NCBI GenBank assembly: GCA_017536895.1
Contig: JAFWCN010000004.1
Location: 1-35,558 of the forward strand
DNA length: 35,558 nt
Direction: 5' to 3'
Origin: Candidatus Saccharimonadota bacterium
GTDB lineage: Bacteria > Patescibacteriota > Saccharimonadia > Saccharimonadales > Saccharimonadaceae
Shown here: piece by piece, positions 1 through 35,558 of the stretch
Numbering within the stretch: the first letter of the stretch is position 1
Layout: each line of letters begins with the position of its first letter
Position numbers and translations under genes: made by a program
Notes under the pieces: generated by a model
Database searches by the model: none
Seen by the model: the letters and a program-made list of their open reading frames with translations, nothing else
What the model was told of the DNA's origin: nothing

Positions 1-268
1 TGTTATCGTTGATTGAAGTAAAAATAGTTAGGTTATAACCTGAGCGACAAGTTGAAGTGATATTGACATTATCTACACCGATGCTAGTAGCTGTAGCGCC
101 GCTAGCATCTGGCTTTACATCTATATTTTGGGGGCCACTAGCCGTGACTGTGATTTCGGCGGAGACAGCAGAAGCGGTAGAAACAATGAAACCTAGGTTA
201 CAAACACCTAAAAAAGACAGTGTTAGTGTCAAAATAAGCAACATTACAGCGCCGGCTGAAGAAGTGTA
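1..268. repeat. Terminal inverted repeat, left copy
   Basis: Bases 1-141 are the exact reverse complement of 35418-35558. Beyond them the match continues to about 268 with three substitutions (142, 158, 228) and one single-base indel near 257. It covers the signal peptide and start of the mature domain of the two outward-facing surface-protein genes. Confidence 0.95.
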
Positions 269-373
269 AAACGTACCGGCGCTGGGATGTCGCTTATTGC
301 TTCGTCGTTTATCCAGCTTAATTCTTTTGCTTATTTTTTCTTTAGTGACTACGCACTTCTTCATGCTTTTCAT
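1..373 (-). CDS. Exported surface protein, 5' end only (left copy)
   Basis: About 124 N-terminal residues are present; the rest lies left of the window. The start ATG at 373 follows a ribosome-site-like AAGAAAGG. The first 35 or so residues are strongly basic, then a hydrophobic segment (AVMLLILTLTLSFLGV) ends in a signal-peptidase-like TASAVSA. The mature part opens with EITVTASGPQNIDV and contains a CRSGYNL motif. The same module (basic head, signal, then a 'C..GY.L' domain) recurs in the 1218-residue protein at 16666-20322 and almost identically in the right-end partial gene, so these form one surface-protein family. Export is well supported; the function is unknown. No separate promoter is obvious in the 60 nt between the start and the RNA terminator upstream. 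Confidence 0.8.
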   Translation of the reverse strand, partial: MKSMKKCVVTKEKISKRIKLDKRRSNKRHPSAGTFYTSSAGAVMLLILTLTLSFLGVCNLGFIVSTASAVSAEITVTASGPQNIDVKPDASGATATSIGVDNVNITSTCRSGYNLTIFTSINDN

Positions 374-433
374 GTGTACCTTTCTTACTAGTTGTTATCC
401 CCTAGGCGGCACGTTTCTTTCGTGACTTCCTCA

Positions 434-597
434 CAAAAACGGCACCGCTAAGGGTGCAACACATAATGACTTAATGAAATAGACAGATCTAACCACAAAG
501 AACAATATGGGCCTTAACGATGCCGTTTTTTATTCTCTGTGCAGAATCTGTCTAATACTAAAAGAGCTATTCACTATTAAATCGTTATGTGTTGCAC
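434..597 (-). ncRNA. Structured RNA, 6S-like architecture
   Basis: A transcript of about 164 nt is predicted from a promoter at 603-630 to a terminator at 435-457. Its ends pair: 582-597 is complementary to 454-469 over 16 positions with one G-U pair (core GTGCAACACATAA). After an asymmetric internal loop of about 28 and 11 nt comes an 8-bp helix (AGACAGAT with ATCTGTCT), then a 9-bp helix (CACAGAGAA with TTCTTTGTG) and an apical loop. Long closing stem, central bubble and distal stem-loop are the layout of 6S RNA, the RNA-polymerase-binding regulator. It lacks the GGAAG apex of SRP RNA and the tRNA-like ends of tmRNA. A regulatory leader (aptamer plus terminator) for the surface gene starting 60 nt downstream is the main alternative. 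Structure is seen; identity is inferred. Confidence 0.6.
435..457 (-). terminator. Rho-independent terminator of the 6S-like RNA
   Basis: Minus-strand hairpin GCACC-CTTAGC-GGTGC followed by CGTTTTTG. Its upstream arm overlaps the last bases of the RNA's closing helix, so terminator and closing stem can compete. Confidence 0.6.
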
Positions 598-602
598 TTA
601 CC

Positions 603-630
603 ATTGTACCAAACGTTAAAAATTTGTAAA
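603..630 (-). promoter_or_regulatory. Promoter of the 6S-like RNA
   Basis: On the minus strand TTTACA (630-625), a 16-nt spacer and TACAAT (608-603) preceded by TGG, an extended -10. Transcription would start near 597, the first base of the closing helix. Confidence 0.65.
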
Positions 631-943
631 CCTTTGGCACCGGCTCAACCAACCTCTAAGTTTCGCAGAATATTCTACAAAACTCTGCATTTGCTATATG
701 GATTCCTGGCGCGATTCTACATAATAATTATAAGGCCCTAAGGCCCAGAAGCACCAACGGCCTAGGGCCAGGCCCAACAGACATAGTTAAAACATAAACG
801 GCACAAGCCAAGGAGAATAATGGGCGGGACGAGCAAGACTAAAAGCTCAATACATCGGCTAGATTCCTGAGTTTGAGCGGTTTTTCGCATCGCAGGTCAC
901 TTTTAAGCAGTTACGATAATCCGTAATAAAAATCATAAAAATT

Positions 944-983
944 ATCGCCTTTGGCTTGCTTTTTCCAGCCAATGGCGATTTTT
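944..983. terminator. Hairpin with T-run, probably bidirectional
   Basis: ATCGCC/GGCGAT outer stem and TGGCT/AGCCA inner stem, followed by TTTTT on plus and by a T-rich stretch on minus. No recognised gene ends immediately beside it. Confidence 0.5.
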
Positions 984-993
984 AAAAATGCAG

Positions 994-1040
994 TTTACCC
1001 CTGTAAAATGGGCCTTTCAAAATGGTCAAATGACCCTCCA
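994..1040. repeat. Direct repeat, copy 1
   Basis: Holds TTACCCCTGTAAAATGGG followed about 12 nt later by TGACCCTCCA. The same two blocks in the same order recur at 1314-1363. Confidence 0.6.
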
Positions 1041-1304
1041 GGAAAAATAGGATTATGGTGGAGCGTAGGGGATCTAAATCCATCTCGTGTATAGAGGATT
1101 TGACAAATCTCCTGACTATGGTGACCAAGTATTATAATAAATGGCGGGTCGTTTCGCATCGCGGGTACGCTTCGTACAGCTTCGTACAGTAGTGAAAAAA
1201 TCTTTTCGCATCGGGCTAATACTTCGTACAATTTTTTGAAAGACCAAAATTAAGACATAAAATCAAGACTACCGCAAATATTATTAATGTAGAAAAAGTC
1301 ACAA

Positions 1305-1342
1305 AAAACAAAAATTACCCCTGTAAAATGGGGTATTTTTTG
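1305..1342 (-). terminator. Terminator downstream of tRNA-Leu(GAG)
   Basis: Hairpin TACCCC/GGGGTA (1316-1335), followed on minus by ATTTTTGTTTTTTGT. Also T-rich on plus. Confidence 0.6.
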
Positions 1343-1363
1343 TTCGTCTTGACCCTCCATTAG
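1314..1363. repeat. Direct repeat, copy 2
   Basis: Second copy of the TTACCCCTGTAAAATGGG ... TGACCCTCCA block, about 320 bp from the first. Here the first block folds into the terminator hairpin downstream of tRNA-Leu(GAG). Confidence 0.6.
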
Positions 1364-1374
1364 TAAGGGTTTGG

Positions 1375-1465
1375 TGGTGTGCGCGACTGGACTTGAACCA
1401 GCACAGCCGTGAATGTGGCCACTACCACCTCAAGGTAGCGTGTCTACCAATTCCACCACGCGCAC
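1375..1465 (-). tRNA. tRNA-Leu, anticodon GAG
   Basis: A complete cloverleaf on minus: acceptor GTGCGCG/CGCGCAC, D-arm with TGGTAGAC, anticodon stem CTACC/GGTAG with loop TTGAGGT giving GAG, a long variable arm typical of Leu, T-arm GGTTCAAGTCC, discriminator A and an encoded CCA. An extended -10 (TGATATAAT) ends 9 nt upstream. It follows the secG-substrate-binding-protein pair; in E. coli the GAG leucine tRNA (leuU) also follows secG. Confidence 0.95.
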
Positions 1466-1494
1466 ATATAATATATTATATCATACTTTTTAAA

Positions 1495-3222
1495 CTATGG
1501 CGTTTTATTTTTGGCAGCTTTATTAACTGCCCACTCATTTATATCCGAGAATCGATCAAGCGCAGTCACGAGTTGTACGTCATTAAAGGTCCGTGCATTC
1601 TTATTATAATAATAGGTCAAGTTGGGCTGGTAAAGACCAATTGCTGGTACACCTGCCACCCAACGTTCCAAAAACGACTCATATTTTTTGATACGTACTT
1701 CATTATTCATAGCGTCACGCGCGCCAAGTAGTAAATCATCCATCAAAACTTCGCGGTAATTTGATAGATTGAGCCCCGAGCTACTTGCCTGTGAAGAGTG
1801 ATAATATGGCAAAAGGTCTGGGTCCGTACCAAGTTCAATTTCGTAAACCAGGATGTCATAATTTCGTTTTGAGATTACATTATTAATAAAATCTTGGTTT
1901 TCCTCGTAGACCGTCGTACTCACTTCGAATCCTAATCCTTCCAGTTCCGATTTAATAGCGTCAGTCACGCCAGGCAAATATCCCGAATTGACCGTCGCGA
2001 TGTCTAGATGGAGTGGCGTGCCAGCACTAAGCTCGCCAATTTTTGCCTTGGCAGCATCATAATTGTATTCTGGAATCGCTGGATAATTCGTTAACTCGAT
2101 TTGCGTACTCAGTAGCGGATAATCTAGCGGTGTGGCTTCTGATGCAGCCTCCCGGATTTTCCCAAGATCAATTCCCTGCCTAATTGCCGCCCTCATTTCG
2201 GTACCTAGCATTTCACGCGCAGTATTAAAGAAAATAAATGCACCAGAGTTCAGCTGAGAGTTTTTGATTAGAAACTGCCCAGCCTTGACTTTGTCAGATT
2301 CGGCTTCAGTCAATTCCGCTGTTCCAGTCACCGAGCCAGCATTCACTGCGTTCACTATTTCGTCCTTAGTATTAAAAGTATGAACCGCAAAACTATTCAA
2401 CATTACCTTCCCGCCGTAGTAGTCCGGGTTAGCCGATAAGTAATAAGTTTTATCGTCGACAGTCGAGCCTTGCGTTGCATTGTAACTAAATGCTCCCGAG
2501 GTTACAGGCGCATTTGAAAAGTTGTTTTCTATTAGTGTTTTAGGATCAACTTCGCCTAATATGTGTTTTGGTACCACCGGAAAGTTTAACGCTGTAATAA
2601 AATCTGCGTAACTCACCGGAAGATTAAATACAATTTCTCCCTGCTCATTCTCGCTAACCTTCACGTTCGACAAATTAGAATCATAAATTGAGCTAACAGC
2701 TTGATTTTTTATTAGCTCTGCCGTAAAAATCACATCCTCATTGGTAATTGGTTCGCCATCCGACCATTTTAGCCCATCACGTAGTTTTACGGTCCAAATT
2801 TTACCAGTTTCGTCAGGACGAATTGACTCAGCCAGACCTGCTTTCGCATGACCAGAATAGTCAATCGTTGAAATAGTCGCAAACATTAGCCGACTAAGCA
2901 CTTTTTCGCTACTCGTTGTCGCAAACAGCGGATTCATTGTTTTAACTTCACCGAGCGTCGCCTCAGTATAAGCCCCACCTTCCACGAATACATTTTCTGC
3001 ATACGAATCGCCAAACCAAAAAGCCTGCGCCACCGCTAGCATAATAAGCGCCGTAACTAGAAGCGACCACTCAAGAATAAGCAACCGAATATTTTCGATG
3101 TGCGATATCCTTTCGACGACGTTCTCCTTAATATGTTCCTTACTATCTTCGCTGGCTTTTACTGAAGCTCGCGAGAACCGCCTTACAAACTTTTGCCCAC
3201 GCTTTTGAATAGAATTTTTCAT
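1495..3222 (-). CDS. Membrane-anchored SBP_bac_5 (OppA/DppA-type) substrate-binding protein
   Basis: 575 residues. A basic cytoplasmic head is followed by one membrane segment at about 46-70, then a family-5 solute-binding fold. Characteristic are KTMNPLFATT near 95 and LRDGLKWSDGEPITNEDVIF near 147, matching the signature of oligopeptide and dipeptide ABC-transporter binding proteins. There is no lipobox; the protein is tethered by an uncleaved N-terminal helix, plausible in a monoderm. It begins 1 nt after the secG stop, so the two form one operon. No permease or ATPase genes lie nearby, so the substrate (peptides are the family norm) and the partner transporter are unknown. Confidence 0.85.
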   Translation of the reverse strand: MKNSIQKRGQKFVRRFSRASVKASEDSKEHIKENVVERISHIENIRLLILEWSLLVTALIMLAVAQAFWFGDSYAENVFVEGGAYTEATLGEVKTMNPLFATTSSEKVLSRLMFATISTIDYSGHAKAGLAESIRPDETGKIWTVKLRDGLKWSDGEPITNEDVIFTAELIKNQAVSSIYDSNLSNVKVSENEQGEIVFNLPVSYADFITALNFPVVPKHILGEVDPKTLIENNFSNAPVTSGAFSYNATQGSTVDDKTYYLSANPDYYGGKVMLNSFAVHTFNTKDEIVNAVNAGSVTGTAELTEAESDKVKAGQFLIKNSQLNSGAFIFFNTAREMLGTEMRAAIRQGIDLGKIREAASEATPLDYPLLSTQIELTNYPAIPEYNYDAAKAKIGELSAGTPLHLDIATVNSGYLPGVTDAIKSELEGLGFEVSTTVYEENQDFINNVISKRNYDILVYEIELGTDPDLLPYYHSSQASSSGLNLSNYREVLMDDLLLGARDAMNNEVRIKKYESFLERWVAGVPAIGLYQPNLTYYYNKNARTFNDVQLVTALDRFSDINEWAVNKAAKNKTP

Positions 3223-3223
3223 A

Positions 3224-3451
3224 TTATGATGGAATTACTAATAGTCCTATAATTGATAATACAAAAATCACTGCAAACACAATCGTCGTTACAAAGAGCG
3301 ACTTCTCTAGGCCTCGACGAGTGGTGTAAAGTTCTCCCGAACTACCAAACCCAGCACCAAGTGATGCTCCGCGTTGCTGTAATAGAATCAAAATGATAGT
3401 CAGAATTGCTGAAATAAACGTAGTCACTTCTAGAAAATTTCCAATCTGCAT
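3224..3451 (-). CDS. secG: SecG, preprotein translocase subunit
   Basis: 75 residues with two membrane helices (about 8-24 and 52-72) separated by the polar SecG loop LLQQRGASLGAGFGSSGEL, the conserved family core. SecG assists SecYEG in moving unfolded proteins across the membrane. The start is preceded by AAGGAG and, inside the end of uvrC, by an extended -10 (TGCTAAAAT), so the gene has its own promoter. It heads a two-gene operon with the substrate-binding protein. Confidence 0.93.
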   Translation of the reverse strand: MQIGNFLEVTTFISAILTIILILLQQRGASLGAGFGSSGELYTTRRGLEKSLFVTTIVFAVIFVLSIIGLLVIPS

Positions 3452-3470
3452 AAATAACTCCTTGGTGATT

Positions 3471-4886
3471 CTATTTTAGCATACTTTTTCGTTTCAGTAA
3501 AGAATGGTACGTTATTGCAAATCGATGGGCCTCTTCGTCAACTCGGGCAATCAATCGCGCAATGTGAGAATTGTTAGGAAATTCCAGATAATCATGTTTC
3601 GGGGTATTTCGGAGCGCGGCAGCGCGAGAATTAGCGCGCTCGCCCCGTGGCGACGACGCAACGAAGCGAGAGAAATCCGAGCTCGCTCGGATTTCTGAGC
3701 GAGGCAGCGACGTCTCAAAAGACGGGTGCGAGCGACGCGACCCCGAAATTTGGTTATCTGGAATTACCAAACACACTCTAGCATTGCGCGAATGATTGCC
3801 CGACTTGTCGCGGCCGACCACCGGTATCCCGTAAGGTTCTATTAATGGCAAAACAGCATTGACTTGCGTAATACCACCATCTAATATTATTAAATCCGGA
3901 TAATCCCATTCCTTATGCTTTAAGCGCCGCGATATTACTTCCCGCATACTTTTTAAATCATCATTTTTGGATGTCCGCACCTTGAATTTGCGATACTCAT
4001 CTCTCGCCGCTGCACCATTTATAAACACCACCATGCTCCCAACCGTATCTGCCCCCGACTGATGCGAGATATCATAACCTTCAATTCGCCGCGGAGGTTT
4101 TTCTAACCCCAATACTTCTTGTAATTCCTTCAATGCTTGGTCAGATGAAATATCCAAGAATTCCTTATCCGAAAACACAATTTTCTTTTTTAATTCTTTT
4201 AATCCCTGTAATTGGTCTCGCGCTTCAGCCGCCAATTCATAGTTCCCTGCCGCCGCTTCTTTTTTCATAGTTTTCTCTAAATCCTTTAACAGTTTTTCCC
4301 GACCACCCTCAAGATATCGAATTAGTTTTCGGAGATTGCGTTTATAATCCTTGGCAGTATTTTTATTAATTTCAATACCCGGCGTGAGTCCAAGGTCGGT
4401 ATCTAAAGTCTTTTTTCCAGTATAGGGCTTAACATAATACGGAAATATTCGTCGGAGCACCCTCAAGGCTTTTTCAACTGAAACTTTTCCATAAAACGGT
4501 CCAATATAAGTGGCTTTGTCGTCCATCGGTGTCCTCGTAAATGAGACATAAGGCACTTCGTCTTTCATCGGGATCCGTACATAACTTACTGTTTTGTCAT
4601 CACGCAGCAGTATGTTCCACTTTGGTTTATACCTCTTAATCATTTCAGACTCTAGAAATAGTGCATCCATTTCGGTGTCTACTACCACCCAGTCCGTATC
4701 GGCAATTTCCTTCACTAATGCCTCAGTCTTAACGTCTTTTTGCGACTTCTGGAAATATTGCCTGACTCGGTTTTTTAAAACCGCCGCCTTTCCAACATAA
4801 ATAATCTCGCCTTCGCGATTTTTATGAAAATAAACTCCCGGACGCGCCGGGAGTTTACCAAGTTTTTGTTTCAAACGCTTATCCAC
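3471..4886 (-). CDS. uvrC: UvrC, excinuclease ABC subunit C (short form with in-frame insertion)
   Basis: UvrC makes the dual incisions in nucleotide-excision repair. Visible: GIY-YIG nuclease (GVYF at 17-20, IYVGKA at 29-34), a UVR helix pair near 195-235, and an RNase-H-like nuclease (GYDISHQSG near 270, DLIILDGG near 333, EEAHRFAITYH near 452). At 471 residues it is shorter than the roughly 600 of E. coli UvrC: the middle domain is abbreviated and the C-terminal (HhH)2 domain is absent. Residues about 361-449 come from a palindromic insertion (3541-3804) just before HRFAI. The start is GTG at 4886, exactly 6 nt after an extended -10 (TGATATAAT, 4898-4893), so the mRNA should be leaderless. 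Whether the nuclease tolerates the insertion is unknown. Confidence 0.9.
   Translation of the reverse strand: MDKRLKQKLGKLPARPGVYFHKNREGEIIYVGKAAVLKNRVRQYFQKSQKDVKTEALVKEIADTDWVVVDTEMDALFLESEMIKRYKPKWNILLRDDKTVSYVRIPMKDEVPYVSFTRTPMDDKATYIGPFYGKVSVEKALRVLRRIFPYYVKPYTGKKTLDTDLGLTPGIEINKNTAKDYKRNLRKLIRYLEGGREKLLKDLEKTMKKEAAAGNYELAAEARDQLQGLKELKKKIVFSDKEFLDISSDQALKELQEVLGLEKPPRRIEGYDISHQSGADTVGSMVVFINGAAARDEYRKFKVRTSKNDDLKSMREVISRRLKHKEWDYPDLIILDGGITQVNAVLPLIEPYGIPVVGRDKSGNHSRNARVCLVIPDNQISGSRRSHPSFETSLPRSEIRASSDFSRFVASSPRGERANSRAAALRNTPKHDYLEFPNNSHIARLIARVDEEAHRFAITYHSLLKRKSMLK
3541..3804. repeat. Palindromic element A inside uvrC
   Basis: A core (3606-3739) is flanked by inverted arms, 3541-3605 and 3740-3804. 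The arms match over about 65 bp with scattered differences; examples are TTCCAGATAA/TTATCTGGAA and TTTCGGGGT/ACCCCGAAA. The first 50 bases of the core match element B in the pseudouridine synthase gene with one mismatch. A further unit of 69 nt (3656-3724) interrupts the core and carries a perfect hairpin AGAAATCCGAGC/GCTCGGATTTCT. The frame of uvrC (minus) stays open throughout. Confidence 0.85.
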
Positions 4887-4892
4887 CCTTTA

Positions 4893-4898
4893 ATTATA
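4893..4898 (-). promoter_or_regulatory. Extended -10 of uvrC
   Basis: TGA-TATAAT lies in the 18-bp gap before uvrC; 6 nt separate it from the GTG start, placing the transcription start on the start codon. Confidence 0.7.
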
Positions 4899-4904
4899 TC
4901 ATAC

Positions 4905-6353
4905 TTACTGTGCTACCGCACCATCCGTAGCTTCTGTACCAGGGAGAGCATACATTGAAGTATAGATTTGCTGAACCATTTCCGAGAAATCAGTGTATTC
5001 TACTGGTTCTGCTACGTTAATATTGGTTGGATAGGTGAAACCAATATCTGAAGTTAAGGTTGTTGCCCCTTCTGATAAATCAGCAGTGAAGTATAGTCTA
5101 GTAAAATTGTAATCTTTGTCAACTTCCACATAGAAGGATGGCATATTACCAATTTCGCTTGTAATGTTGTCGATATTTACTTTTCTGTTGCTATACCCCA
5201 TGCAACTAAACAGATTATCGATTAACTCTGAGTTTTGGAACTCAGTCACGAATGCACTAAACTTTTCGTCATCGATTGCTACCTTGTAAACCGGTTCCCC
5301 GCTTTTGCTAGCTAGAGTAACGCCTTCGGTAGTTGATTTAATGAATGGGTTTTTGTTGTACATTTCTGCAACGCTGTTACTGTAATTTTTGACATCACCT
5401 ATCATATTTACTAAACAAGTTGTATTACTATCAGTTTGTGTCAAGTCACTAAAACTGCTTAACTCGTCAGTCGAAAGCCTCAGCCATTCACCATCGACAC
5501 CTTCCACAATGCTTAAAATCGCAGTTAACGATTGCGTATCAACCATTGCATTACCAGATTCTGCGTCAGGAGATAAGACTGTTGGCTCACAACCATCTGC
5601 GCTTTCACAATCAACCACCTCAACGGTTGTTTCGTTGCAAGTAGTTTCTCCGTTTTCGTCGGTAACACAATCAATGTCTGTCCCAGTTGCACTGTTTTGG
5701 GCAGCAGCCTCTTGCAATGCTTTATTGTAATCTTCCATCGCATTAGTTAAGCCAGACAATTTAAAATACAAATCACCATTCGCTGCATATACTTCATCAA
5801 ATTCAAACTCAGTACTTTCGCCGTTGGCAAAGTTGGCTGTAACGGTTGCATTTGAAGAGTTAAGCATCGAAGTGGTTGATGTTTCGGCGTCTAGCTTTAT
5901 TTCAACACTCGACAATAGCGAGTTCTCATCATTTGGGGTTAAAGTAAATGAACCATCAACCACCATATTGGCTGGCGCATTGCCAGCTACAATTTTCTCA
6001 ATTGCTTTCGCTACTGGGTCGCCTTTTGTCAAATTCATAATAACAAGCGCAGCAGCAATTCCTCCGCTAATTAGTACTATTGCGGCAATGATGATACCAA
6101 CTATCAGCCCAGTTTTTTTCTTTTTTGGTGCTTCCGGTACGGCTACTGGTGCTTGTTCCATTGGTCTCGCCATTGGGTCACTCACCGGACTAGCTTGATT
6201 CGTCGGGCTCATCGGAGTAGGTGCTGGACCTACACTGACTGTTTGAACCTCTTCAACGATTTCTTCAAGCGGTGTGCTATCCGCTGGATTCGCGTCGAGT
6301 GGGTTGTTGTTTGGATTCAAGGGGTTTGGCATTTCCCCCGGATTCTCATTCAT
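4905..6353 (-). CDS. Membrane-anchored hypothetical protein with large extracytoplasmic domain
   Basis: 482 residues. The first 75 are Pro/Asn/Thr-rich and probably cytoplasmic, then KKKKTG leads into one membrane helix (about 80-107) and an acidic, Ser/Thr-rich outer domain of about 370 residues. That domain holds an unusual Cys cluster (DIDCVTDENGETTCNE ... DCESADGCEP) near 225-260 that could form disulphides. The family is not recognised. The layout resembles the anchored repeat-lipoprotein-like proteins common in Saccharibacteria. The start at 6353 has AAGGAG upstream and an extended -10 (TGT-TATAAT, 6392-6387) that overlaps the divergent enolase promoter. Confidence 0.75.
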   Translation of the reverse strand: MNENPGEMPNPLNPNNNPLDANPADSTPLEEIVEEVQTVSVGPAPTPMSPTNQASPVSDPMARPMEQAPVAVPEAPKKKKTGLIVGIIIAAIVLISGGIAAALVIMNLTKGDPVAKAIEKIVAGNAPANMVVDGSFTLTPNDENSLLSSVEIKLDAETSTTSMLNSSNATVTANFANGESTEFEFDEVYAANGDLYFKLSGLTNAMEDYNKALQEAAAQNSATGTDIDCVTDENGETTCNETTVEVVDCESADGCEPTVLSPDAESGNAMVDTQSLTAILSIVEGVDGEWLRLSTDELSSFSDLTQTDSNTTCLVNMIGDVKNYSNSVAEMYNKNPFIKSTTEGVTLASKSGEPVYKVAIDDEKFSAFVTEFQNSELIDNLFSCMGYSNRKVNIDNITSEIGNMPSFYVEVDKDYNFTRLYFTADLSEGATTLTSDIGFTYPTNINVAEPVEYTDFSEMVQQIYTSMYALPGTEATDGAVAQ

Positions 6354-6398
6354 AAAAAACTCCTTATTTTAATAATACTTATGTTTATTATAACATGA

Positions 6399-6404
6399 TA
6401 TAAT
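6399..6404 (+). promoter_or_regulatory. Extended -10 of enolase, overlapping the divergent promoter
   Basis: TGA-TATAAT ends 6 nt before ATG 6411. On the other strand the -10 of the gene at 4905-6353 occupies 6387-6392, so the two promoters sit almost back to back and may compete. Confidence 0.7.
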
Positions 6405-6410
6405 ATGTTT

Positions 6411-7691
6411 ATGGATAAAAATGTGATAAAAGATATAAAAGCAAGACAAGTTTTAGATTCGCGTGGTAACCCTACTGTCGAAGCCGAAGTGTATTTAGAA
6501 AATGGTGGCTTTGGGCGTGCCATTGTTCCTTCTGGTGCTTCCACTGGTGCTGGCGAAGCCTTGGAGCTTCGTGATGGTGACCCAAAACGCTACGGCGGTA
6601 AAAGCGTACTAAAAGCAGTTTGGAACGTTAACTCTAAAATTCGCGATGTACTGGTTGGTAATACAGCTAATCCACGCACTGTTGATCAAATGATGCTCGA
6701 CCTAGATGGCACCGATAATAAATCTAGTCTCGGCGCTAACGCTATTTTGGCTGTTTCACTTGCTAACGCAAAAGCCAATGCTAAAGCTGCCAAAATCCCC
6801 TTTTATCAGTTTGTAGCAAGGCTTGCCGGCACTGAAAACAGCATGTCTATCCCGATGCCGATGATGAATGTCATGAATGGTGGCGCACACGCTTCTTGGT
6901 CTACTGATTTTCAAGAATACATGATTATACCAAAATCCAGTGGCAATATTGCCGAAGCAATCCAAGTTGGTGCAGAAGTTTTTCACGCGCTAAAAGACGT
7001 TTTAAAAGAGCGCGATTATCCCACTACGGTCGGCGACGAAGGCGGTTATGCGCCCAAAATGCGTGATGGCGACAATGAACCACTTGAATGTATTAAATAT
7101 GCCGTCGAGAAAGCCGGCTATAAGTTTGGCGAAGACGTATCAATCGCGATGGATATTGCTGCATCGGAATTTTACAACGAAGACCATTATGAACTAAAAA
7201 CCAATGGGGATTGGAAGACTGCCGATGACATGATTAACTGGTACACTTGGATTGTCGATAATTATCCAGTAGTTTCCATCGAAGATGGTCTCGCGGAAAA
7301 CGATTGGTCTAACTGGAAAATTTTGACCGAACGACTCGGCTCGCGTATCCAATTGGTGGGAGACGATTTGTTCGTTACGAATGCTAAGCTATTAGAACGT
7401 GGTATTACCGAAAAATGTGGTAACGCCATTCTTATCAAACCGAATCAAATTGGTACTCTGTCTGAAACGATTGACACCGTGCTACTCGCCAAAAAATCTG
7501 GCTTCAAAACCGTCATGTCGCATCGCTCTGGCGAGACCGAAGATATCACCATTGCCCATCTTGCCGTTGGGCTTGGCACCGGTCAAATCAAAACCGGTTC
7601 CCTCTCCCGCACTGATCGCATCGCCAAATACAACGAGCTTATCCGTATCGCCGAGTCCAATTCTACACTCGGTCTCGTTCATCCGTTTTAA
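6411..7691 (+). CDS. eno: Enolase
   Basis: Interconverts 2-phosphoglycerate and phosphoenolpyruvate in lower glycolysis. Full length with family landmarks: ARQVLDSRGNPTVEAEV at the N-terminus, GASTGAGEALELRDGD, the catalytic-region GDEGGYAP, SIEDGLAENDW, VGDDLFVTN, ILIKPNQIGT and SHRSGETED. An upstream ATG at 6405 would add two residues, but the extended -10 at 6399-6404 makes 6411 the more likely leaderless start. It is a single-gene plus-strand unit that converges on the LOG-family gene with a 4-bp overlap of the two coding ends. Confidence 0.97.
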   Translation: MDKNVIKDIKARQVLDSRGNPTVEAEVYLENGGFGRAIVPSGASTGAGEALELRDGDPKRYGGKSVLKAVWNVNSKIRDVLVGNTANPRTVDQMMLDLDGTDNKSSLGANAILAVSLANAKANAKAAKIPFYQFVARLAGTENSMSIPMPMMNVMNGGAHASWSTDFQEYMIIPKSSGNIAEAIQVGAEVFHALKDVLKERDYPTTVGDEGGYAPKMRDGDNEPLECIKYAVEKAGYKFGEDVSIAMDIAASEFYNEDHYELKTNGDWKTADDMINWYTWIVDNYPVVSIEDGLAENDWSNWKILTERLGSRIQLVGDDLFVTNAKLLERGITEKCGNAILIKPNQIGTLSETIDTVLLAKKSGFKTVMSHRSGETEDITIAHLAVGLGTGQIKTGSLSRTDRIAKYNELIRIAESNSTLGLVHPF

Positions 7692-8404
7692 TTATTATTC
7701 TTAGCAATTTCACTTGCTTCGCGAAAACCGTCGTAAAAGTTTTCTGATACTTTTGGATGTCCAATTTTATTCGCTGCTTTTACGACTTCATTCACATTGT
7801 TAGTAATTTTAAAAATTCCCGTATCTTTTGCGCTGATTAATTTTAAGGCAATCATTTTGCCAATCATTTTATCAAAACCTTTCCAATAGTCTTCGCCCAC
7901 CAAAAACACTGGCATCGTCGGCATTTTCTTTTCCTGCATCAAACATAGAATTTCCGATAGTTCGTCCATAGTTCCAAACCCACCTGGAAAGAACACGAAA
8001 ACTTTTGACGCCATAGCGAGCGACACTTTTCTGGCGAAAAAGTATTCAAAAGTCAAACAATCAGTCAGGTATGGATTCGGGAATTGTTCATGTGCTAATG
8101 TAATATTAAATCCGATTACTCGTCCGCCTATTTCATATGCCCCATGCGACGCCGCCTCCATAATACCGGGACCACCACCAGTCACCACGGCATGACCGTT
8201 TTCCGCGAGCAATCTACCCAGTTTGTAAGCCATTTTACAGTATTTAGAATCCTGTGCTAATCTAGCCGAACCAAAAATTGTCACGCCTTGCGGAAATGAA
8301 CGTACCGTCCTAAGCCCATGCATTAAATCATTCGCATAGGCATTGGCTCGTTCCAAATCAGCAATTGATAGTTTTTCTAATAGTTCTGCCTGGGTTTTAA
8401 TCAT
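7688..8404 (-). CDS. LOG-family protein (TIGR00730-type nucleotide-binding fold)
   Basis: 238 residues with the family motifs: GSARLAQDSKYCKMAY, GGGPGIMEAASHGA and PGGFGTMDELSEI. The PGGxGTxxE motif defines LOG proteins, which in characterised cases hydrolyse nucleoside 5'-monophosphates (cytokinin riboside phosphates in plants) to base and ribose 5-phosphate. That product would feed the rpe/rpiB genes upstream. The start is set by AAGGAG five nt before ATG 8404. It closes the gap-rpiB-rpe-pfkB operon. The older label 'lysine decarboxylase' is not supported. Confidence 0.88.
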   Translation of the reverse strand: MIKTQAELLEKLSIADLERANAYANDLMHGLRTVRSFPQGVTIFGSARLAQDSKYCKMAYKLGRLLAENGHAVVTGGGPGIMEAASHGAYEIGGRVIGFNITLAHEQFPNPYLTDCLTFEYFFARKVSLAMASKVFVFFPGGFGTMDELSEILCLMQEKKMPTMPVFLVGEDYWKGFDKMIGKMIALKLISAKDTGIFKITNNVNEVVKAANKIGHPKVSENFYDGFREASEIAKNNN

Positions 8405-8420
8405 ATCATCTCCTTAGTAT

Positions 8421-9383
8421 TTAGATTTTTTGGATCGGCATAGGGTGTAGTTTTTCTCGTCCAGTCATAGCACCTCGGTTCGCTCCGATTTTTGCTACTA
8501 CTGAAGTGGAATTTGCTGATGCAAATATTAATGCACTTCTAAACGATTTGCCCGAGCAAATTGCAGCCAAAAAACCTGAACCAAATGCATCACCAGCTCC
8601 CGTCGCATCTTTTATTCGTACGTCTTCATAGATTCCAAATCGATATATTTCTGAACCATCACCAGCAATCCCACCCATTGCTCCATCTGTAATAATTGCA
8701 GTTGGTACATATCCATTCAAGTGATACAAAAGTTCCGTCAAGACGACACCTGGTACTAGTTTTGAAGCTTCTTCCTTGTTGACATTCAAAACATCAACGA
8801 ACTTTAATAATCTCAATAATTCCTTAGGATGTGCGAGTTCTCCTACGCCCGGATTAAACATTACTTTTATGTTTAATTCTTTTGCTTTGCGGAAGAATTT
8901 TTCCAGAGTATCTAAATCTCCCCTGAGGGTCGTTACGTATAGCCAATCCGGTTCAATCAATTCTAAATCTTTCGCCTCGAAATTCCCAAATTGCTCACTT
9001 GCTCCGCGGCAAGTTAGAATTGTTCTTTCACCCGATTTGGTATCAAGTAGTACTACCGATGTACCAGTAGTTTTACGCTCCAGGAATTTTACATAGCTAC
9101 TATCTACTCCCTCACGATCTAAGCGTCGGATGATTGCCGCACCTGCCGAATCACGCGAGATGTTGCCCATGAATATTGATTCGTGTCCATTTCTGGCAAA
9201 AGTAATGGCAGAATTCACTCCGCCTCCCCCAACCTCATAAGAAATACGGTCGATATCAACCTTCGAACCAACTAATACTTTTCCAAAAATCGCTGTATCG
9301 CCAATTGATGTTGCCACTAAATCATCATGATCAACTAAGTAAATATCCTGCAGGGCCGAACCAAGTGAAACAATTCGTGCCAT
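8421..9383 (-). CDS. PfkB-family carbohydrate or nucleoside kinase
   Basis: 320 residues. The N-terminal sugar-binding Gly run (VGGGGVNSA at 51-59), GNISRDSAG and the C-terminal PfkB signature DATGAGDAFGSGF (about 257-270), with its catalytic Asp and anion-hole glycines, are intact. The family includes ribokinase, adenosine kinase and minor phosphofructokinase. Next to rpe and rpiB a pentose or nucleoside substrate is the best guess, but the specificity cannot be read from motifs. Its ATG overlaps the rpe stop by one base (TAATG), so translation is probably coupled. Confidence 0.85.
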   Translation of the reverse strand: MARIVSLGSALQDIYLVDHDDLVATSIGDTAIFGKVLVGSKVDIDRISYEVGGGGVNSAITFARNGHESIFMGNISRDSAGAAIIRRLDREGVDSSYVKFLERKTTGTSVVLLDTKSGERTILTCRGASEQFGNFEAKDLELIEPDWLYVTTLRGDLDTLEKFFRKAKELNIKVMFNPGVGELAHPKELLRLLKFVDVLNVNKEEASKLVPGVVLTELLYHLNGYVPTAIITDGAMGGIAGDGSEIYRFGIYEDVRIKDATGAGDAFGSGFLAAICSGKSFRSALIFASANSTSVVAKIGANRGAMTGREKLHPMPIQKI

Positions 9384-10039
9384 TACAAAACCACTCCATT
9401 TTTATCAATTTCGTTTACTAGTTCCTGGAAAACTTCCGCCGGATTGTCCGCGAGTGAAATCACCGAGCCTACATTAATCACATCAAGATCAGCATGCGCC
9501 AAAGCACGTACGTTGCTCATATTTGCTCCTCCATCCCAACCAATTTCTACTTCTGGCTTCATATTGCGCACTAAGGCAATTTTCTCCATCTGCATCAAAT
9601 CCGCTGGTGAACCTTGCATGCCAAGCTGACCTGCAAATATCAAAACGTGGTCTGCTTCATCAATATATTGTTTTACATTACCAGGAAATGTTGAAGGCAT
9701 TAGCGCCACCCCTACTTTAATTCCGGCTTCTTTCAAAGCTTGAAAAGTCGGAAGTAAATCCTCACTCGCTTCCGCATGTAAAATGCAAAGAGATGGATTC
9801 AGTTTTAAGACCGTATCTAGATGTTCAGACGGATTCGTCACCATTAAGTGTAAATCAGCCTGCCAGTTTTTTGGCCACCACACGTTAGTAACGTCAAGTG
9901 TTTGCGTTGGAGCAAATTTGCCATCTGTCACGTCAATTTGTACTCGCCTTGTAAATACATTAATCTTTTCCACTTGTGCCCGATAATCTTGCTTGTTATC
10001 AGTCAAAATTGACGGCACGATTGAAACGGTTCTAATCAT
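9383..10039 (-). CDS. rpe: Ribulose-phosphate 3-epimerase
   Basis: 218 residues, a single TIM barrel. Family features: VPSILTDNKQDY, QIDVTDGKF (metal and substrate site), DLHLMVTNP, CILHAEAS, VEIGWDGG and INVGSVIS (phosphate-binding). Several positions differ from the textbook enzyme (ITDGKFAPTQ in place of HVMDGHFVPN-type sequence), as in other CPR homologues. It links ribulose 5-phosphate and xylulose 5-phosphate. The start ATG lies inside the 3' end of rpiB (8-nt overlap). Confidence 0.88.
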   Translation of the reverse strand: MIRTVSIVPSILTDNKQDYRAQVEKINVFTRRVQIDVTDGKFAPTQTLDVTNVWWPKNWQADLHLMVTNPSEHLDTVLKLNPSLCILHAEASEDLLPTFQALKEAGIKVGVALMPSTFPGNVKQYIDEADHVLIFAGQLGMQGSPADLMQMEKIALVRNMKPEVEIGWDGGANMSNVRALAHADLDVINVGSVISLADNPAEVFQELVNEIDKNGVVL

Positions 10040-10478
10040 AATCTTCCCTTTCGTCTAAACGATTAATGCGCCTTACGCGGCGTTCTATATTTTCAAAATT
10101 TGTTCCAAGAAATACTCTTACAATTTCTTGAATTTTATCATCATCCATAAAATGCGCCGATAAGCATAGTATATTGGCATCGTCGTGTTCGCGCGCTAGC
10201 TTGGCTGACTCTGCATTGTCGCAATGTGCCGCTCGGATACCTTTGAAACGATTTGCTTGAATCGTCATACCGTGCGCCGAATCGCAAATTAAAATTCCGA
10301 AATCACCACGATTCTCGCGCACTTGTTTTGCAACCGCCACTGCCGCATCGTTGAAGTCGTCACCCTCATTATACTCGTAAGGTCCCAAATCTGTCGCGTC
10401 GTAATCATTCTCTGCCAAGAATTTGAGCAAGGCATTTTTCTTTTCAAATCCACGGTAATCCGCACCCACGTAAATCAT
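10032..10478 (-). CDS. rpiB: Ribose 5-phosphate isomerase B (RpiB/LacA family)
   Basis: 148 residues. MIYVGADYRGFEKKN corresponds to the family's N-terminal phosphate site and ILICDSAHGMTIQANRFKGI to the usual CGTGIGMSIAANK loop, keeping the catalytic-position Cys although the GTG is replaced by DSA. HDDANILCLSA matches the HNDANVL block. It interconverts ribose 5-phosphate and ribulose 5-phosphate. The start codon directly follows the gap stop (TAAATG). Confidence 0.88.
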   Translation of the reverse strand: MIYVGADYRGFEKKNALLKFLAENDYDATDLGPYEYNEGDDFNDAAVAVAKQVRENRGDFGILICDSAHGMTIQANRFKGIRAAHCDNAESAKLAREHDDANILCLSAHFMDDDKIQEIVRVFLGTNFENIERRVRRINRLDEREDYD

Positions 10479-11483
10479 TTAAGCACCCTTCCCGAAATCA
10501 ACTGTGAGCTCTACCAGTCGGTTAGAATATCCCCACTCATTGTCATACCAGGCTACGACCTTCACCATATTGCCGCCGACTACGTCAATTAATGGCAAAT
10601 CTACAATGCAAGAATGTGGGTCGCCAATGAAATCTGAAGAAACTAGTTCTTCTTCTGTTACGCCAATGATGCCTTCATAATATGGCTCCGCCGCCGCCTT
10701 TTTAAATGCTTCGACCAATTCTTCCTTAGTAACATTGCGCTTGAGCACTGCCGTAATATCCGACAAAGAAACAACAGGCGTTGGAACTCGTACGGACAAA
10801 CCATTGAATTTTTCGTTGAGAGTAGGAATTGTCAATGCGGCAGCTTTTGAAGCTCCGGTTGAAGTCGGTACGATGTTTTCTGCTGCACTTCTAGCCTCAC
10901 GCAAATCTTTTGCTGGGGCATCCAAAATCCGCTGTGAACCAGTGTAGGAATGAACTGTCGTCATCATCGCCTTTTCGATACCAAATTGGTCTTCAAGTAC
11001 CTTCATGACTGGCGCAATACAGTTGGTTGTACAAGATGCGTTAGAAATGATTTCGTCACCATCTTCAACCACATCTTCGTTTACTCCTAGCACGACGGTC
11101 TTTGCACCTTCACCCTTAGCTGGCGCCGATATCACCACCTTCTTCGCACCAGCCTTAATATGCGCTCTAGCATCCTCAGGCTTCGTGAAAAATCCTGTCG
11201 ATTCAATTACGACATCCACGCCTAAATCTTTCCATGGTAGCTTAGCCGGGTCTTTTTCTGCATACACCGGAATCTCACGCGAGTTGATAATGATGGAATT
11301 TTCACCTGCTGATACCTTCTTGTCGTAGGTGCCATAGGTCGAATCGTGTTTCAAAAGATGCGCCAAAGTCTTCGCATCGGTAATATCATTAATCGCTACG
11401 ACTTGAGCATCATGTCGGTCTAGTAAAATCTTTAGTGCATTTCGCCCAATTCTACCAAAACCATTAATCGCAACTTTTACCAT
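10479..11483 (-). CDS. gap: Glyceraldehyde-3-phosphate dehydrogenase, type I
   Basis: 334 residues, full length. INGFGRIGRN gives the NAD-binding Rossmann start, INDITD the nicotinamide-dinucleotide acidic position, SNASCTTNC the catalytic Cys, HSYTG the catalytic His region, and AWYDNEWGYSNR the C-terminal signature. It oxidises glyceraldehyde 3-phosphate in glycolysis. The leader has an extended -10 (TGG-TATAAT, 11515-11510), a weak -35 (TTGCAC) and AGGAGG before ATG 11483. The -35 region falls in the left arm of the palindrome at 11521-11730. It heads the operon gap-rpiB-rpe-pfkB-LOG. Confidence 0.97.
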   Translation of the reverse strand: MVKVAINGFGRIGRNALKILLDRHDAQVVAINDITDAKTLAHLLKHDSTYGTYDKKVSAGENSIIINSREIPVYAEKDPAKLPWKDLGVDVVIESTGFFTKPEDARAHIKAGAKKVVISAPAKGEGAKTVVLGVNEDVVEDGDEIISNASCTTNCIAPVMKVLEDQFGIEKAMMTTVHSYTGSQRILDAPAKDLREARSAAENIVPTSTGASKAAALTIPTLNEKFNGLSVRVPTPVVSLSDITAVLKRNVTKEELVEAFKKAAAEPYYEGIIGVTEEELVSSDFIGDPHSCIVDLPLIDVVGGNMVKVVAWYDNEWGYSNRLVELTVDFGKGA

Positions 11484-11520
11484 TTATACCTCCTAATATA
11501 CTTATGCCTATTATACCACG

Positions 11521-11730
11521 TTTTTGCATTGTGCAAGATAAAAAGCCTTTCCGAGGCATAATGAGATTTAGACCAGATTTGTTTGCGTGATTATTACAAC
11601 TTAACAATGAAAAAATCTCCCCCAGCCCGAAGGGCGAATAAGGAGATTTTTTCTTGCCTTATGTTGTAATAATTACAGGCAAACAAGTCCAAGCCTCGGA
11701 AAGGCTTTTTATCTTGCAAAGTGCGCAAAA
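11521..11730. repeat. Long palindrome between rpsG and gap
   Basis: Outer arms of about 37 bp (11521-11557 with 11693-11729), inner arms around TTGTTTG and ATTATTACAAC, then GAAAAAATCTCC/GGAGATTTTTTC with a central GCCC-GAA-GGGC. The right arm runs into the last codons of rpsG; the left arm repeats that sequence inverted and overlaps the gap -35. The centre with its T-runs can terminate transcription in either direction. Confidence 0.85.
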
Positions 11731-12185
11731 GCGCGGTTTGCTTCAGCCATCCGGTGACAGTCTTCTTTCTTCTTAAACGCTGCACCAGTTTCATTGTAGG
11801 CATCAACAATTTCTGCTTCAAGCCGCTTAGCATATGGCATACCTTTGCGTGCTCGAGCTGACTGCACTAGCCATGAAAATGCAAAATGTAGTTGCCTGTG
11901 TCCCGCAATTGGGAATGGAATCTGGTAGTTCGCACCACCAACTCGGCGTGATTTAACTTCAAAATCTGGCGAAACATTGGCGATTGCTTTTTCAAGTACC
12001 TCAACTGGATTCTCAGAATCCAATTTCTTCGCAGCACCTTCAATTGCTGAATAAACTGCGCGCTCTGCTACTTGGCGCTTGCCGTTAAGCATCGATTTAT
12101 TAATTAGGCGCTGGACCAAGATCGATTGATACTTGCGATCTGGATTTACTTTGCGTACTAATGATTTAGTAGTCTTACGTGGCAT
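11709..12185 (-). CDS. rpsG: 30S ribosomal protein S7
   Basis: 158 residues. KSLVRKVNPDRKYQSILVQRLINKSMLNGKR, VSPDFEVKSRRVGGANYQIP and the C-terminal HRMAEANRAFAHFAR are standard S7. It binds the 16S rRNA head and nucleates its assembly. It lies 2 nt downstream of rpsL in one operon. fusA and tuf, which often follow, are absent here; gap follows instead. The last codons lie within the palindrome at 11521-11730. Confidence 0.96.
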   Translation of the reverse strand: MPRKTTKSLVRKVNPDRKYQSILVQRLINKSMLNGKRQVAERAVYSAIEGAAKKLDSENPVEVLEKAIANVSPDFEVKSRRVGGANYQIPFPIAGHRQLHFAFSWLVQSARARKGMPYAKRLEAEIVDAYNETGAAFKKKEDCHRMAEANRAFAHFAR

Positions 12186-12187
12186 AA

Positions 12188-12601
12188 TTACTTACCCTCC
12201 TTCTTCGCACCGTATTTGGAGCGACCTTGCTTGCGACCCTGGACACCCTGAAGGTCCAAAGTGCCGCGCACAACATGATAACGTACACCAGGAAGATCAG
12301 GCACACGACCACCGCGTACTAGCACCACAGCGTGCTCCTGTAGGTTGTGACCTTCGCCACCAATATAGGCCCAAACCTCCTGACCGTTAGTGAGACGCAC
12401 ACGTGCGACTTTACGCATCGCTGAGTTTGGTTTCTTTGGTGTCTTGGTCGTTACCTTGATACATACTCCACGCTTCAAAGGCGCCGCTTTGTCATACTTT
12501 TTGGTCTTCAAAGTATTCACAATGGAGCCAAGAGCTGGAGATTTTGATTTTTTTGCCGCCTTTTTACGAGGCTTCCTAATCAACTGATTAATCGTTGGCA
12601 T
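12188..12601 (-). CDS. rpsL: 30S ribosomal protein S12
   Basis: 137 residues with the universally conserved [17 protein letters not shown] loop and [17 protein letters not shown], both part of the decoding-centre surface. Lys and Pro residues where streptomycin-resistance mutations occur appear wild-type. The first gene of the rpsL-rpsG operon; AAGGAA precedes ATG 12601. The 150-nt leader contains a TAGTGA-AAA-TCACTA hairpin and the palindrome CGCTATATATAGCG, possible sites for ribosomal-protein autoregulation. Confidence 0.96.
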
Positions 12602-12763
12602 TCAAATTTCCTTCTTAAATTTAACATATAATATATAGTGATTTTCACTACGCTATATATAGCGTTTTAGTGCTTCAAAATTGCCCCAAAACTCCATATC
12701 TAGTGTCTATCACTTTGCTTAGTTTATTACAGCAATCAAAACCAAGCTGAAACTCTTAACTTA

Positions 12764-12792
12764 ATTATATCACTATTTGTTGACTTTTACAA
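12764..12792 (-). promoter_or_regulatory. Promoter of rpsL-rpsG, inside the end of tig
   Basis: Minus strand TTGTAA (12792-12787), 17 nt, TGA-TATAAT (12769-12764). The -35 lies within the trigger-factor coding end. Confidence 0.65.
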
Positions 12793-14050
12793 GATAATCC
12801 AAAGTTTTTTCAATCGTCATGCGATTCTTGATATCCATCTTGACATTTGGATCTTTGAGTTGTTTCAAGGCTTCGGGTGACTTTTTATAAACATCTTTTA
12901 GCTCTGCGATTTTTGCCGCTGCTTCATCATCCGATACGGTAATTTTCTCAGCTAACGCCACATTCTGCAAAGCCAATGATGCCTTTACTCGTTGTTCGGC
13001 GATTTTACGTGCTTCCTTCTCCCAGTTTTCTAAAGTTTCATTATTTGCTTCTAAGAATTCTTCGAAGCTAAGCCCTTGCGCTGCAGCGTTACGAGTCATA
13101 TCGTCACGGATTGCATGCACTTGGTCATCAATCAAGATTTCTGGTGCCGGAATTTTAGATTTCTTCACGAGTTCGTTAACTAAATCATCCTTATATTTGT
13201 CTTCTAATTTATGCTCGTTTTGCGCTTGCAAATTTTTCTTAATGTCAGCCTTTAATTCATCGAGCTTCTTGAATGGGCCGCATTTTTTCGCAAGTTCATC
13301 GTCGATTTTTGGTTTTACGATTTCATTAACTTGTTTTACAAGGACTTCAAACACCACTTTGGCGCCAGCTAAGTCCTTCACACCATAATCCTTCGGGAAG
13401 GTTAACGGTAAATCGAACTTGTCGCCTGAACTATGGCCTACGACTCCCTCTTCAAAGCCCGGGATAAAGGTCTTAGAACCGAGTGTTAATTTGTAATCTT
13501 TTGCTGAACCACCTTTGAAAGCTTCGCCGTCCTTCTTGCCAACGAAATCAATCACGACCTCGTCACCTAACTTAGCCTCGCGCTTCACAACCTTTTTCTC
13601 GCCGAATGACGTCGCGATATTGTCTAGGATCTCTTTAATTTCTTTTTCGGTAACCTTGACGGTCTCTTTCTTGACACCGAGTTTCTTGTAATCGCCTAAC
13701 TTTACTTCCGGGATAATATCGGCTGTCGCTGTATATTCTACTATTTCGTCTGGCACATATTTCGTCACATTAACTGACGGCATCACGAGCGGTGATTTTT
13801 CTACTTCTTGAAAAGCCGGCACTACAGTGGTGCGCACGGCATAATCTACTACCTCAGCATTCAAATCGTTTTCCGGGATAAACTTCTTAGCGACTTCTGC
13901 TGGCACTTTGCCTTTGCGAAATCCTTCTACCTTCAATTCCTTTGCTAGTTTCAAAAGTGCCTTTTCCTTAATCGGCTTCAAATCTTTTGCATCGAGAGTC
14001 ACAGTGAGCTCTACACGCGAATCAGACAGTTTTTTCGTCTTAGTTTTCAT
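12773..14050 (-). CDS. tig: Trigger factor
   Basis: 425 residues. The N-terminal ribosome-binding domain carries GFRKGKVP (L23-contact signature) near 43-50. The FKBP-type prolyl isomerase domain spans about 150-235 (GDEVVIDFVGKKDGEAF ... FIPGFEEGVVGH). The rest is the helical chaperone arm. It binds nascent chains at the exit tunnel. Upstream are an extended -10 (TGATATAAT) overlapping the end of the oxidase gene and AGGAG before ATG 14050. Confidence 0.95.
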   Translation of the reverse strand: MKTKTKKLSDSRVELTVTLDAKDLKPIKEKALLKLAKELKVEGFRKGKVPAEVAKKFIPENDLNAEVVDYAVRTTVVPAFQEVEKSPLVMPSVNVTKYVPDEIVEYTATADIIPEVKLGDYKKLGVKKETVKVTEKEIKEILDNIATSFGEKKVVKREAKLGDEVVIDFVGKKDGEAFKGGSAKDYKLTLGSKTFIPGFEEGVVGHSSGDKFDLPLTFPKDYGVKDLAGAKVVFEVLVKQVNEIVKPKIDDELAKKCGPFKKLDELKADIKKNLQAQNEHKLEDKYKDDLVNELVKKSKIPAPEILIDDQVHAIRDDMTRNAAAQGLSFEEFLEANNETLENWEKEARKIAEQRVKASLALQNVALAEKITVSDDEAAAKIAELKDVYKKSPEALKQLKDPNVKMDIKNRMTIEKTLDYLVKVNK

Positions 14051-14077
14051 AAAAATAACTCCTATAAATTTAATATA

Positions 14078-15664
14078 TTATATCATAATCTTCGGTTGAT
14101 TAACAGACCGAAAATGCGTCAAGGTGTATTTAGAGTTTGCACCGAGTTTCGTATCGGGGTTCAAAATCCCGTTTTTATCGAATACTTTCTTAATATCCTC
14201 ATAAAGATTTTTCTCCGGTTCAAGCATCGTAGTATTTGATACTACTGCCTTCAAGCGCCCCTCTGAAGAACCACCAGTTAATTCGCCGCCTTGGCGATTA
14301 ATAATAAATGCTCCAGCCCTGAGGAACATAGTAGCCTTCTTGTTGAATCCTTCATCTTCGAGATTGAGTTTCGGGCGAAGGCTATAAACCGACGAGCTAA
14401 GCGAACCAAACAATTCAAGTTTTAATTCCAGTTTATTCTCGAGCACTTCTAAATCTTTGAGGAAACCTTCAATATTCTCGCGCGGCAAATAAAAATCCGT
14501 CAATATCGGCACTCTTTCGCCATTTTTGACATGATTTAAATAGCTAGGTAAAGCGTTTTCAAACTCATTTAAAGTCGGTCGGTCGTTGACTGATTCATAA
14601 ATAAACTTCGCCGTGCGTGGAAAATTATCACGCATATTCATTAATTTCTTTAGCGCAATATTTGGTTTTTCGTCAAAGTTTGCAAACACCACAAACCCAT
14701 CCTCGAGTTTTTTGATTACTCCATCTAAGTTCTTGCCGGTCTCGCGTGCTTCCATAATGATTTTTAGATCGAATAGATTCAGCTTACGCGGTCTCAAAGC
14801 ACTAATCTCTTCCGCATATTTTACCGCGTGTGAGATTTCCTTGAAAGTTGCTACTACTCTCTCCGGATGTTTTTTGATTGGCACGGCTTTTAGAATAACC
14901 TCCGAAATAATGCCGAGCGTTCCTTCCGCCCCGAAGAATAACGGCAGAAGATCCAAAGTTTCCTTCCTAGGTGCTTTAGCAATTCCGGGATATCCTGCTA
15001 GACTTTTGTTATCGTTAGTGATTTTCTCAAGTAATTGACTGTTGTTTTTGACGATACCGGCAATTTTGCGATAGATTTCGCCTTCATAGGTTTTGTCCGC
15101 CGCCCGTTTGGCTAGGGCGTATTTTTTTAGACGCTCTGTTTGTAGTATTTCGCCATTAGCCAACACCACCTCGACTCTTTCAACATAGTTATACATTCCA
15201 CCGTATTTACCAGTACATTCATCCAGGGCGTTTTTGGAAATTAGTCCACCGATAGTTTCCTCATCGCGACCATCTACTGGTATCGTTAAGCCCGAAACAG
15301 ACAAAGCGGTGTTTAATTCTCTTAGAGTGATGCCAGATTGTACGCGCACCAATCTCTCACGCGTGTCGATTTCAAGCAGTTTGTTTAATTTTTCGGTAGA
15401 AATCACTACTCCATTTGTGAGGTCAGCACCCGTATCACTCGTGCCTGAACCGCGCGCTGTCACAGCTACCTTAATATCCTTGGTCGCAAGTTGGTTAAAA
15501 AACCGCATCAACTTCCGAATATCGTCAGTTGATTCCGGAAAAGCTACAAATTTCGGTTTGATTTTTAGGGCCGAGCGGTCTGTCGCATATTCCTCTAATA
15601 TTTCCGGAGTATCAAAAACATTTCCAACCGTCAACTGATTTAAGTATTTTGCAATTTTCCCCAT
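14078..15664 (-). CDS. FAD-linked oxidase, GlcD / D-lactate dehydrogenase-like
   Basis: About 528 residues. A PCMH-type FAD-binding domain (KPKFVAFPESTDDIRKLMRF, VTARGSGTSDTGADLTNGVV, VQSGITLRELN, DETIGGLISKNALDECTGKYG) is followed by a FAD-oxidase C-terminal half (FFGAEGTLGIISEVIL). The family oxidises 2-hydroxy acids such as glycolate or D-lactate. No partner Fe-S subunit is nearby, so this would be a single-subunit form. An upstream in-frame ATG at 15676 overlaps the -10 TATAAT (15680-15675), so ATG 15664 is chosen. The actual substrate cannot be assigned. Confidence 0.85.
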   Translation of the reverse strand: MGKIAKYLNQLTVGNVFDTPEILEEYATDRSALKIKPKFVAFPESTDDIRKLMRFFNQLATKDIKVAVTARGSGTSDTGADLTNGVVISTEKLNKLLEIDTRERLVRVQSGITLRELNTALSVSGLTIPVDGRDEETIGGLISKNALDECTGKYGGMYNYVERVEVVLANGEILQTERLKKYALAKRAADKTYEGEIYRKIAGIVKNNSQLLEKITNDNKSLAGYPGIAKAPRKETLDLLPLFFGAEGTLGIISEVILKAVPIKKHPERVVATFKEISHAVKYAEEISALRPRKLNLFDLKIIMEARETGKNLDGVIKKLEDGFVVFANFDEKPNIALKKLMNMRDNFPRTAKFIYESVNDRPTLNEFENALPSYLNHVKNGERVPILTDFYLPRENIEGFLKDLEVLENKLELKLELFGSLSSSVYSLRPKLNLEDEGFNKKATMFLRAGAFIINRQGGELTGGSSEGRLKAVVSNTTMLEPEKNLYEDIKKVFDKNGILNPDTKLGANSKYTLTHFRSVNQPKIMI

Positions 15665-15705
15665 ACTGCTTATCATTATATCACAGAATTAGCAGTGCCC
15701 CACGA

Positions 15706-15936
15706 TTATTTTTTGGTTGTTTCGGATTTCTTGTCGGTATTTTCTTTGACTCCAGCTGGTTTTTTGAAAATTAAGTCAATTTCCAAAGTCTTGCCACTTG
15801 GTCCGAACAGTACTGGAATGAATCCAACATATTCCATTCCTTTTTTCTCGACATATTCATCTATCACGTCGCGGTGCTCTTTGATGTCTGCACTGATTAG
15901 TTTGTTGTTGGCATATTTAAGTCTGACATATTCCAT
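15706..15936 (-). CDS. Small hypothetical protein
   Basis: 76 residues, cytoplasmic by composition: no signal or membrane segment, a mixed alpha/beta N-terminal part and a Lys/Thr-rich tail (KENTDKKSETTKK). Supported by GGAGG six nt before ATG 15936 and an extended -10 (TGATATAAT) that overlaps the end of the upstream membrane-protein gene. The family is not recognised. Confidence 0.65.
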   Translation of the reverse strand: MEYVRLKYANNKLISADIKEHRDVIDEYVEKKGMEYVGFIPVLFGPSGKTLEIDLIFKKPAGVKENTDKKSETTKK

Positions 15937-15966
15937 TAAGCCTCCTTTTTCAGTATTATATCATAT

Positions 15967-16623
15967 TTAGGTCAAATACTTCCAGCCAATCGAACGATAA
16001 AATTCCATCGCATCTGGCCAGCCAAACACTTTCGATGCGAGTAGATTATATATTTCGTCTACCATGAATATCGTAAACAGCGAAATAGAAAGAATTAGGA
16101 AAGCCTGTTTTGACATCCGCTTTGAAAGGAATATACAAAACGGCACCATCACGTAAGTTAGAAACAGCGCCGATACGCCAAAGAAGAGCACGCTCCTTAA
16201 ACACACGAATCCGCCAATATTGCCAAAGTTTAATATCTCGGTATTGTAATCCCAATACCTCGCCCCATCAAACATGGTGTAAACCAGCCATCCGCCAACT
16301 AGCTCCACAATTCCTGACACCACCATCGCGATCAGAAACACCGCCCATGGATAGCGTTTGATTCTCTGCGTTGCGATGATGATTAACACTGCACCAATCG
16401 CGTAAATATTAATCCACGGTAAGAAATTTCCTCCTTGCATATAAAACTCGCCCGTTCCACCATCAAAATAGTAAAAAATAAACTCATACACCCAACCAAA
16501 AATCCCAGACAAAACAATCACCAAAAACAATATACCGACTCTTTGGTATTTTTCTAATTTTAGCCCTCCACTCAGGTATTTATGAAAGATGTTTTTGTAT
16601 GATAAATCCTTATCCTTAGCCAT
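15967..16623 (-). CDS. Multi-pass membrane protein, CmpB-like 'putative ABC transporter permease' family (PF06541-like)
   Basis: 218 residues from ATG 16623. About five or six hydrophobic helices (first at GILFLVIVLSGIFGWVYEF). The GWVYEFIFYY start followed by a Gly/Phe/Pro turn (GGNFLPWINIYAIGA) matches the pattern of the PF06541 family, whose function is not established despite its name. An extended -10 (TGC-TATAAT, 16635-16630) lies exactly 6 nt before ATG 16623, so this leaderless start is preferred to the longer frame beginning at 16662. Family assignment is by motif memory. Confidence 0.7.
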   Translation of the reverse strand: MAKDKDLSYKNIFHKYLSGGLKLEKYQRVGILFLVIVLSGIFGWVYEFIFYYFDGGTGEFYMQGGNFLPWINIYAIGAVLIIIATQRIKRYPWAVFLIAMVVSGIVELVGGWLVYTMFDGARYWDYNTEILNFGNIGGFVCLRSVLFFGVSALFLTYVMVPFCIFLSKRMSKQAFLILSISLFTIFMVDEIYNLLASKVFGWPDAMEFYRSIGWKYLT

Positions 16624-16665
16624 AGTAATATTATAGCATGGAAGAATTACTTGCCAAAACACCCA

Positions 16666-19600
16666 TTACTGGACCACTTGATAGCTATCGAACCAGGCCC
16701 AATCCTCTTGCACTGTGTACGGAGATTGGGAAGATCCGGTTCCTGAAACTATAGTATCGCTAGTGATATATAATACTGGTCTGTATTGTCGTGGGCTTAT
16801 TGTTGCACTCCTTGATTCAAATCGACCACCAAAGTCATTATCAATCGTCCAAAAATCACTATCTTGTAGCAAAGTACCCGTTCTTCCATTCATAGTCCAA
16901 AACTCATCGTTCATATCTACCCAATTGTGACTGTTCCATTTCTGTACTTGGGACTGAGTTGAAGCAGTGTCGACTTGATTAATATTGTATATAACATCCT
17001 GAACATTTGCAGCTTTCATGAAATCACTTGGATTAGGGTATGCTGAATACCCCTCAAACGACGGACTGTTATCATGGTCGCCAAGTCGCGTAGTATTTGT
17101 GCGCTCAGCGTTAATGATTGCGGCAATATTAGAATCCGCAGTTTTATCAATTCTACCAACATAGAAAGTTGCTAAATCAATGTGAGTTTTTTCTGTGTCG
17201 GAAAAAACTTTGTAATGGCTGTCGCTACTATTATATATTTGTCCGTTCGGCCACCAAACTGTACTCCAGGCATTATAAACGCTCGAATCATATATTTTAG
17301 CGTTTCCCATCGATACGGTCTCACTAGATGCTGTACTTATTATTTTGATATCATCGTTGGTTGAAATATTAAAAATTTTAAAATCTGTCCCTGCAAATGA
17401 TAGATGGTTGTCTACCACGGCGCCAGAATAATAATACTTACTTGCAAACGGCAGAGTGCTATCAGCACCAGTATCTGCCGAGTCTTCAAACAAACCATCC
17501 GAGGAGCCTGTTACTGCTAATCCAGTAGCTACAATCCCTGGCCCATCGATTTCTGTTTTCTTGACAATATATTTACCACCCGTAGGCCATCTCACTAAGA
17601 CCTCTCTATTCGCCACAGTTTGGTTTCCGGCATTATCCTGCACTATGCAAACAATCGCATACCTTCCAATGTTGGTGAATACGTCAGTGGATACTATGCT
17701 AACACCATTGCGAGAGCATGCCGGAAAACCGCTTGCAACTCCACTCGCGTCGTCCGATGTGGTAACGCCAGTGGTAATACCATCGTCTTTACCGAGAGTC
17801 GTAATTAGTGTTGTCACGGTCTTTGTTGTGTGATCGGCATTATATTCTGTACTATTAGCATATGTAATTGTTGGCGCCACTTTATCTATTTTAGTGATGT
17901 TTTCTGTGACTAGCCCACTAACAATACCGTCCGGTGTCTTAATTTTCATTTCAACGGTCTGGTTACCCGAAAAAACATGCGAAGGATTATCTTGCCAAGT
18001 TGAGCCACCATCGAAGGAGTATTGGTAAGTACCAGCTTGATCAGGCACAATAGTGAGTGTCACATCAGTGTTTTGCCAACTCGTCGGATTACCAGTTACC
18101 GTAAAAGTTGGTATTATTTGCCATTGAGCATATAAAGCATGGTCTTCATTCTTGATCACTTTGGTTGACGGAGTAACATATTCGTTTATCATGTTGCGTC
18201 CCACATAAAAGGTCCCAGTTCCGTTATTCGTATAAAACGCATCGCTAACAACATCATATAGGCCTATAATATTATCGCTCTTTCTGTAGCAGGCTATATA
18301 ACTATGTTCTATACTCGCGCCAACTGAGATTTTAAATTCATATAGCTTTATTTTTGATTTATATGATGCACTACCAGTATTTCCTGCAAAAATGAAAATT
18401 GGTAAATTATTCGATGCGTCAAGTGTTGTATCTATGTTCTTTACAACCTCATTATTATACATAGCTCTCCTATCATTTAAATAATTCAAGCTTATTCTAT
18501 TTATATCGGTAGTATAAATAGTTCCAGGCCTGAAAGTATTAGTATTCCATCCATAATAAATTTGTCTGCTTTTATTGGCAATCCAGAATCTGGTATCGGC
18601 ACTCCCTTTTCTTGAACCAAAATAGACTAAATCATTAGAAACGTCAGTGCTCAAGACTCTTGCATAAATACCGGTTGCATCAGAGGTTAGAACCCCAGTG
18701 TTTATATACTGAGATCCAGTTGATTCTATATATTCAACTTCTTGGTATTCGTTGGGTAAAGTATAACCATTGTTTTCAGTTTTCCAACCGACAAAATTAT
18801 ATCCGGCTTTTGTAGGAGTTGGCAATTCTCCGTAAGTTGAATCATAATTAATTGTTTTGCTCGACGGGCTGACTTCACCTCCATTAGCATCGAAGGCAAC
18901 AGTTATGTTTTTGCCCCATATGGCATAGAGTGTATGATTTTCATCAGAAGATACTACAGTTTGAGGGGTTATGATTTGCGAGGTAATATATGAAGTGTCA
19001 TTCCCCTTGTTAAAAGTTCCTGTTCCCTGGTTTTCATAAAATACTTCATCGACTACATCATATAGCCCAATAGTTCCATCATTTTTTCTGTAACACGGTA
19101 TATACTCATGCGCAATAGTCGAACCTACCGAAATCCTAAACTCATATAGTTTCATCTTTGCATTATAAGATGGATCCCCATCATCATTACCGGCAAAAAC
19201 ATGTATTGAGTATGCGTTAGGTCCTAGTGTGATGTCACTAAAATCCTTTATCAACTCATCGTCAAAAATTGATTTTCTGTCATTTAAGTAGTTCATTTTT
19301 ACAATATATTTAGAATCATCGGTGATATTGATTTGTCTATAAGTATTCTCATTCCATCCAAAGTAGATGGATTTCTTCCAATTGCCGATCCAAAACCTAT
19401 TATTCTTATTCGCTCTTGAACCAAAGTATATCGAATCGTCAACAATTTGATTACTTGAAAGCTTTCCATATATGCCAGTTGTATCTGAGGGGATGACTCC
19501 AGTATCAATATACTGCGTTCCAGTAGACTCGATATATTCCACTGCTTGGTATTCCGCAGGTAAAATATATTTGCTCCATCCAAGTAACGTGTAGCCATTC

Positions 19601-20322
19601 TTAGTCGTAGTAGGTAGTTCCCCATATGGTTGCCCTGGAACAACCTCCTTACTTTCAAATGATGGTGTAGTGCCACCATTAGCATCAAAATACACTATCG
19701 TTCCAGGATGAGCAACCAAGTAATATGTTATTTCGCTACCATTTACCATGGTATATGCCCCAGCCTTAAGGTCACTTGAGGCGGACGCACCGTAAAAGAT
19801 CGTAATATCATCGCCTCCAGTTCCTGAAGGAGAATCTTTGCTGTATATTTCAATTCCCTCGTTAGGTATGTTAAAGAAGGTATTAGAACTAACTGTCGTA
19901 TTACTGTCCATACTAATTCCCCAAGTATTAAACTTTCCTGCACCAATAATAGAAGTAGGAAAGGCCATTGTGCCAGACGTAGGACTGATGTAGCTAGTGT
20001 CATTAGCAGAATCACCATCAAGATATAAATTACTATCTGCCGGCGCACCAACACTTAGTGTGTAACCATTCAAACAATCTGTATTGACTGTCACTACGTC
20101 GGTCGTAATATTTCCATCATCGGCTTCTACGTCTAACAAAACACTGCCATCAACTACCATGGACATAGAACAATCCGCATATGCAGCATTACTAGATATT
20201 AGACTATAAATAAGATTAAAAATAATTAAGAGACACCCAAAAACAAAGCATGTCGACATAAAGCTGACTACCTTACCAACTACCCCCGCCCTGTAGCAGT
20301 TTCGTTCACCTCCACTTGTCAT
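16666..20322 (-). CDS. Large exported surface protein with InlB-type (Listeria-Bacteroides) repeats
   Basis: 1218 residues. A signal sequence ends near NAAYA-DC (about 49). An N-terminal 'C..GY.L' module like that of the window-end genes follows. Two InlB B-repeat-like segments (YFDANGGTTPS..., FDANGGEVSPS..., each ending in GYxxxGW) are each interrupted by a copy of a roughly 170-residue domain (EYIESTGTQYIDTG ... YFGSR ... FAGN ... EYIPCYRKNDGTIGLYD). Then an Ig-like domain (SFDGGSTWQDNPSHVFSG) and a C-terminal domain ending SGTGSSQSPYTV. No sortase motif is seen, so anchoring is unclear. An extended -10 (TGC-TATAAT) lies 12 nt before ATG 20322. A host- or partner-binding role is plausible but unproven. 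It is by far the largest gene here. Confidence 0.85.
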   Translation of the reverse strand: MTSGGERNCYRAGVVGKVVSFMSTCFVFGCLLIIFNLIYSLISSNAAYADCSMSMVVDGSVLLDVEADDGNITTDVVTVNTDCLNGYTLSVGAPADSNLYLDGDSANDTSYISPTSGTMAFPTSIIGAGKFNTWGISMDSNTTVSSNTFFNIPNEGIEIYSKDSPSGTGGDDITIFYGASASSDLKAGAYTMVNGSEITYYLVAHPGTIVYFDANGGTTPSFESKEVVPGQPYGELPTTTKNGYTLLGWSKYILPAEYQAVEYIESTGTQYIDTGVIPSDTTGIYGKLSSNQIVDDSIYFGSRANKNNRFWIGNWKKSIYFGWNENTYRQINITDDSKYIVKMNYLNDRKSIFDDELIKDFSDITLGPNAYSIHVFAGNDDGDPSYNAKMKLYEFRISVGSTIAHEYIPCYRKNDGTIGLYDVVDEVFYENQGTGTFNKGNDTSYITSQIITPQTVVSSDENHTLYAIWGKNITVAFDANGGEVSPSSKTINYDSTYGELPTPTKAGYNFVGWKTENNGYTLPNEYQEVEYIESTGSQYINTGVLTSDATGIYARVLSTDVSNDLVYFGSRKGSADTRFWIANKSRQIYYGWNTNTFRPGTIYTTDINRISLNYLNDRRAMYNNEVVKNIDTTLDASNNLPIFIFAGNTGSASYKSKIKLYEFKISVGASIEHSYIACYRKSDNIIGLYDVVSDAFYTNNGTGTFYVGRNMINEYVTPSTKVIKNEDHALYAQWQIIPTFTVTGNPTSWQNTDVTLTIVPDQAGTYQYSFDGGSTWQDNPSHVFSGNQTVEMKIKTPDGIVSGLVTENITKIDKVAPTITYANSTEYNADHTTKTVTTLITTLGKDDGITTGVTTSDDASGVASGFPACSRNGVSIVSTDVFTNIGRYAIVCIVQDNAGNQTVANREVLVRWPTGGKYIVKKTEIDGPGIVATGLAVTGSSDGLFEDSADTGADSTLPFASKYYYSGAVVDNHLSFAGTDFKIFNISTNDDIKIISTASSETVSMGNAKIYDSSVYNAWSTVWWPNGQIYNSSDSHYKVFSDTEKTHIDLATFYVGRIDKTADSNIAAIINAERTNTTRLGDHDNSPSFEGYSAYPNPSDFMKAANVQDVIYNINQVDTASTQSQVQKWNSHNWVDMNDEFWTMNGRTGTLLQDSDFWTIDNDFGGRFESRSATISPRQYRPVLYITSDTIVSGTGSSQSPYTVQEDWAWFDSYQVVQ

Positions 20323-20361
20323 ACTGTACTTATAATTATAGCATAATCAATATAAAAAACA

Positions 20362-20389
20362 ACAAAAAAACTGGTACAAACCAGTATTT
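20362..20389 (-). terminator. Terminator of tRNA-Leu(UAG)
   Basis: Minus-strand hairpin ACTGGTT-TGT-ACCAGT followed by TTTTTTTGTTG immediately downstream of the tRNA CCA end. Confidence 0.75.
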
Positions 20390-20473
20390 TGGTGCCCGGG
20401 ACAGGATTTGAACCTGCACGCTGAAGGCATATGCTCCTAAGGCATACGTGTCTACCAATTCCACCACCCGGGC
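20390..20473 (-). tRNA. tRNA-Leu, anticodon UAG
   Basis: Acceptor GCCCGGG/CCCGGGC, D-arm TGGTAGAC, anticodon stem TATGC/GCATA with loop CTTAGGA giving UAG, long variable arm, T-arm GGTTCAAATCC, discriminator A, encoded CCA. An extended -10 (TGCTATAAT) ends 8 nt upstream. Confidence 0.96.
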
Positions 20474-20502
20474 TTAGTTAAATTATAGCATAGCCAGCAC
20501 AA

Positions 20503-20534
20503 AAAAGCGAGACTTTGAGTGGTCTCGCTTTTTC
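20503..20534 (-). terminator. Terminator of the sorting-signal protein gene
   Basis: Hairpin AGCGAGAC/GTCTCGCT followed on minus by TTTTTT; nearly symmetric, so it can also act on plus. Confidence 0.8.
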
Positions 20535-20537
20535 TTA

Positions 20538-21011
20538 TTAAGCCTCTTTTTTCGCAAGTTTGCGTGAACCAAGATAAGTCACTAGCATTCCGGCCATCAA
20601 AGCAATTGGCAAGAAATCTTCTGGGCCAGTCGATGGCATCGGAGAATCGGTCTTAGCCGCAGCTTCCCGTGCTGCCTTGCTGTTCGCTTCAGCAGCCTTT
20701 TTTTCAGCTTCCGCTTTTTCTTCAGCTGCCTTTTTCTCCTCGGCCGCCTTCTTTTCCTCAGCTGCTTTCTTCTCTTCTTCAGCCTTTTTTTCGGCTTCAG
20801 ACTTTTCAGCTTCCGTCTTATCCGCCTCACTATTATCGTCCTGAGCTACAACCTCAGAGCTAGCTCCGTTATCATCCGTGTTTTTGTTAGTTTTCTTGGT
20901 CGCCACCACCACAATCGCCGCAATCAAGATCAAAATAATCGCAACTGCAATCGTCGCTACAGCAATAATCTTTCGGCGCTCTTTCTTCTCAGCTTCTATC
21001 TGATTATACAT
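20538..21011 (-). CDS. Sorting-signal protein with charged coiled-coil spacer
   Basis: 157 residues in three parts: an N-terminal membrane helix (about 15-37), an Ala/Glu/Lys-rich spacer (about 60-120, repeated EEKKAAEEKKA units, probably a single alpha-helix or coiled coil), and a C-terminal MPSTGPEDF motif, hydrophobic segment and basic tail (RKLAKKEA). The last part is the layout of a sortase (LPxTG-class) signal with Met in place of Leu. An uncleaved N-helix plus a sorted C-terminus would span membrane to wall. Upstream are TGATATAAT and AAGGAG before ATG 21011. No sortase gene lies in the window. Strand-shadow reading frames here arise from the repeats. Confidence 0.8.
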   Translation of the reverse strand: MYNQIEAEKKERRKIIAVATIAVAIILILIAAIVVVATKKTNKNTDDNGASSEVVAQDDNSEADKTEAEKSEAEKKAEEEKKAAEEKKAAEEKKAAEEKAEAEKKAAEANSKAAREAAAKTDSPMPSTGPEDFLPIALMAGMLVTYLGSRKLAKKEA

Positions 21012-21063
21012 AATAAAACTCCTTATCTTCTAATTATATCACACTTCTGCTAAAAAATCAAGC

Positions 21064-21582
21064 CTATCCCTTAAAATAAAGCGAAATCGAAGCCCCAGCG
21101 TACTTTCGTGACCGAACTAGCTCCATTTTAGGCAAATTCGGTGCGTCACCTGGATGAGACAATCCCAAAACTCCACCACTTTTTAAAAATCGCAACAAAT
21201 GTTTCACTTCTTCCACCTTAAAATCTGTGTAAGGTGGGTCAGCTAAAATAAGGTCAAATTGTGCATCGGAAGCATAGTCTAAGACACTACTTTTTGTCAC
21301 CTTAGCTTCAAGATCCAGTTTTTTCAAATTATCGCGTATTACCTGGCAAGCTTTAGGATTTTTTTCCACAAACTCTACCGTGAGAGCCCCGCGAGACATC
21401 GCTTCAATTCCGAGTGCCCCCGAACCCGCAAAAGCATCAAGTACTCTGGCCCCGGGGATGTATTCCGTCAACATATTAAATAGCGCCAGCCGTTCCCGCT
21501 CTCCCATTGGGTGAGTATTTCCGCCGGGCGTCGCAATTGTTCGCCCCCGCAGTGTTCCAGATGTAATTTTAACACTATTCAT
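21064..21582 (-). CDS. rsmD: 16S rRNA (guanine966-N2)-methyltransferase
   Basis: 172 residues. SGTLRGRTIATP at the N-terminus, ARVLDAFAGSGALGIEAMSRGA (SAM-binding motif I) and the catalytic FDLILADPPYTDF (DPPY) identify RsmD. It methylates a G in helix 31 of 16S rRNA. Starts 1 nt after the recG stop, so the two are cotranscribed. Confidence 0.93.
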   Translation of the reverse strand: MNSVKITSGTLRGRTIATPGGNTHPMGERERLALFNMLTEYIPGARVLDAFAGSGALGIEAMSRGALTVEFVEKNPKACQVIRDNLKKLDLEAKVTKSSVLDYASDAQFDLILADPPYTDFKVEEVKHLLRFLKSGGVLGLSHPGDAPNLPKMELVRSRKYAGASISLYFKG

Positions 21583-21583
21583 C

Positions 21584-23599
21584 TTAATTTAAAGTCGTTA
21601 ATTGTTGATATTTGGTAATGCCACGCATCAATTCTTCATATTTTAACATATTTTCGGGATTTTGCAAGAAGTCCAAAACATCCTTCTGAGCCCTAGCAAT
21701 TAGCTTGGTGTCAGATAACGACGCTATCCTGAGATCCAGCGCACCATGCTGCAAGGCGCCATATATCTCGCCCGGTCCGCGCAGTTTCAAATCCACTTCC
21801 GCGAGATAAAAACCATCCGAGGATTTTTCTAATTCTCTTAATCTGCGCGACGGCTGAGTATCACCTGAGGTAATAAGATAGCAATACGAAGCCACCTGTC
21901 CCCGCCCTACGCGACCTCTCAGCTGATGTAGTTGCGCTAGGCCATAAGATTCGGCGTTTTCGATTATCATCAAAGTAGCATTTGGCACATCTACTCCCAC
22001 TTCTACCACCGTGGTCGAGACCAGAACGTCAATTTCGCCCTTCGAAAACTTCTCCATTATCTCATCTTTTTCCGCCGGTTTCATCCGCCCATGCAAGAAC
22101 TCAATCTTCGCCTGCGGAAATTCTCGCTGCAGTTTTACAGTGCGTGATTTAACTGAAGTAGCCTCGGTACGCGGATCATCCTCAATCGCTTTACAAATCC
22201 AATACACTTGCTGACCATGCGTCAAAGTCTCGCGAATGTGGGGATATAAGTTTTCGCGCGTCTCAACTTCGGTGAGAATCTTAGTTGTAATCGGCTTGCG
22301 ACCGCGCGGCATTTCATCCAGTATCGATACATCAAGGTCGCCAAACACCGTAAGTTGCAAAGAGCGCGGAATCGGCGTCGCCGTCATCGAAAGAAGATGT
22401 GGTGCTAGCCCCTCTGGTGATTTCAAAACTAGTTTTTGCCTTTGTTCCACCCCGAAACGGTGTTGCTCGTCAATCACCACTAGAGCTAAATCCTCAAATT
22501 CCGTATCATCGGTTAAAAGTGCGTGTGTGCCAATCACAAGGTCAATCTCGCCGGATTGAATTTTGCTTTTAAGCTCTGGTTTTTTCTTGGTCGCGCCAGT
22601 AAGGAGCGCGAGCCTAACGTTAAAAGGCTCGAGAATCTGCGCTAAATTTTCATAGTGTTGCGTTGCCAAAATCGCTGTCGGCGCAAGAATCGCCACCTGT
22701 CTTTTGTTCAAAGCCGCTCCGTAGGCCGCTAGCGCCGCCACCATTGTTTTGCCGGAGCCTACATCCCCCTGTAGTAACCGATTCATTGGTCGTCCTTTTT
22801 CCATATCCTGAAAAATTTGCCAAGCCGCTTTTCGTTGTGCCCCGGTTAGTTTAAAAGGTAATTTGGCTACGAATTCTTGTATTTTTGTAGATTTGAATGG
22901 CATCTCCACCGCCTTTAGCTTCTCGTTTTCTAGGCGGTTCAACCTCGCGGCTAGTATCAATTCAAACAATTCCTCATACGCCAAATAATCTCGTGCACTC
23001 TTAATTGACTTTAGAGAACTCGGAAAATGAGCATAGAATAGAGTACTTTTTCTTGTCCCGGGTTTTACTGAGGGGAGTAAATCCGGAATCAAGGCAAATT
23101 TATCCTTAGAGCATGTCATCAGACGCCGAAAATCATGTGATTTTAGCTTTCCGTGCGCCACATAAATCGGGTTTAAGCCCGTATTTAGGTCGATCTCAGA
23201 TACTTCCGCCGCCGAAGGAGAAATCAGGCTGTAACGTCCGTTTTTGAATTCATAATTCCCGCTAAAATAATACTCTTTCTCTGGCGAAAACTGCTTCATT
23301 CGATATGATTGATTGAACCACACTACTTTCACCGCTCCGGTATTATCTCGCACAACACCCTCAGTTACCGACAGAATTCGTCGTCTTGCTCGCCGCGAGG
23401 TCAAGGAATCGATTTTACCTTTGATTACTACCTTCCCTGGTCGCATCTCAGTAATTTTTGTTGGCGTCTCGTAATTTTCATAGCCGCGCGGCAAATTATA
23501 GAAAAAATCCCGCACCGTTCGAATACCATATTTTCTGAGCACTTCCGCTGTTTTTGGGCCTACACCCTTTAAAGTATCAACATCATCCGACAAATTCAT
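21584..23599 (-). CDS. recG: RecG, ATP-dependent branched-DNA helicase
   Basis: About 671 residues from ATG 23599 (MNLSDDVDTLKGVGP). The wedge/OB domain is followed by superfamily-2 motifs: GDVGSGKTMV (Walker A), VVIDEQHRFGVEQR (DEQH-type box), SMTATPIPRSL, TTVVEVGVDVPNA and QLRGRVGRG. RecG remodels stalled forks and Holliday junctions. An ATG further upstream (23719) would add 40 unrelated residues. The extended -10 TGG-TATAAT (23611-23606) lies exactly 6 nt before 23599, fixing the start as leaderless. Confidence 0.95.
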   Translation of the reverse strand: MNLSDDVDTLKGVGPKTAEVLRKYGIRTVRDFFYNLPRGYENYETPTKITEMRPGKVVIKGKIDSLTSRRARRRILSVTEGVVRDNTGAVKVVWFNQSYRMKQFSPEKEYYFSGNYEFKNGRYSLISPSAAEVSEIDLNTGLNPIYVAHGKLKSHDFRRLMTCSKDKFALIPDLLPSVKPGTRKSTLFYAHFPSSLKSIKSARDYLAYEELFELILAARLNRLENEKLKAVEMPFKSTKIQEFVAKLPFKLTGAQRKAAWQIFQDMEKGRPMNRLLQGDVGSGKTMVAALAAYGAALNKRQVAILAPTAILATQHYENLAQILEPFNVRLALLTGATKKKPELKSKIQSGEIDLVIGTHALLTDDTEFEDLALVVIDEQHRFGVEQRQKLVLKSPEGLAPHLLSMTATPIPRSLQLTVFGDLDVSILDEMPRGRKPITTKILTEVETRENLYPHIRETLTHGQQVYWICKAIEDDPRTEATSVKSRTVKLQREFPQAKIEFLHGRMKPAEKDEIMEKFSKGEIDVLVSTTVVEVGVDVPNATLMIIENAESYGLAQLHQLRGRVGRGQVASYCYLITSGDTQPSRRLRELEKSSDGFYLAEVDLKLRGPGEIYGALQHGALDLRIASLSDTKLIARAQKDVLDFLQNPENMLKYEELMRGITKYQQLTTLN

Positions 23600-23605
23600 A
23601 ACAAA

Positions 23606-23611
23606 ATTATA
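23606..23611 (-). promoter_or_regulatory. Extended -10 of recG
   Basis: TGG-TATAAT followed by TTTGTT and the ATG. It sits directly after the terminator of the RNA candidate at 23615-23763. Confidence 0.65.
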
Positions 23612-23614
23612 CCA

Positions 23615-23763
23615 TGAAAAGACCACCGTATGGTGGTCCTTCCCCCGCTGATGCGCGCCCACCCTTGGGGCACATTGGTTTGTTTTAATCCGCTGTTTGT
23701 TTTTGTCAAGTCTCCACACTCCACTTTTGCATTCAGTGGAACCCCTGTGAAGCGTACCAGCTT
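23615..23763 (-). ncRNA. Structured RNA candidate between recG and trmD
   Basis: A perfect -35 TTGACA (23798-23793), a 17-nt spacer and TATTAT (23775-23770) predict a start near 23763. The RNA then folds into three hairpins: CTTCACA/TGTGGAG enclosing TCCACT/AGTGGA; ATGTGCCC/GGGCGCGCAT with one bulge; and a terminator GACCACC-ATAC-GGTGGTC followed by TTTT (23638-23617). GGGTGG in the second hairpin could also pair with CCACC of the terminator, which would allow attenuation. A competing reading is a 61-residue protein (23596-23781) with AAGGAG before its ATG and an ATGA overlap with recG; the promoter would cut off that ribosome site. No known RNA family is recognised. Confidence 0.5.
23617..23638 (-). 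terminator. Terminator upstream of recG
   Basis: GACCACC/GGTGGTC hairpin, 4-nt loop, TTTT. Confidence 0.7.
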
Positions 23764-23832
23764 ATCCTTATAATAAACCATAAGCATCTCCTTGTCAAGC
23801 ACTTTTTTTAAAAAAATGTTATAATATTCTAC

Positions 23833-24483
23833 ATGATTAAATTCACGATAATTACACTGTTTCAAGACGCAATAGAGCCATATCTCAAAACATCTATGAT
23901 GTGGAAAGCTTCGGACAAAGGTTTGGCCGAGTTTGATTTTGTGGATTTACGCGAATTTGGGCTCGGCCCACATAAATCCGTCGATGATACTCCCTATGGT
24001 GGTGGCGATGGCATGTTGCTCCGATGTGAACCAGTTTTTGCTGCCATTGAATCCGTCAAAGCCAAAGATCCATCCGCCAAAGTTATTCTTCCAACACCAG
24101 TTGGTACGACCTGGAACCAGGAGATGGCTCGAGAATTTGCCAAAGATGCACACTATATCATCCTTTGCCCACACTATGAGGGCTATGATGAAAGAATCCT
24201 AAGCATTGTTGACTATAAAATATCGCTTGGCCATTATGTCCTCACCGGTGGCGAACTACCGGCCCTCATTCTTATTGATAGTATTACTCGTCTTATTCCT
24301 GGTGTCCTTGGTGGCGAGCAATCCGCTGCTATTGAGTCGTTTTCCGACGGCGACAACCTCGAATACCCCCAATACACTAAACCCTCCGATTTTCGCGGCA
24401 TGAAAGTCCCTGATGTTTTACTATCCGGCAACCACGGCGAAATCGCCAAATGGCGAGAATCTCACTCCAAAAAAACTGAATAA
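23833..24483 (+). CDS. trmD: tRNA (guanine37-N1)-methyltransferase
   Basis: 216 residues, slightly short for the family. DDTPYGGGDGMLL, the knot region VDYKISLGHYVLTGGELPAL and the C-terminal YPQYTKPSDF are TrmD hallmarks, including the catalytic-region Asp before the C-terminal domain. It methylates G37 of tRNAs such as Leu, Pro and Arg; both tRNA-Leu genes of the window have a G at position 36 and G37-compatible loops. An extended -10 (TGT-TATAAT, 23820-23825) ends 7 nt before the ATG, so the mRNA is nearly leaderless. Confidence 0.95.
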   Translation: MIKFTIITLFQDAIEPYLKTSMMWKASDKGLAEFDFVDLREFGLGPHKSVDDTPYGGGDGMLLRCEPVFAAIESVKAKDPSAKVILPTPVGTTWNQEMAREFAKDAHYIILCPHYEGYDERILSIVDYKISLGHYVLTGGELPALILIDSITRLIPGVLGGEQSAAIESFSDGDNLEYPQYTKPSDFRGMKVPDVLLSGNHGEIAKWRESHSKKTE

Positions 24484-24487
24484 AAAA

Positions 24488-24530
24488 TACCCCGGCCGTC
24501 AATCTTGTCGATATCGGGTCGGGGCCAGTT
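24488..24530 (-). terminator. GC-rich hairpin between trmD and the basic small protein
   Basis: CCCCGGCC pairs with GGTCGGGG. On minus it is followed by TATTTTTTATTC, so it should end the 65-residue gene. On plus it could slow or end trmD transcription although a T-run is missing. Confidence 0.6.
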
Positions 24531-24555
24531 AGAAGGAGTACGTATACTCTAGGTT

Positions 24556-24753
24556 CTACATCTTGTCATAATCTTCCGGCAAGCCACAAGGGATACCTTT
24601 TTTGACAGTTTTGTTCGATCCTTTTTTGCGTTTCTGGTCAGCCATTTTCTCCAGTTCCTTTGCTGTAAAGGTTTCCAGTGCGGCCTCGCGCAGCCATTTT
24701 TTTGTCATCGTATTATTCGCGCTTTTTTTAGCACCCTCGATCATCATTTGCAT
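24556..24753 (-). CDS. Small basic hypothetical protein
   Basis: 65 residues (MQMMIEGAKKSANN ... GLPEDYDKM), Lys-rich with a KRKKGSNKTVKKG stretch and no membrane segment; nucleic-acid or ribosome binding would fit but is only a guess. Support for a real gene is good: TTGACT, 17 nt, TGC-TATAAT (24845-24817), a 5' leader with a CGCTCC/GGAGCG hairpin, GGAGGT eight nt before ATG 24753, and a terminator hairpin just downstream. It is divergent from obgE. Confidence 0.7.
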   Translation of the reverse strand: MQMMIEGAKKSANNTMTKKWLREAALETFTAKELEKMADQKRKKGSNKTVKKGIPCGLPEDYDKM

Positions 24754-24816
24754 ACTAATACACCTCCCTGTTAATAATACTCGCTCCCCTGTTGGAGCGC
24801 TCTGAATACTAACTAT

Positions 24817-24845
24817 ATTATAGCACAAACTTTATAGAAAGTCAA
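24817..24845 (-). promoter_or_regulatory. Promoter of the small basic protein
   Basis: TTGACT (24845-24840), 17-nt spacer, extended -10 TGC-TATAAT (24822-24817). One of the few promoters here with both a strong -35 and a TGN -10. Confidence 0.75.
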
Positions 24846-24854
24846 GAATATGCT

Positions 24855-26397
<1,543 letters not shown>

Positions 26398-26404
26398 AAA
26401 CCAA

Positions 26405-27478
26405 TTAGTGAATATAGTTGAATTTTCCAACTTCGCTTGCTGGAATAGTTGAAAACATTACGCCGTAACAGCCGGCGTAGTTTCGCTCGGATACATTAAT
26501 TGAACCATCTGAGTTGACAGATTCCACATATCCCACGTGTCCATACCAACCAGAATCAGTTTGGAAGACCGCCCCCGCCGAAGGCGAACGGTTAACTAAT
26601 ACGCCATTAGCACGCGCAACGTCATCCCAACGGTTAGCATTCGCTTTAATAAAGCCAAGATCCGGACGTTTCAGCCATGCCCAAGAGGTACATTGACCAG
26701 CGCCTAAACCACGGTTACAAGAGGCGCCAGCACGATTAGCCGTATCCCCAAGATAGGTATAAGAATAATTGTTGTTTGACGAATATGAACGTCGCACTGG
26801 TGCAACATATTCTGGCCTTTCATTTTCAGGCAAAGAGCCATCTTTGATTAGAATTCTTGCTCCCTCAACTACCCCTGATACCTCGAGGTCGTTTAGAGCA
26901 ATAATTTCCGCTGCCGAAGACCCGTAACGAGAAACAATCGAATCAATCGTATCTCCAGATTTGACTAAGTAAACAATCCCTGAGGAACTTGGTATATATA
27001 GCAATCTACCGACGTCAACATTGGCAGATTTTAGACCATTAGACCAGCGAATCTGATCTGCTGATACCCCATAATGCGCCGCAATTGTGTCGATATTGTC
27101 GCCCTCTTGTACAGTATATTCAATTACGCCACGCGAATCATCTACGTCTGTCAGGCTCGGTTTTTCGAGCTTGCCGTTTGTAGACGTTTGACCTGCATCG
27201 TGCATAGCGTTCACCATAACATAGTTTGAACCTACATCAGAGGCCGACGCAAGTCCCAGTGAATCAGATAAGCCTGCAACAGTATATAATTCCGAAATTT
27301 GGTCTACTGATACCTCGTTTTGGTTTTCAGTAGCGAATGAACTGAGGCTAAGGCTATTATCGCCCCTCTGTTTGTCGATTGAGCCAACAAAAACCAAGCC
27401 TAGCACCCCTACCCCTGTTAGAAGGTAAGGCAAAACTCGCTTAAAACCGTTCCAAAACTGATGCTTTTTCTTTGTCAT
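26405..27478 (-). CDS. Exported LysM-CHAP peptidoglycan hydrolase
   Basis: 357 residues. One N-terminal membrane or signal helix (about 13-30), two LysM modules (EYTVQEGDNIDTIAAHYGV near 114 and YLVKSGDTIDSIVSRYGS near 163) and a C-terminal CHAP domain with catalytic Cys in GQCTSWAW and His in WYGHVGYVE. It should bind and cut peptidoglycan as an amidase or endopeptidase. Its ATG overlaps the mltG stop (ATGA), so cell-wall cutting enzymes are translationally coupled. It converges on obgE with 7 bp between stops. Confidence 0.9.
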   Translation of the reverse strand: MTKKKHQFWNGFKRVLPYLLTGVGVLGLVFVGSIDKQRGDNSLSLSSFATENQNEVSVDQISELYTVAGLSDSLGLASASDVGSNYVMVNAMHDAGQTSTNGKLEKPSLTDVDDSRGVIEYTVQEGDNIDTIAAHYGVSADQIRWSNGLKSANVDVGRLLYIPSSSGIVYLVKSGDTIDSIVSRYGSSAAEIIALNDLEVSGVVEGARILIKDGSLPENERPEYVAPVRRSYSSNNNYSYTYLGDTANRAGASCNRGLGAGQCTSWAWLKRPDLGFIKANANRWDDVARANGVLVNRSPSAGAVFQTDSGWYGHVGYVESVNSDGSINVSERNYAGCYGVMFSTIPASEVGKFNYIH

Positions 27479-28947
27479 AATGATACATTACAGAGGCTCT
27501 GGCAATGTGCTGCCGCGTTCTGAAGATGCTCAGCCTCCGTATAACTATAATACATCAAACCATCGTCTCCTGTCAAGAAGTAAAGATAAGCTGTATCTGT
27601 TGGTTCTGCTACTGCAAGTAGTGCGGCGAGCCCTGGATTTGAGATAGGTCCACAGGGGAGACCAGCGTGTAAACGTGTATTGTAGCACGAATCAACGCTC
27701 AGAGCCGCCTGATTATCTGTATAGGTCTGTCTATCAGGGTCAACTGTATCAAGCGCGTAAGTTACCGTTACGTCGCTTCCAAGCGGTATTCCATATGCCA
27801 AACGACTCAAAAACACCTGTGCCACCGTTGGCATTTCGGCGTCAGCGGACTCTTTTTGTACGACAGAGGCCAGAGTTATCCCCTCATAGAGTGAAAGCCC
27901 CCTCGCAGCATACCTCTGTTCGAGGTTATTCTCGGTAATTACCTGTTCCATCCCCTGAAGATACTTCGTTAGAATATCCTTAACGCTATCAGTTTTGTAG
28001 AATTCATGGGTTTCACCGAACAAATAACCTTCTAGAGTAGCCCCTTCCGGCCGCCCCTGTAAAAATGCAAAATCATAAGGAGCATTAAACGCTTCATCTA
28101 CCTCTGTCGGCTCATATCCTACCTCTATTAAATTATTTTTTATCTCATAAATGTTTTCCCCTGGGCGAATCGTGAAACTAAACACATTATCAGCGTTTTG
28201 CTGGGCTTCAAGTTCAGCCCAATATCTTGCTCGCTCTTCCTCTCGCTGTTTATACCAAAGAAATCCTCCTGTTGCCCCTGCTACAATGGCCAAAATGACT
28301 ACTATCACTGAAATAACTTTGATTGCAGTCCTCATCTTATGCTTTGTTTTTTTGGCTTTTAGCTTCATTTTATCTGTCTCCTTCTTAATGGTATCTGTTA
28401 ATTCTTGGGAACGTTCGGAACCTTCTTCCGAGGATTGTATATCTGAACGGACGTTTTGGGTTGTATTTGAGGAAGTATTTGACGTATCGTTTGGGTTAGA
28501 CCCTGAAAATTGATCAGGAGGCGTATTATCTGTTGTATTTCTTGGATTTTTGAAACTCTCCATAAAATCCTGCAGGATAATCGCAGCTGCTTCAGCATCA
28601 ATCTCACCCTTCTCATAAGCCTTCCTACGAGCTTTCAATCTTTCTTCCGCCATCACAGAAGTTAGCGATTCGTCCTGAAATCGTACTTTTGCTCCTGGTA
28701 TTTTCTCGATTAATACCTTAGCAAAATTTCTGACATAAACCGACTGCGCTGTTTCATTCCCTTCGTTACTGCGAGGCAATCCCACTACAAAACAGTTAGT
28801 GCTATGAATTCTACAAAGCTTTGCGATTTCTTGCCATTCTATGCCGTCCACGTTGATAAACCCGATTGGCACCGCAATCCGAGTACTTGAATCTGCCCTA
28901 GCTACGCCAATACGTTTTTCGCCTACATCTAACCCTAGAAGCTTCAT
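27475..28947 (-). CDS. RuvX-MltG fusion: putative Holliday junction resolvase joined to endolytic murein transglycosylase
   Basis: 490 residues. 1-140 are RuvX/YqgF: LGLDVGEKRIGVA, FVVGLPRSNEGNE, DESLTSVMAEERL and DAEAAAIILQDF, all key acidic positions present. A linker of about 55 Asn/Ser/Thr-rich residues follows. One membrane helix lies at about 205-225. 245-490 are MltG/YceG: LEGYLFGETHEF, LASVVQKESA, GIPLGSDVTVTYAL, YNTRLHAGLPCGPISNPG. The usual ASIVEKE reads ASVVQKE. yqgF and mltG are often neighbours; here they are one frame. An internal AAGGAG nine nt before an in-frame ATG at 28368 (residue 194) could also give a free MltG. Topology fits: RuvX inside, MltG outside. Confidence 0.88.
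   Translation of the reverse strand: MKLLGLDVGEKRIGVARADSSTRIAVPIGFINVDGIEWQEIAKLCRIHSTNCFVVGLPRSNEGNETAQSVYVRNFAKVLIEKIPGAKVRFQDESLTSVMAEERLKARRKAYEKGEIDAEAAAIILQDFMESFKNPRNTTDNTPPDQFSGSNPNDTSNTSSNTTQNVRSDIQSSEEGSERSQELTDTIKKETDKMKLKAKKTKHKMRTAIKVISVIVVILAIVAGATGGFLWYKQREEERARYWAELEAQQNADNVFSFTIRPGENIYEIKNNLIEVGYEPTEVDEAFNAPYDFAFLQGRPEGATLEGYLFGETHEFYKTDSVKDILTKYLQGMEQVITENNLEQRYAARGLSLYEGITLASVVQKESADAEMPTVAQVFLSRLAYGIPLGSDVTVTYALDTVDPDRQTYTDNQAALSVDSCYNTRLHAGLPCGPISNPGLAALLAVAEPTDTAYLYFLTGDDGLMYYSYTEAEHLQNAAAHCQSLCNVSL
28368..28383 (-). promoter_or_regulatory. Internal ribosome-binding site in the RuvX-MltG gene
   Basis: AAGGAG (28383-28378), 9 nt, ATG 28368, in frame with the MltG half and just before its membrane helix. 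It may permit separate MltG synthesis. Confidence 0.5.
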
Positions 28948-28983
28948 TTTAAAATCTAAAAACCTTCCTCACCCCTGTTAAGC

Positions 28984-30804
28984 TTATTTCTTTTCTTCTG
29001 ATTCTTTTTTGTCTGATTCGCTATCTTTGTTTTCTTCGGAGTTCTCATCTTTACCGGTATTCTCATCTTTTTCTTTAATCTCGTGTCCGTCTTGATCCTT
29101 TACTTCGAAAGTGACTTTCACCTTATTCGAATCACCCGGGATTGACATTACCCAAGGATAAGATGTGTTGATTTTAACATCCGAAACTCCATAAATATCG
29201 CGAATCTCACGCTGTGCGTCACCAAGACCCTTGCCTTTAATCTTGTCAACCACCTCTGATTCAGTAATCTTTGGTCCCAGGAAATATTGCGCCTTTAGCT
29301 TCGTCGTGGCACCTTCCTTAATTTCAGAAATGTTTTCGATATAAATATCCCTCACGTCGTAAATCTTCTGGTCGTCGGCGAGGTCAGCCTTTTCGCGGAT
29401 AAACTCCTCGAGCTTTACTTTGTCGATTACATATACAGTCGCTGTAGTAGTAGCCTTGAGCACTGGCTGAGTACCGCTCTTGACCTCTTCATCCACACCT
29501 GGAGTGGCTGTTGCTGAATCGGTCTTGATTTCAAAAGTCGAATCAATTACATAATAATTATCATCAATTGTCTCGTATAGTTTCGACTTATACTCGTCTT
29601 CTTTCGCAGAGGTTAATTCGTTCTTTGCTTTTTCAACATCACCTTGTTGTACGACAGTAATAATATCATCACTCCCGCCGGTGGTCGCAACACTAGAGCA
29701 TCCACTTATACCAGAGAGACTCAACCAACCACAAGTTTTTGGTATATTATATTTTTCGCCAGGTTCAGAAGCGGTAACCTTGACAGTTTGGTCAATCCGA
29801 CAACCATTTGTTTTGTATTCACTGTATGCTTCATCAGGATCCTTGATTCCTTTTATGTTTTCGCATAGGCTAAGCTTATCGTTCCACGAAATCGTCGACC
29901 CAGAATCAGCATAAAAAGTTAGACCATTAATTGTAATAGTATCGATACTATAAGTCCCTCCTCCACGGAATACATGTTCGAACACTACCTCTCCAGTCGC
30001 TTTATTACCACGATTTTTCTGTCCAGTCGCATCAAAGTTTACTTCCTGGACGCTATCCAATTTCTTCTGCTCCAAGTAGAATTTACCTTCTTTTGCATTT
30101 TCATTGGCTAAATTATCAGTAAAGGAAATATTTTCTGAAAAATTCTTCTGATCAGTCTTGATTGCCACAGTAATATCTGCGGCCGGCGCAAATCCAAACG
30201 CCCAAATCAAAAACCCGACTAAGCCAACGAGCGCAACACCAGCAAAAATTGCTAGTTTCTTGTGTAGCTTAATCCAATCCAGAAGCTTATTGCCAGATAG
30301 TTTCATGTTTTTCTTTGATTTAGCAGATTTCTTCGCTGACTCTTCCGCTTCTTCTTCATCTTCATCCGCATCCTCATCTTCATCATCTTCTTCGTCAGCG
30401 TCGGCGGCTGTTTTCTCGGACTTTGAAGGCTTTAAATCCTTTACTTCATCCTCAGTTTCTACTGTACCGTCTTCCTCTTCTACTAATTCCTCCTCAGATT
30501 CCTCTTCCGGTTCTTCCGATTCATCAACAGCCGGAATTGTAGGAGCCGATTGTAAATCCTTAGTAACCGGCAGTTTTGCCGTTGCGGCTAGTTTAACGAT
30601 TGATGGGTCAACCGTTACGAGTACTACGGTCTTTTCTGATGATGCTCCCGCTTTTGAGATTAGTTTAATATTGACAATGCTACGAAACACTCCAGCCTTT
30701 TTGGGCGGTACAAGTGCTACGATTTTTTCTTTTGAGTTTTCGATTTTGAGAATGATATCAGTAATGTCATCCTCGGGCTCAATATAAATCACATCCTTAT
30801 TCAT
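28984..30804 (-). CDS. CPR-type membrane protein with N-terminal 'IYxEPxDDITDII' domain
   Basis: 606 residues. An N-terminal domain of about 85 residues (VIYIEPEDDITDIILKIENS ... VALVPPKKAGVFRSIVNIKL), a highly acidic linker (about 95-165), one membrane helix (about 185-210), an extracytoplasmic region with two Cys-containing segments, and an acidic, Lys/Glu-rich tail. Similar proteins in Patescibacteria are often auto-named baseplate J/gp47-like; I see no phage genes nearby and would not read it as phage. An extended -10 (TGC-TAAAAT, 30816-30811) ends exactly 6 nt before ATG 30804. It is divergent from the histidine kinase across 48 bp. Confidence 0.75.
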   Translation of the reverse strand: MNKDVIYIEPEDDITDIILKIENSKEKIVALVPPKKAGVFRSIVNIKLISKAGASSEKTVVLVTVDPSIVKLAATAKLPVTKDLQSAPTIPAVDESEEPEEESEEELVEEEDGTVETEDEVKDLKPSKSEKTAADADEEDDEDEDADEDEEEAEESAKKSAKSKKNMKLSGNKLLDWIKLHKKLAIFAGVALVGLVGFLIWAFGFAPAADITVAIKTDQKNFSENISFTDNLANENAKEGKFYLEQKKLDSVQEVNFDATGQKNRGNKATGEVVFEHVFRGGGTYSIDTITINGLTFYADSGSTISWNDKLSLCENIKGIKDPDEAYSEYKTNGCRIDQTVKVTASEPGEKYNIPKTCGWLSLSGISGCSSVATTGGSDDIITVVQQGDVEKAKNELTSAKEDEYKSKLYETIDDNYYVIDSTFEIKTDSATATPGVDEEVKSGTQPVLKATTTATVYVIDKVKLEEFIREKADLADDQKIYDVRDIYIENISEIKEGATTKLKAQYFLGPKITESEVVDKIKGKGLGDAQREIRDIYGVSDVKINTSYPWVMSIPGDSNKVKVTFEVKDQDGHEIKEKDENTGKDENSEENKDSESDKKESEEKK

Positions 30805-30852
30805 ATTTAAATTTTAGCACATTTTTTAATATTTGTGTTAAAATAAACATAA

Positions 30853-32469
30853 ATGGAATTAGTTAAGGATATTTTCGCCAAAATAAAACAGCCAGTTGGC
30901 CAGCCCAAAGCTGCCAGTCCAGCCACACCCGCCAAAAAATCCGATCAAGCCGCACTAGCTGAAATGACCTTGAAGGCTATCCATGATGGCGTCGTGATGA
31001 CTGACAGAGCCGGAGTCATTCAGTTTATCAATCCCGCAGCAGTTACCATGACGGAAGTTGGTTCGCCCGAATATGCTATTGGTTTAGATTATGGTCTAGT
31101 GATTAAATTAGAATCAAAAGAAGGTCGTGAACTTTCCGACGCCGAGAACCCGTTAATTCAGTCTATGAAAGCAAACCGTCCGCTAGAACGGGCTGAACTG
31201 ATGCTGATTCCTACAAAATCCGGCAAACGTATCCCGGTAGCCGTCTCCATGCTCCCGGCCGAGGGATTGTCTGGCAACCGCATCATTACTTTCCGCAATA
31301 TCGCCGCCGAACTCGAAGAGGAAGGCGAACAAACTGAGTTTATCTCAACCGCGTCGCATGAGATGCGCACTCCTGTTGCCACCATTGATGGCTATTTGAC
31401 TCTTGCACTTAACCCCGAGACAGCTACTATCGATGAACGAGCGCGCGGTTACCTCACCGCCGCTGAGAAAGCCTCCAAGCATCTCGGTAAATTATTCCAA
31501 GATTTGCTCGATGTCACGAAGTTAGATGATGGTAAAATTCGCCCTAAACTTGAACCAGTTGAAATGACGGAACTAGTCAGGTCTATTTATAAAGATTACG
31601 TTCCTCGTGCTAATAACGCTAAAATAAGCTTTACTTTCGGCTCAGTTGAAGCGGCCGGGTTCGATCCTAGTCGCCGTCTCGACCAAGTAGTCTATGGCTA
31701 TGTGGATGTGAATTTTATGCGTGAAATTATGGACAATCTTATTGAAAACGCTTTGAAATATACCCCATCTGGCGGCTCTGTTTATGTCAATGTGCGTGGT
31801 GATGGTGATAGAGTATTAATTAATGTCACAGATACAGGCATAGGTATCTCAGCCGATGATCTCACTCATATTTTCCAAAAATTCTATCGTGCCGATAACT
31901 CTGATACTCGCGAAATTGGTGGCACGGGCCTGGGACTATATATTACTAAACAACGCGTCGAGGCGATGGACGGTCGTGTTTGGGCCGAATCTGGGTTTGG
32001 CGAAGGCTCGACCTTCTTCGTTTCCCTGCCGCGGATTTCTCAAGAAGAATACGAAAAACGTATGATTGCTGTGAATAATCAACAACTTCAACCTCGACCA
32101 CAACCCGTAGCTGCAGCTCCAGTCCAACCTACAACTCCAGCTCAGCCTACGACTCCAAACCAACCCGTAGCTCCAGTTCGGCCTGTAGTATCAACGCAAC
32201 CTGTAGCTCAGCCTACAGCTCCAGCCCAACCTACGACTTCAGCTCAACCCGTAACTGCAACCCAACCTGCAATCCAACCAGTGGCGCCGATTGGGCGTGA
32301 TAGCGAGCCGACCAAAAGTCCTCCTGAGGGAGTAAAACTTGGCCTAGCGGCCCGGAGCGCTCCCGAAGGAGGATCTTTGAGCGGTTCGCCACAAGCTCAA
32401 GCGGCGCCCGTGACGCCAACACCTAGTACACCAATAATTAATAATAACTTAAACGGAGAATCAAAATGA
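30853..32469 (+). CDS. Soluble sensor histidine kinase (PAS-HisKA-HATPase)
   Basis: 538 residues with no membrane helix. PAS domain at about 38-150 (DGVVMTDRAGVIQFINPAA). HisKA with phospho-His in FISTASHEMRTPVATIDGYL near 165-185. ATPase boxes N (DNLIENALKYTPSGG), G1 (DTGIGI), F (FQKFYRAD) and G2 (GGTGLGLYI). The last 130 residues are a Pro/Gln/Thr/Ala-rich tail with repeated QP-TTP units, and element E adds residues about 478-519. The stop overlaps the response-regulator start (ATGA). An extended -10 (TGT-TAAAAT, 30839-30844) lies 8 nt before the ATG. It senses an internal signal of unknown kind. Confidence 0.93.
   Translation: MELVKDIFAKIKQPVGQPKAASPATPAKKSDQAALAEMTLKAIHDGVVMTDRAGVIQFINPAAVTMTEVGSPEYAIGLDYGLVIKLESKEGRELSDAENPLIQSMKANRPLERAELMLIPTKSGKRIPVAVSMLPAEGLSGNRIITFRNIAAELEEEGEQTEFISTASHEMRTPVATIDGYLTLALNPETATIDERARGYLTAAEKASKHLGKLFQDLLDVTKLDDGKIRPKLEPVEMTELVRSIYKDYVPRANNAKISFTFGSVEAAGFDPSRRLDQVVYGYVDVNFMREIMDNLIENALKYTPSGGSVYVNVRGDGDRVLINVTDTGIGISADDLTHIFQKFYRADNSDTREIGGTGLGLYITKQRVEAMDGRVWAESGFGEGSTFFVSLPRISQEEYEKRMIAVNNQQLQPRPQPVAAAPVQPTTPAQPTTPNQPVAPVRPVVSTQPVAQPTAPAQPTTSAQPVTATQPAIQPVAPIGRDSEPTKSPPEGVKLGLAARSAPEGGSLSGSPQAQAAPVTPTPSTPIINNNLNGESK
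32283..32408. repeat. Palindromic element E inside the histidine kinase gene
   Basis: 126 bp (42 codons). GGCGCC at both ends begins imperfect inverted arms of about 50 bp (TCCTCCT-GAGGGAG on the left, CTCCCGAAGGAGGA on the right), around GGCC-TAGC-GGCC. Its core is not clearly that of A-D, but length, symmetry and frame-neutral placement agree. Confidence 0.75.
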
Positions 32470-33056
32470 GCAAAATAATGGTAGTTGAAGACGATGCAGC
32501 GCTTCGCGAAATCTACAGTATCCGCATTACCGCTGAGGGTTATGATGTGGTATCTGCTGGCGACGGCGAAGAAGCCCTTGCGGTAGCAGTCCGTGAGAAA
32601 CCCGATTTAATACTAAGCGACGTTATGATGCCAAAAATTTCTGGTTTTGATATGCTAGATATTCTTAGGTCTACTCCAGAGACTGCCAGCATTAAAGTCA
32701 TTATGATGACGGCTCTTTCCGCCGACGACCAGCGCGAACGCGGCGAACGTCTTGGCGCTGATCGCTACCTAGTAAAATCTCAAGTCGGTATCGAAGATGT
32801 AGTTAATACTATTCATGAAGTACTTGGCGACAAGCCAGCTGCTGCACCTGCACCTGAAGCCCAAGCTACTCCTGCACCTGAAGCCCAATCTGCACCTACA
32901 CCCGAAACCCCAGCAACGCCAACTGGACCTGCTCCAATCCCAACAGAACCAGCTACAGAAACACCAGCAACTCCTGCCGAACCAACTCCTGCTCCTGAAG
33001 CCCCATCAGAACCAACTCCACAGGCTGAAAATGAACCAGCAGCTCCGGCTCAATAA
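32466..33056 (+). CDS. Response regulator with receiver domain and Pro-rich tail
   Basis: 196 residues. A single REC domain (1-120): acidic pair VVEDDA, phospho-Asp in LILSDVMMPK near 55, Thr in MMTALS, Lys in YLVKSQ. No DNA-binding or enzymatic output domain follows, only about 75 residues of repeating PAPEAQ/TPAPE. Output is therefore by protein contact, possibly helped by the tail, which resembles that of the kinase. ATGA overlap with the kinase gene makes it the cognate partner. Confidence 0.92.
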   Translation: MSKIMVVEDDAALREIYSIRITAEGYDVVSAGDGEEALAVAVREKPDLILSDVMMPKISGFDMLDILRSTPETASIKVIMMTALSADDQRERGERLGADRYLVKSQVGIEDVVNTIHEVLGDKPAAAPAPEAQATPAPEAQSAPTPETPATPTGPAPIPTEPATETPATPAEPTPAPEAPSEPTPQAENEPAAPAQ

Positions 33057-33813
33057 ATTTCTAGCTGAGCGACTCGGTGTCTCTCGCCGCGAAGCTGATG
33101 AGCTAATTGCTGCCGGCAAAATCACAGTGGACGGAAAACCTGCTGTAATAGGCAATAAAATTGACAGCAAGTCAAAGGTATGTTATAATAATAAAACTAT
33201 TCCTTTTGACACGGAATTTATTTATCTTGCCTTTAATAAGCCTGTTGGTTGTGTATGTTCTCGTCACGCCCAAGGCCAAGCTCCAACGATTTACGAGATA
33301 CTCCCAAAAAAGTATCATAAACTAAAAACCGTAGGACGCCTAGACAAAGACTCTTCCGGTTTGATTCTGCTGACCAACGATGGCGATTTTGCCTACCAAA
33401 TGACCCACCCAAAGTTTCATAAAGAAAAGGTTTACGAGGTCGAACTGAGCAAACCCCTCGAACCTCTCCACCAACAAATGATTTCCGACTACGGCGTAAT
33501 GCTCGACGACGGCCCCAGCAAGTTTATGATAGTGCGTAAGGAGGAGTCAAACCTTCTTTCTGGCGCATTTCGGAGCGCGGCAGCGCGAGAGTTAGCGCGC
33601 TCGCCCCGTGGCGACGGGCGCGAGCGACGCGGCGCCAGAAAGAACGGTTTGGCTCCTATATACACTGTTATACTTACTGAGGGTCGCAATCGCCAAATCC
33701 GCCGAACTTTCGCCGCCCTTGGCTACAAAGTCATCAAACTTCATCGAACACATTTTGGAAAATATGAGTTGAGTGGACTCAAATCTGGTAAATGTGTTAT
33801 AATCAAACCATGA
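33031..33813 (+). CDS. RsuA/RluB-family rRNA pseudouridine synthase with in-frame insertion
   Basis: 260 residues from ATG 33031. An S4 RNA-binding domain (LNKFLAERLGVSRREADELIAAG) is followed by the synthase fold with catalytic Asp in GRLDKDSSGL, then GPSKF and ILTEGRNRQIRRTF. Element B (33532-33664) adds about 25-40 residues in the variable loop between MIVRKEESN and YTVILTEGR, where family members differ in length. The start overlaps the response regulator by 26 nt in another frame; a longer frame from 32815 is only the shadow of the Pro-rich tail. It modifies a uridine in 16S or 23S rRNA; which one cannot be told. Confidence 0.9.
   Translation: MNQQLRLNKFLAERLGVSRREADELIAAGKITVDGKPAVIGNKIDSKSKVCYNNKTIPFDTEFIYLAFNKPVGCVCSRHAQGQAPTIYEILPKKYHKLKTVGRLDKDSSGLILLTNDGDFAYQMTHPKFHKEKVYEVELSKPLEPLHQQMISDYGVMLDDGPSKFMIVRKEESNLLSGAFRSAAARELARSPRGDGRERRGARKNGLAPIYTVILTEGRNRQIRRTFAALGYKVIKLHRTHFGKYELSGLKSGKCVIIKP
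33532..33664. repeat. Palindromic element B inside the pseudouridine synthase gene
   Basis: A 65-bp core (33567-33631) nearly identical to part of element A is flanked by inverted arms of about 33 bp (33532-33566 and 33632-33664; TTCTTTCTGGCGC against GCGCCAGAAAGAA, then CAAACC against GGTTTG and AGGAG against CTCCT). The arms are unrelated to those of element A. Confidence 0.87.
33798..33803 (+). promoter_or_regulatory. Extended -10 of the FtsA-like gene
   Basis: TGT-TATAAT inside the last codons of the pseudouridine synthase gene, 6 nt before ATG 33810. Confidence 0.65.
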
Positions 33814-35048
33814 GTACTATTTTAGGACTTGATATTGGTACTGAATTTGTAAAGGCTGTTCTCGCGAGACCAACCCGAAAAGGCGACCTCGAAATCCTTG
33901 GTGTCGGCAAAGCCAAACAAGTTGATGGCAATATGCACGCAGGTGCGGTGGCCGATATTCCGGCTGTGGTTAACGTATGCGAGGAGGCTTTGGTTCAGGT
34001 CGAGGAGCAAGCCGGTGAACGTGCTAACCTCACCGTCGTTGGAATTGCTGGTGAACTCATCAAAGGTAACACCACCACCGTAAACTACAACCGCAAGAAT
34101 CCCAACAAGCCCATCACCGAATCCGAGATGGAAGAAATTATCCGTAAAGTCCAGCAAAAATCCGGCGAAGTCGCCAAGAAAACCGTCGCCATTGAAACCG
34201 ATAACAAAAATGTCGAAGTTCGTTTGATCAATTCTGCCATTGTCTCTTTAACTATTGACGGATACAAAATCTCTAACCCCATCGGCTTCAAAGGCTCCGA
34301 TGTGGTTATCCAGTTCTATACCGCATTTGCTCCCCTAATCCACGTGGCTGCGATTGAGAAAGTTTGCGCCGAATTGAACCTTGATTTGCTCACCGTTGCC
34401 GTTGAACCATTTGCCGTTTGTCGTGCTTGCCTTGGCGATGATCTCAGCTCTAGTTTTTCTGGCATTGTGATGGATATTGGTGGCGGTACTACCGATATTG
34501 CCGTCGTAGAAGACGGTGGCGTCGAAGGCACCAAGATGTTCTCTATTGGTGGTAAGAGTTTTACTCACCAAATTGCCGGCTCACTCGGTGTTGATTTTGA
34601 CACCGCCGAACAATATAAGCTGGATTATGATACCACCAAATTAGATGACCGTGTCAAAGCCAAAGTCGAAGCCGCCATTTCTCGCAACCTATCCGTCTGG
34701 CTGACCGGCGTAGAGGTCGCACTCGAAGATTTCAACAGTTTCGGCAGTTTGCCACGCAATGTTTTACTATGTGGTGGTGGCGCTAGTTTATCATTACTTC
34801 AGGAAGAACTTGCCATTTCCGATTGGTACAAAGATTTACCATTCTCACGTCGTCCAGTGATTCACTTAATTGACGTTGCTGAGCTTCCCGACCTTGACAC
34901 TGCCAAATTAAACGTCGAAGGCGCTAGTCTGCTTGACCATTCTTTTGCGACAGCTCTCGGCCTACTTCGCGTTGGTACCGACACCCTCGCCGGCGCTCCG
35001 GAGGAGAACAAACTCCGCGCCAAAATCAGCAAATTGCTTCAAAAATAG
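33810..35048 (+). CDS. FtsA-like (SHS2/actin-fold) cell-division protein
   Basis: 412 residues. GLDIGTEFVKAV is the phosphate-1 loop and VMDIGGGTTDIAVVEDG the phosphate-2 loop of the actin fold. GGGASL near the C-terminal half is the adenosine motif. Between them the 1C/SHS2 segment (YKISNPIGFKGSDVVIQF) follows FtsA more than PilM. No amphipathic membrane-targeting helix is obvious; the C-terminus is KLRAKISKLLQK. FtsA tethers FtsZ to the membrane; PilM is the alternative, but no pil genes are near. It starts inside the upstream stop (ATGA) and has its own -10 there, so it can be leaderless. Confidence 0.82.
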   Translation: MSTILGLDIGTEFVKAVLARPTRKGDLEILGVGKAKQVDGNMHAGAVADIPAVVNVCEEALVQVEEQAGERANLTVVGIAGELIKGNTTTVNYNRKNPNKPITESEMEEIIRKVQQKSGEVAKKTVAIETDNKNVEVRLINSAIVSLTIDGYKISNPIGFKGSDVVIQFYTAFAPLIHVAAIEKVCAELNLDLLTVAVEPFAVCRACLGDDLSSSFSGIVMDIGGGTTDIAVVEDGGVEGTKMFSIGGKSFTHQIAGSLGVDFDTAEQYKLDYDTTKLDDRVKAKVEAAISRNLSVWLTGVEVALEDFNSFGSLPRNVLLCGGGASLSLLQEELAISDWYKDLPFSRRPVIHLIDVAELPDLDTAKLNVEGASLLDHSFATALGLLRVGTDTLAGAPEENKLRAKISKLLQK

Positions 35049-35146
35049 CTTGACCAGCGTAGAAACTGAGTGAATATCTCAAATTTATTTGAGATATTCC
35101 GAAGTGACGCCCGCTGGACAAGATTTTTCTTACAGAAAAATCTTGA
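35047..35146. repeat. Nested inverted repeats downstream of the FtsA-like gene
   Basis: GAATATCTCAAA/TTTGAGATATTC forms a tight hairpin (35073-35100). CTTGACCAGCG on its left pairs with CGCTGGACAAG on its right with one mismatch. A second perfect hairpin CAAGATTTTTCT/AGAAAAATCTTG follows (35119-35145) and its right arm enters the -35 of the next promoter. No clear T-run, so terminator function is uncertain; the second palindrome could be an operator. Confidence 0.7.
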
Positions 35147-35171
35147 CTTTACCCCATAAAAAAGATAAAAT
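35143..35171 (+). promoter_or_regulatory. Promoter of the right surface-protein gene
   Basis: TTGACT (35143-35148), 17 nt, TAAAAT (35166-35171). It lacks the TGN extension found elsewhere but has a strong -35, and that box overlaps a perfect palindrome. Confidence 0.65.
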
Positions 35172-35206
35172 TTAAGTATAAACTTATTAAAAAGTGTGTG
35201 GAGTAC

Positions 35207-35558
35207 ATGAAGCAAAGAAAAGAGTGTCTAGGCACTCAGAATAATAGATTAAGCACAGTAATTAGGCGGTATTTTAACGCTGGTTTTTCAACACTTCTTC
35301 AAGCCGGCGCTGTAATGTTGCTTATTTTGATACTAACACTGTCTTTTTTAGGTGTTTGTAACCTAGGTTTCATTGTTTCTACCGCTTCTGCTGTCTCCGC
35401 AGAAATCACAGTCACGACTAGTGGCCCCCAAAATATAGATGTAAAGCCAGATGCTAGCGGCGCTACAGCTACTAGCATCGGTGTAGATAATGTCAATATC
35501 ACTTCAACTTGTCGCTCAGGTTATAACCTAACTATTTTTACTTCAATCAACGATAACA
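35207..35558 (+). CDS. Exported surface protein, 5' end only (right copy)
   Basis: The 117 residues present begin MKQRKECLGTQNN, after GTGTGGAG and the promoter at 35143-35171. From GAVMLLILILTLSFLGV onward it is almost identical to the left-end gene (signal ending TASAVSA, mature EITVTTSGPQNIDV and CRSGYNL). The first 30 or so residues are unrelated apart from being basic, so the two copies have different heads and leaders joined to the same body. The gene continues beyond the window. Confidence 0.8.
   Translation, partial: MKQRKECLGTQNNRLSTVIRRYFNAGFSTLLQAGAVMLLILILTLSFLGVCNLGFIVSTASAVSAEITVTTSGPQNIDVKPDASGATATSIGVDNVNITSTCRSGYNLTIFTSINDN
35291..35558. repeat. Terminal inverted repeat, right copy
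   Basis: 35418-35558 is the exact reverse complement of 1-141; similarity extends to about 35291. See the left copy. Confidence 0.95.

Follow-up and report, generated by a model that had tools for sequence, protein, structure and literature searches.

Saccharibacteria are epibionts that live by contact with other bacteria, and we know of almost no work on surface regulation in such reduced genomes. In other bacteria and their mobile elements, several RNA-based devices act on transcription ahead of a gene. In pT181-type plasmid attenuators, an antisense RNA encoded opposite its target promotes termination, and the put leaders of phage HK022 bring about processive antitermination without a paired terminator at their base. 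Transcription attenuators, or premature terminators in gene leaders, have been surveyed (PMC2965389), and 6S RNA is known for a conserved central bubble that resembles an open promoter (PMC9130861). The locus analysed here carries a leader belonging to a family that has apparently not been described before; no earlier description of such leaders was found in the open-access literature searched, and none of the open-access papers found linked 6S RNA with Saccharibacteria or CPR.

The locus lies near the start of the window, by which we mean the whole stretch of DNA that was analysed (35,558 nt). An earlier note had proposed that positions 434-597 encode a 6S RNA or, alternatively, a switch-type leader, and had described a promoter TTTACA-16-TACAAT followed by a hairpin, a terminator and a T-run. 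All of these elements are present, and all lie on the minus strand, which the note had left unstated. The parts, in their order along the minus strand, are the following.

625..630, minus strand: -35 hexamer TTTACA, found by sequence inspection
603..608, minus strand: -10 hexamer TACAAT, preceded by TG, with a 16-nt spacer
576..597, minus strand: 5' arm of the closing helix, from the fold
555..575, minus strand: asymmetric 5' bulge with CUCUUUUAGUAUU, the window copy's version of a common U-rich motif
531..554, minus strand: 5' arm of the two-part apical stem, from the fold
512..530, minus strand: apical-loop motif a' (AAAAACGGCAUCGUUAAGG), complement of the terminator
480..505, minus strand: 3' arm of the apical stem, from the fold
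454..475, minus strand: 3' arm of the closing helix, from the fold; its last bases double as the 5' arm of the terminator
435..457, minus strand: predicted intrinsic terminator GCACC-CUUAGC-GGUGC-CG-UUUUU, containing tail motif a
399..416, minus strand: possible degenerate second loop motif (a'', AAACGUGCCGCCUAGGGG) in the 5' UTR, weak, read from the sequence
2..373, minus strand: start of a gene for a secreted or membrane surface-type protein, truncated by the contig edge

The promoter (630-603) matches at 10 of 12 positions, and the spacing to its -10 box places the putative start of transcription at 597-595 or close by. From the end of the U-run to the ATG at 373 there are 61 nt, in agreement with the distance of about 60 nt to a surface-protein start given previously. 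The open reading frame that starts there has a membrane- or secretion-type N-terminus, and since the window is an entire contig (C16), it runs off the contig edge.

The RNA from 597 to 434 folds at -55.8 kcal/mol, compared with -31.7 +/- 3.9 for shuffled sequences (z -6.1; none of 200 shuffles was as good), and the fold of the plus strand is weaker (-46.8). The hairpin (597-455) has a large bulge on its 5' side and a two-part distal stem, and thus shows the asymmetric bubble and distal architecture that had been reported for it. The closing helix exists as well, but it does not have the exact 16 bp claimed for it: 13 unbroken pairs are followed by one mismatch and about six more pairs. Positions 530-512, in the apical loop, form an inverted repeat of 19 nt with the terminator region (453-435), with 17 of the 19 positions pairing exactly and the remaining two as G-U. 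The predicted duplex between the two has an energy of -30.2 kcal/mol, far from the -13.8 +/- 2.7 obtained for 500 shuffles, of which the best reached -23.5.

Upstream of the leader, a gene of the solute-binding-protein type (575 aa; assigned by inspection) and a tRNA-Leu(GAG) gene (window positions 1378-3222) are neighbours in most genomes of the same genus; beyond them, the gene content differs. The non-coding stretch between the tRNA-Leu and the leader (window positions 960-1340) contains repeated short palindromes (TACCCCTGTAAAATGGGGTA-like) and also direct repeats (TTTTCGCATCG, CTGTACGAAG). In a synteny comparison, the flanking gene and the tRNA-Leu were conserved in relatives and the leader RNA was absent from the corresponding position. 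Homologs therefore had to be sought through the terminator and the loop motif.

When the whole element was used as the query of a DNA search, relatives matched only in the terminator part, with 11 such matches, often at contig ends, in a single same-genus genome. The surroundings of these matches follow a common plan: a -10 box, a long hairpin of unrelated sequence with the loop AAACGGCRCCRYGAGG, the terminator GCACCCCTCGCGGTGCCGTTTTT, a short 5' UTR and a gene for a secreted protein. Because the pattern GGTGCCGTTTTT alone also matches unrelated sequence, copies were accepted only when hairpin and loop were present. The first 16 copies have similar folds, and their loop-terminator pairings range from -27 to -34 kcal/mol. 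A covariance model (R1) built from 15 copies, the window copy excluded, recovered the window copy independently with 68.7 bits and an E-value of 1.7e-14, the E-values of this model being rough. It also located three additional copies in the window's own genome (C14:69382-69532, C1:47975-48126 and C4:16989-17150), which brings the total there to four.

With strict filters, R1 matches were found in at least 77 of the 174 genomes of the genus; the genomes are mostly MAGs, and genus labels come from kinship assignment. Fuller scans gave 41 matches in genome G174 and 45 in G079; after one or two opposite-strand shadows in each are discounted, about 39 and 44 copies remain. A 0.8-Mb genome can thus carry up to about 40 copies. 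The source records that carry names are mostly Saccharibacteria from the gut of sheep, goat, cattle, deer and similar. Viral contigs gave no leader match. Leader copies were also seen in MAG contigs from rabbit gut that carry the labels Oscillospiraceae, Dysosmobacter or Clostridia (L255, L259, L262, L275 and L276), which are probably mis-binned Saccharibacteria. Other genera and a few other families have one to four weaker matches per genome, and in most of these the hairpin, the loop and the terminator (ACACC-UUGC-GGUGU-CGUUUUU) were confirmed by inspection. The genes downstream of the leaders in other genera encode small membrane proteins, an OmpA-like protein, a DNA methylase and a Tsp45I-type (type II) restriction enzyme. 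The presence of copies ahead of the last two suggests that the device is general in the order. These related leaders, at L385 and L386, precede an N6/N4 DNA methylase and the Tsp45I-type enzyme, and leader control of restriction-modification genes is worth a look.

For most of the following comparisons we used a set of 161 copies, collected by the pattern and by at least 14 of 16 standard pairs in the closing helix. The pairing percentage of that helix is therefore fixed by construction in this set and its count of G-T departures leans slightly the same way, and the other tests are independent of the filter. The position of the leader relative to promoter and gene is highly regular. A -10 box adjoins the hairpin foot in 158 of 160 copies, 120 of them with TGn, compared with 15 in a control window. 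An open reading frame with a hydrophobic, secretion-type N-terminus follows in 112 of the 113 copies that could be tested, against 19 of 156 for the opposite flank, which served as control, and the U-run lies a median of 69 nt ahead of it. Several of the downstream proteins match Fib_succ_major weakly, below the cut-off, and one matches the Listeria-Bacteroides repeat. As in attenuation leaders, the predicted intrinsic terminator lies between promoter and start codon, with no evident second promoter. In two loci of relatives (L381 and L382), the ATG is only 15 nt past the U-run, which leaves hardly any room for a separate gene promoter. Motifs resembling a -10 box are in slight excess between terminator and open reading frame (23 of 109 copies versus 13 of 109 after shuffling), and some copies may have independent starts there.

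Covariation in the helices, on which the earlier note had staked its candidate, is present. In the 15 non-window copies, 95.2% of the cells in the 18 pairs of the closing helix are paired, compared with 73.7% after shuffling (none of 500 shuffles as high) and with 27-45% for slid controls, and both sides have changed in 15 of the 18 pairs. When the window copy is included, 222 of the 224 cells in the first 14 pairs are paired, against 172 +/- 5 when arms are swapped between copies; kinship among the copies inflates these and the other shuffle-based statistics. The apical arms, which played no part in collecting the copies, pair with their own partner at -16.7 kcal/mol and with a swapped one at -5.9 (161 copies), and 157 of the 161 own pairings but only 31 of the 161 swapped ones reach -8 or better. 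When the register is set on Watson-Crick pairs only, the departures from standard pairing in the closing helix comprise 264 G-U (G-T in the DNA) and 10 A-C on the sense strand. G and U can pair in the sense RNA, whereas the same positions read on the opposite strand would give A-C; the molecule under selection is therefore the sense RNA.

The stems themselves vary freely. Among 16 copies of G174, 23 of the 120 pairs of copies are near-identical over the 150 nt past the terminator, whereas no pair is so in the hairpin arms. Similarly, the hairpins of L186 and L187 differ even though the two loci have about 110 nt of upstream sequence in common; the shared upstream unit of these two G174 loci consists of a promoter TTGACA..TATAAT and a short terminator-like palindrome (a small hairpin). 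Across copies, the hairpin measures 31-42 bp and the loop 21-29 nt. Such near-constant dimensions combined with unrelated arms indicate that length, loop and terminator are constrained and that the stem sequence is free. Closing and apical stems compensate each other in length (correlation -0.71), so that the total is kept, which neither proves nor excludes a fold-back in cis. Of the 161 copies, 124 have a U-rich motif, TTTT[AT], on their 5' side, compared with 32 in shuffles.

The complementarity between loop and terminator is the second conserved property. The ACC..GGTGC terminator stem is present in 153 of 161 copies, and 2406 of 2576 loop-tail cells (93.4%) are paired, compared with 2348.6 +/- 4.2 when tails are swapped, a contrast inflated by kinship. 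Loops bind their own terminators at -25.9 kcal/mol and at -9.2 after shuffling of the loop. In multi-copy genomes, where the motifs are homogeneous, loops fit the terminators of other copies equally well (-25.7); because any loop fits any terminator there, specificity in cis is not general. The window's own genome provides cleaner evidence than the swapped-tail count, since relatedness inflates the latter: the window copy (GUUAAGG in the loop, CCUUAGC in the terminator) and the C4 copy (GUUCAGG and CCUGAGC) show matched changes relative to each other and to the remaining two copies, and for three of the four loops the strongest pairing is with the terminator of their own type. The alternative pairing that would destroy the terminator is thus conserved with covariation, as in attenuation leaders. 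Relatives with a single detected copy retain the loop-terminator pairing, and in G029 (L109) it is kept although the terminator lacks the 5' GCACC arm. A further loop-like motif, a'', can be clearly recognised past the terminator and ahead of the start codon in 98 of 153 copies, compared with 5 of 109 for a control stretch; in the window it is at best degenerate.

In the light of these data, the reading of the window RNA as 6S RNA, that is, as an open-promoter mimic that sequesters RNA polymerase, appears exceedingly improbable. Its length is similar, and so is the long hairpin with an asymmetric internal bulge. However, no Rfam 6S family was among the matches at E<=10 in region 374-700, a search of the same genome with RF00013 gave no match, and same-genus relatives yielded a single match at chance level (E 2) and nothing above it; inspection of the rnpB neighbourhood of the window's own genome for a hidden 6S revealed none. 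At the gathering score, the Rfam scan of the window and of 11 loci carrying other copies returned tRNAs only, and hence no known riboswitch or leader. Over the 161 copies, the bulge is one-sided, U-rich and variable in position as well as in size (median 16 nt on the 5' side and 0 on the 3' side), unlike the 6S bubble, and conservation resides in the apical loop and terminator rather than in the bubble or its flanks. A 6S RNA, which binds the sigma-70 holoenzyme and serves as template for product RNAs, is expected in one or a few copies and not as the leader of an adjacent gene, whereas this RNA has four copies in its own genome and about 39-44 in G174 and G079, with unrelated stems and always co-directional with an open reading frame just downstream. 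Membership of the 6S family is refuted by the negative scans of Rfam models and relatives, the multiple copies and the linkage to genes. In two other families of the order, 6S-like RNAs were found near rnpB (L031:1501-1652, plus strand, 39.5 bits; L032:1501-1654, minus strand, 32.4 bits; Rfam cut-off 46.4). They differ in sequence from the window element and, unlike it, fit the 6S consensus in its conserved part around the bubble; they are possibly the true 6S RNAs of Saccharibacteria.

The alternative already raised, a switch-type leader, is supported by the geometry of terminator and open reading frame, by the complementarity and covariation of loop and terminator, and by more than 100 other copies of the same kind. 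We infer that the window element is probably a 5' transcription-attenuation leader of the surface-protein gene at 373, one of a multi-copy family in which the loop would be a built-in antiterminator. Transcription would begin at the foot of the long hairpin and meet the intrinsic terminator right after it, ahead of the start codon. By default, most transcripts would stop there as RNAs of about 160 nt, and the gene would be expressed only when RNA polymerase reads through. The apical loop would present a strand complementary to the entire terminator, and its pairing would block the terminator hairpin and switch the gene on. The loop might reach the terminator in cis, by a bend at the U-rich bulge, or in trans, from another leader molecule. 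Because the full length of a hairpin of about 36 bp separates loop and terminator, their pairing requires either such a bend in cis or a partner in trans, and the shared motifs make pairing between leaders possible. Three observations sit badly with the simplest attenuator: the complementarity runs into the U-tract, which simple antitermination does not need; hairpin plus terminator (about -56 kcal/mol) outweigh the loop-terminator pairing (-30); and in G029 the pairing is retained although the terminator stem is not a normal one.

The first of the other readings takes up the route in trans. The terminated RNAs of about 160 nt may be trans-acting small RNAs whose a' and a motifs pair with the terminators and a'' motifs of other leaders, forming one surface-gene network of co-activation or mutual exclusion. 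We hold this to be possible but unlikely: loop and tail motifs are common to all copies in multi-copy genomes and interchangeable in energy, a'' is frequent and hairpin length is near-constant despite free stems, but three of the four loops in the window's genome prefer their own terminator type, relatives with a single detected copy keep the pairing where no partner leader is known, and a'' is missing or degenerate in the window. A bolder form, to which we give somewhat little credence, is that tens of leaders share one loop/terminator code and that the RNAs they release target the terminators and 5' UTRs of one another as a genome-wide circuit, coordinated, mutually exclusive or bistable, for some 40 surface proteins, with the free stems preventing pairing across arms.

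Two further readings do without a switch, and we consider both quite improbable. The element might act as DNA, its inverted repeats bounding exchangeable surface-protein cassettes as a recombination site, a cruciform or an integron-like hairpin. The near-identity of sequences past the terminator in G174 where hairpin arms differ, the frequent position of the family's genes at contig ends, as for repeats, and the tail motif in both orientations around the hairpin would all suit such an element. An integron attC site or DNA hairpin should, however, be symmetrical without strand preference, and the 264 G-T against 10 A-C point to selection on the sense RNA; the promoter abutting the hairpin in nearly every copy and the U-tract after the terminator also argue against it. 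Gene conversion of downstream genes may be a separate process. Alternatively, the leader may be passive. Hairpins close to the 5' end are known to stabilise mRNAs, and this one, far more stable than the alternative pairing, might do only that, with a weak terminator setting a constant low read-through and the loop complementarity as a by-product. The latter is disfavoured because compensatory changes have maintained the complementarity among copies, genera and families even though the stems are completely different.

If the attenuation reading holds, one leader class ahead of up to about 40 secreted-protein genes would amount to a regulon held together by RNA, and the arrangement of the copies points to one shared on/off switch of the cell surface. 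A covariance model suffices to detect the leader in any genome of the group. Mechanistically, the leader raises the question of how a terminator can be read while the strand complementary to it lies in the loop of the hairpin made immediately before.

Compared with 6S RNA (RF00013), the leader has a similar size, a long hairpin with an asymmetric internal bulge and its own promoter and terminator, but it shares neither sequence nor structure match nor a conserved bubble, and it is many-copied and gene-linked. With the HK022 put sites it has in common cis-acting leader hairpins that affect RNA polymerase, in its own case as predicted, and it differs from them by a paired terminator at the hairpin base. 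In pT181-type antisense attenuators, as would be the case here, loop-first pairing between RNAs decides between termination and read-through; in the leader, however, the complementary loop lies within the leader itself and would oppose termination. The closest resemblance in plan is to the surveyed attenuators (PMC2965389), which likewise combine a promoter, a structured leader, an intrinsic terminator near the start codon and an alternative pairing that would remove the terminator. Unlike in those, the presumed antiterminator strand of the leader forms the apical loop at the tip of a stem of about 36 bp and is complementary to the whole terminator, U-tract included, the stem sequence differs in each copy, and up to about 40 copies per genome precede one class of genes.
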